A DNA stretch of 44,385 nt from Sphingomonadaceae bacterium (lineage in GTDB: Bacteria; Pseudomonadota; Alphaproteobacteria; Sphingomonadales; Sphingomonadaceae), in the NCBI GenBank assembly GCA_021300355.1, contig JAJTEF010000011.1, positions 1-44,385 on the forward strand, written 5' to 3'. Position 1 is the stretch's first letter, and each line of letters opens with the position of its first letter. The translations under genes and the position numbers were made by a program. Below, one piece after another: positions 1 through 44,385 of this stretch. The notes under the pieces were generated by a model. That model had not been told where the DNA came from. It was given only the letters and a program-made list of their open reading frames with translations, and searched no databases.

Positions 1-45
1 GAACACAGCAAAATCGACACCTCCCGCTGGGAAGTGATTTTCTAA
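1..45 (+). CDS. 3' end of an unidentified gene (partial)
   Basis: Frame 1 is open from the window edge to a TAA at 43-45 and would encode the last 14 residues of a protein ending SRWEVIF. The stop is followed by a 14-bp palindrome and a tRNA gene on the other strand, which suits a gene end. The fragment is too short to identify a family, and it could be chance. Confidence 0.35.
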   Translation, partial: EHSKIDTSRWEVIF

Positions 46-53
46 ACCGTTGA

Positions 54-67
54 TTTTCCTAGGAAAA
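54..67. repeat. 14-bp perfect palindrome between gene end and tRNA
   Basis: TTTTCCTAGGAAAA is its own reverse complement. It lies just past the 3' end of the tRNA gene (read on the minus strand) and 9 bases after the partial CDS. It is AT-rich with no loop or GC-rich stem, so it is not a convincing terminator. Its function is unknown. Confidence 0.4.
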
Positions 68-68
68 C

Positions 69-143
69 TGGAGCGGGCGAAGGGATTCGAACCCTCGACC
101 CCAACCTTGGCAAGGTTGTGCTCTACCCCTGAGCTACGCCCGC
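69..143 (-). tRNA. tRNA-Gly (anticodon GCC)
   Basis: The minus strand reads as a 75-base tRNA with the CCA end encoded. The acceptor stem pairs GCGGGCG with CGCCCGC, the D-arm has GTAGCTCAGGGGTAGAGC, the T-arm contains GGTTCGAATCC, and the anticodon loop is TTGCCAA with GCC at its centre. GCC reads the glycine codons GGC and GGU. The discriminator base is T, common for bacterial tRNA-Gly. Confidence 0.97.
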
Positions 144-307
144 TCTGGCGGTCAGGTTCTTTAAATCCTGACGGGTGAGGCGCGCCGTTAGCATGGGGTA
201 TATTCCCCCGCAAGCCCCAAATATCGGCTTTTTACGAAAACTGGGGTAATGCCTCTATTGTGAAACCCATCTCTTTGCCCACATAGGGGCGAAACGAATC
301 CTGTGGA

Positions 308-1237
308 ATGGAGAATGCAGTGGCGACGATGGGCCTTACCACCGACGAGCAAAAAGCCGTTGAGCAATTCCGGAACGACGTCGTTACGCCGTCGATGGAC
401 AAATTGGTGATTCTGGATTTCTGGGCCGAATGGTGCGGCCCATGCAAGCAATTGACGCCAATATTGGAAAAGGTTGCGGCAGAATATGCAGATCGCGGCG
501 TCGTTTTGGCCAAGGTCAATGTCGACGAAAATAAGTTCATCGCGTCGCAGTTTCAGGTGCGTTCGATTCCCACCGTCTATGCCATTTTTCAGGGACAGCC
601 TGTTGCCGACCTATCGCCAGCCCGCACAGAGCCGCAGTTGAAGCAAATGCTGGACCAGCTGCTTGAGAAATTGCCGATATCGGCAGGTCCGGTTGCGGAT
701 GACCCCACAGCGGCCCTGTTGCCGCTGGTGGAAGCTGCAGAAGATCTTTTGGCGCATGATGATGCTGAGCAGGCTTATGGGCTGTTTGCAGAGGCTCTGA
801 CGATATCGCCAGAGCATCCCGCAGCGTTGTCGGGCATTATCCGGACTATGGCTGCTATTGGCCGTCTGGAAGAGGCGCAGGCGGTTTATGATAGCCTGAG
901 CGAAGAACTGCGGGCCGATCCTGCGCTAGAAAAGGCGGGGTCGATATTGAGCATTGCCGCCGCCGCTGTCCCGCCCGAAGAACTGGCTGGTTTGAAAGCA
1001 GCCGTTGATGCAGCGCCCGAAGACCATCAAGCGCGGCTTGATCTCGCAAATGCGTTAATGGCGGCTGGTGACCGCGATGGCGCAGCCGAAGCGTTGCTGC
1101 ATATCATTGCCGCCGACCGCGAATGGAATGAAGGCGCGGCAAAGGCACGGCTTCTGGAAATTTTTGCCGTCATTGGTCTTGAGGACCCATGGGTGTCGGC
1201 AACACGCCGTAAATTGTCTGCGATCTTGTTCGGATGA
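308..1237 (+). CDS. Thioredoxin-TPR co-chaperone, CnoX/YbbN-type
   Basis: The N-terminal 110 or so residues form a thioredoxin domain with an intact WCGPC active site (Cys43 and Cys46). The rest is alanine-rich helical TPR-like sequence, and the total of 309 aa fits the CnoX/YbbN family. These proteins hold unfolding or oxidised proteins and pass them to chaperones in the cytoplasm. E. coli CnoX lacks the full CXXC, whereas this one keeps it, so thiol reductase activity is likely. The start is uncertain: ATG 308 opens the frame, but GGAG at 310-313 sits well for GTG 320, and ATG 329 is also in frame. The stop overlaps the next gene by ATGA, implying co-translation with the LON-domain protein. 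Confidence 0.9.
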   Translation: MENAVATMGLTTDEQKAVEQFRNDVVTPSMDKLVILDFWAEWCGPCKQLTPILEKVAAEYADRGVVLAKVNVDENKFIASQFQVRSIPTVYAIFQGQPVADLSPARTEPQLKQMLDQLLEKLPISAGPVADDPTAALLPLVEAAEDLLAHDDAEQAYGLFAEALTISPEHPAALSGIIRTMAAIGRLEEAQAVYDSLSEELRADPALEKAGSILSIAAAAVPPEELAGLKAAVDAAPEDHQARLDLANALMAAGDRDGAAEALLHIIAADREWNEGAAKARLLEIFAVIGLEDPWVSATRRKLSAILFG

Positions 1238-1851
1238 CCACGCGCCGTATCTCGATTTTCCCACTTACTGGGGCCATTATTTTTCCGGGCATGCAATTGC
1301 CCCTGCATATTTTTGAACCACGCTACCGTGACCTTGTCGGCGATTCGCTGGCGCGTGACCGCAAAATCGGCATGATCCAGCCAAAGGGACAGGGCACCAA
1401 CCCGCCGCTGTTCACCGTCGGCTGTCTTGCACGCATCCACGATGTGGAGGCGCTCGACGATGGCAGGTACAATATCATTCTGGAAGGCGTGCAACGCTTT
1501 TCGATCGTGAATGAGCTGAATGTCACCACCAGCTTTCGGCAGGTCGAAGCCGAGCTGTGGGAAGAGGACGAAATTGGCGATGCCCTATCGCTGGCGGAAC
1601 GCGCCTCACTCGAAATCGAATCGCGCCGCTTTGCCGAAGCGCAGGGCTATAGTGTCGATTGGAGTGCGGTGTCGCAGCTGGATGATTATTCGTTGGTCAA
1701 CGCCATCGCCCAAATCGCGCCATTTGACTATGCCGCAAAACAGGCATTGTTGGAGGCACGGGGCTTGTCAGACCGCGCAGATACGATCGTTCAATTGATG
1801 CAGTTTTTCGGACGCCATGACGGATCGGACGACCGGGTAACGCTCCAATAA
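1234..1851 (+). CDS. LON peptidase substrate-binding domain protein
   Basis: This 205-aa protein matches the stand-alone Lon N-terminal (LON/PUA-like) domain family. Recognisable parts are the opening ISIFPLTGAIIFPGMQLPLHIFEPRYR, split here as PLTGAIIFPG then PLHIFEPRYR, and later the IGMIQP and GCLARI segments. There is no AAA+ ATPase or Ser-Lys protease domain, so it cannot be a protease alone. Its molecular role is not established; substrate or partner binding is the usual guess. It overlaps the thioredoxin-TPR gene by 4 bases, which suggests a shared role in protein quality control. It converges with marC. Confidence 0.88.
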   Translation: MTTRRISIFPLTGAIIFPGMQLPLHIFEPRYRDLVGDSLARDRKIGMIQPKGQGTNPPLFTVGCLARIHDVEALDDGRYNIILEGVQRFSIVNELNVTTSFRQVEAELWEEDEIGDALSLAERASLEIESRRFAEAQGYSVDWSAVSQLDDYSLVNAIAQIAPFDYAAKQALLEARGLSDRADTIVQLMQFFGRHDGSDDRVTLQ

Positions 1852-2475
1852 TCAGCCAACAAAGCTTGCGCGCAATCCATCAATAACAAACTGCGCCGCA
1901 AGCGCGCCGAGGAGCACGCCAAGAAGCCGTGTGATAACAGCCTCTGCATTTGCGCCCAGCACCCGCATGATCGGACCAGCAGCCAGAAGCGCCAGCAAGG
2001 TGAGCACCAGCACGGTGGCAAGCGCGCCAAGGACCATGCCTGCGCGATCAACGCCGCTATTTTGCGACATCAACAGCATGACCGATGCGATGGAGCCTGG
2101 CCCAGCAATCATCGGCATGGCCATGGGAAAGACCGAGACGTCTTCGATTTCGGGGGTGTCGAGGATTTTCTGCGCGCGTTCTTCGCGGCGTTCCGTGCGC
2201 TTTTCAAAAACCATGTCGATGGCGATGAGAAACAGCATGATGCCGCCAGCGATTCGGAAGCTGTTCAGTTCAATGTGCAGTGCCGAGAGCAATTGTTCGC
2301 CAAACAATGCAAACACCAACAATATGCCCGACGCGACGATGACGGCGCGAAACGCCATATTGCGGCGCTGCGCGGCATTTGCGCCTTTGGTCAGGCTCGC
2401 ATAAATTGGCGCGCATCCCGGAGGATCGATCACCACGAAAAATGTGATGAAGGCCGAGAGGAACAGCTCCATCAT
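1852..2475 (-). CDS. MarC family integral membrane protein
   Basis: A 207-aa protein with about six hydrophobic segments and the family signature near the N-terminus, FFVVIDPPGCAPIYASLT. MarC/UPF0056 proteins sit in the inner membrane. Their transport function is unproven, and the old link to multiple antibiotic resistance in E. coli did not hold up. Two ATGs in a row (2475 and 2472) could start it. It overlaps the upstream lipoprotein gene by ATGA and is the last gene of the leftward yhhQ-to-marC run. Confidence 0.9.
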   Translation of the reverse strand: MMELFLSAFITFFVVIDPPGCAPIYASLTKGANAAQRRNMAFRAVIVASGILLVFALFGEQLLSALHIELNSFRIAGGIMLFLIAIDMVFEKRTERREERAQKILDTPEIEDVSVFPMAMPMIAGPGSIASVMLLMSQNSGVDRAGMVLGALATVLVLTLLALLAAGPIMRVLGANAEAVITRLLGVLLGALAAQFVIDGLRASFVG

Positions 2476-3158
2476 AATGAAGCGGCCACCTGATCGGTAA
2501 TCACGGTCTCCGTCGCTTCACCGTTCCACAATTTGATTTCAATGGTGCGCGCGCCATTTGGGTGCACGACCCAACTATAGCTTAGTGACTGATCCCGCGC
2601 ATAACCGATCTTCATTTTCGCGCCCTCGGGTGGCGCCACCAGCGTCGCAGGCGCACGGCCCTTGCAACTCGCAACCTTGGTCTCAATCATTTCCTTCGCC
2701 ATGCGCGGCGCGGTCAGCACGACGCCATGATCCAGCACCCATTTCCATTCGCCATCGCCGCGATTGTTCGTTTCGACAAATTCCCACACGGTAGTGAAAT
2801 AACCAGTCGAGCCATCGGGCCGCTGCCATGCACCTGTCGTGACGCCGGTTTTGCCGTCGCAGGACATGAATGCCTTATGCGGTTGCCACTTCACCGATAC
2901 TGCCGGATCAGCCTTGCCCTTTAACCATTCGGACGCGGCCACAGGTTGCGGCACAAACATCACCGCATCCTTCGCAGCCGTTTCGCGAAATGCCGTCCAT
3001 TGGCCCTTTTGTTGGGCAAGCTGGTTAAAACCAATGTCCGCCGCGATGATCGCACTTGGATTGGCAATCTTGGGTTGGAACGTGCGAAACTCTGGACGCG
3101 GGCCAGAGGCGCAACCCGTCAACGCCGCAACAAGTATCAGGGCGAAAACGGGTTTCAT
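2472..3158 (-). CDS. Putative lipoprotein, possible NTF2-like fold
   Basis: The frame is open from 3236, but the start at 3158 is chosen because it gives a clean lipoprotein signal: a short basic start, a hydrophobic stretch, then the lipobox LTGC with Cys16. It also falls just after the folD stop. The 228-aa product should be anchored in the periplasm or outer membrane. Its middle (WTAFRETAAKDAVMF, then SVKWQPHKAFMSCDGKTG) resembles SnoaL/DUF4440-like NTF2 folds, but I see no catalytic signature and give no function. It overlaps marC by 4 bases. Confidence 0.75.
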   Translation of the reverse strand: MKPVFALILVAALTGCASGPRPEFRTFQPKIANPSAIIAADIGFNQLAQQKGQWTAFRETAAKDAVMFVPQPVAASEWLKGKADPAVSVKWQPHKAFMSCDGKTGVTTGAWQRPDGSTGYFTTVWEFVETNNRGDGEWKWVLDHGVVLTAPRMAKEMIETKVASCKGRAPATLVAPPEGAKMKIGYARDQSLSYSWVVHPNGARTIEIKLWNGEATETVITDQVAASL

Positions 3159-3162
3159 GACG

Positions 3163-4059
3163 TCATATACCTTCCGGCACTGTGATCCCTGCACGGCGAT
3201 GCGCGGCGACCAGAGTGTTGCGCAACAAGCACGCAATAGTCATGGGGCCAACGCCGCCGGGCACAGGTGTGATCGCGCCAGCATGACGGAGGGCATCATC
3301 AAAGGCAACGTCACCGACCAGCCGGCCCTTGCTTTGCCCATCCGCGGGCGCAAGGCGGTTGATACCGACATCGATGACCACTGCGCCCGGTTTCAACCAG
3401 TCGCCGGTCACCATTTCAGCGCGGCCGACGGCTGCGACAACAATATCCGCGCGGCGCACCACATCGGGCAAATCCTGCGTGCGGCTGTGCGCGATGGTGA
3501 CAGTGCAATTTTCCGCGAGCAACAATTGCGCCATTGGTTTGCCAACAATGTTGGACCGTCCAATCACGACGGCATTTTTGCCCGACAAATCGCCCATATG
3601 GTCTTTTAAGAGCATCAGGCAGCCGAGCGGCGTGCAGGGCACAAAAGCATCCTCACCCACCGCAAGTCGCCCTGCGTTGACCACATGGAACCCGTCGACA
3701 TCCTTGGCGGGATCAATCGCGGCAATGACTGCCTTGTCGTCCATATGCGCTGGCAAGGGCAGCTGAACCAAGATGCCATCAACAGCCGGATCGGCATTGA
3801 GTGTTTCCACCAATGCGATCAGTTCATCCTGCGAAACCGACGCGGACAACTTATGTTCAAAGCTTTCCATTCCCGCTTCGACAGTCGCCTTTTTCTTGGA
3901 CCCGACATAGACTTGGCTTGCGGGGTCTTCGCCCACCAGCACAACCGCGAGACCGGGGCTTCTGCCTGTTTTGGCTACAAAAGCAGGGACTAACGCTGCG
4001 ATCCGTTGGCGCAAATTAGCGGCAAAGGCTTTGCCGTCAATGATCATAGCCGTGCTCAC
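3163..4059 (-). CDS. folD: Methylenetetrahydrofolate dehydrogenase/cyclohydrolase FolD
   Basis: A 298-aa cytoplasmic enzyme that converts 5,10-methylene-THF to 10-formyl-THF in two steps with NADP+, supplying one-carbon units for purines and formyl-Met. Family motifs are visible: YVGSKKKA with the catalytic lysine region, [15 protein letters not shown], the cofactor-site segment [17 protein letters not shown], and the C-terminal [11 protein letters not shown]. Length is normal. It overlaps yggT by ATGA at 4056-4059. Confidence 0.98.
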
Positions 4060-4358
4060 ATGCCCGCCATTGAGATATCACTGGCAAGGCCCGCCAGAAG
4101 CATCTGGAGAATGCGCAGCCCGATCAGCAACACCATTGGCGAAAAATCAATCATGCCGGTGTCGGGCAGGATTTTGCGGATCGGCCTCAAAAACGGGTCA
4201 AGAATGACATTCAACGCTTGCCAGATGGACGAGACGATATTGTTCGAAAGGCTGACGACGTTAAACGCGATGAGCAGGCTCAAGATAAACTGAACGATGA
4301 CCACCGTCGACAGGATCGACATCAGATAGCCAATAATGGAAATGAGCGCGAGAAGCAT
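4056..4358 (-). CDS. YggT family membrane protein
   Basis: The open frame begins at 4466, but the start at 4358 is preferred because GGAG lies a few bases upstream and the product (100 aa) then opens with the typical YggT hydrophobic segment. Two YggT repeats are visible, the second ending in the signature [21 protein letters not shown]. YggT proteins are small inner-membrane proteins implicated in osmotic stress or membrane organisation, but the function is not firmly known. It sits between argB and folD, overlapping folD by 4 bases. Confidence 0.9.
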
Positions 4359-4440
4359 GAAATTCTCCGGATAAGTCTGGCCTGAGCGATTAGCCGAGCC
4401 AAGGCGCTGTATCAACACCCCAAAACAGCAATAGCCTATA

Positions 4441-5331
4441 TCACTTATGAATAAGCGTGCCCGCACCCTTCACAGTGAACATTTCGATCAACATCGCATG
4501 GCTGGTGCGCCCGTCGAGGATGACCGCTGCGTCCACGCCCGATTCCACTGCATCAACGCAGGTCTGGATTTTGGGAATCATGCCGCCGCTAATCGTGCCA
4601 TCACTTTGCAGCTTGGCAATCGCCGCAGGATCCAGATCGGTCAGCAGCTGGCCCGATTTGTCGAGCACGCCTGCAACATCGGTTAAAAGGAACAACCGCG
4701 ATGCGCCAAGCGCACTCGCCACTGCGCCCGCCATAGTGTCGGCGTTAATGTTGTACGTATGCCCGTCTGCGCCAACGCCAATGGGCGCGATAACCGGAAT
4801 CATGCCCGCGGCGCTGATCGTATCAATGACGCTGCGGTCGACCGTTGTTGGTTCGCCGACAAAGCCCAAATCGATATTGCGTTCGATATGGCTGTCTGGA
4901 TCTTTCTGCGTCCGCTGAACCTTCGTTGCGGTAACAAAGCCGCCGTCTTTGCCGGATATGCCAAGCGCTTTACCGCCAGCAGCGTTGATCCAGCCGACCA
5001 GTTCTTTGTTTATGGCACCCGAAAGCACCATTTCGGCGATCTTGGCCGTTTCCGCATCGGTGACGCGCAAACCATCGACAAATTGGCTTTCAACGCCCAA
5101 TTTTTTGAGCATGGCGCCGATTTGCGGCCCGCCGCCATGCACGACGACGGGATTGATACCGACAGCTTTCAAAAGCACAACATCGTCCGCAAAATCGCGC
5201 GCCAGACCGGCATCGCCCATCGCATGGCCGCCATATTTTACGACAAATGTCTTGCCCGCATAACGCTGCAAATAAGGCAGAGCCTCGGTAAGCGTTTCTG
5301 CTTTGGCTAGGTTGGCGGGATTAATCGTCAT
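4441..5331 (-). CDS. argB: Acetylglutamate kinase ArgB
   Basis: A 296-aa amino acid kinase that phosphorylates N-acetylglutamate, the second step of arginine synthesis. The N-terminal [12 protein letters not shown] is the glycine-rich phosphate-binding segment. VVHGGGPQI and the C-terminal third with [16 protein letters not shown] fit ArgB. The frame is open to 5385; the start at 5331 ([14 protein letters not shown]) is chosen because the extension is untypical and would run further into the upstream gene. It overlaps the yhhQ-like gene by 11 bases, suggesting translational coupling. Confidence 0.97.
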
Positions 5332-6004
5332 GCGAACCAACTGCCTTGGGGTCCGTGTCATCCAGCCTATGGCCGTAGCTGACAAAGAAAGTGATGAGCA
5401 ATGGCACCATGATCATGCTCAACACGACCTTGGCCAGCATTTGGCCGAGCAGCAAGTCCGTGATCGGAAACACACCATAAAAGGCAATGCTTACGAACAA
5501 TAAGGTATCGATGATCTGCGATAGCACCGCGGCGATGGCACCGCGCAATGCGACATATTTACCTACGGTGTTTTTCAAGCGATCGAACAGATAGACGTTG
5601 AGCATTTGCGACACGCCATATGCGACGATGCCTGCGACCCAAATACGGGGTGTCTGACCCATCATGGTGTTGAACGCATCAAGATATTTGCCGTCCATCT
5701 TCGGTGACGGGGGCAATGAAAGCACAAGCAATGCGAGCAATATCGACGCGATCAACGGAATAAAGCCATATTTGACCAAACGGTCCGCAATAATCTTGCC
5801 GTGCAAGGCTGCCACCGCGCTGGAAAGGATGACCAGCAAAAGAAACGGAAAGATGCCCGCTTCTACGGCCAGCGGCCCTAAAGAAACTTGTTTGTTTCCA
5901 AGCACGCCAGCAATGCACACCATGCCGCCGTAAATGATTGAGAACATGAAAAGCGATTTCGGGATACCCCCCTCGGTCGCGCGTAATGTGGTCTGGTCAG
6001 TCAT
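5321..6004 (-). CDS. Queuosine precursor transporter, YhhQ/VUT family
   Basis: A 227-aa inner-membrane protein with about six hydrophobic helices. The segments [33 protein letters not shown] and the short hydrophilic end match the VUT family (YhhQ). Members import queuosine precursors (preQ0/preQ1) for tRNA modification. The family is established, but the substrate here is inferred. It is the first gene of the leftward run to marC and is divergent from the nucleoside transporter, with 86 bases between their starts. Confidence 0.88.
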
Positions 6005-6090
6005 GCGAATCTGACTAGCGTCTAATTTTATTGGCGCAAGGCCAACGATGGCGCTAGGTGTCGCAGCACTACATCAGGGGCGGGGACTTT

Positions 6091-7356
6091 ATGCATATTT
6101 TATTGAGCGTTGCAGGCATGATCGTCATTCTCGCGATCGCCATTTTGCTCTCGTCCAACCGCCGCGCTATCAAGTTCCGCGTGGTTGGCGCAGCTTTTGC
6201 CTTGCAAGCAAGCATAGCTGCTCTCGTTCTCTACACCTCATGGGGTAAGGTCGCGCTCAATGCCGCATCTACCGGCGTTTCGAACCTGCTTGGCTATTCG
6301 GCGAAGGGCACGCAGTTCATTTTTGGTCCGCTCGCCTCTCCCGAAATTGGTGGCAACAGCTTTGCGATTGCGGCGCTTCCCGTCATCATCTTCTTCGCGT
6401 CGCTGATCTCGATCCTCTATTATCTGGGCATCATGCAATATGTCATCCGCTGGATCGGTGGTGGTTTGCAGAAGATTACCGGCATTTCAAAAGTCGAAAG
6501 CCTTTGTGCGGCCGCCAATATTTTCGTGGGCCAGTCGGAATCGCCACTGGTCATCCGCCCCTATCTTGCCAATTTGAAACCGGAACAGCTTTTCTGCGTC
6601 ATGACCGTTGGTATGGCGGGCGTTGCGGGAACCATATTGGCCGCTTACGCATCCATGGGAATCCGCATCGATTATCTGCTCGCAGCAGCATTCATGTCCG
6701 CGCCGGGCGGCATTTTGATGGCCAAGCTGATGATGCCGGACATCCCTGCGGCGGTGCTGGCCGAGGGCGATCCTGCGCTGGCGAACCCGCACCCTGATGA
6801 TGAACCGGTCATGGTCCATGATGATGGCGAAGAAAAACCCGCCAACATCATCATGGCCGCGGCGCAAGGTGCACAAACCGGCGTTAAGCTGGCGGTAGCG
6901 GTCGGCGCGATGGTCCTGGCTTTCGTTGCCTTGGTCGCGCTGGCCAACGGCATATTGGGCGGCATCGGCGGCTGGTTTGGTCAGCCGGACCTGAGTTTCC
7001 AACAAATTGTTGGCTATGCTTTTGCGCCCGTAATGTTCCTTTTGGGCGTGCCATGGCATGAAGCGATTCAGGCGGGCGGCTTGTTCGGCACCAAAATCGT
7101 TCTGAACGAATTCGTCGCCTTCATTGATTTGGGCGCGCTGAAAGAACTTTCCGTACCAACGGTCGGCATCGTTACCTTCGCCTTGTGCGGATTTGCCAAT
7201 TTCAGCTCAATTGCCATTCAAATGGCTGTGACGGGAAGCCTTGCGCCAAACCAGCGGCCCATGATTGCCAAGCTGGGGTTGAAAGCGCTCGCTGCCGGAT
7301 CGCTATCGAACCTGATGAGCGCGGCGCTGGCGGGTTTATTCCTGTCTTTGGGCTAA
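6091..7356 (+). CDS. NupC-type concentrative nucleoside transporter
   Basis: A 421-aa protein of the CNT family (proton- or sodium-coupled nucleoside uptake, inner membrane). Motifs include GVSNLLGY, the loop ANIFVGQSESPLVIRPYL that forms part of the substrate site, GMAGVAGTILAAYASMG, and the late LFGTKIVLNEFVAF followed by CGFANFSSIAIQ. The frame opens at 6058, but ATG 6091 has a strong GGGGA site just upstream and starts directly before the first helix. It converges with mutS: the two stop codons abut, and no terminator hairpin is visible. Confidence 0.95.
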   Translation: MHILLSVAGMIVILAIAILLSSNRRAIKFRVVGAAFALQASIAALVLYTSWGKVALNAASTGVSNLLGYSAKGTQFIFGPLASPEIGGNSFAIAALPVIIFFASLISILYYLGIMQYVIRWIGGGLQKITGISKVESLCAAANIFVGQSESPLVIRPYLANLKPEQLFCVMTVGMAGVAGTILAAYASMGIRIDYLLAAAFMSAPGGILMAKLMMPDIPAAVLAEGDPALANPHPDDEPVMVHDDGEEKPANIIMAAAQGAQTGVKLAVAVGAMVLAFVALVALANGILGGIGGWFGQPDLSFQQIVGYAFAPVMFLLGVPWHEAIQAGGLFGTKIVLNEFVAFIDLGALKELSVPTVGIVTFALCGFANFSSIAIQMAVTGSLAPNQRPMIAKLGLKALAAGSLSNLMSAALAGLFLSLG

Positions 7357-9963
7357 TTAATTTTCGCCAGCGGCCCGCTTTAATTCATAGAGCAGATCAA
7401 GCGCAGCCCGCGGGCTAAGTGCGTCGATATCAAGGCCAGTAAGCTTTTCACGCAAGGCATCGACCTTGGCTTCGGCGGCGTCGAGCGCGGCGCTGAACAA
7501 TGGTAGGTCACCCAAACCCGCGGCCAAGCCGCCGGTTTCCGCACGCCCTTTTTCGAGTTTATCCAGCACAGTCTTTGCCCGCGACACGACTTGCGGCGGA
7601 AGACCGGCAAGCTTTGCCACTGCGATACCGTAACTACGGTCGGCGGGGCCATCGCCAAGCTCGTGGAGCAAGACAAGGTCGCCCTTATACTCCTTGGCGC
7701 GGACATGGTGCAGCGATAGCGCATCAAGGCTGTCCGAGAGCCGAGTCAGTTCGTGATAATGCGTTGCGAACAGGCAACGGCAGCGATTGGTTTCGTGAAT
7801 GCCTTCGACAACCGCCCATGCAATGGCAAGGCCGTCATAGGTCGATGTACCGCGCCCAACCTCATCCAAAATCACAAAGCTGCGTTCGGTTGCCTGCGCA
7901 AGAATGGCCGCCGTTTCGACCATTTCAACCATGAAGGTCGAGCGCCCGCGGGCCAGATTATCCGATGCGCCCACACGGCTGAAAAGGCGGTCCACAAGGC
8001 CAAGCTTGGCCGATGTCGCAGGAACATAGCTGCCCGCCTGTGCCAGCAAAACGATCAACGCATTCTGCCGCAGGAAGGTGGATTTACCGCCCATATTGGG
8101 GCCGCTGACCAGCCACAGCCGCTTGTTGGGCGACAGCTTGCAATCATTGGCAATGAACCGGTCACCCGATTTCGCCAGCGCGCTTTCAACCACCGGATGT
8201 CGGCCGCCTTCGATTTCAAGGCATGGGTGGCTGACAAAAGATGGGCGGCACCAATTGCCCTCTGCAGCGCGTTCCGCCAGCGCAGCCGATACATCAATTC
8301 GCGCCAGGGCGTCGGCGCTGGCGGCGATTGCGTCCCGCCGCGTGAGCACAATTGCGGTCAGCTCCTCCAAATGCGCGGCTTCAGCAGCCAAGGCGTGTCC
8401 ACTGGCCTGTGTAATACGCATGGCCTCTTCATGAAGCTCACGCGAATTGAAACGGACGGCGCCAGCCATCGTTTGCCGGTGCGCAAAGCCTGACCCGGCC
8501 GCCATGAGGGCATCGCCATGCTTGGCCGGCACTTCGACAAAATATCCCAGAACAGCATTATGCCGGATCTTGAGCGCAGCCACACCGGTCGAATCGCGAT
8601 AGCGCGCTTCCAATTGGGCAATCGCCTGCCGCCCGTCGCGGCCAGCCGAACGCAACACGTCCAGCGCCGCATCATAGCCTTCGGCGATATAGCCGCCCTG
8701 CGCGGTGTCGGTTGGCGGGGAGGTAACAAGCGCCCGGCTGAGCACGTCCACCATATGGCCGTGGCCATCCAACATCGGCAGCAATTGGTCGAGCAATTGG
8801 GGGCGGTGGTCCATAGCGCCCAATCGCTCACGCAGATGGCGCGCCGCATCCAACCCATCGCGGATTTGCCCCAAGTCGCGTGGACTGCCGCGTCCGGCAA
8901 CAACACGCCCCAATGCGCGGGCGATATCCGGCAATTGTCGCAAAGCGGACCGGACAGCATCGCGGGTCAACGGCGCATCATGGAACCACTGCACCAGCGA
9001 CAGTCGCGCTTCGACGATGCTTTGGTCCATCAGCGGCGCAGACAGGTCCGACGCAAGCTGGCGTGCGCCGGCACCCGTTATTGTGCGATCCACCTCGGCC
9101 AGTAATGATCCGGCCCGCGCGCCTTTGTTCGCTGCGCTGATTTCCAGGCTATCGCGCGTTGCTTGGTCAATCAGCAAATGGGCATGCACTTCACGCCGGA
9201 CCGGCAGTTTGAGGAAGGGCATATTGCCCTGCCCGACATGCGCGAGATAAGCGATGAGCCCGCCAGCCGCAGCCTGTTCAGCGCGCGTGACCGCGCCGAT
9301 GGCATCCAAGGTTGAAAGCGCAAAATGCTGCTTCAGCAAATCGCCGCCGACGATGCTTTCAAAGTCAGCGCGCGGGCGAATGATTGCGCCCGTAAGTTGT
9401 TGCGCCAAACCATCCGGAACGACCAGTTCGCTGGCGGAAAGACGTGCAAGCTCGGCTTCAAGTGCGCTCGCTGCAACGGTGACGAGTTCGAAATAGCCTG
9501 TCGAAATATCTGCTGCCGCCAGACCATATTCGTCACCCACCGGCGCGACCGCAACGAGCATGTTTGAAGTCCAGCTGTCCAACAAGCTGTCTTCGGTCAA
9601 CGTCCCTGCTGTCACGAACCGGACGATGTCGCGCGCCACCAATGTCTTCGAACCGCCGCGCGCTTTGGCATCTTCGGGGCTTTCGGTTTGCTCCGCAATC
9701 GCGACGCGGTGCCCTGCCTTGATGAGCCGCGCCAGATAGCCTTCGGCTGCATGCACCGGCACACCGCACATCGGAATGGGTCTGCCATCATGTTCGCCGC
9801 GCGATGTGAGCGCGATATCCAACGTTGCAGCGGCAGCGCGCGCATCATCAAAGAATAGCTCAAAAAAGTCGCCCATGCGGTAGAACAACAGGCAATCCTC
9901 GGCCTTCGCCTTCAGCCCGAGATACTGCACCATCATTGGCGTCGGTCCCGATGTCGCTTTCAT
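7357..9963 (-). CDS. mutS: DNA mismatch repair protein MutS
   Basis: An 868-aa protein that binds mispaired bases and small loops and recruits MutL. The mismatch-reading Phe-x-Glu lies in GDFFELF near residue 30. The ATPase has the Walker A motif GPNMGGKS at about residues 617-624 and the Walker B/signature region DEVGRGTSTYDGLA near 697. The frame is open to 10074; ATG 9963 is chosen because GGGGA precedes it, and ATG 9975 is the next alternative. The gene is divergent from maeB. I saw no mutL in the window. Confidence 0.98.
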   Translation of the reverse strand: MKATSGPTPMMVQYLGLKAKAEDCLLFYRMGDFFELFFDDARAAAATLDIALTSRGEHDGRPIPMCGVPVHAAEGYLARLIKAGHRVAIAEQTESPEDAKARGGSKTLVARDIVRFVTAGTLTEDSLLDSWTSNMLVAVAPVGDEYGLAAADISTGYFELVTVAASALEAELARLSASELVVPDGLAQQLTGAIIRPRADFESIVGGDLLKQHFALSTLDAIGAVTRAEQAAAGGLIAYLAHVGQGNMPFLKLPVRREVHAHLLIDQATRDSLEISAANKGARAGSLLAEVDRTITGAGARQLASDLSAPLMDQSIVEARLSLVQWFHDAPLTRDAVRSALRQLPDIARALGRVVAGRGSPRDLGQIRDGLDAARHLRERLGAMDHRPQLLDQLLPMLDGHGHMVDVLSRALVTSPPTDTAQGGYIAEGYDAALDVLRSAGRDGRQAIAQLEARYRDSTGVAALKIRHNAVLGYFVEVPAKHGDALMAAGSGFAHRQTMAGAVRFNSRELHEEAMRITQASGHALAAEAAHLEELTAIVLTRRDAIAASADALARIDVSAALAERAAEGNWCRPSFVSHPCLEIEGGRHPVVESALAKSGDRFIANDCKLSPNKRLWLVSGPNMGGKSTFLRQNALIVLLAQAGSYVPATSAKLGLVDRLFSRVGASDNLARGRSTFMVEMVETAAILAQATERSFVILDEVGRGTSTYDGLAIAWAVVEGIHETNRCRCLFATHYHELTRLSDSLDALSLHHVRAKEYKGDLVLLHELGDGPADRSYGIAVAKLAGLPPQVVSRAKTVLDKLEKGRAETGGLAAGLGDLPLFSAALDAAEAKVDALREKLTGLDIDALSPRAALDLLYELKRAAGEN

Positions 9964-10076
9964 TGTCCCCGTCATGGGCAACGCGATAGCGGAGCCGTTC
10001 CTGCGGGGCAATGCTTGCCCTGGCGGCACCACCGCGTTAGGGCAGTTTAAATTATAAAATAGGGTCAAAGCCAAAA

Positions 10077-12281
10077 ATGAACGATAGCGACGTCCAGATT
10101 ACAGCTCAGGAAGCATTGGATTTCCATTCCCAGGGCCGCCCGGGAAAAATCGAAATCGTGGCAACCAAGCCAATGGCGACGCAACGTGATTTGTCGCTCG
10201 CATATTCACCGGGTGTCGCGGTGCCGGTGCAGGCCATTTATGACGACCCGGCAACGGCCTATGATTATACTGCGAAGGGTAATCTCGTCGCCGTTATCTC
10301 AAATGGTACAGCGATTCTTGGCATGGGCAATTTGGGTGCATTGGCATCCAAGCCGGTGATGGAAGGTAAGGCGGTGCTGTTCAAACGCTTCGCCGACGTC
10401 GACTCGATCGATATCGAGGTGAAGACCGAAGATGCGCAGCGTTTCATTGATGCGGTCGAACTTCTTGAACCGACATTTGGTGGCATCAATCTGGAAGATA
10501 TCGCCGCGCCTGATTGCTTCATCATTGAACAGACGTTGAAAGAACGGATGAATATTCCGGTCTTTCATGATGACCAGCACGGTACCGCGATCATCGCGGC
10601 CGCGGGATTGATCAATGCGTGCGAGCTTACGGGCCGTTCGCTGAAAGACATAAAGATTGTCTGCAATGGCGCAGGCGCAGCGGCGATTGCCTGCACCGAA
10701 CTGATCAAGGCCATGGGCGTACCGCACGACAATGTCATTATGTGCGACCGTTCCGGCGTGATTTATCAGGGCCGTACGGACGGCATGGATCAGTGGAAAT
10801 CGGCGCATGCGGCAAAAACAACTGCGCGCAATCTGGCAGAGGCCATCGTCGGCGCAGATGTTTTCCTTGGCCTTTCCGCCGCCAATGCGTTGAGCGCCGA
10901 TATGGTAAAGTCGATGGCGCCTGAACCAATCATCTTCGCGATGGCGAACCCCGATCCCGAAATCTCGCCACCTGTGGCGCGCGCGGCGCGGCCCGATGCG
11001 ATCATTGCGACGGGACGGTCGGATTTTCCAAATCAGGTCAACAATGTCTTGTGCTTTCCATTCCTGTTCCGCGGGGCGCTAGATGTGCGCGCGACGACGA
11101 TCAACGAACCCATGAAGATTGCGGCATCGCATGCCTTGGCGCAATTGGCGCGTGAAACGGTGCCCGAAGAAGTGGCGGCTGCCTATGGCGGCATGATGCA
11201 CAAATTCGGCCGTGATTATATTATCCCCTCGCCGTTCGACCCGCGTCTCATGGAAATCGTCGCCTCGGCCGTTGCAAAAGCAGCGATGGACTCGGGCGTC
11301 GCGCAAAAGCCGATTGCCGATATGAACGCCTACCGCGCGAGCCTGCGCGCGCGTCAAAACCCGACGACATCCGTTCTGACCCAAGTTTATGCAGCCGCAA
11401 GGGCAAAGCCAAAGCGCATCATTTTTGCCGAAGCCGAAGAAGATGTCGTGTTGCGCGCCGCCGTTCAGTTCAAACAAGATGGCTATGGCGTACCCGTGCT
11501 GGTCGGACGCGATGCGCGCGTTACCGAAAAACTGATCGGACTCGGCGCCAATCCGGACGAATATGAAATCCATAACAGCGCCCAAAGTCCACTGGTCGAG
11601 AAAATGGTCGACCGGTTATATGGCCGCCTGCAGCGTCGTGGTTATCTGCGCCGCGATATCCAGCGGATGGTCAACCGCGACCGCAACATCTTTGGCGCAC
11701 TGCTGCTGCAGATGGATCAAGCCGACGCGATGATCACGGGCGTGACGCGTACCTTTGGACAAACCTTGGTCATGGTCGGGAAAACACATACGGTGTTTAT
11801 CGCCGACACCACGGTCAACGAACGCCCGACAGCGGAAGAACTTGCCCATATTGCCGAGAAAACCGCTGGCGTTGCCCGCCGCATGGGCCATGTTCCGCGC
11901 GTTGCGTTCCTGTCATTCTCCACCTTCGGCAATCCGGCTGGAAACTGGCTCAATAACATCCGCGATGCCGTTTCTATATTGGATGCCCGCCGCCCCGACT
12001 TCGAATATGAAGGCGACATGCCGCCGGATGTTGCGCTCAACCCAGCGTTGATGAAAAACTATCCGTTCTGCCGTTTGTCCGGACCAGCCAACGTGCTGGT
12101 CATGCCCGGTCTGCAATCGGCAAATCTGTCGGCAAAGCTGTTGCGCGAATTGGGTGGTGACCAAGTCATCGGACCCATGCTGCTGGGTATCGAGCGTCAG
12201 GTACAGGTGGCCACTATGGCATCAAGCGCCGGCGACCTGGTGACCTTGGCGGTACTTGCTGCGGCAGGTGTCACCGAATAA
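10077..12281 (+). CDS. maeB: NADP-dependent malic enzyme with phosphotransacetylase-like domain
   Basis: A 734-aa two-domain protein. Residues 1 to about 430 are malic enzyme (oxidative decarboxylation of malate to pyruvate), with YSPGVAVPV near 42, DDQHGTAI near 165 and the Rossmann segment CNGAGAAAIAC. From about residue 446 (RIIFAEAEEDVVLRA) it continues as a phosphate acetyltransferase-like domain, which in characterised MaeB proteins is usually regulatory (acetyl-CoA sensing). Length is normal for MaeB. It feeds pyruvate and NADPH in the cytoplasm. A bidirectional-looking terminator follows. Confidence 0.96.
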   Translation: MNDSDVQITAQEALDFHSQGRPGKIEIVATKPMATQRDLSLAYSPGVAVPVQAIYDDPATAYDYTAKGNLVAVISNGTAILGMGNLGALASKPVMEGKAVLFKRFADVDSIDIEVKTEDAQRFIDAVELLEPTFGGINLEDIAAPDCFIIEQTLKERMNIPVFHDDQHGTAIIAAAGLINACELTGRSLKDIKIVCNGAGAAAIACTELIKAMGVPHDNVIMCDRSGVIYQGRTDGMDQWKSAHAAKTTARNLAEAIVGADVFLGLSAANALSADMVKSMAPEPIIFAMANPDPEISPPVARAARPDAIIATGRSDFPNQVNNVLCFPFLFRGALDVRATTINEPMKIAASHALAQLARETVPEEVAAAYGGMMHKFGRDYIIPSPFDPRLMEIVASAVAKAAMDSGVAQKPIADMNAYRASLRARQNPTTSVLTQVYAAARAKPKRIIFAEAEEDVVLRAAVQFKQDGYGVPVLVGRDARVTEKLIGLGANPDEYEIHNSAQSPLVEKMVDRLYGRLQRRGYLRRDIQRMVNRDRNIFGALLLQMDQADAMITGVTRTFGQTLVMVGKTHTVFIADTTVNERPTAEELAHIAEKTAGVARRMGHVPRVAFLSFSTFGNPAGNWLNNIRDAVSILDARRPDFEYEGDMPPDVALNPALMKNYPFCRLSGPANVLVMPGLQSANLSAKLLRELGGDQVIGPMLLGIERQVQVATMASSAGDLVTLAVLAAAGVTE

Positions 12282-12291
12282 TCGGCAGGAA

Positions 12292-12318
12292 AGCGGGGGC
12301 GATTGTCCCCGCCTTTTC
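12292..12318. terminator. Hairpin terminator between maeB and bamE
   Basis: GCGGGG at 12293-12298 pairs with CCCCGC at 12307-12312 around an 8-base loop. It is followed by CTTTT on the plus strand, the classic intrinsic-terminator pattern, 11 bases after the maeB stop. On the minus strand the same stem is followed by only TTT, so it may also help end bamE transcription. Confidence 0.75.
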
Positions 12319-12341
12319 GATATCGTGATGTTACGTCAGAA

Positions 12342-12815
12342 TCAGTTCGGGCTGTTCGGCGTTGAACCTTGACCACTGCCTGCGCCGACAGCACCGATAT
12401 TGCCGAAGATTTCTTCAAAGAAGCTCTTGTTGCGGCCAAGCGTCGGCGTTTTTTCGCCTTCAGGGCTGATTTTCGAAATAAGTTCTTTGCCTGTTTGCGC
12501 AACCGAGGCGACATTTCCGGCCGCGTCAAACCGGACCTTCAGCACATATTGGGTGTCTGCCTTTGGCTGCGAGAACGCCAGCTGCTTTGCTTCGCGTGAA
12601 TAATAATACCAGTCGTTTTGATCGAACTGACCCACAAATGTCGGGCGGCCAAGCGATGCCTGAACCGATTCCCTGTTGTCTACGCCGGGTTGGATAGAGT
12701 TCAGCAAGGTCTGGTCGCCAATATAGCCCTGATGCGAGCGAAGGCGGGTACATCCAGACGCCAATGTCATAGCGGCCAATAATGCTGCAAAACCTGCAAT
12801 TTGCGTCGCGCGCAT
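12342..12815 (-). CDS. bamE: Outer membrane assembly lipoprotein BamE
   Basis: A 157-aa SmpA/OmlA-family lipoprotein, the small subunit of the BAM complex that inserts beta-barrel proteins in the outer membrane. Signal peptide and lipobox LASGC are clear, with Cys22. The signature G(x)N(R)E(x)V segment reads IQPGVDNRESVQASLGRPT, followed by WYYYSRE. The frame is open to 12860; 12815 is chosen because GGAGAAG lies just upstream and the product then starts with the signal peptide. The C-terminal tail is glycine/serine/asparagine-rich. It is divergent from the bc1 chaperone gene. Confidence 0.93.
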   Translation of the reverse strand: MRATQIAGFAALLAAMTLASGCTRLRSHQGYIGDQTLLNSIQPGVDNRESVQASLGRPTFVGQFDQNDWYYYSREAKQLAFSQPKADTQYVLKVRFDAAGNVASVAQTGKELISKISPEGEKTPTLGRNKSFFEEIFGNIGAVGAGSGQGSTPNSPN

Positions 12816-12929
12816 AAACTTCTCCGCTAATCCACTAAAGTTGGGCCTTTGCCATTGCATCCTTAAGGCGCAATATCAATATGCAATCCCAGATGAATGC
12901 CCGATGAGTAAGGATGAAAACGCGTCAAA

Positions 12930-13454
12930 ATGACATTATTGAAAAGACTTTTCGGGAAAGGGGAACCCGACCCCAAGCTTAAGCTGATTCCATTGTACAA
13001 TCAGATCGTGGCTAAAGCGCGTGAGCCGCACTGGTATATCGAGGGGCAGGTTCCGGACAGCATTGACGGACGCTTCGATATGGTTGCCTCTATATTGTCG
13101 CTGGTTCTGCTGCGGCTTGAGGACAGTGGTGATTACGCACTCGACATGGCGCGCCTTACCGAAGTGTTTGTCGACGATATGGATGGCCAACTGCGCGAAG
13201 TTGGCATCGGCGATATGATCGTTGGCAAACATATCGGCCAGATTATGAGCGCCGTCGGCGGCCGCCTCGGTGCGCTGCGCTCGGCTTTGTCAGATACGGC
13301 GGAGCTTGATGAAGCCATCGTGCGCAACATTTACAGAGGCGTTGCCCCTGAAGCTGGCGCGCTTGCCCACACACGCCAAGCTTTGTTGGATGTCGAACGT
13401 GCATTGGGGGCGCAATTGCCCGATATGATCGTTGAAGGCGACGCAAAGTGGTGA
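12930..13454 (+). CDS. Ubiquinol-cytochrome c chaperone family protein (CBP3-like)
   Basis: A 174-aa protein matching the bacterial members of the Cbp3/UQCC1 family. HWYIEGQVPDSIDGRFDM near the N-terminus and EVFVDDMDGQLREVGIGD in the middle are the characteristic stretches. In mitochondria the family assists cytochrome b synthesis and assembly into complex III; the bacterial role is inferred from that. It overlaps the DUF177 gene by 7 bases. Confidence 0.9.
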   Translation: MTLLKRLFGKGEPDPKLKLIPLYNQIVAKAREPHWYIEGQVPDSIDGRFDMVASILSLVLLRLEDSGDYALDMARLTEVFVDDMDGQLREVGIGDMIVGKHIGQIMSAVGGRLGALRSALSDTAELDEAIVRNIYRGVAPEAGALAHTRQALLDVERALGAQLPDMIVEGDAKW

Positions 13455-13978
13455 CCGCCAACGAGTTCAGCCATGTCGTCAAAATCTCCGAAGTGGGAAA
13501 CCACAGCCGCAACCTTCGGCTTTCGGCGGATAAGGCAGCGCGCCATGCCCTGATGGCGCGGTTTGATCTGGCGGCGCTGGACAATCTTGCGGCTGAAATT
13601 TCGTTGAAGCATGACGCGGATGCCGTGATTGCAACCGGACGGTTCACGGCCAGCCTCGCACAGTTTTGCATCGCAACGCATGATCCCGTTCCTGCAAAAT
13701 TGGATGAAGCCATACATATCCAATTTATTGCCGAACCCACATCCAATGGCGAAGTAGAACTCGAACTCGCACCCGAAGATTGCGACACGATGTTCCACGA
13801 TGGCCAGACCATTGATTTGGGTGAGGCGGTTGCGCAGTCAATGGGCCTCGCGCTCAATCCCTATCCGCGCAGCCCTGAGGCCGAGAAAATTTTGCGGGCT
13901 GCGGGTGTCAAAAGCGAAGAGGACGTCGTTCCAGTGGGCGCGCTCGCTGGGCTGAAGGACCTGCTGGCGAAAAAATGA
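13448..13978 (+). CDS. DUF177 (YceD family) protein
   Basis: A 176-aa protein starting at GTG 13448, inside the end of the preceding gene; GTG 13451 would serve equally. The YceD/DUF177 features are the acidic middle and the late segment DLGEAVAQSMGLALNPYPRSP. YceD proteins are linked to 23S rRNA accumulation in E. coli and to ribosome assembly in plants. In many proteobacteria it precedes rpmF and plsX; here a phosphatidyltransferase gene follows instead. Conserved cysteines of some members (CxRC) are not obvious. Confidence 0.88.
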   Translation: MVTANEFSHVVKISEVGNHSRNLRLSADKAARHALMARFDLAALDNLAAEISLKHDADAVIATGRFTASLAQFCIATHDPVPAKLDEAIHIQFIAEPTSNGEVELELAPEDCDTMFHDGQTIDLGEAVAQSMGLALNPYPRSPEAEKILRAAGVKSEEDVVPVGALAGLKDLLAKK

Positions 13979-13990
13979 TGGGCCCGCGCC

Positions 13991-14593
13991 ATGTTTGATG
14001 TGGCGCTTCGCCGACTGGTCGACCCGGCGCTGTTCCGCGTCGCGCGCGTGCTGACAGCCGCGCGGTTTTCGGCAAATGCGCTGACGATCACCGGTGCTGC
14101 CATCGGGCTGGGCGCCGCGTTTTTCATCACGCAGGCGGATTATACGGCTGCATTATTGTGCATCGTCCTCAATCGCCTTTTTGACGGTCTCGATGGCGCG
14201 ATTGCCCGAATCAATGGGCCGACGGACTTTGGCGGATATTTGGATTCGCTATGCGACTTTCTGTTCTACGTGTCTGTCCCCGTCGCATTCGGGATACTAA
14301 GCGCTGACAATCAAATGCCTGCGCTCGCGCTGGTGGCGAGCTTCATCCTGACGGCAGTCAGCTTTCTGGGATATGCGGCAATCGCCGCGCGGCGCAATGA
14401 TGATGACGGTGCACATGGCCCCAAAGCATTTATCTATTCCACCGGGCTGATGGAGGGCGGGGAAACCATCGCGTTCTTTCTGCTGTTCTGCCTGTTCCCG
14501 GCATTTTTTCCGACATTGGCGCTGATATTTGCCGCTTTGTGTATACTCACCATTGCCCAGCGCATTGCGCTCGCGGCAAAAAACTTCAGCTAA
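13991..14593 (+). CDS. CDP-alcohol phosphatidyltransferase family protein
   Basis: A 200-aa membrane protein carrying the family's metal-binding signature in the first cytoplasmic loop: D65, D68-G69, A72-R73, then G-x3-D85-x3-D89. The spacing between the Ala-Arg and the glycine is 7 rather than the usual 8. Such enzymes transfer a phosphatidyl group from CDP-diacylglycerol to an alcohol. Short size and GPTDFGGYLD suggest a subfamily of unknown acceptor, so PgsA or PssA should not be assumed. It converges with the FAD oxidoreductase gene; they overlap by 4 bases. Confidence 0.9.
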   Translation: MFDVALRRLVDPALFRVARVLTAARFSANALTITGAAIGLGAAFFITQADYTAALLCIVLNRLFDGLDGAIARINGPTDFGGYLDSLCDFLFYVSVPVAFGILSADNQMPALALVASFILTAVSFLGYAAIAARRNDDDGAHGPKAFIYSTGLMEGGETIAFFLLFCLFPAFFPTLALIFAALCILTIAQRIALAAKNFS

Positions 14594-16050
14594 CCACGCT
14601 GCCAGCGGAACCAACGCTCCGCCCATTTCAGCAATGCTTCGGGCTTGCGCGCCAACCCGAACTGACCCGCAGCATATTTGTTCGCCTCAGCCCATGTTGG
14701 GTAGGGGTGAATGGTCTGCAGGATTTTGCGCAGCCCCATTTTATGCTTCATCGCGAAGGTGACTTCGGCGAGAATTTCGCCCGCATTCTGCCCAATGATC
14801 GTTGCGCCCAAAATGCGATCACTGCCTTTGGCGGTCAGAATTTTGACAAAGCCATGCGCTTCGCTTTCGGCAATCGCCCGGTCGAGATCATCAAGGTCGT
14901 AGCGCGTGACATCGAACGACAGGCCTTGCGCGCGCGCCTCCGCTTCGGTCAAGCCGACCGTCGCCAATTCGGGTTCCGTGTAAGTGACACGCGGCAGGAC
15001 GCGGTAATCGGTGCGGTATTTCTTGAACGGCCGCGCCAGTGCATTCACGCTCGCATACCATGCCTCATGACTGCCGCCGTGCGTTAACTGCTGGCGTCCG
15101 GCAACGTCGCCCGCACAATATATATGCGGCATGTTCGTGCGCAGAAAATCATCATTCGCAAGCTGGCCACCCACAACCAAACCCAATTCTTCAAGGCCAA
15201 AGCCGGACACCCGCGGCTTGCGGCCGACGGCAATGATGATGTCATCATAGGCTATCGATTTTTCACCCTGGGGTCCTGCAACGACCAGAGTTTTTCCAGA
15301 CGCGAACCGCACGGCACGGTGGGCCGTGTGAACGCTCACGCCCTCCGCCTGCAATCGCGCGGTCACCAATGCAGCGGCATCTGCATCCTCTTTCAGTAGC
15401 AACCGATCCGCCATTTCGACGATGGTCACTTTTGACCCCAAACGCTGGAATGCCTGCGCAAGTTCGCAGCCAATGGGACCGCCACCCAAAATCAGCAGAC
15501 GGTTGGGTGCACTTGGCCGGTCCGCCATGGCATGCCACAAACTCTCGCTGGTCAGATAGCCGCTATCCTCCACGCCCGGCAGCGGCGGGATGAACGGTGC
15601 GGCCCCCGTGGCGATGATGAAGGATTTTGCGGTTAACTGGCGTGCGCCATCAATTTCGATAGTCCACGGATCAACGAAGCGCGCATAGCCCTTTACGCAA
15701 TCGACGCCGAGACCCGTAAAGCGTTCAACGCTATCATGCGGCTCAATCGCGGTAATGACATCGCGGACGCGGCGCATGACTGCGGGGAAGTCGATGACGG
15801 GCGCGCCGCTCTGAATGCCAAAGCGGGCCGAGCCCGCAACCTGATGCGCAACCTTTGCGCTTTTGATCAGCGCCTTGGACGGCACGCATCCGGTGTTCAG
15901 GCAATCGCCCCCCATGTCATGCGCTTCGACCAAGGTCACTTTCGCTTTGACCATTGACGCGATGTAGGCCGAGACCAAGCCCGCCGACCCGGCACCAATG
16001 ACAATGACATTGCGGTCAAACCGCTTCGGCTTTTGCCACTGTTTAGCCAC
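14590..16050 (-). CDS. FAD-dependent pyridine nucleotide-disulfide oxidoreductase
   Basis: A 486-aa flavoprotein of the dihydrolipoamide dehydrogenase/mercuric reductase superfamily. FAD-binding GAGSAG is at 19-24, and the redox-active pair is in CLNTGC (Cys50, Cys55). The NAD(P) motif is GGGPIGCELA, and the second FAD segment reads IYCAGDVAG. The C-terminal HPYPTWAEANKY departs from the HAHPTLSE-type motif of true lipoamide dehydrogenases, and there is no N-terminal heavy-metal domain or C-terminal Cys pair as in MerA. The substrate is therefore unknown. It overlaps the TVP38/TMEM64 gene by 8 bases; the two families also occur fused, which supports a joint function at the membrane. Confidence 0.92.
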   Translation of the reverse strand: MAKQWQKPKRFDRNVIVIGAGSAGLVSAYIASMVKAKVTLVEAHDMGGDCLNTGCVPSKALIKSAKVAHQVAGSARFGIQSGAPVIDFPAVMRRVRDVITAIEPHDSVERFTGLGVDCVKGYARFVDPWTIEIDGARQLTAKSFIIATGAAPFIPPLPGVEDSGYLTSESLWHAMADRPSAPNRLLILGGGPIGCELAQAFQRLGSKVTIVEMADRLLLKEDADAAALVTARLQAEGVSVHTAHRAVRFASGKTLVVAGPQGEKSIAYDDIIIAVGRKPRVSGFGLEELGLVVGGQLANDDFLRTNMPHIYCAGDVAGRQQLTHGGSHEAWYASVNALARPFKKYRTDYRVLPRVTYTEPELATVGLTEAEARAQGLSFDVTRYDLDDLDRAIAESEAHGFVKILTAKGSDRILGATIIGQNAGEILAEVTFAMKHKMGLRKILQTIHPYPTWAEANKYAAGQFGLARKPEALLKWAERWFRWQRG

Positions 16051-16717
16051 GGCTGCGCTTTACAATCGCTACAATGCCCCTTGCCGCCCAGGGGAAGAAT
16101 GCCAGCGCCACGAATGAGGCAATAAGTGTTGGCGACAACAATCCTGCCGTGCTTTCTATGCGGCTGATCTGGGTGCCTGCATTCACGAACACGATCGTCG
16201 CTGGCAACATACCGATCTGGCTGACCCAGAAGAATGTGCCGGTTTTAATCCGCGTCAGACCCATCAGCAGATTGATGACGAAGAACGGAAATACCGGAAT
16301 CAAACGCAGCGTGAACAAATAAAATGCGCCGTCTTTTTCAAGTCCGTCATCAACCGCGCGCAAGCGTTCGCCGAATTTGCCCTGCACCCAATCACGCAGC
16401 AAATAACGTGAACTGAGAAACGCCAATGTTGCGCCCATCGTTGATGCAAAGGAGACAATGATCGTGCCAAGGACAACGCCAAACAAAGCACCGGCGACCA
16501 AGCTCATGATCGCAGCGCCCGGAATCGATAATCCCGTCACCGCAACATAAAGAAGGAAAAACCCAGCGATATACAAAGCCGGATTTGCATCCTTTGCCGC
16601 GACAATTTCTGCCTGACTGGCTTTGAAATTTTCGAGGCTTAGATATTGGCCCAAATCAAAAGCAAAATAGGCCGCAATCGCGCCAATCAGGACAAGAGCC
16701 AAAACTGCTTTTTTCAT
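16043..16717 (-). CDS. TVP38/TMEM64 (DedA/VTT superfamily) membrane protein
   Basis: A 224-aa inner-membrane protein with about five or six hydrophobic segments. The VTT-domain signature is visible: SIPGAAIMSLVAGALFG, then GATLAFLSSRYLLRDWVQ, and FTLRLIPVFPFFVINLLMGLT. VTT-domain proteins in eukaryotes include lipid scramblases, and bacterial DedA relatives help recycle carrier lipids; the role of this one is unknown. It is translationally coupled to the FAD oxidoreductase downstream and lies 47 bases downstream of ssb. Confidence 0.9.
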   Translation of the reverse strand: MKKAVLALVLIGAIAAYFAFDLGQYLSLENFKASQAEIVAAKDANPALYIAGFFLLYVAVTGLSIPGAAIMSLVAGALFGVVLGTIIVSFASTMGATLAFLSSRYLLRDWVQGKFGERLRAVDDGLEKDGAFYLFTLRLIPVFPFFVINLLMGLTRIKTGTFFWVSQIGMLPATIVFVNAGTQISRIESTAGLLSPTLIASFVALAFFPWAARGIVAIVKRSRG

Positions 16718-16764
16718 TTTGGCCCCTGTTCAATCTGTTATTGCAATTGGCTGCTGGCTAGCGA

Positions 16765-17286
16765 TCAAAATGGTACGTCGTCGTCGAGGTCATTGTCGAA
16801 ATCACCGCCGCCAAAGCCGGAAGAGCTTCCGCCGCCGCCACCGGCGCCCCAATTATTGGCACCGGACGATCCGCCCGACGAACCACCGCCAGATGCGCCG
16901 CCGCTCCAGCCATCGCCGCCGCCTGATCCGCCCTTTGGACCATCAAGCATAACCAGCTTGCCATCAAAGCCGGCAACCGACACTTCAGTTGTGTAACGGT
17001 CGTTACCCGAAGCATCCTGCCATTTGCGGGTGCGCAATTGGCCTTCGATGTACACCTTGCTGCCTTTTTTCAGGAAACGCTCGGCGACGCCCACAAGGCC
17101 GTCGGAGTTCAACACGACACTATGCCATTCAGTGCGTTCTTTTTTCTCGCCCGTCGTGCGGTCTTTCCAGTCTTCCGACGTCGCGATCCGCAGGTTGCAA
17201 ATGCGCCCACCATTCTGGAAGGATTTGACTTCGGGATCAGCACCCAAATTGCCCACGATGATAACTTTATTGACGCTTCCCGCCAT
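16765..17286 (-). CDS. ssb: Single-stranded DNA-binding protein Ssb
   Basis: A 173-aa SSB with an N-terminal OB-fold of about 115 residues ([36 protein letters not shown]). A long glycine/serine-rich linker follows, then the acidic tip DDDVPF that recruits replication and repair partners. The linker is low-complexity, with tandem [10 protein letters not shown]-like runs. AGGGCAGGA precedes the ATG. It lies between feoB and the TMEM64 gene in the same direction. Confidence 0.98.
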
Positions 17287-17322
17287 GTTCCTGCCCTCTA
17301 ATCAAATGATCTTGTAAACTTG

Positions 17323-19176
17323 CTATAAGCCGAAGGAACGCGCTGTCCAATATGTTATGCCCGCGGCGGCATATGCCAGCGCAAAAAGATAGGTGACCAT
17401 GAAGATCGGCCATTTCCATCCATTGGTTTCGCGCCGTGTCACGGCAATGGTGGAAATGCACTGCGGCGCAAAGACGAACCACGCCAGAAAGGCCAGGGCT
17501 GTCGCAAGTGACCAGTCCGCCGCCAGCTTGGGACCAAGACTAGACGCCGCCGCGTCTTCATCCGCCGCATCAATGGCATAGACCGTCGCCAATGCGGAGA
17601 CGGCGACTTCGCGCGCAGCCATCGCCGGAATGAGCGCGAGCGCAATATCATGATTGAAGCCAATCGGCCTCACAATCGGTTCAAGTCCGTCTGCAACGCG
17701 GCCAGCGAACGAATATTCCACTTGCGAAATGCCGCTGCCCACATGCGCTTTGGGAAAGCTTAAAAGCGCCCACAATATGATAGTCGCCGCAAAAATAATC
17801 GTGCCCGCGCGGCGCAGAAACACCCACGCCCGCTGCCATAGGTTCAACGCAATATCTCTTAGCCGTGGCCATTGATAACGTGGCATTTCGATGAGGAAAC
17901 TGCTCGTCCGGCTTTGCGTAACAAAGCGCTGGATGACGGCCGCGGCCAGCATCGCACCCAATATACCTGCGATATACAGGCCAAAGAGAACAAGGCCCTG
18001 CAACCCGATGCCGGGTCCTACGGTGGTCGATGGAATGAACGCCCCAATGATGACGGTATAAACGGGCAGTCGCGCCGAACAGGTCATCAACGGCGCAATC
18101 AATATGGTCGCCAGCCGTTCCTTCTGATCCATGATCGTGCGCGTCGCCATGATCCCGGGAATGGCGCAGGCGAAGGATGACAAAAGCGGAATGAAGCTGT
18201 GCCCCGAAAGACCAACCGCCGCCATGACCCTGTCCATGACAAAGGCAGCGCGCGTCATATAACCCGATGCCTCAAGCAGCAAAATGAACAGGAACAGGAT
18301 CAAAATCTGCGGAAGGAAGACGATCACCGATCCGACGCCCGCAATGACGCCATCGGTCAAGAATGACCGGAATAATCCATCCGGCAACGCGCCCGTAATC
18401 GCATCACTTAACAGGGCAAAGCCGCTTTCGATCCAACCAATCGGTGCCTCAGACCAGCCGTACACCGCCTGAAACATGAGGAACAACAAAGCGAGCAGAA
18501 TGACGACGCCGCCGACCGGGTGCAGCAATACGGAATCGAGCCTGCGCGTCCACTGGCGGCCAGAGGTTTCGCTCACGATCACGGAACGCGCAATGTCGCG
18601 TGCCTGCTGGTTCTTCGCGCCGAACGATACCGCAACTGGCTCAACCGAAGCCCGCGGCGTTTTGAGTGTGCGTTCAAGCTCTGCCATCAAAGGCGCGAGG
18701 CCACGACGACGTACCGCCACCGTTTCAATAACGGGTGCGCCCAATGCGCGGGCGAGCTTTTCTGCATCCAGTTGCAAGCCGTCGCGTTCAGCAAGATCAA
18801 CCATGTTCAACGCGACCACGGTCGGTAGGCCCTGCGCAATCAGCTCGAGCGCGAAGCGCAGATGGTTATCGAGGTTGCCGGCATCCAGCACGATCACAAG
18901 CGCGTCCGGACGGCGATGGCCCTCCAGATTTCCCAACACGACATCGCGGGTGACGGCTTCGTCAAGGCTATCGGGATCAAGGCTATACGCACCGGGCAGG
19001 TCGATCATTTCAACGGGTTGGCCGTCGTCAAACGTCGCCCGCCCCGATTTGCGCTCAACCGTGACGCCGGGATAATTCGCAATCTTCTGCCGTGCGCCGG
19101 TCAGCGCATTGAACAACGCACTTTTCCCGGCATTGGGGTTCCCGACAAGGGCAACGAGCGGTGGCATTTGCGTCAT
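17323..19176 (-). CDS. feoB: Ferrous iron transporter FeoB
   Basis: A 617-aa inner-membrane Fe(II) importer. The N-terminal G-protein domain has G1 GNPNAGKS (12-19), G3 DLPG, G4 NMVD. The membrane part contains paired gate motifs, including the pore segment SSFACAIPGIMATRT and later IPAMAAREVAVSAL. It is shorter than E. coli FeoB (773 aa) but within the family range. Its start overlaps the feoA stop by 4 bases, so FeoA and FeoB are probably made together. Confidence 0.97.
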   Translation of the reverse strand: MTQMPPLVALVGNPNAGKSALFNALTGARQKIANYPGVTVERKSGRATFDDGQPVEMIDLPGAYSLDPDSLDEAVTRDVVLGNLEGHRRPDALVIVLDAGNLDNHLRFALELIAQGLPTVVALNMVDLAERDGLQLDAEKLARALGAPVIETVAVRRRGLAPLMAELERTLKTPRASVEPVAVSFGAKNQQARDIARSVIVSETSGRQWTRRLDSVLLHPVGGVVILLALLFLMFQAVYGWSEAPIGWIESGFALLSDAITGALPDGLFRSFLTDGVIAGVGSVIVFLPQILILFLFILLLEASGYMTRAAFVMDRVMAAVGLSGHSFIPLLSSFACAIPGIMATRTIMDQKERLATILIAPLMTCSARLPVYTVIIGAFIPSTTVGPGIGLQGLVLFGLYIAGILGAMLAAAVIQRFVTQSRTSSFLIEMPRYQWPRLRDIALNLWQRAWVFLRRAGTIIFAATIILWALLSFPKAHVGSGISQVEYSFAGRVADGLEPIVRPIGFNHDIALALIPAMAAREVAVSALATVYAIDAADEDAAASSLGPKLAADWSLATALAFLAWFVFAPQCISTIAVTRRETNGWKWPIFMVTYLFALAYAAAGITYWTARSFGL

Positions 19177-19415
19177 GGCTTAAGCTCGCAATCGATGGCC
19201 GCGGCAACATTGGTGCGCAAGGCCACGGTCATTCGGCCAACACGCACGGCAAGCGGGTCGCGCCACATCAAAATACCCTTGTGCAATGCTTCTATGGTGA
19301 CCCCGGGTTCAAAGCCAAGTGAACGCAGACGATGCCCTTCCTGATCGGGTAAAACATCCCAATCGATGGCCCGAATAACCGCGGCGCGGTTCAGTGGAAG
19401 ATGGTCAAGTTGCAC
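19173..19415 (-). CDS. feoA: Ferrous iron transport protein FeoA
   Basis: An 80-aa SH3-like cytoplasmic partner of FeoB. It starts at GTG 19415 without an obvious strong ribosome binding site. LRSLGFEPGVTIEALHKG and DPLAVRVGRMTVALR fit the FeoA fold. It overlaps feoB by ATGA. A Fur-like imperfect palindrome lies immediately upstream. Confidence 0.92.
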   Translation of the reverse strand: MQLDHLPLNRAAVIRAIDWDVLPDQEGHRLRSLGFEPGVTIEALHKGILMWRDPLAVRVGRMTVALRTNVAAAIDCELKP

Positions 19416-19425
19416 GGGCGCTTAT

Positions 19426-19442
19426 TTGCAACCGATTCGCAA
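19426..19442 (-). promoter_or_regulatory. Candidate Fur-type operator upstream of feoAB
   Basis: The minus strand reads TTGCGAATCGGTTGCAA, an imperfect inverted repeat, within wider arms TTATT and AATAA. It resembles alphaproteobacterial Fur-family boxes rich in TGCGAAT/TTGCA half sites. It lies 11-27 bases before the feoA start, where a bound repressor could block transcription or initiation. The Fur assignment is inference from sequence likeness and context. Confidence 0.45.
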
Positions 19443-19463
19443 TAACATCAATAGCGATCTGCG

Positions 19464-20132
19464 TTAACGCGCCGGATAGCGCAGGCGGCCGATAAAGCGC
19501 GAAAGGCTTGGCACATATTCCTGACGCTGTTTCGCCTGAAACTTCACTTTCTCAAACTGCATCACATTATCGATGCGACGATCAAGGAAAGCCCGCGCAT
19601 CAGCAAAATTGTCGCTGTCATCGTTGACGAAGACGCTCAGCGTGCTCGCATACACTGCCGACAGCGTCATGCGCTTGGTATAATGGTTGAAGTCGCTCGC
19701 GGTATCTCCGGCGAGACGCCACATCCGGTCAGCAGATCGCCAGCCGATCTTTGCACTGCGCACCAGATTTTGCGGCATGGCCATGATCGCCATCGCGCGC
19801 CGCAGGGATTCGCGGTCGGGCGCCATGATTTCCAGCCGCGTTGCCAGCAATGCTGTAATCCGGTCACGGATTTTCATCGCCGCAAGTTTTTCGGCCGGCA
19901 AGCGATGGGCAAGATCCATATCGATACTGTCGATCCACGCATCAATCATGTCGATGGCGTTATCTTTGAACGCAAGCTTTGCAACATCATGGTCCACGCC
20001 CGCTTCATCAGCGGCGGCATGAACAGCGGCATCAGACCAGCCATCAAAGCCCGCATTACGCGAGATGATTGGGGCAAGGGCGGCACGAACTTCGTCGAGC
20101 GTCGGGTCGGCAGGAAGCGGTGATATGGACAT
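19464..20132 (-). CDS. COQ9 family protein (ubiquinone biosynthesis)
   Basis: A 222-aa protein matching COQ9 by its C-terminal domain, with KIGWRSADRMWRLAGDTASDFNHYTKR and SVYASTLSVF-like sequence (here SAVYASTLSVFVND). The N-terminal part is TetR-like helical. In mitochondria COQ9 is a lipid-binding partner of the COQ7 hydroxylase in ubiquinone synthesis; a matching role here is inferred. The frame opens at 20162, and 20132 (MSISPLPADPTLDE) is the more usual-looking start. No other ubiquinone gene is adjacent. Confidence 0.88.
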   Translation of the reverse strand: MSISPLPADPTLDEVRAALAPIISRNAGFDGWSDAAVHAAADEAGVDHDVAKLAFKDNAIDMIDAWIDSIDMDLAHRLPAEKLAAMKIRDRITALLATRLEIMAPDRESLRRAMAIMAMPQNLVRSAKIGWRSADRMWRLAGDTASDFNHYTKRMTLSAVYASTLSVFVNDDSDNFADARAFLDRRIDNVMQFEKVKFQAKQRQEYVPSLSRFIGRLRYPAR

Positions 20133-20170
20133 GCACAATATGTAGGCGTTCGGCGCCCTCAAGAAAAGGT

Positions 20171-21043
20171 CTATTGCTTGCGCACTAGGACAAGCGCGAT
20201 CATCACCAGCGCGCTGCCGATAAAATCCATCGCGGTCAGCGTTTCACCAAAGGCAAGCCACCCAGCCGCAGCCGACAGCGCAGGCTGAAACAACAAGGCC
20301 AAACCGATCACCAGCGGGCTAAAATGCGGTAAGGCATAGGTCAGGCACCCTTGCCCGAAAAACTGTGACGTGAACGCAAGCAACACAACCGGCCACCACA
20401 TTGTCGGAATAACCTGTTCACCCGCGACAATCGACCCGGTAAGCAAGATGACCGCTGCGACTGCGCTTGCCATGCCCAGTGCGCCCCAGCTTTCGGTATT
20501 TTGCCGCACGCGCATCATCAGCACCAGATACACCGTGTATGTAAGGCCCGCGCCAAGCGATAAAATATCCCCCTGAAAATGCAGCGGGGACAGATCAAGG
20601 CTTTGCCCCATTAAAAGTGCAGCGCCCACAAATGCAAAAAGCACCGCTGCGCTTTCCCATTTGCTGGGCATTTTGCGTGCGACAAATATCCCGTAAACCA
20701 CCAGAATCAGGCTGGCACAGTTCGCAAATAATGTCGCATTGGCCATTTTCGTTTGGAAAATGCCAATATGCCACAAGATGATATCAACGCCGAAAAACAG
20801 CCCCGCAATTGTCGCAAGCCAGATTGTTGATTTGCCAAGCGCCGAGAACCGAAAACCAAATCGATATCCGACAAAAAACAAAAATGGCGTCGCCAGCGCC
20901 AGTCGCCAGAATCCGGTCGCAATGGGTCCGCTATCGGCAAAACGCACCAGCAATGGCCCAAAAGCGATTGCAATATTTCCCGCGAGCAATGCCGCAAAAG
21001 CAAGCAAGCTGGGCGGTTGCTGATGTAAAATCTTCTGCGACAT
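20171..21043 (-). CDS. DMT superfamily EamA-type transporter
   Basis: A 290-aa inner-membrane protein with about ten hydrophobic helices in two EamA repeats (first around IAFGPLLVRFADSGPIATGFWRLA, second starting LSLGAGLTYTVYLVLMMR). The substrate cannot be read from sequence; relatives export amino acids or metabolites. The frame opens at 21058, and 21043 (MSQKILH) is chosen because GGGGGC lies just upstream. It is divergent from the Old Yellow Enzyme gene across 72 bases. Confidence 0.9.
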   Translation of the reverse strand: MSQKILHQQPPSLLAFAALLAGNIAIAFGPLLVRFADSGPIATGFWRLALATPFLFFVGYRFGFRFSALGKSTIWLATIAGLFFGVDIILWHIGIFQTKMANATLFANCASLILVVYGIFVARKMPSKWESAAVLFAFVGAALLMGQSLDLSPLHFQGDILSLGAGLTYTVYLVLMMRVRQNTESWGALGMASAVAAVILLTGSIVAGEQVIPTMWWPVVLLAFTSQFFGQGCLTYALPHFSPLVIGLALLFQPALSAAAGWLAFGETLTAMDFIGSALVMIALVLVRKQ

Positions 21044-21115
21044 AAGCCCCCGTTGCATTTTGCAACTTTCATCCGCATCTTGGCTGCAAAGAAACGCTTA
21101 ATGACAGGATATCAC

Positions 21116-22210
21116 ATGACTGCAACTTTGTTTGATCCGATTCAACTCGGCGCTATCAGCGCGCCCAACCGAGTCCTCATGGCGCCGCTGACTCGCGGCC
21201 GCAGTGTGGATGGGCATGTTCCCATGTCGGATTTGAAGGCGGAATATTACACCCAGCGCAGCACGGCTGGCCTGATTATCGCTGAAGCGACGGGCATTAG
21301 CCAAGAAGGCCTTGGATGGCCGTCGGCGCCCGGTATCTGGTCAGATGCACAGATCGCGGCTTGGAAGCCAGTGACCGAAGCCGTGCACAAGGCCGACGGC
21401 CGGATCATATTGCAGCTGTGGCACATGGGACGGCTTGTCCACCCGGACTTCTTGGGCGGTGCCCAGCCTGTGTCCGCATCTGCAACGACTGCGCCGGGTT
21501 ATGCGCACACCGCAGAGGGCAAGAAAGAATATACCGAAGCGCGCGCGCTTGAGGCTTCGGAAATTCCGCGCATCATATCGGATTATGTCAACGCGGCTAA
21601 AAACGCGATGGCCGCCGGCTTTGACGGTGTTCAGATTCACGCGGCTAATGGCTATTTGATTGACCAATTCCTGCGCGACAACACCAATTTGCGCACCGAT
21701 GCATATGGCGGCCCAATTGAAAACCGTATCCGCCTGCTGCGCGAAGTTACCCAAGCCGTCGTCACCGCCATTGGTTCGGAACGCACCTCTGTACGCCTGT
21801 CGCCCAACGGCGAAACACAGGGTGCAAATGACAGCAATCCAGTGCCGTTGTTCACTGCTGCTGCTGCCGCATTGCAAGATATCGGCATCGCGTTCTTGGA
21901 ACTGCGTGAAGTGAAGGCATATGGAAATTTCGGGCAAACCGATGTGCCGCGCATTTCCCCTGAAATCCGCAAGATATTCAAAGGCCCGTTGGTGCTGAAC
22001 CAAGAATATACGCGCGAATTGGCGGACGAAGATCTGGCATCTGGTTTGGCGGACGCCATCAGCTTTGGCCGCCCGTACATCAGCAACCCTGATCTGGTTG
22101 AACGTCTGCGGTCCGGGGCTGAACTGACCCCCGATAATTTCAAAACATGGTACGCACCCGCCGCCGAAGGATATACCGACTATCCGTTTCTGGAAGCAGT
22201 GGACGCATAG
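21116..22210 (+). CDS. Old Yellow Enzyme family alkene reductase (NemA-like)
   Basis: A 364-aa FMN-dependent ene-reductase that reduces activated C=C bonds (enones, maleimides, some nitro compounds) with NAD(P)H. Evidence is the opening LFDPIQLGAISAPNRVLMAPLTR, the substrate-binding pair His175 and Asn178 in HAANGYLIDQFL, and the C-terminal phosphate-binding segment ADAISFGRPYISNPDL. The frame opens at 21053, but ATG 21116 has AGGAT upstream and begins at the conserved N-terminus. The sterol desaturase-family gene follows after 3 bases, so they are likely co-transcribed. Confidence 0.95.
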   Translation: MTATLFDPIQLGAISAPNRVLMAPLTRGRSVDGHVPMSDLKAEYYTQRSTAGLIIAEATGISQEGLGWPSAPGIWSDAQIAAWKPVTEAVHKADGRIILQLWHMGRLVHPDFLGGAQPVSASATTAPGYAHTAEGKKEYTEARALEASEIPRIISDYVNAAKNAMAAGFDGVQIHAANGYLIDQFLRDNTNLRTDAYGGPIENRIRLLREVTQAVVTAIGSERTSVRLSPNGETQGANDSNPVPLFTAAAAALQDIGIAFLELREVKAYGNFGQTDVPRISPEIRKIFKGPLVLNQEYTRELADEDLASGLADAISFGRPYISNPDLVERLRSGAELTPDNFKTWYAPAAEGYTDYPFLEAVDA

Positions 22211-22213
22211 CAG

Positions 22214-23005
22214 ATGATCGAAGCGGGGCTTGGCATATATGCAATAGCCATCCCCGCTTTGCTGCTTTTTGTGCTGGCCGGTGCAGAATATATCTGGCCA
22301 CGCCGCATTTTGGTCTTGGGCCGCTATCCGCGATGGCGGACGCATGCTTTATTCTTTGCAACCAACGCAGTGGTCGGCAGAATCTTGTCGTTATTCGTTG
22401 TTATTGGCGTCGCGGCGACATGGGCAGACGCCCACCGGTTCGGAATGCTGCACGTCTTAAATTGGCCCTTTTGGGCCGAAGCCTTGATGGCCTTTATCAT
22501 TCTCGATTTCGCCGTCTGGCTGCAGCATTTTGCGATGCACCGGTTCCCGTTTCTTTGGCGCATGCATTCGGTACATCACAGCGACCGCGACCTTGATGTC
22601 ACCACCGCGCTGCGCTTTCATCCGTTCGAATTGATTGTGTCGACATTCTATAAATCGGCAATAGTCGCCCTGTTGGGCGTGCCGCTTGTTGTGGCGCTGG
22701 CATTTGAATTGTGGCTCAATGCAAATGCGCTGTTCAATCACAGCAACATTCGCCTACCAAAGTATCTCGACCGGATGCTGCGCATATTTTTTGTGACGCC
22801 GGACATGCATCTGGTGCACCACAGCATCGCGGTGGCCGAACAAAAAAGTAATTTCGGTTTTGCTTTGTCGATCTGGGACCGATTGTTCGGGACATATTGT
22901 GCAGAATCCCATGTCGGTGCCGAAAATCAGAAAATCGGTCTATCTCAATTCGATGATCAGCGGCCATCTGCATTTGTCTGGAGCATGAAGCAGCCGATGA
23001 CGTAG
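22214..23005 (+). CDS. Sterol desaturase/fatty acid hydroxylase family membrane protein
   Basis: A 263-aa membrane protein with the histidine clusters of the di-iron hydroxylase family: LQHFAMHRFP, HSVHHSDRDLD, and HLVHHSIAVAEQKSNFGF, with LRFHPFE between. Such enzymes insert oxygen or a double bond into lipids or sterols; the substrate here is unknown. Tight spacing to the upstream ene-reductase suggests a shared pathway, which is inference. The stop codon TAG sits exactly in the loop of a 7-bp hairpin. Confidence 0.9.
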   Translation: MIEAGLGIYAIAIPALLLFVLAGAEYIWPRRILVLGRYPRWRTHALFFATNAVVGRILSLFVVIGVAATWADAHRFGMLHVLNWPFWAEALMAFIILDFAVWLQHFAMHRFPFLWRMHSVHHSDRDLDVTTALRFHPFELIVSTFYKSAIVALLGVPLVVALAFELWLNANALFNHSNIRLPKYLDRMLRIFFVTPDMHLVHHSIAVAEQKSNFGFALSIWDRLFGTYCAESHVGAENQKIGLSQFDDQRPSAFVWSMKQPMT

Positions 23006-23032
23006 CGTCATCCCGCTGGTGCTTCGCAGCAC
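22996..23032 (+). repeat. Two tandem small hairpins at a gene end
   Basis: GATGACG at 22996-23002 and CGTCATC at 23006-23012 form a perfect 7-bp stem whose 3-base loop is the TAG stop codon. A second stem follows, GTGCT at 23019-23023 with AGCAC at 23028-23032, loop TCGC. There is no T-run, so a normal intrinsic terminator is unlikely. It may be an mRNA-stabilising or REP-like element. Confidence 0.5.
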
Positions 23033-23083
23033 TTGACCTGCACTGTTTTCCGACGCATTTTCGGGCTTGGGGGAGATTATATC

Positions 23084-25018
23084 ATGGCAAAATTGCGCAA
23101 CATCATTTTGGGCACCGTGGCTGTTGTCGCGGTCGGTGCCGGACTGACCTATGGTTGGCAGCAATATCGCGAAAAAAGCATCATGGATGACGCGCGTACC
23201 GCGCAAGCAGCATCCGATAGCGAAGTGACCTCGGGTCCCGCTGATAAGCTTTTATGGGGCGACACCCATTTGCATACGGCAAATTCGATCGACGCATTTG
23301 GTTTTGGCGTAAAATTGGGCCCAGAAGATGCGCTGCGTTTTGCGCGCGGTGAAGAAGTGACCGCTACCGGCGGGCTGAAGGCACAGCTGGAACGTCCACT
23401 CGACTTTCTGGTGATCGCCGATCACTCCGGCGGCTTGGGCGCGACCAAAGCATTATATGACGCACCCGGCTTTCTTGTCCGCGACCCTACCCTGAAACGC
23501 TGGCATGAAGAAATGCACAAGGGGCCGGAAGGCATGCAACGCGTTACGGGGGAGCTGATCGATCTGGCTGGACGCAATGCTTTGCCAGCCGCCCTGACAG
23601 ACCCCGTAAAGCAGAAAAAAACGTCGACAAGCATCTGGACAGGCCACAGCTCCCTCGTCGAGCGGTATAATGAACCGGGCAAGTTCACCGCGTTCATGGG
23701 CTTTGAATATACGTTGATGCCCAACGGTAACAATTTGCACCGTGTCGTCATGTTCCGCGATGGCAAAAGCCGGACCGACAAGGTCCTCCCATATGATCCA
23801 GGGCAAGGCGACACACCCGTCAGCCAGCTGTGGGACTATATGGACAATTATGAAAAGGTTACAGGCGGCAAGGTGTTGGCCATTCCGCACAACAGCAACC
23901 TTTCCAATGGCCTGATGTTTGAATTGGTTGGCCCAGATGGCGGACCAATGACCGCTGCATATGCCCGGCGGCGGGCAGCACGCGAACCGGTGACCGAAAT
24001 CACGCAGATTAAGGGTGATAGCGAGTCGCATCCATTCCTGTCGCCAAATGACGAATTTGCAGGCTTTGGTACGTCAGGTTGGGACACCGGCAACCTGACC
24101 ATGCAGATCAAAAAGAAAAATCAGGATTATGCCGGCGAATATATTCGTGAAGCGTTGAAACGCGGGCTTGCGATTGAGGCGCGCACGGGCGTGAATCCGT
24201 ATAAATTTGGCGTAATCGGTTCAACCGACAGCCATACCGCCCTTGCCACCGCTGATGAGAATAATTTTTTCGGCAAACATGCGGGCGTTGAACCAAGCAG
24301 CAAACGCGCCAGCGCCCCCCAGAATCTGGGCACCCGCGAAGGCCGTATGGGGTGGCATTATCTCGCCGGTGGATATGCCGCAGTGTGGGCCACGGCCAAC
24401 ACGCGGGCGGCTATTTTCGATGCGATGACGCGGCGTGAGGTTTATGCCACGACAGGACCGCGCATTAAGTTGCGCTTCTTCGGCGGTTGGGACTTTACCG
24501 AGAATGAATTCACGCGCGACTGGGTTAAAGCAGGCTATGCCCGCGGTGTGCCCATGGGCGCAGATTTGAAACCTGGCCGCGGCGCGCCGAAATTCATGAT
24601 TTCCGCACTCAAAGATCCGATGGGTGCAAACCTTGATCGGGTACAGGTCGTTAAAGGCTGGGTAAACGCATCAGGCGCGCTTCAAGAGAAAGTGTTCGAT
24701 GTTGTCTGGTCCGACGCTGACAAGCGCACCAAAGGCGCCAATGGCAAGCTTACGCCCGTGGGTGACACCGTCAATATCGCGAAGGCCAGTTACACCAACA
24801 GCATTGGTGACCCGGAACTGCGGACGATATGGACGGATCCTGAATTTAACCCTTCGATCCGCGCTTTTTATTATGTGCGCGTCATTGAAATTCCGACGCC
24901 ACGATGGGTGCTGTTCGACGCCTTGCGCTACGGTGCAAAGCTGCGCCCCGGCACAGAGTTGAAAGCGCAAGAGCGGGCTTATTCTTCGCCGATCTGGTTT
25001 AATCCGAAGAAGAGCTAA
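23084..25018 (+). CDS. DUF3604 domain protein, PHP-like metal-dependent, membrane-anchored
   Basis: A 644-aa protein with an N-terminal hydrophobic anchor or signal (residues about 7-25) and then a DUF3604 domain. Metal-binding type motifs recall the PHP superfamily: GDTHLHT with His62 and His64, IADHSG with Asp113 and His114, and STDSHT with Asp382 and His384. It is probably periplasmic, acting on an unknown, possibly phosphorylated or sulfated, substrate; the activity is not established. ATG 23084 is preferred over the frame start at 23033 because GGGGGAGA precedes it. It converges with mmcB. Confidence 0.88.
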   Translation: MAKLRNIILGTVAVVAVGAGLTYGWQQYREKSIMDDARTAQAASDSEVTSGPADKLLWGDTHLHTANSIDAFGFGVKLGPEDALRFARGEEVTATGGLKAQLERPLDFLVIADHSGGLGATKALYDAPGFLVRDPTLKRWHEEMHKGPEGMQRVTGELIDLAGRNALPAALTDPVKQKKTSTSIWTGHSSLVERYNEPGKFTAFMGFEYTLMPNGNNLHRVVMFRDGKSRTDKVLPYDPGQGDTPVSQLWDYMDNYEKVTGGKVLAIPHNSNLSNGLMFELVGPDGGPMTAAYARRRAAREPVTEITQIKGDSESHPFLSPNDEFAGFGTSGWDTGNLTMQIKKKNQDYAGEYIREALKRGLAIEARTGVNPYKFGVIGSTDSHTALATADENNFFGKHAGVEPSSKRASAPQNLGTREGRMGWHYLAGGYAAVWATANTRAAIFDAMTRREVYATTGPRIKLRFFGGWDFTENEFTRDWVKAGYARGVPMGADLKPGRGAPKFMISALKDPMGANLDRVQVVKGWVNASGALQEKVFDVVWSDADKRTKGANGKLTPVGDTVNIAKASYTNSIGDPELRTIWTDPEFNPSIRAFYYVRVIEIPTPRWVLFDALRYGAKLRPGTELKAQERAYSSPIWFNPKKS

Positions 25019-25030
25019 TTTAGGCTTTCT

Positions 25031-25516
25031 TTACTCGGCTTCGATTTCCGCAAGGATCGGGTCCGGATCGGCAATGCCCATCAGGCGGCGCATGGCGAGC
25101 CGTGCCAGCCGTTGTGTTTCGGTCTTGCGCCGCGCGGTGGCCAATGGAACGAGCGCCGCAGGGCGGGCTATTTCGGCGTCATACGCATCGGCGATGATAA
25201 GCCCTGCCCGTTCCGGCATGAATGTATCGCCGTGCAATGGCCCGATATCAAACCCAGCCGGCACCGCCCAAAAAAAGCGGTCGCAATATTCGAGATATTC
25301 CGGCCATTTCTGATCACCCAAAAGATCAGCGCGTGAACATTTAATTTCGACGATGATGATTTCGCCTTTGGTCGTCAGACCCATAAGGTCTGCGCGCCGA
25401 CCGTTACGAAGGCTTACCTCGAGCTGAACCATAATCTGGTTGCGCAGAAAAAGCCGTGATGTTCCGCGGGCAACCGATGGGGCCCCTATCGGCAATATTG
25501 AAGTGTGCGGGTTCAT
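25031..25516 (-). CDS. mmcB: MmcB family DNA repair putative nuclease
   Basis: A 161-aa protein with a PD-(D/E)xK-like core: RRADLMGL, then EIIIVEIKCSRADLLGDQKWPEYLEYCD, with the acidic residue and Glu-x-Lys of the nuclease fold visible. MmcB was described in Caulobacter as a SOS-linked factor in mitomycin C resistance. The frame opens at 25534; ATG 25516 (MNPHTS) is the natural start. No LexA box was confidently seen upstream. Confidence 0.85.
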   Translation of the reverse strand: MNPHTSILPIGAPSVARGTSRLFLRNQIMVQLEVSLRNGRRADLMGLTTKGEIIIVEIKCSRADLLGDQKWPEYLEYCDRFFWAVPAGFDIGPLHGDTFMPERAGLIIADAYDAEIARPAALVPLATARRKTETQRLARLAMRRLMGIADPDPILAEIEAE

Positions 25517-25548
25517 GGCACGTGAATAGAACAAAAGAAGAACAAAAT

Positions 25549-25571
25549 AAAGGCCCCATTTCGGGGCCCTT
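25549..25571 (-). terminator. Intrinsic terminator after the cell wall hydrolase gene
   Basis: On the minus strand AAGGGCCCC pairs with GGGGCCTTT (nine pairs, one G-U) around loop GAAAT. It is followed by the T-rich run ATTTTGTTCTTCTTTTG. It lies about 20 bases past the hydrolase stop and before the mmcB start, so mmcB probably needs its own promoter. Confidence 0.8.
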
Positions 25572-25592
25572 ATTGTCGGATTTCATCGTCAT

Positions 25593-26288
25593 TTAACGAT
25601 AGAAGATATGATTATCGATGCTGCCAAGGCGCGTTAAGCGCCAGCCCGGCGAGACATGCCGCGCATGAAAGTATAAGGCGCCTTCAACGGGGCTTTCCCA
25701 GCGGTCGTCCAACGCGATCTTGCTGATCGCGACAGCGTTCCGCCAATGTGCACTGCCAATGGCGATCGGTGGCATGCCGCCCCCACGTACAAAGGAAAAT
25801 TGGCTTTTCTGGAAAACCACGCCGCACAATGTGGTGGGGAAGCGACCGGACTTGGCACGCGCCGTCACGACACGCGCAACAGCAAGCTGTCCGGTGAGTG
25901 ATTCACCCTTTGATTCGAAATACACCGCGCTTGCGAGGCAGCGTTGTTCAGCGCTCAGCGATTCGTTGGTGTCTTGTTGGCGCACCAGATCGGATAGCGA
26001 CGAAGCCGCGATGGCTTCATTGTCATCGCTGTTCGAAGGTTCGCCGATGCCTGGAGTGAAAATGATGTCGCCATTGTCGGCGAGGGTCGCAGTAACCTTA
26101 CCGCTTTTTGCCAAGTCGGCTTGGGCCTGATCAGCGGAGATTTGCGCAGCGTCCACTAATATGGTGGTCGCGTTTAAAGCGGTGCTTTGGGTGTTTTCAA
26201 AAGCGAAACCGGCATCTGCGGCAATGACCGCTGAAGCCAGGGTAAACGTTACGGCCGCAACAGAAGCAGCCCGAAAAAATTTCAACAT
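25593..26288 (-). CDS. Secreted cell wall hydrolase, SleB-like (Hydrolase_2)
   Basis: A 231-aa protein with an N-terminal signal peptide (basic start, hydrophobic run to about ASAVIAADA). After a threonine/serine-rich spacer comes a C-terminal domain from about residue 115: CLASAVYFESKGES with the conserved Glu, then QLAVARVVTARAKSGRFPTTLCGVVFQ and GALYFHA. SleB-type enzymes cleave peptidoglycan (lytic or amidase activity depending on the member). It should act in the periplasm. Its own promoter presumably lies in the 168-base gap upstream. Confidence 0.9.
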   Translation of the reverse strand: MLKFFRAASVAAVTFTLASAVIAADAGFAFENTQSTALNATTILVDAAQISADQAQADLAKSGKVTATLADNGDIIFTPGIGEPSNSDDNEAIAASSLSDLVRQQDTNESLSAEQRCLASAVYFESKGESLTGQLAVARVVTARAKSGRFPTTLCGVVFQKSQFSFVRGGGMPPIAIGSAHWRNAVAISKIALDDRWESPVEGALYFHARHVSPGWRLTRLGSIDNHIFYR

Positions 26289-26456
26289 TAAACGTACAAT
26301 AAAGCGGCAACAACAGCGGACGAAATGCTATATATATGTTTTTATTCGTCTTTTGTTGCGTCCGACTCGCGTGTTTGTCTGGTCACCCCTAATGCGTTCC
26401 CGGTCGACAACCTTCGCTACTCGATGACCGCGCATTTATGATGCGCCGCAGCAAAG
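26289..26456. other. Gap between cell wall hydrolase and DUF1491 gene
   Basis: This stretch holds no supported gene. It includes a TA-rich run (CTATATATATG, near 26329-26339) that could be part of a promoter for the hydrolase. I could not place -35 and -10 elements with confidence. Confidence 0.4.
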
Positions 26457-26798
26457 TCAATTAAACGCAGCCAATAGTCCGTCCAGCCGTGCAACGGATG
26501 CGACATCCAGTTCAAAAACCCACAAATCTGGGTCGCGGGCGCAGCGTTTTTGCCAATAATTTTGGATGGCAGCATCACCTGTTTCCGCCAAATCAACGCT
26601 TTCCCAAGCCGTTTTGCCGTCCAATGACGGATATCGATCGTACAAACGCGGCTCTGCGCCACGGATCTGCCCAATGAGCAGGATGGCGCCTGATGTGGCG
26701 TCGCCCTTTTTTAAAACGGTCGCAAAACCACCGTCAGCCTCTGCCAATCGCCGCATGGCAGATATCTGCACATCCGTTGCAAGCCGCGGTTCAATCAA
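26457..26798 (-). CDS. DUF1491 family protein
   Basis: A 113-aa protein whose opening LATDVQISAMRRLAEADGGFATVLKKGDATSG fits the DUF1491 family common in alphaproteobacteria. No function is known. Later sequence KRCARDPDLWVFELD is also conserved in the family as I recall it. It overlaps ptsN by 4 bases and is the last gene of the leftward run that starts at ppsR. Confidence 0.85.
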   Translation of the reverse strand: MIEPRLATDVQISAMRRLAEADGGFATVLKKGDATSGAILLIGQIRGAEPRLYDRYPSLDGKTAWESVDLAETGDAAIQNYWQKRCARDPDLWVFELDVASVARLDGLLAAFN

Positions 26799-27262
26799 GC
26801 AGCGTCGCGCTCTTCAGAAAGGGTCAGCACGGCAAACATGGCAGCAGAGTCGGCTGCGCCGCGCAACTGGGCACGGAATTTCTCGTCACGAAACAGGCGG
26901 GAAACCTCCGCCAATGCGCGCAAATGCGATGCACCGTCTTGCGCAGGCGATATCAGCCCGCAGACGAGGTCTACGGGTTCATCGTCGACCGCATCATAGG
27001 GCACGGGCTTTGAAAGCCGCGCAAATACGGCAACAGGCATATCAATGCCCGATACTTTGCAATGGGGAATCGCGGTACCGCCACCAAAGCCCGTCGGGCC
27101 AAGTCGCTCACGCTCCACCATGCCTTCAAGCACGGCATGGGAATCGAGAAAATAATTTTCGGCTGCAATCACCGATAGGCGCGCAAGCAGGTCGGATTTG
27201 CCCGAACATACCATGTTAGCAGCAACGGCCCCTTCAACGAGCCTTGTAGAAAGTCTTATCAT
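26795..27262 (-). CDS. ptsN: PTS IIA-like nitrogen-regulatory protein PtsN (EIIA-Ntr)
   Basis: A 155-aa EIIA domain of the nitrogen PTS, a phospho-relay that modulates potassium, nitrogen and carbon metabolism rather than sugar uptake. The phosphorylated histidine is His67 in GTAIPHCKV. The frame is open to 27373, but that extension is atypical; 27262 has GAAAGAA nearby and gives normal length. It lies after hpf, as in the rpoN-hpf-ptsN order of other proteobacteria, but without rpoN here. Confidence 0.93.
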   Translation of the reverse strand: MIRLSTRLVEGAVAANMVCSGKSDLLARLSVIAAENYFLDSHAVLEGMVERERLGPTGFGGGTAIPHCKVSGIDMPVAVFARLSKPVPYDAVDDEPVDLVCGLISPAQDGASHLRALAEVSRLFRDEKFRAQLRGAADSAAMFAVLTLSEERDAA

Positions 27263-27350
27263 ATTTCTTTCAAATGCGCCTGCTTCACCGAGCAGCACAA
27301 TCCCTAAATATTTGAAATGGTAAAGAAAACTAAACGAATGTGACCGGTAT

Positions 27351-27926
27351 TTATGGCGTGGATTTTGGTTCAACCCAACCGATCGTGCCGTCTTCGCGGC
27401 GGTAAACCATATTATGTCGTCCAGTTCCAGTGTTTTTGAATAACAATGCAGGCGTATTGCGCAAATCCATCAACATAACAGCATCCGACACTGTAGATTC
27501 AGGGATATCGGTCCGCATTTCGGCGACAATTACTGGTGCGTCGGGGGCTGGTGTCTCCAGTTCGTCGTCGCTGCCGTCAAAGACCGTATAGGCTGCTTCT
27601 TCCTGCGCCACCGCATAGGCGGTCTGGACATGGCGATCCTGCAGACGGCGCATATAGCGGCGCAATTGCTTTTCAATGCGCTCGGCAGCGCGGTCAAAGG
27701 CGACATGCGCGTCCTGCGCCTCTCCCCTGCCTTTCAGGACAAGACCCTGCATCACGTGCATCACAATGTCGCTGGTGAAGCCATCATGCGGCGCGCGTCC
27801 AAATGTCGCATGCGCCGATAAGGCTTTTGAGAAATATTTTTCAGCAATGGATCCAAGCCGTGTTTCCACATGGGTCTGGAGCGCTTCACCGGTGTCGACC
27901 TGATGTCCTGAAACCCTGATATCCAA
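27351..27926 (-). CDS. hpf: Ribosome hibernation-promoting factor, long form
   Basis: A 191-aa protein with the N-terminal S30AE domain (residues about 1-100, MDIRVSGHQVDTGEALQTHV) and the C-terminal dimerisation domain of long HPF (VSDAVMLMDLRNTPALLFKN, then YRREDGTIGWVEP). Long HPF joins inactive 70S ribosomes into 100S dimers in stationary phase. It starts 15 bases after the dnaQ stop in the same direction. Confidence 0.96.
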   Translation of the reverse strand: MDIRVSGHQVDTGEALQTHVETRLGSIAEKYFSKALSAHATFGRAPHDGFTSDIVMHVMQGLVLKGRGEAQDAHVAFDRAAERIEKQLRRYMRRLQDRHVQTAYAVAQEEAAYTVFDGSDDELETPAPDAPVIVAEMRTDIPESTVSDAVMLMDLRNTPALLFKNTGTGRHNMVYRREDGTIGWVEPKSTP

Positions 27927-27941
27927 TGCCTGTCTCCTTTG

Positions 27942-28649
27942 TTAAAGCGATGACCCCGTCTGAAGCCAAAGCGCGTCATTAATCTTCGCCACAAAATCCG
28001 CATGTCGCGCCAATTCTTCTGTCGAAGCACTGTGCGCACGCGCGGGCCGGAAAATTTTCGTTGTCTGAACGCTGCTATCGTCGGTGTGATCGAGGCCTTT
28101 ATCCGAAATGTCCTTATCGGCGAGGCCAAGACCAATCTGACGGCCGCCGGTGAGTTCAATATATAATTGCGCAAGCAGTTCCGCGTCCAACAAAGCGCCA
28201 TGTTTGACACGGTGGCTGCGGTCGATGCCGTAACGCGAACACAACGCATCGAGAGACAGCTTCGCACCAGGGTTTTTCACGCGTGCCAGCGCGACAGTAT
28301 CCACCATGCGGTCCATCGACACGGGGGTGCGTCCGCAATATTGCAGTTCATGGTTTAAAAAGCCGAAGTCGAAACTGGCATTATGCGCAACCAATGGGCT
28401 GTCACCCAAAAACGCCAGCAGCTCGTCCGCTTTTTCCGCAAATACAGGCTTATCTGACAAAAAGCGGTCGGAAAGCCCGTGCACTTGCTCAGCCGCAGCG
28501 GGCATTGGACGGAGTGGATTGAAATATGCGTGATAGTGATTGCCGGTCATGACCCGGCCGATCATTTCAATGCAGCCGATTTCGACCATGCGATCCCCGG
28601 TTGCGGGGTCAAATCCAGTCGTTTCGGTATCGAATATAATTTCACGCAT
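27942..28649 (-). CDS. dnaQ: DNA polymerase III epsilon subunit DnaQ
   Basis: A 235-aa 3'-5' proofreading exonuclease of the replicase. Exo I is FDTETTGFDP (Asp7, Glu9), Exo II HNASFDFGFLNHEL, Exo III HGALLDAELLAQLY. The frame opens at 28793, but MREIIFDTET at 28649 is the canonical start. The C-terminal part beyond about residue 180 would bind the alpha subunit. It is part of the ppsR-maf-aroE-coaE-dnaQ order typical of alphaproteobacterial origins. Confidence 0.97.
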   Translation of the reverse strand: MREIIFDTETTGFDPATGDRMVEIGCIEMIGRVMTGNHYHAYFNPLRPMPAAAEQVHGLSDRFLSDKPVFAEKADELLAFLGDSPLVAHNASFDFGFLNHELQYCGRTPVSMDRMVDTVALARVKNPGAKLSLDALCSRYGIDRSHRVKHGALLDAELLAQLYIELTGGRQIGLGLADKDISDKGLDHTDDSSVQTTKIFRPARAHSASTEELARHADFVAKINDALWLQTGSSL

Positions 28650-28680
28650 TCTATGATAAGATGTGAGCCTCTTTGCAGCC

Positions 28681-29280
28681 TTATGCAAGACCCAAGCGCA
28701 GCTTTTTGACGAGGGCGCGTACGTCCTCGCGCGTCGCTGCAATATCCTGTCCAGTATCAATGACATAATCGGCGCGCGCGCACTTGTCGGCATCCGGCAT
28801 TTGCAGCTTTAATATCTGTTCGAATTTTTCGGGAACCATGCCGGGGCGCGCCAGCACCCGCGCGCGTTGTTCGGACGCGGGCGCAGATACCACCACCGTC
28901 ACATTGACGCCGGCTTGTCCGCCCTTTTCAAACAATAAGGGTATATCGAACACGACCATATCGGCGTCTTTGTGGCCGGCGAGAAACGCTTTGCGGCGTT
29001 CGGCCACCGCCGGGTGAATAAGCGATTCAAGTTTTGCGAGCTGATCGCGATTGCCAAAAACCGCGGCGCCCAACGCTTTGCGATCCACACCATCCACGCT
29101 GGTTGTTCCGGGAAACGCCGCCTCAATCTCTGCGACAAGTTCGCCGCCTGCCCTTTGCATATCGTGCACAGCAGCATCGGCATCAAAAACAGGAACGCCT
29201 TCATCAGCGAACATCGCCGCCACCGCCGATTTGCCCATGCCGATGGAGCCTGTGAGACCGATGATGAGCGGCTTTTTCAT
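28681..29280 (-). CDS. coaE: Dephospho-CoA kinase CoaE
   Basis: A 199-aa P-loop kinase performing the last step of coenzyme A synthesis. Walker A is GSIGMGKS at residues 11-18, with the substrate-site DADAAVH and the lid region VVSAPASEQRARVLAR. It overlaps aroE by 4 bases. Confidence 0.97.
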   Translation of the reverse strand: MKKPLIIGLTGSIGMGKSAVAAMFADEGVPVFDADAAVHDMQRAGGELVAEIEAAFPGTTSVDGVDRKALGAAVFGNRDQLAKLESLIHPAVAERRKAFLAGHKDADMVVFDIPLLFEKGGQAGVNVTVVVSAPASEQRARVLARPGMVPEKFEQILKLQMPDADKCARADYVIDTGQDIAATREDVRALVKKLRLGLA

Positions 29281-30086
29281 TTCAACAGCAACGCGCGCAG
29301 TTCATCTTCGCCGTCTTCTGGTGGGGCAACGCCGAAGAATAATTCAAAGGCGATGGCGGCCTGACCCACAAGCATTTCAAGCCCGTCGACCGTTTCCAAA
29401 TCACGGGCGCGTGCAGCCTTTAGCAATGGCGTTTCAATGGGCGCATATACCAGATCATAGACCAGAGCATGCTCTGGTAAAGGCGACAAGTCGATATCAA
29501 GTGCCTCTTGCCCAACCATACCCAGCGGGCTTGCGTTCACGAGCAAGGCAGCATCGGGCAGCCGTGCGTCAAATCCAATCACTTTACCCTTCAGGCCAAA
29601 ATGGGCCAGCAAACCCGCAGCCTTCAAGGCATTGCGCGCCACGAGAACAACTTCGCCAACGTCCGCCTGCGCCAAAGCGAAAAGCACTGCGCGTGCAGCC
29701 CCGCCAGCACCAATGACAATTGCGGTTTCGCCAACAATAGGCACATCTGCGATTGGGCCATAAAAGCCACCTGCGTCGGTGTTGGTTGCAACCAAAGCGC
29801 CCGATTCATTGCGAAATACCGTGTTGATGGCACCGATAGACGCACGGACGTCCCCCGGGTCATTCACAAAATCCAGCGCCGCAATCTTGTGGGGTATGGT
29901 GATGTTGCATCCGCGCCAATTGGAATCGGCGGCGCGGGTCGCAAAATATTGCTCCAGATTTTCAGGCAACACCTCATGCGCCCGATATTCCCTCGACATG
30001 CCCAAAAGCCGCAGCCAATGGCCGTGGATCAGCGGTGATTTAGAGTGTGAAATCGGGTGCCCGATAACTTCGGCATATATAGTCAT
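29277..30086 (-). CDS. aroE: Shikimate dehydrogenase AroE
   Basis: A 269-aa NADP-dependent enzyme reducing 3-dehydroshikimate to shikimate in aromatic amino acid synthesis. Motifs: GHPISHSKSPLIH at the N-terminus, NITIPHK with the catalytic lysine, NTDAGGFYG, and the nucleotide-binding GAGGAARAV. It overlaps coaE and maf by 4 bases each. Confidence 0.97.
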   Translation of the reverse strand: MTIYAEVIGHPISHSKSPLIHGHWLRLLGMSREYRAHEVLPENLEQYFATRAADSNWRGCNITIPHKIAALDFVNDPGDVRASIGAINTVFRNESGALVATNTDAGGFYGPIADVPIVGETAIVIGAGGAARAVLFALAQADVGEVVLVARNALKAAGLLAHFGLKGKVIGFDARLPDAALLVNASPLGMVGQEALDIDLSPLPEHALVYDLVYAPIETPLLKAARARDLETVDGLEMLVGQAAIAFELFFGVAPPEDGEDELRALLLK

Positions 30087-30679
30087 GTCGGCAAAAGACC
30101 TCTCACCCGCAGATAGTCAAGAATGGGAAGCAAGGGCATCCCAATTATCGTAAATTGGCTACCGCTCACGCTAGCAAATAATTGTGCGCCTTCGGCTTCA
30201 ATACGATAGCAGCCCACACAATGCCGTATTTCATCCCAATATGTATCGACATATTGGTCGATAAATGTGGCGCTGAGCGTGCGCATCGTCATCTGCGCGC
30301 TGTCGACAATTCGCCAGACAGGCTTGCCTTGTTCGCATATAACCGCTGCACTGATCAGTCTGTGCGACGCACCCGACAATGCCGCCAGATGTGCGCGTGC
30401 TTCGTCTTTATCTTCGGGCTTATCAAAGATTTTTCCGTCGGCACTCAGCAATATTTGGTCACAGCCAAGCACCATTGCTGTCGGTTGTTTGCGTGATATT
30501 TTGAGCGCCTTGGCTTCGGCAAGTGCGTCCGCAATATCGCGCGGTTTAGCGCCCGATTGCATGAGCGCCATTTTGATGCTGTCTTCATCAACCAGCGCAG
30601 GGCACGGTTCAACATAAACACCCGCGGCGCGCAACATCGCGATTCGCCCTGCGCTTTGTGACGCGAGGATGAGGGTCAT
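30083..30679 (-). CDS. Maf family nucleotide pyrophosphatase
   Basis: A 198-aa Maf-like protein. It starts LILASQSAGRIAMLRAAGV, a variant of the usual LASxSPRR motif, followed by VDEDSIK and GCDQIL. Maf proteins hydrolyse non-canonical or methylated nucleoside triphosphates to monophosphates and were first linked to septum control. The altered N-terminal motif (AGR in place of PRR) is typical of the origin-linked alphaproteobacterial type as far as I recall, so the preferred nucleotide is uncertain. It overlaps aroE and ppsR by 4 bases each. Confidence 0.9.
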   Translation of the reverse strand: MTLILASQSAGRIAMLRAAGVYVEPCPALVDEDSIKMALMQSGAKPRDIADALAEAKALKISRKQPTAMVLGCDQILLSADGKIFDKPEDKDEARAHLAALSGASHRLISAAVICEQGKPVWRIVDSAQMTMRTLSATFIDQYVDTYWDEIRHCVGCYRIEAEGAQLFASVSGSQFTIIGMPLLPILDYLRVRGLLPT

Positions 30680-31509
30680 GTTTTTGCCGCCTCGGCCAGT
30701 TCGCGTTCATTGAAGAGATTGATGATCGCAGCAGCGCTTTCCTCAATCGAACGCCGCGTTACATCCAGCACAGGCCAGCCATTATCGGCAAACATACGCC
30801 GCGCATGCGCGACTTCTGCCTTCACCTTTTCCTCATCGACATAATCGGTGTCGGGCGACTGATTCAACGAAAGCAATCGATTGCGCCGCACCTGAACCAG
30901 CCGTTCGGCGCTGGTGACAAGCCCAATTACCATCGGGTGTTTCAACTGAAACAATATCGGTGGCGGCGGCGCTTCGGGGACGATGGGAATATTGGCGGTC
31001 TTATATCCGCGGTTGGCCAAATAAATGCTCGTTGGCGTTTTGGATGTCCGCGAGACACCGGCAAGGACGATATCCGCCTCTTCCCAATTTTGCGCATTGA
31101 TGCCGTCGTCATGGGCAATGGTGAACTGGATAGCATCGACGCGGGCAAAATAGGCCGCGTCCATCGCGTGCTGTCGGCCCGGGCGGGCCTTTGCCTCTTG
31201 CCCAAGCATATTCGACATAGCGTCACTCACCGCATCAAGCGCGGCAACCGCTGGCAAACCCATCGCACGGCACCGTGTTTCCAGCTTGCGCCGCGTATCA
31301 CGATTAACCAATGTGAACAGAACAAGGCCGGGGTTCGTCGCGACGTCGAGCAATATACGGTCGAGGTGGCTTTCCGAACGGACCATCGGCCAAAAATGCT
31401 TTACGACATTTTCGGCGCCATCAAACTGCGCCAATGCAGCCTTCGCAATGTTTTCAAGCGTCTCGCCTGTGGAATCCGAAAGCAAATGAAGATGAAAACG
31501 TTGGCTCAT
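30676..31509 (-). CDS. ppsR: Pyruvate, water dikinase regulatory protein (DUF299)
   Basis: A 277-aa bifunctional kinase/pyrophosphorylase of the PPSR/PDRP family that switches phosphoenolpyruvate synthase or pyruvate phosphate dikinase by threonine phosphorylation. The opening LHLLSDSTGETLENI and the P-loop-like GVSRTSKTPTSIYLA (near residues 148-162) are diagnostic. This is the first gene to the left of the origin; the equivalent gene is next to the Caulobacter origin. Its start codon abuts the oriC region. The target enzyme is not in the window. Confidence 0.95.
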   Translation of the reverse strand: MSQRFHLHLLSDSTGETLENIAKAALAQFDGAENVVKHFWPMVRSESHLDRILLDVATNPGLVLFTLVNRDTRRKLETRCRAMGLPAVAALDAVSDAMSNMLGQEAKARPGRQHAMDAAYFARVDAIQFTIAHDDGINAQNWEEADIVLAGVSRTSKTPTSIYLANRGYKTANIPIVPEAPPPPILFQLKHPMVIGLVTSAERLVQVRRNRLLSLNQSPDTDYVDEEKVKAEVAHARRMFADNGWPVLDVTRRSIEESAAAIINLFNERELAEAAKT

Positions 31510-31532
31510 GACTCACAGTCTTGTTGGTAGGC

Positions 31533-31541
31533 TGAGGATAA
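31533..31541 (-). promoter_or_regulatory. Weak DnaA box
   Basis: The minus strand reads TTATCCTCA, one mismatch from the consensus TTATCCACA. It lies 72 bases to the left of the main cluster inside the proposed origin. Confidence 0.5.
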
Positions 31542-31612
31542 ATCAAGGGACAAGTTTTCACCCACCCTATCTTCCCCACTATCGCCGAATAACCTCTCGA
31601 TTCGGGCACAGC

Positions 31613-31621
31613 CTATCCACA
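31613..31621 (+). promoter_or_regulatory. DnaA box 1
   Basis: CTATCCACA, one base from TTATCCACA. It is part of a direct repeat GCCTATCCACAG whose second copy starts 20 bases later, about two helical turns, so both boxes face the same side of the DNA. Confidence 0.75.
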
Positions 31622-31632
31622 GGGGCAACTGC

Positions 31633-31641
31633 CTATCCACA
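31633..31641 (+). promoter_or_regulatory. DnaA box 2
   Basis: CTATCCACA, an exact copy of box 1 with the same flanks. It is followed 3 bases later by the oppositely oriented box 3. Confidence 0.75.
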
Positions 31642-31644
31642 GCC

Positions 31645-31653
31645 TGTGAATAA
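31645..31653 (-). promoter_or_regulatory. DnaA box 3
   Basis: The minus strand reads TTATTCACA, which fits the relaxed consensus TTATNCACA exactly. It points the opposite way to boxes 1 and 2. Confidence 0.75.
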
Positions 31654-31811
31654 TGGGGATGGAATGTGCGACTCCATTGGATTGCGTTTGCCCTTGGACG
31701 TCAAGATGTTGGCAATATCCGCAAAAGCTTTTAAGGCCTGCGATATCAACAGCACATCATCTTTCATCATCCTTTATATAAATATATATTTTGATTGGAT
31801 CTCTGCCGCTT

Positions 31812-32843
31812 ATGTCAGCGCAAGCCTCGAAAAAACTGCTTAACGTCCTAAAGGGCAACCAAGAGGCAGTACCGCCTATTTGGCTCATGCGACAGGCAGG
31901 ACGTTATCTTCCAGAATATCGGGCCCTTCGCGCTGAAAAGGGCGGATTTCTGGCGCTTGCTTATGACAGCGATGCCGCGACCGAAATAACGCTGCAGCCC
32001 ATCAAGCGTTTTGGTTTTGATGGCGCCATATTATTCTCCGACATTCTCGTCATTCCGCACGCCATGGGTCAGGATCTGTGGTTCGAAACAGGCGAAGGTC
32101 CAAGGCTTGCGCCGCGCTTGGCGGAATCGCGACTTGAAGACTTTGTGCCAGCGCCTGAACGGCTCAATCCTGTTATCGACACCGTGCGTAAAGTATCGGC
32201 GGCACTGCCAGCGGAAACAACCTTCCTGGGTTTCGCTGGAAGCCCGTGGACGGTCGCTACGTACATGGTGCATGGTCAGGGTAGCAAAGACCAAGCAGAG
32301 GCCCGCAGAATGGCCCACGCAGAGCCGGAGCGTTTTGCTGATCTTATCGAAGCGATCATTTCGGCAACGGTCGATTATCTCGCCAATCAAATTGATGCCG
32401 GTGTTGATGCGGTTCAGTTGTTTGACAGCTGGGCAGGGTCTTTGTCGCCAGCACAGTTCCAAAAATGGGTCATCGCGCCAAATGCCGAAATCGTGCGTCG
32501 CTTAAAAGCCCGCAATCCAAATGCCGTTATCATTGGTTTCCCCAAAGGCGCGGGCGGTAAGCTTGCTGCGTATGCCGAGGGCACGGGCGTTGATGCATTG
32601 GGATTGGATGAAACGGTTGATCCGCATTGGGCAAACCGAGAGCTGCCAAAGGGTCTGCCGGTGCAGGGCAATCTTGATCCGCTCGCGCTGATTGCGGGTG
32701 GTCAGGTCCTGAAAGAGGCCGCGGACAATATTCTATCGGCATTTGCCGACCGCCCCCATATCTTCAATCTCGGCCATGGTATTTTGCCGGACACGCCGAT
32801 TGAAAATGTCGAAATGCTTCTTAAACTGGTCCGCAAGGGTTAA
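31812..32843 (+). CDS. hemE: Uroporphyrinogen decarboxylase HemE
   Basis: A 343-aa enzyme converting uroporphyrinogen III to coproporphyrinogen III in heme synthesis. WLMRQAGRYLPEYR at about residues 23-36 is the family signature; FSDILVIPHAMG and GNLDPLAL also fit. ATG 31812 is preferred over the in-frame 31791, which lies in the AT-rich origin. First gene right of the origin; hemJ follows after 18 bases. Confidence 0.98.
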   Translation: MSAQASKKLLNVLKGNQEAVPPIWLMRQAGRYLPEYRALRAEKGGFLALAYDSDAATEITLQPIKRFGFDGAILFSDILVIPHAMGQDLWFETGEGPRLAPRLAESRLEDFVPAPERLNPVIDTVRKVSAALPAETTFLGFAGSPWTVATYMVHGQGSKDQAEARRMAHAEPERFADLIEAIISATVDYLANQIDAGVDAVQLFDSWAGSLSPAQFQKWVIAPNAEIVRRLKARNPNAVIIGFPKGAGGKLAAYAEGTGVDALGLDETVDPHWANRELPKGLPVQGNLDPLALIAGGQVLKEAADNILSAFADRPHIFNLGHGILPDTPIENVEMLLKLVRKG

Positions 32844-32861
32844 CCCATAAAGGCCGTTTTC

Positions 32862-33305
32862 ATGACGGAAACGCTATCTGTGCTGTATATCTGGTTAAAG
32901 TCTGGCCATATCATTTTCGTGATTTTCTGGATGGCGGGGCTGTTTATGCTGCCGCGCTTTTTCGTCTACCATCAGGAAAGTGCAGTAGGGTCTGAAGAGG
33001 GTGCCAAATGGGTGGACCGTGAGTCCAAGCTCATCAAAATCATCCTTAATCCATCGATCATCATTGTCTGGGTTGTGGGGCTATTTCTGGCTTGGCATAT
33101 CGGTGCGATGGCGGAAGGCTGGTTCCATGCCAAATTGCTCTTCGTGCTAGGCCTGTCCGGATATCCTGGCTGGATTGTTGGTTATGCAAAGAAGCTCGCA
33201 CGCGGCGAACGCAAGCTGACCGGCAAACAATTGCGTCTGTTGAACGAAGTGCCGGGCATTGCGGCGGCCATCATCGTTATATTGGTCGTGGCCAAGCCGT
33301 TCTGA
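32862..33305 (+). CDS. hemJ: Protoporphyrinogen IX oxidase HemJ (UPF0093)
   Basis: A 147-aa membrane protein with about four helices. WLKSGHIIFVIFWMAGLFMLPRFFVYH is the HemJ signature, with the conserved histidine near residue 15. HemJ oxidises protoporphyrinogen IX in heme synthesis. Following hemE supports that assignment. The usual SGxH region here reads LSGYPGW, so one commonly seen histidine is a proline. Confidence 0.9.
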   Translation: MTETLSVLYIWLKSGHIIFVIFWMAGLFMLPRFFVYHQESAVGSEEGAKWVDRESKLIKIILNPSIIIVWVVGLFLAWHIGAMAEGWFHAKLLFVLGLSGYPGWIVGYAKKLARGERKLTGKQLRLLNEVPGIAAAIIVILVVAKPF

Positions 33306-33519
33306 CGATTACACCACGTGTTTTTGCAGAACAGTTGACGGCGCACGCATCGCAGCGTATTTGCAAACCCAAGCCCGTCCTGGGCGTGAGGCGCGAACGC
33401 AACAACAACCGCGCCACCAACTTTCAACATCTTGTCGGTTGTCTTTTTAAAAACCGGCTCTCAATCGGACAATTGTCCACCTGCAATCGGGGCCAATGGT
33501 CCATTCAACGGAATTACCT
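33306..33519 (+). other. Leader region upstream of rho
   Basis: This 214-base gap has no supported gene. It contains TTGACG near 33333, which could be a -35 element for rho, and a T-run TCTTTTTAAAAACC near 33440-33453. A long untranslated leader would fit Rho autoregulation known in other bacteria, but nothing here proves it. Confidence 0.35.
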
Positions 33520-34776
33520 ATGCATTTGAAAGAGCTGAAAAGCAAAAACCCCGCTGACCTCGTATCGATGGCTGAAGAGCTTGGTGTCGAGGGCGCGTCT
33601 ACCTTGCGCAAACAGGATCTGATGTTTGCGATCCTGAAAGAGCTTGCCGAAGATGGCGAGCAGATCATGGGTCTTGGTACGATTGAGGTTCTGCCCGACA
33701 GCTTTGGTTTCTTGCGTTCGCCAGAAGCCAACTATCTCGCTGGACCGGATGATATTTACGTGTCGCCAAATATGGTCCGCCAATTTGGTCTGCGCACCGG
33801 CGACACCGTTGAAGGCGAAATCCGTGCGCCGAAAGATGGCGAGCGTTATTTTGCCCTGACCAAGGTGATGAAGATCAACTTTGATGATCCCGACGCCGTC
33901 CGTCATCGTGTTAACTTCGATAACCTGACGCCGCTCTATCCAGATTCAAAACTGACTTTGGACTCTCTTGATCCAACAGTGAAGGACAAGTCCGCGCGCG
34001 TTATCGATATTGTCAGCCCGCAAGGAAAGGGCCAACGCGCGCTCATCGTCGCACCGCCGCGTACGGGTAAAACCGTGTTGCTGCAGAATATCGCCCGCGC
34101 CATTACCGAAAACCATCCTGAAGTGTTCTTGATCGTATTGTTGATCGACGAACGTCCAGAGGAAGTGACCGATATGCAGCGTTCGGTGAAGGGTGAGGTT
34201 GTGTCCTCGACCTTCGATGAACCCGCGACACGTCACGTGCAAGTCGCTGAAATGGTTATAGAAAAGGCAAAGCGCCTGGTTGAACATAAACATGATGTGG
34301 TCATCTTGCTCGATTCAATTACGCGTCTTGGCCGTGCCTACAACACCGTGGTTCCATCATCGGGCAAGGTGTTGACCGGCGGTGTGGATGCGAACGCGTT
34401 GCAACGTCCAAAGCGCTTCTTCGGCGCGGCCCGGAACATCGAAGAAGGTGGTTCGTTGTCCATCATCGCAACTGCGCTGATCGATACCGGCAGCCGCATG
34501 GATGAAGTCATCTTTGAAGAATTCAAAGGCACCGGCAACTCCGAAATCGTGCTGGATCGCAAGGTCGCGGATAAGCGTATCTTCCCAGCGCTTGATGTCG
34601 GCAAATCCGGCACGCGTAAGGAAGAATTGCTGGTCGAGGAAGGCAAGCTCAAGAAAATGTGGGTCCTGCGCCGTATCCTTATGCAAATGGGCACCATCGA
34701 TGCGATGGAGTTCCTGCTCGACAAAATGAAGGATTCGAAGACCAACGAAGATTTCTTCGATTCCATGAATCAGTAA
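33520..34776 (+). CDS. rho: Transcription termination factor Rho
   Basis: A 418-aa hexameric RNA helicase. The N-terminal Rho_N helical domain (residues 1-45) is followed by the RNA-binding cold-shock-like domain ([13 protein letters not shown]-like, here [21 protein letters not shown]). The ATPase has Walker A APPRTGKT at about 178-185 and Walker B-type [16 protein letters not shown] 33520 is preferred over the in-frame start at 33496. It is the same size as E. coli Rho with no added N-terminal insertion. Confidence 0.98.
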
Positions 34777-34791
34777 GCGATAGGCGACATC

Positions 34792-35538
34792 ATGATGTTT
34801 GAATTTCTGATAGCGACCGCGTCATCGGCGATGTCACTTGGTGGACCTGCCGATATCTGGAGTCATATCGTCAATGACTTCTCCAATCTGAACACCACCA
34901 GCGCGTGGACCGCTTTGGGTTCGGTCATCTTGCTTGACCTTGTGCTTGCGGGTGACAATGCGATTGTTGTTGGTGCTTTGGCCGCCGGTCTCCCTCCGGA
35001 ACAGCGCAAAAAGGTCATTTTCATCGGGGTTATCGCTGCGCTTGTTTTGCGTGTGGTGTTTGCTTTGATGGTCAATTTGTTGATGGGTGTCATTGGCCTC
35101 ATCTTCGTCGGCGGATTGTTGCTGATCTGGGTTGCGTGGAAAATGTACCGCGACCTTCAACGCAGCGAAGCGACGGAATCGCCCGGCTCTCCTGAAGTAT
35201 TAGGTGACGAAAATAGCGGTATTCCGGCTGCCAAAAGCTTTGCGGCTGCGGCATGGGCGGTTGCGGTTGCCGATGTATCGATGAGCCTCGACAATGTTCT
35301 GGCTGTGGCTGGCGCTGCCAAGGATCATCCAGGCATCATGATTGTTGGTCTGATCTTTGCCGTGGCCCTGATGGGTATCGCAGCGAACATCATCGCCCAA
35401 TATATTGAACGCTATAAATGGATTGCATGGCTGGGCATGGCCGTGATCGTCTATGTTGCGCTCAAGATGATTTACGAAGGTTGGACCGACCCCGATTTGG
35501 GCGTTGGCAGCTACGTCATCGCGCTGATCAGCCGCTAA
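34792..35538 (+). CDS. TerC family membrane protein
   Basis: A 248-aa protein with about seven hydrophobic segments and the paired acidic TerC motifs LVLAGDNAIVVGALA and VADVSMSLDNVLAVAGAA, which probably bind metal in the membrane. Members are linked to tellurite resistance or manganese export; which applies here is unknown. It starts 15 bases after rho and may be co-transcribed. Confidence 0.92.
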   Translation: MMFEFLIATASSAMSLGGPADIWSHIVNDFSNLNTTSAWTALGSVILLDLVLAGDNAIVVGALAAGLPPEQRKKVIFIGVIAALVLRVVFALMVNLLMGVIGLIFVGGLLLIWVAWKMYRDLQRSEATESPGSPEVLGDENSGIPAAKSFAAAAWAVAVADVSMSLDNVLAVAGAAKDHPGIMIVGLIFAVALMGIAANIIAQYIERYKWIAWLGMAVIVYVALKMIYEGWTDPDLGVGSYVIALISR

Positions 35539-35541
35539 TTT

Positions 35542-35576
35542 TTGAGGGCATCTGACGATCGTCAGATAGCCCTCAA
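35542..35576. terminator. Long stem-loop between terC and dienelactone hydrolase genes
   Basis: TTGAGGGC pairs with GCCCTCAA, and between them ATCTGACGATCGTCAGAT is itself palindromic, giving a 17-bp stem with one bulged A. It starts 4 bases after the terC stop and includes the stop of the convergent hydrolase gene. Neither strand has a good T-run, so it may terminate weakly or protect 3' ends of both mRNAs. Confidence 0.6.
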
Positions 35577-36283
35577 CTTAGATGTTCTGCAAAGAACGCT
35601 GCTGTGCGTGAATCGGCAAGTGCCGCGCCAGCTTCGTTCCGGCGGTTGCCCATCTCGGCGGCAAAGCCATGGTCGAGCCCTTCATAATCGTGCAAAGTCA
35701 CCTTCGGATGACTGCCCAGCCCAGCATGGATCGCGGCCTGCGCCTCTGGACCGACAAAATGGTCTGCGGTCGGGATGTGCAGCATGAGCGGGTGGGCAAT
35801 CGCATGGCTCTCGCCAAGCATCTGATCAATCATGACGCCATAATAGCCAACCGATGCACTGATGTCGGTGCGCGTCGCCGCCATATAGGCCAGTCGTCCG
35901 CCAAGGCAGTAGCCGACACAACCCACATTTTGAACGGGGGCGTGACTTGAAATACCGCCCCGTATCGCGTGAATAGCAGCCTCAATGTCCTTTACGCCGT
36001 CATCGGCATCATATTGGCCAAAATAGCCGAACGCTTCTTGAAGCTGCGCTTCCACATCGGGATTAAGTTCGACGCCGGGCGCGAAACGCCAGAAAATGTC
36101 GGGTGCAATCGCCAGATATCCATCGTTAGCCAAATGATCGCATTTTTGGCGAATGCCCGCATTTACGCCGAAAATTTCGGGTATGACGATGATAGCCGCT
36201 TTCGCAGCGCCAACCGGAGCGGCGAGATACGCCGGAAACAAGGCATCTTCGTTCAGTGCCGCAATCTTTATCATGTCGCCCAT
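35573..36283 (-). CDS. Dienelactone hydrolase family protein
   Basis: A 236-aa alpha/beta hydrolase. The nucleophile is Cys126 in GYCLGGR, with the acid and base near TADHFVGPEA and GLDHGFA. Dienelactone hydrolases open dienelactone in chlorocatechol breakdown, but many relatives have other ester or lactone substrates, and no catechol genes are nearby. ATG 36283 is chosen because AGGAG lies 6 bases upstream. It is the only leftward gene to the right of the origin in this window, opposing replication. Confidence 0.92.
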   Translation of the reverse strand: MGDMIKIAALNEDALFPAYLAAPVGAAKAAIIVIPEIFGVNAGIRQKCDHLANDGYLAIAPDIFWRFAPGVELNPDVEAQLQEAFGYFGQYDADDGVKDIEAAIHAIRGGISSHAPVQNVGCVGYCLGGRLAYMAATRTDISASVGYYGVMIDQMLGESHAIAHPLMLHIPTADHFVGPEAQAAIHAGLGSHPKVTLHDYEGLDHGFAAEMGNRRNEAGAALADSRTAAFFAEHLS

Positions 36284-36372
36284 ATCTTGCTCCTGTGCGG
36301 ACATTCTCCGCAATTGCGTGATTCGATGTTGTCTTTATAGTATGTCATACCATCAAGAGGAGAGTCCCGGCC

Positions 36373-36633
36373 ATGAAGATGAACATAGAGATTGATTGTT
36401 CGCCAGAAGAGGCCCGTGCGCTTTTGGGTTTGCCCGACGTGACCAAGGCGAATGAGGCCTATGTTGAAAAGGTCACGAACCTGATGAACGGCGCCGGCGG
36501 CATCGACCAGCTGCAGGAACTTGGCAAGCAAATCGCACCAATGGGGCAAATGGGGTTGCAGCTGTTTCAACAACTGATCGAAACAGGTGCGAAGGCCGCG
36601 ATGTCGGGCATGAGCAGCAAAGACAAAAAATAG
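36373..36633 (+). CDS. Small conserved protein, probably DUF6489
   Basis: An 86-aa protein, AGGAGAG upstream of the ATG. The sequence reads ECSPEEAR-like (IDCSPEEARALLGLPDV), then amphipathic helices MGQMGLQLFQQLIETGAKAA. It resembles the short DUF6489 proteins of sphingomonads that begin with a CSPEEAR segment. No function is known. It sits 7 bases before mnmE. Confidence 0.75.
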   Translation: MKMNIEIDCSPEEARALLGLPDVTKANEAYVEKVTNLMNGAGGIDQLQELGKQIAPMGQMGLQLFQQLIETGAKAAMSGMSSKDKK

Positions 36634-36640
36634 AGCTTTG

Positions 36641-37936
36641 ATGTCCGCCACCGATACTATTTTTGCACTGTCCAGCGGTGCGCCGCCGGCTGCCATAGCG
36701 ATTATCCGCATCAGCGGCCCTGCGGCGTTTGAAGTGGTGCACGGGCTGGCGGGCCGGACACCAAAGCCGCGGCGTGCGTCTTTGGCTATATTAAGGGCGC
36801 CAGACAACGGTGAGATACTCGACCAAGCGCTTGTCTTGCTCTTTCCGGGTCCCGATAGTGCAACGGGCGAGGATCTTGCCGAGCTTCATATTCATGGTGG
36901 ACGTGCCGTCGTTCGCGCTGTCGAAAAAGCCATCGCGCAGTTTCCCGATGTGCGTGCGGCAGAGGCTGGGGAATTTACGCGCAGAGCCTTTGCCAATGGC
37001 CGACTTGATTTGAACGAAGCCGAGGGTCTTGCTGATTTGTTATCGGCAGAGACCGAGTGGCAGCGCAAATCCGCAACATTGATGTTTGGTGGTAGTTTTA
37101 GCGCAGCAATCGAAGCATGGCGGCAAGAGGTTCTCCAACTGTCCGCACTCACAGAAGCTGAACTTGATTTTTCCGATGAATCTGATGTGGATGCGCAAAA
37201 TAATCATTTAATATCAGAGTCTTGCTTGAAAATTCAGCGCGAGATTGAGCAGATATTGTCCAATCCCGCAGCTGAAAAGTTGAAGGATGGGTTGCGCGTC
37301 GTACTGGGTGGTCCACCAAATTGCGGCAAGTCGACATTGTTGAACGCCTTGGTCGAACGCGACGCGGCCATCGTGTCGGACATTGCCGGCACCACGCGGG
37401 ATATGATCGAAGTGCCGATTGGGATTGATGGCATCGCGTTCGTCTTTACGGACACGGCAGGGATACGGGATCATACCGACGACGTCATTGAGCGCATGGG
37501 CATCGACCGCAGTCAGGCCGCGATGCAGGGGGCGGATATCATTTTATGGCTTGGGCCAGAAGGTGCTGGGCCCGACCACCCGCACATCATTGAAGTGGCG
37601 GCCAAGTCGGATAGCGCAGACGGCTTGAAAAAATCGGATGTGGCCATTCAGGTTTCGGCGGTCTCTGGATTTGGCATGGCCGATCTAAAAACAGCCGTCG
37701 CCGATATCGCGAAAAAGCTATTGCCGCCACCCGACCAGTTTTCGGTAAACCAGCGGCAGCGGACGTTGTTGGCAGACTGCGCAGATGCGCTGGGTGCATG
37801 TCAGGCAACTGACGACTGGCTGATCGTCGCAGAATGCTTGCGACAAGCGCGCCTGGCTTTGGATGCGCTCACGGGTCGCGCGCACACCGAAGAACTGCTG
37901 GATAATTTATTTGGCAAATTCTGCGTTGGCAAATGA
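36641..37936 (+). CDS. mnmE: tRNA modification GTPase MnmE
   Basis: A 431-aa GTPase that with MnmG adds the (carboxymethyl)aminomethyl group to U34 of certain tRNAs. N-terminal tetrahydrofolate-binding domain with AAIAIIRISGPAA, helical middle, G domain with G1 GGPPNCGKS near 222-230 and DTAGIRDHTD, and the essential C-terminal FCVGK (Cys428). A TTG at 36638 directly before the ATG is ignored. A parS site follows its stop. Confidence 0.97.
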   Translation: MSATDTIFALSSGAPPAAIAIIRISGPAAFEVVHGLAGRTPKPRRASLAILRAPDNGEILDQALVLLFPGPDSATGEDLAELHIHGGRAVVRAVEKAIAQFPDVRAAEAGEFTRRAFANGRLDLNEAEGLADLLSAETEWQRKSATLMFGGSFSAAIEAWRQEVLQLSALTEAELDFSDESDVDAQNNHLISESCLKIQREIEQILSNPAAEKLKDGLRVVLGGPPNCGKSTLLNALVERDAAIVSDIAGTTRDMIEVPIGIDGIAFVFTDTAGIRDHTDDVIERMGIDRSQAAMQGADIILWLGPEGAGPDHPHIIEVAAKSDSADGLKKSDVAIQVSAVSGFGMADLKTAVADIAKKLLPPPDQFSVNQRQRTLLADCADALGACQATDDWLIVAECLRQARLALDALTGRAHTEELLDNLFGKFCVGK

Positions 37937-37941
37937 CGAGC

Positions 37942-37957
37942 TGTTTCACGTGAAACA
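37942..37957. promoter_or_regulatory. parS centromere site 1
   Basis: A perfect 16-bp palindrome, TGTTTCACGTGAAACA, the consensus ParB-binding parS. It lies in the 71-base gap between mnmE and mnmG, about 6.2 kb from the proposed origin and 3.4 kb before parB. Confidence 0.96.
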
Positions 37958-38007
37958 ATCCCACGCAGAGTTTTGACCGATGCGACTTGTTCGTCTATGC
38001 GCGACCT

Positions 38008-39879
38008 ATGACAACCGATTTCGACATCATTGTAGTTGGCGGAGGGCACGCGGGCACTGAAGCCGCAGCCGTCGCCGCGCGTATGGGTGTTCGCGTCGCG
38101 CTGGTGAGTTTCGACAAAAGCATGATCGGCGCCATGTCATGCAACCCAGCCATCGGCGGGCTTGGAAAAGGCCACCTCGTGCGCGAAGTCGACGCATTTG
38201 ATGGTCTGATCGCCCGTGCGGCAGATGACGCTGCGATCCACTACCGCATGCTCAACGCGTCAAAAGGCGCGGCCGTGCAGGGACCCCGGGTTCAAGCAGA
38301 CCGGTCTTTGTTTAAGGCATCGATCCAGCGCCAACTCGGACAAATTGCAAATTTGACGATAGTGCAGGCGGAGGCCGCGGCGCTCCACCTCATTCCAGGG
38401 TCATCCCACATAGTCGGCGGCTTGGTGCTTGGCGATGGCTCCATCATCACATCTTCGGCCGTCATATTGGCGACGGGGACTTTCTTGGGTGGAAAGCTGT
38501 TTCGAGGCGAAGAGCGCTTTGAGGGCGGGCGCGTAGGCGAGGCTTCGGCAATGCTCCTTTCCAAGCAGTTGCGCGATTCGGCACTCCCGATAGCGCGTCT
38601 AAAGACTGGCACACCGCCACGCATTGATGGCCGGACGATCAACTGGGCAATGCTGGAAGAACAGCCATCCGATGATGATGATTGGACGATGTCCTTTTCA
38701 AATCAGCGGCGCACGGTACCCCAGATATTCTGCGCAATGACACGAACCAATTCAACGACACATGACATCATCCGCAGTGGGTTGGACCGTTCGCCGTTAT
38801 TCGGCGGTGATATTGAGGGCAGGGGTCCACGATATTGTCCATCGATTGAAGACAAGATCTTCCGTTTCGGTAATCGTGATGGCCACCAAATATTCTTGGA
38901 ACCCGAAGGTCTTGATAGCCATTTGGTTTACCCCAATGGCATATCAACGTCGCTGCCCACAGACATTCAGGAATTTATGGTCAAGTCGATGGCTGGACTG
39001 GAGCAATGCGAAATCATCGTCCCGGGTTACGCCGTTGAATATGATTATATCGACCCGCGGTGTCTCGATTCCACCCTCGCCGTCCGCGGTTTTGAAGGAC
39101 TATATTGCGCAGGTCAGATCAATGGCACGACCGGATATGAAGAGGCTGCGGCACAGGGCTTGGTCGCCGGGCTGGGCGCGGCGTGCAAATTTCTGGACCG
39201 GCCGATGCCGGCCATGGACCGCACCAACAGCTATATTGCCGTGATGATTGATGATCTCACGCTGCAGGGCGTTACAGAGCCTTACAGGATGCTTACGGCA
39301 CGCGCGGAGTATCGCCTAAGGCTTAGGTCTGACAATGCCCATACGCGGCTCACGCCAATGGCGATTGAAGCGGGTGCCGTTGGCACGGACCGTATGTATG
39401 CATTCAACCATCGAGCGCAGCTGAAGGCGACAGCGCTTGAAATGATGTCGTCGCCGATAAGTGCTGATGTGCTGATGAAGCAGGGTGTGCCGGTCAAACC
39501 CGATGCGGGTAAAATGCCGAAGCTTGAATGGCTGCGTTTTCCGCATGTATCGATCATGGACTTGTTGGACGCAGATGGGCACGAATGGCCGCGCGAGCTT
39601 CTGTTGGAGATTGAGCAGGACGGTCGCTACGCACCATATCTCGCGCGGCAGGAGGCCGAGATTCAAGACATCTCCGCAAATGAGAAAATAACGCTGGCCA
39701 GCCATGTTGATTATGCCGCTATCGCAGGGCTATCCAATGAGATGGTGGAGAAATTGCAGAGCGCAAAGCCCGAAAATCTGGCCGCAGCATCGCGCCTTCG
39801 TGGCATAACGCCAGCGGCATTGGCTGCTATCCTCGTTCATGCCAAAAGAGCCCGCAGCGCGGTGACGGAAGCCGCATGA
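38008..39879 (+). CDS. mnmG: tRNA modification enzyme MnmG (GidA)
   Basis: A 623-aa FAD protein, partner of MnmE in U34 modification. FAD-binding [19 protein letters not shown] near the N-terminus, [20 protein letters not shown], and [12 protein letters not shown] are diagnostic. ATG 38008 is preferred over the upstream TTG at 37987. It overlaps rsmG by ATGA. Confidence 0.98.
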
Positions 39880-40544
39880 CCGAAGCTGAAGCGAAAGCGT
39901 GGCTGGCGACATCCTTGGGTGTTTCACGTGAAACAATGGAATCGCTCGACGCGTTCGTTGTGTTCCTGAAACGCGAGTCGGCCAGCCAGAACCTCATTGC
40001 GGCATCGACCATAGAAGATATTTGGTCGCGCCATATCGTCGACAGTGCGCAGTTGCTGACCTTCGTGGATCAGAGCGGACCTGAAACAAAATGGTTGGAC
40101 CTGGGGTCAGGCGCGGGCTTCCCCGGGTTGATTATTGCGTTGCTCACGGATTTTGAAGTGACGCTTGTGGAGTCGCGCACACGGCGGATTGAATATTTGC
40201 AGCGTGCGGTGGAAATGCTCGATATCGGTGGCCGCGTCACAGTCATGGGCATGCCGCTGGAGCGCATGAAAACCGCCCCATTTTCGGTCATCAGTGCGCG
40301 CGCCTTTGCGCCCTTGCCCAAATTATTTGAACTGGCGGCCCGTTTCTCTCATAATAATACTTTGTGGCTGCTGCCAAAGGGGCGTAACGCAGCAATAGAG
40401 TGGGATGACGTCAAAGCAGCGTGGGACGGCGCGTTTAGCGTTAAACAAAGCATAACCGATGCAGATGCCGGCATTCTGGTCGGTACATTGGCCGGTAAGC
40501 GTACAGGTGGCGGTAACGCTGGGGCAAAGGGACAAAAACCATGA
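39876..40544 (+). CDS. rsmG: 16S rRNA (guanine-527-N7) methyltransferase RsmG (GidB)
   Basis: A 222-aa SAM-dependent methyltransferase modifying G527 of 16S rRNA; loss gives low-level streptomycin resistance in other bacteria. SAM-binding motif is [12 protein letters not shown]. Residues 15-20, GVSRET, are encoded by an embedded perfect parS site, so the protein sequence here is shaped by a DNA element. It overlaps mnmG and parA by 4 bases each. Confidence 0.97.
39920..39935. promoter_or_regulatory. parS centromere site 2, inside rsmG
   Basis: A second perfect TGTTTCACGTGAAACA. It lies within the rsmG coding sequence (codons 15-20) about 600 bases before parA and 8.2 kb from the proposed origin. 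Confidence 0.96.
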
Positions 40545-41320
40545 TCCGAATTGCAGTGGCAAATCAGAAGGGCGGGGTTGGCAAGACCACCACGGCTATC
40601 AACTTGGCGACTGCATTGGCGGCAAGCGGTTGGCGGTGCGTGCTGGTCGATCTGGATCCCCAAGGAAATGCGTCCACCGGCCTAGGCCTGAAACAAGCGC
40701 AGCGCGTCCACAGCAGCTATGATCTTTTGCTGGGGGATGCGTCGTTGAAGGATGCGGCTATCCCGACCTTAATCCCCAATCTCGACATGGTCCCTGCGAC
40801 GGTTGATCTGTCCGGCGCCGAAATTGAACTGGTCGAATATGAGGACCGCACTGGGCGGTTAAAGGCGGCTTTCGACAAATCCGATGCCAATTGGGATATC
40901 TGCATCATTGATTGCCCGCCCTCGCTGGGGCTCATCACGATCAATGCGCTCGTGGCGGTGGACTCACTGCTTGTACCGCTACAGTGCGAATTTTTTGCGT
41001 TGGAAGGTTTAAGTCAGCTATTACAGACTGTTGAGCGTATTCAGGGCCGGTTTAACCCGGCGCTGACGATCATGGGTGTTGCGTTGACCATGTACGACAA
41101 ACGCAACAAGCTGACCGAACAAGTTGCGGACGACGTGCGCAGTTGCTTGGGCGATCTGGTGTTCCAAACCGTCATCCCGCGCAACGTACGTTTGTCAGAG
41201 GCGCCAAGTCATGGACTGCCCGCGTTGGTGTACGACCATCGCTGTTCGGGTTCAGAGGCGTATATGAAATTGGCAAGAGAATTGATTGGCCGTCTACCGG
41301 CCCGGGAGCTCGCAGCGTGA
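40541..41320 (+). CDS. parA: Chromosome partitioning ATPase ParA
   Basis: A 259-aa deviant Walker ATPase. The signature KGGVGKTTT is at residues 10-18, then DLDPQGNAST and the Walker B region CIIDCPPSLGL. It binds DNA non-specifically and draws ParB-parS complexes to the cell pole. It overlaps rsmG by ATGA and parB by GTGA. Confidence 0.98.
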   Translation: MIRIAVANQKGGVGKTTTAINLATALAASGWRCVLVDLDPQGNASTGLGLKQAQRVHSSYDLLLGDASLKDAAIPTLIPNLDMVPATVDLSGAEIELVEYEDRTGRLKAAFDKSDANWDICIIDCPPSLGLITINALVAVDSLLVPLQCEFFALEGLSQLLQTVERIQGRFNPALTIMGVALTMYDKRNKLTEQVADDVRSCLGDLVFQTVIPRNVRLSEAPSHGLPALVYDHRCSGSEAYMKLARELIGRLPARELAA

Positions 41321-42243
41321 CGAATGATAATTCATCTGAAAAATCCCCATTGAAGAAAAAAATGGGATTGGGCCGCGGCCTTGACGCCTTGCTTGGGGAA
41401 GCATTGCGCGGCGACCCCGCTTCTGTGCGCGCTTCCGGAAATGTCGATTCCCGCAGCGTTGGCGTCATGACAATTGCGGTTGCCGAGATACGCCCAAATC
41501 CCGATCAGCCGCGCCGCCATTTTTCCGACGATAAACTGAACGAGTTGGCGGCCAGCATTGCAAAGCATGGCGTAATTCAACCAATCGTCGTGCGTCCGTT
41601 CAACGATGGCTATCAAATCGTCGCCGGCGAACGCCGTTGGCGCGCAGCGCAGCGGGTTCAGCTGCACGATTTGCCTGCCATCGTGCGCAATTTTGACGAT
41701 GCCGAAACGCTTGAAATCGCATTGTTGGAAAATATCCAGCGTCAGGATCTCAATCCGATAGAAGAAGCCGAGGCGTATAAAAAGCTGACCGATGTGTTCG
41801 GGCATAGTGCGGCGGAGTTGGCGGAGCTGGTGCACAAGTCGCGCAGCCATGTTGCGAATATGATGCGCTTGCTCGATTTGCCTTTGCCGTTGCGCGATCT
41901 GGTCATCGAAGAAAAATTGACCATGGGGCATGCACGCGCTTTGTTGGGCAGCGAGAATGCTGTGCCATTGGCTATGCTGGTCATTAAAAATGGCCTGTCG
42001 GTCCGCGCCACGGAAGCGCTTGTGCAAAAAGAACGCGCCCCGACCGCTAAAAAAGGCAAAAGCACGGGCCCAAGTGACAATGCGGATATTCGGGCAGTCG
42101 AAACCCATTTGGGCGACCTGCTGGGCTTGACCGTGCGGATTGTTCAGAAAAATGCCACAGGCGCAGGAGCGGTGACATTTGAATATGGCAGTCTCGACCA
42201 GCTCGACATGCTGTGTCAGCGCCTGACAGGTGAAAAATTCTAA
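41317..42243 (+). CDS. parB: Chromosome partitioning protein ParB
   Basis: A 308-aa CTPase/DNA-binding protein that loads at parS. GRGLDALLGE near the N-terminus is the ParA-contact region; IRPNPDQPRRHF and GERRWRAAQR are the CTP-binding motifs; KSRSHVANMMRLLDLP is the helix-turn-helix; the end is the dimerisation domain. The frame is open from 41143 within parA, but GTG 41317, overlapping the parA stop, is the coherent start. Confidence 0.97.
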   Translation: MTNDNSSEKSPLKKKMGLGRGLDALLGEALRGDPASVRASGNVDSRSVGVMTIAVAEIRPNPDQPRRHFSDDKLNELAASIAKHGVIQPIVVRPFNDGYQIVAGERRWRAAQRVQLHDLPAIVRNFDDAETLEIALLENIQRQDLNPIEEAEAYKKLTDVFGHSAAELAELVHKSRSHVANMMRLLDLPLPLRDLVIEEKLTMGHARALLGSENAVPLAMLVIKNGLSVRATEALVQKERAPTAKKGKSTGPSDNADIRAVETHLGDLLGLTVRIVQKNATGAGAVTFEYGSLDQLDMLCQRLTGEKF

Positions 42244-42265
42244 TATTTTTCAGATACATAGATGC

Positions 42266-42282
42266 GCCTCAATAAATGAGGC
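42266..42282 (+). terminator. Weak hairpin after parB
   Basis: GCCTCA and TGAGGC form a perfect 6-bp stem with loop ATAAA, 22 bases after the parB stop. No T-run follows, so termination here is uncertain. Confidence 0.35.
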
Positions 42283-42315
42283 CGACTGTGAGTTCAATCG
42301 TGGGGCAAGCGGTGA

Positions 42316-43134
42316 ATGGCGAACAATATGGCGCAGCGGCACAAAGCCACAACACGGATTTGGCATTGGCTGAACGCCATTGCGCTTACGGTTTTGCTGA
42401 TGAGTGGCCTGATGATTTTCAATGCGCACCCGCGTTTGTATTGGGGCGAATATGGATCGCGCGAAGACCGCGCATGGTTGGAAATTGACGACACAAGAAC
42501 AACTGGATTTGTGAAAATCGGTTCAACGACGCTCGAGACAACGGGCGTGCTAGGATTGTCATTAGGCGCCGATGATAAAGTCCGCCGTGTTGCTTTCCCT
42601 GGATGGGCGACGATTCCCACCCGGTACAATCTTGGCGCAGCACGGCGTTGGCATTTTGCCTTTGCATGGCTGTTTGCGCTTGGGTTGACTGGCTTCATGG
42701 CGGCATCGTTGTTGAACGGACACATCCGCAGGCATCTGCATATCCGGCGGACAGAATGGGCCCCAAAGCAGATATGGCGCGATATTAAAAACCATGCCCG
42801 ACTGCGCTTTGATGCGCACAATGCGGGGACATATAATATCCTGCAAAAGTTCAGTTATGTCGGCGTGATTTTCATTTTGTTGCCGCTGATGATCTTCACT
42901 GGCCTTGCCATGTCACCGGCTATGAACGCGGCCCTGCCATGGTTGCATGATATATTTGCCGGTCGCCAATCGGCGCGTTCGATCCACTTTATCTGTGCGG
43001 CGCTTTTGTCCATTTTTGTGCTGCTGCATCTGGTCATGGTTTTCCTGTCAGGGCCAATTAACGGAATCCGTTCGATGATTACGGGCAAAGTTCCGCAGAC
43101 ACCCGACAGCAACCCGACGGGGGTGACGTCATGA
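42316..43134 (+). CDS. Cytochrome b561-type membrane subunit
   Basis: A 272-aa inner-membrane protein with about four main helices and likely heme-ligand histidines in RIWHWLNAIALT, RRWHFAFAWLF and SIHFICAALLSIFVLLHLVMVF. It resembles di-heme cytochrome b subunits of the thiosulfate reductase/Ni-hydrogenase type. It would pass electrons between the quinone pool and a periplasmic partner. Its stop overlaps the start of the molybdopterin protein gene, so that is the likely partner. ATG 42328 is an alternative start. Confidence 0.88.
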   Translation: MANNMAQRHKATTRIWHWLNAIALTVLLMSGLMIFNAHPRLYWGEYGSREDRAWLEIDDTRTTGFVKIGSTTLETTGVLGLSLGADDKVRRVAFPGWATIPTRYNLGAARRWHFAFAWLFALGLTGFMAASLLNGHIRRHLHIRRTEWAPKQIWRDIKNHARLRFDAHNAGTYNILQKFSYVGVIFILLPLMIFTGLAMSPAMNAALPWLHDIFAGRQSARSIHFICAALLSIFVLLHLVMVFLSGPINGIRSMITGKVPQTPDSNPTGVTS

Positions 43135-43904
43135 AGAACAACCGCGATATCATCGGGCGGCGTGCACTTTTGCGCGGCGCAACTTTGGGTGGCAGCGCGC
43201 TGATCTTAAGCGGTTGCGATGCGTTGAATGAAAGCGACATGTTCCGGTCGGCACTGCGCACAGCAGAAACGCTGAATCAGACGGTGCACAGAAGCCTGAT
43301 GGACAGGGCGGCGCTTGCACCGGAATTCCCTGCATCCGATATTTCGCCTGTCTTCAAAACCAATGGCTCATTGACAGGCACCTCGGCGGAATATCTGGCG
43401 CATGTCGATGATAAGTTTGCCGACTGGACGCTGCGCATTGATGGCATGGTGGCCAAGCCGATGGATGTCAGTCTAGAAACGCTGCGGGCGATGCCGTCGC
43501 GCACCCAGATAACACGGCATGACTGTGTTGAGGGCTGGAGTGCGATTGCAAAATGGCAGGGAACGCCCCTGCGCCTGTTGTTACAGCAAGCCGGTTTGTC
43601 GGCGCGCGCCAAATATATCGTGTTTCATTGTGCGGACAGTTACGGCGCGCAGCCTTATTATGAATCCATCGATTTAATCGATGCATTTCACCCGCAAACA
43701 ATATTGGCGTGGGGGATGAATGGCGAGATGCTGCCGGTGAAATATGGCGCACCTGTGCGCCTGCGTGTCGAGCGGCAGCTGGGATATAAGCATGCCAAAT
43801 ATGTCATGCGTATCGAGGCGACCGATGATCTGACAAAATTCCATGGTGGAAAAGGTGGATATTGGGAAGATGTGGGCGACTATGAGTGGTATGCTGGAAT
43901 CTAG
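43131..43904 (+). CDS. Tat-exported molybdopterin-dependent oxidoreductase (SUOX/MsrP-like), lipoprotein
   Basis: A 257-aa protein with a Tat-type signal (Arg10-Arg11 in GRRALLRG) ending in a lipobox LSGC (Cys29), so it is probably a membrane-tethered periplasmic lipoprotein. The molybdenum-coordinating cysteine is Cys132 in RHDCVEGWSAIAKW, typical of the sulfite oxidase/MsrP family. CADSYGAQPYYESIDL and GAPVRLRVERQLGYKHAK also fit. The substrate is unknown. Paired with a cytochrome b rather than an MsrQ-type partner. Confidence 0.9.
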   Translation: MKNNRDIIGRRALLRGATLGGSALILSGCDALNESDMFRSALRTAETLNQTVHRSLMDRAALAPEFPASDISPVFKTNGSLTGTSAEYLAHVDDKFADWTLRIDGMVAKPMDVSLETLRAMPSRTQITRHDCVEGWSAIAKWQGTPLRLLLQQAGLSARAKYIVFHCADSYGAQPYYESIDLIDAFHPQTILAWGMNGEMLPVKYGAPVRLRVERQLGYKHAKYVMRIEATDDLTKFHGGKGGYWEDVGDYEWYAGI

Positions 43905-43965
43905 GCTTGCGTGTCCGCGCGGTTAATGGAAAAGCCGTTTCCAGTCATAGGGAGACCCGATTATC

Positions 43966-44385
43966 ATGAAGACGCGCGCAGCTGTTGCCTTTGAAGCGAA
44001 GAAGCCACTTGAGATTGTCGAGCTTGACCTTGAAGGTCCCAAGGCTGGTGAAGTTTTGGTTGAGATCATGGCGACCGGCATTTGCCATACAGATGCCTAT
44101 ACGCTCGATGGCTTTGACAGTGAGGGGATATTCCCAAGCGTGCTTGGCCATGAAGGCGCAGGGATCGTGCGCGAAGTCGGCGCAGGCGTGACCAGCGTGA
44201 AGCCTGGCGATCATGTTATTCCATTGTACACACCGGAATGCCGCCAGTGCAAAAGCTGCCTGTCCGGTAAAACCAACCTGTGCACCGCCATTCGCGCGAC
44301 ACAGGGCAAGGGTTTGATGCCCGACGGCACAACGCGCTTCAGCTATAAGGGCCAGCCGATATTCCATTATATGGGCTGTTCGACA
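43966..44385 (+). CDS. S-(hydroxymethyl)glutathione dehydrogenase, class III alcohol dehydrogenase (partial)
   Basis: The first 140 residues of a zinc-dependent alcohol dehydrogenase, cut by the window end. [20 protein letters not shown] contains the catalytic zinc cysteine, GHEGAGIV the zinc histidine, and [17 protein letters not shown] the four cysteines of the structural zinc. CHTDAYTL and the GKTNLC region are typical of the glutathione-dependent formaldehyde dehydrogenase (FrmA/AdhC). GGGAG precedes the ATG. Confidence 0.95.

Follow-up and report, generated by a model that had tools for sequence, protein, structure and literature searches.

The 302-bp spacer between the divergent genes ppsR and hemE is very probably (about 96%, judging from its sequence and its counterparts in relatives) the chromosomal origin of replication (oriC) of this sphingomonad. 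It occupies positions 31510-31811 of the window, by which we mean the whole 44,385-bp stretch of DNA that was analysed. An earlier note had proposed an origin function for this spacer, and the proposal is supported by a cluster of DnaA boxes, the conservation of the locus, and a switch of GC skew in relatives; the comparison with relatives strongly supports the location. An origin beside hemE is an expected, ordinary feature, and the segment at which DnaA would open the duplex is slightly unusual. Fixing the origin of an uncultured sphingomonad would permit replication rates to be estimated from read coverage and its genome to be numbered correctly.

The window corresponds to the entire contig C63 of a 2.18-Mb assembly (75 contigs, 99.7% complete). 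To the left of the spacer lies a minus-strand run of dnaQ, coaE, aroE, maf, and ppsR, and to the right a plus-strand run that begins with hemE, hemJ, and rho and later includes mnmE, mnmG, rsmG, a parA-like gene, and parB (NCBIfam names; the matches of maf, hemJ, and parA were below the curated cut-offs). The divergent gene order that the earlier note had likened to the Caulobacter origin was recovered, with ppsR (-) and hemE (+) both above their NCBIfam cut-offs (Table 1). The dnaA gene of this genome sits on a different contig. The GC content of the spacer is 0.46, as compared with 0.56 for the window, indicating a higher A+T content that includes a 20-bp A/T stretch. This run, which had been described as lying beside hemE, was located at 31773-31792 and consists entirely of A and T; the second-longest pure A/T run in the window is 16 bp.

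Table 1. Coordinates of the features in and around the ppsR-hemE spacer (positions in the window).
Feature	Position	Strand	Basis or remark
ppsR (COG1806/DUF299, PEP synthase regulator), left boundary	30676..31509	-	NCBIfam PRK05339.1, 326 bits (cut-off 225)
Predicted oriC, 302-bp ppsR-hemE spacer	31510..31811	.	boxes, A/T run, skew switch in relatives, conserved spacer
DnaA box, ppsR side (TTATCCTCA), within conserved GGATAAATCAAGGGA	31533..31541	-	one mismatch
DnaA box 1 (CTATCCACA)	31613..31621	+	one mismatch
DnaA box 2 (CTATCCACA), 20 bp from box 1 and in direct repeat with it	31633..31641	+	one mismatch
DnaA box 3 (TTATTCACA), opposed to box 2	31645..31653	-	one mismatch; conserved pair around CCACAGnCTGTG
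GANTC site adjoining the box pair	31670..31674	.	others at 31510 and 31599
IHF-like core TCAAnnnnTTG, then GTTGGCAA (31708-31715)	31701..31711	+	conserved pattern
Weak DnaA box (ATATCAACA)	31743..31751	+	two mismatches; closer match in many relatives, e.g. nTATCCACA
CATCATCTTTCATCATCC triplet patch, candidate DnaA-trio-like segment	31755..31772	+	CATCATC conservation, BUS rule
20-bp pure A/T run, candidate duplex unwinding element	31773..31792	.	longest in the window
hemE, right boundary, ATG at 31812	31812..32843	+	TIGR01464, 401.6 bits (cut-off 303)
parS-like 14-mer GTTTCACGTGAAAC	37943..37956	.	motif match
Second parS-like 14-mer	39921..39934	.	motif match
parA-like gene	40541-41320	+	ParA-type matches shown all below curated cut-offs
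parB (ORF 41143-42243, true start likely further in)	within 40541..42243	+	parB_part TIGR00180, 195.9 bits (cut-off 58)

DnaA boxes were counted as sites with at most one mismatch to TTATCCACA in the whole 44,385-bp window. Six such sites were found, four of them inside the spacer, and none of these four matches TTATCCACA exactly. The reported clustering of three boxes within 41 bases is evident at 31613-31653, and boxes 1 and 2, both CTATCCACA on the plus strand, are direct repeats 20 bases apart, as had been stated; they share CCTATCCACAG, which begins at 31612 and 31632. The fourth box, described earlier as weaker, is present on the ppsR side, but it is not weaker by mismatches, as all four boxes have one. 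In the displayed rows of close relatives, this box reads TTATCCCCA. Dinucleotide shuffling of the spacer reached four boxes in 0 of 2000 trials (mean 0.11), and when a 302-bp frame was slid along the window, 862 of its 882 placements contained no box, 14 contained one, 3 contained three, and 3 contained four. Single boxes with at most one mismatch are common genome-wide (338, versus 203 for a reversed control), and thus the signal resides in the cluster, not in the individual box. A direct pair of the form TATCCACA-N1..30-TATCCACA is found at a single place in the 2.18-Mb genome, as is an opposed pair of the form TATCCACA-N0..20-TGTGNATA, and in both cases that place is the spacer.

We examined 109 relative loci (L004-L112), some of which represent the same record from two collections, and found divergent, adjacent ppsR and hemE in 103, with spacers of 265-421 bp. 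Two of the six non-conforming loci are cut by contig ends (L030, L035); in the other four (L066, L070, L086, L105), hemE has no detected ppsR beside it, and these might represent origin rearrangements. The arrangement was also observed in broader samples: in 20 of 20 regions fetched from the same order (out of 24 genomes), in 59 of 60 regions from the same family (76 genomes with ppsR among 79 searched), and in 34 of 40 regions from the class (104 genomes with ppsR among 153 searched). In the remaining six class regions, either hemE was missing from the 1.9-kb piece (four) or hemE was present and the ppsR end was unaligned (two). The gaps in the 34 class regions reach 1,602 bp, two of them exceeding 1 kb.

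Motifs were then counted on the plus strand of 102 distinct spacers, including that of the window, against the expectation from shuffles. Boxes with at most one mismatch averaged 2.44 per spacer, versus 0.07 in shuffles, and at least one was present in 97 spacers, five having none. A loose opposed box pair appeared in 64 spacers (0.9 expected) and a strict pair in 35. The ppsR-side element GGATAAA[TC][CT]A was found in 36 of the 102 (0.5 expected). Beside the ppsR-side box, GGATAAATCAAGGG at 31536-31549 is well kept in the displayed rows of the genus and recognisable further out. In 92 of the 102 spacers, the 20-mer richest in A/T had its centre no more than 35 bp from the start of hemE.

The skew analysis was performed on relatives, since the genome itself is divided into 75 contigs. 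The cumulative skew minimum of the window lies at 32063, 250 bp inside hemE, and the local skew partly reflects a gene-strand effect, in that four of five plus-strand ORFs checked to the left of the origin have positive skew; two single-contig chromosomes of the same genus, G005 and G031, were therefore sampled at 20 stretches each (20 kb in G005). The earlier note had staked its proposal on a skew minimum at this locus, and the switch does occur at ppsR/hemE in both relatives. In G005 (2,533,041 bp; ppsR at 343,208-344,026, hemE start at about 344,378), 20 of 20 samples fit an origin at ppsR/hemE, with nine left-half samples all negative and eleven right-half samples all positive, one of the latter including 2,501 N. 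The reverse switch lies between 1.565 and 1.670 Mb, opposite ppsR/hemE. The cumulative skew reached its minimum at the very end of the left flanking sample (339,964) and, in the right flanking sample, 79 bases from the start (344,179); given the position of the hemE start, this 4.2-kb bracket ends inside the spacer. In G031 (3,458,643 bp; ppsR at 2,692,824-2,693,636), the skew is weak and 17 of 20 samples fit, the exceptions being at 180 kb, 2.16 Mb, and 2.33 Mb. The values on the two sides of the locus are -0.029 and +0.028, and the switch is bracketed to 2,691,952-2,693,700 (1.7 kb).

Origins linked to dnaA are common in bacteria, and the spacer, which separates divergent genes, must hold promoters. 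The origin could accordingly be imagined beside dnaA, with the spacer merely a DnaA-regulated divergent promoter region. We consider this highly improbable: dnaA in G005 is located at 1,222,285, and skew is positive in the nearest sample on either side of it (1.170-1.190 and 1.295-1.315 Mb), which leaves no skew switch between the two. Moreover, four boxes in opposed and direct arrangement together with an A/T run exceed, in our judgement, what a DnaA-regulated promoter needs. The origin might alternatively lie near the spacer, for example toward parAB and the parS-like sites, with the spacer acting as an accessory DnaA-binding site. The brackets of 4.2 and 1.7 kb, which enclose more than the spacer itself, and the window minimum inside hemE would allow this. 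The spacer, however, holds the only box cluster of the window as well as its longest A/T run, and the parS-like sites lie on the hemE side, where in G005 all 2-kb bins across the 20 kb that follow 344,100 already have positive skew. A neighbouring origin thus appears very unlikely, and the ppsR-hemE spacer itself is the preferred location.

Several other readings of the spacer were evaluated. A coding function (ORF 31508-31843) was rejected, since among 18 distinct spacers of 302 bp the frame stays open in only 5, and an RNA gene was likewise rejected, with Rfam at gathering thresholds yielding nothing in the window apart from a tRNA at 72-143. A scan of 31300-32000 for sigma-70-like promoters found none, which says little, because only 0.8 would be expected by chance and promoters must exist.

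Between the box cluster and hemE, the pattern TCAAnnnnTTG at 31701 resembles the IHF consensus and is a putative IHF site. TCAA....TT[AG] was present in 59 of the 102 spacers (4.2 expected from shuffles), as was GTTGGCA (59 of 102; 3.1 expected). By eye, spacers of the Sphingomonas/Sphingopyxis type retain GTTGGCAA after the IHF-like core, and those of the Erythrobacter/Novosphingobium type do not. GANTC, a CcrM-type site, was found in all 102 spacers, versus 76 expected from shuffles. The full CtrA site TTAA-N7-TTAA has no occurrence in the 44,385-bp window, and was detected in 1 of the 102 sphingomonad spacers (0.3 expected); the loose pattern TTAA-N6..8-TTA has its sole match in the window at 41009. 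Control of the origin by CtrA is unsupported, given that the window is without a full site.

The hemE-side part of the spacer (weak box, CATCATC triplets, and A/T run) appears to resemble the published DnaA-box/DnaA-trio unwinding system. The weak box beside the A/T run is an addition to the features described earlier. In the window, ATATCAACA is followed by GCA, CATCATCTTTCATCATCC, and then the A/T run; CATCATCTTT and CATCATCCTT (31755-31774) form a 10-bp near-direct repeat adjoining that run. Many class, order, and family spacers show by eye a similar series before hemE, namely TCCCC[G/A], a DnaA-like box, GGGAT or GGGCC, triplets starting with C (CTA, CAA, CAT), and A/T-rich DNA. Counted in the last 200 bp and without a shuffle control, TCCCC[GA] was present in 20 of 32 spacers from the class sample outside the family, in 10 of 20 from the same order, and in 35 of 59 from the same family. 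A C-run just before a box was discarded as a hemE-side mark, as it shows no strand preference, occurring on the plus strand in 29 of 102 spacers and on the minus strand in 26.

According to the published description, the basal unwinding system (BUS) of Bacillus subtilis and other bacteria consists of a DnaA box, a spacer, and DnaA-trios in this order, with 3'-GAT-5' as the commonest triplet (PMC8287927). The hemE-side part shares the succession of DnaA box, short spacer, triplets, and A/T-rich DNA, and differs in having CAT/ATC in place of the commonest published triplet. If the usual strand convention applies, 3'-GAT-5' corresponds to CTA on the box strand. CTAC does not occur in the last 170 bp of the window's spacer, so this commonest, though not required, triplet is absent there. 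We re-coded the BUS rule from the publication (a box with at most two mismatches, a spacer of 0-16, and at least three 3'-NAN-5' triplets, under the same strand convention). The window passes it once, at 31743, with two mismatches in the box, a spacer of 11, and four 3'-NAN-5' triplets. The rule is loose: 43 of the 102 spacers pass on the plus strand, versus 7.2 in shuffles, and in the class sample the enrichment is only mild (11 of 34, versus 5.6 in shuffles).

CATCATC occurs twice in the triplet segment of this genus and is present in 29 of 29 distinct genus-like spacers and in 41 of the 102 (4.4 expected from shuffles). It is not exclusive to the family, being found in 4 of 34 class spacers, one from the same family (L154) and three from outside (L165, L170, L183). 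The CTA-type mark CTAC was observed in 21 of 32 spacers from the class sample outside the family and in 14 of 20 from the same order. It was present in 26 of 62 spacers from the same family and in 1 of 29 that are genus-like, and CTA-type triplets are hence rarer in Sphingomonadaceae (26/62) than in the class and order samples (35/52). A module of box, triplets, and A/T-rich DNA that recurs beside hemE in Alphaproteobacteria and varies within one family would make the DnaA-trio model testable there.

The ATPase domain of DnaA (PF00308) is strongly diverged in much of the family (G000 C10:72907-73389 (L002), L209, L210, L212), including the neighbourhood of Walker A, which reads AATGQGKTH in the window's genome versus GGVGLGKTH in most other aligned proteins. 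The PF00308 match of the window's genome scored 189 bits. Within the family, 47 of 78 full matches were below 190 bits (range 166-234; one further match was truncated), and outside it, 134 of the 147 matches in the class sample scored at least 200 bits, three more genomes having no match. We aligned 17 DnaA proteins, leaving out four of 21 for which the filter found no frame. From the ATPase domain on, the window's DnaA shares 50-54% identity with the 13 proteins that come from outside the family; G201, itself among the 13, shares 66-92% identity with the remaining 12. At 33 alignment columns, all four family members lack the residue present in at least 12 of the 13 outside proteins.

CTAC in the last 170 bp was found in 20 of 27 family spacers with DnaA at 190 bits or more versus 6 of 35 below (Fisher p 8e-6), with both the CTAC measure and the 190-bit cut picked after the sequences had been seen. 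Shared ancestry suffices to explain this association. A quickly built hemE tree with 74 rows (80 less six whose hemE piece was short; cut at 200 bits) leaves only two pairs with contrasting DnaA class on supported branches, too few for the sign test to become significant. We therefore do not claim that the triplet change tracks DnaA divergence, as the association fails correction for ancestry. It is a doubtful possibility that the unwinding code and its reader changed together in Sphingomonadaceae, from CTA-type DnaA-trios to CAT/CAAC-type with the loss of many class-fixed residues from the DnaA ATPase domain; if so, the family's DnaA would read a different single-stranded motif. Among the titles and abstract openings listed, a scope with most subscription papers outside it, none mentioned for Sphingomonadaceae an altered DnaA-trio or divergence of DnaA.

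Initiation at the ppsR-hemE spacer would probably proceed as follows. DnaA would bind the opposed and direct boxes at 31613-31653, aided by an IHF-type bend at about 31701-31711, and would extend via the weak box onto the single-stranded CATCATC patch and melt the A/T run beside hemE. By homology, the helicase would then load and a pair of forks set out, one in each direction. The origin region would subsequently be moved by ParB bound to the two parS-like sites. The 14-mers at 37943 and 39921 are termed parS-like because they match the parS motif; they lie 6-8 kb from the spacer on the hemE side, and parAB together with these sites spans 6-10 kb from it.

Location beside hemE has precedent in the family. 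In PMC4741004, the oriC of Sphingopyxis TFA is located near hemE, and an oriC near hemE is predicted for most Sphingomonadaceae in DoriC. Sphingopyxis granuli TFA and the DoriC entries share with the window a position beside hemE and intergenic DnaA boxes with a putative DUE (PMC4741004); they belong to other genera, and the likeness is one of position and described elements. Among the matches listed for marker-frequency work, the sole paper naming Sphingomonas was this TFA paper, the available text of which is without that term.

The Caulobacter crescentus origin (Cori) differs in that CtrA binds TTAA-N7-TTAA there, a motif with zero occurrences in the window. Both contain DnaA boxes, and Cori has an IHF site where the window has only an IHF-like pattern. 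In Caulobacter, parAB lies near the origin. As printed in PMC4285127, the high-affinity Caulobacter boxes are TGATCCACA, unlike those of the window, and the IHF sequence of Cori differs from the pattern found here. The placement itself is shared: PMC1914354 puts the origins of both Caulobacter and Rickettsia between hemE and COG1806, and its Table 1 gives 404 bp between COG1806 (ppsR) and hemE in Cori, compared with 302 bp in this sphingomonad.
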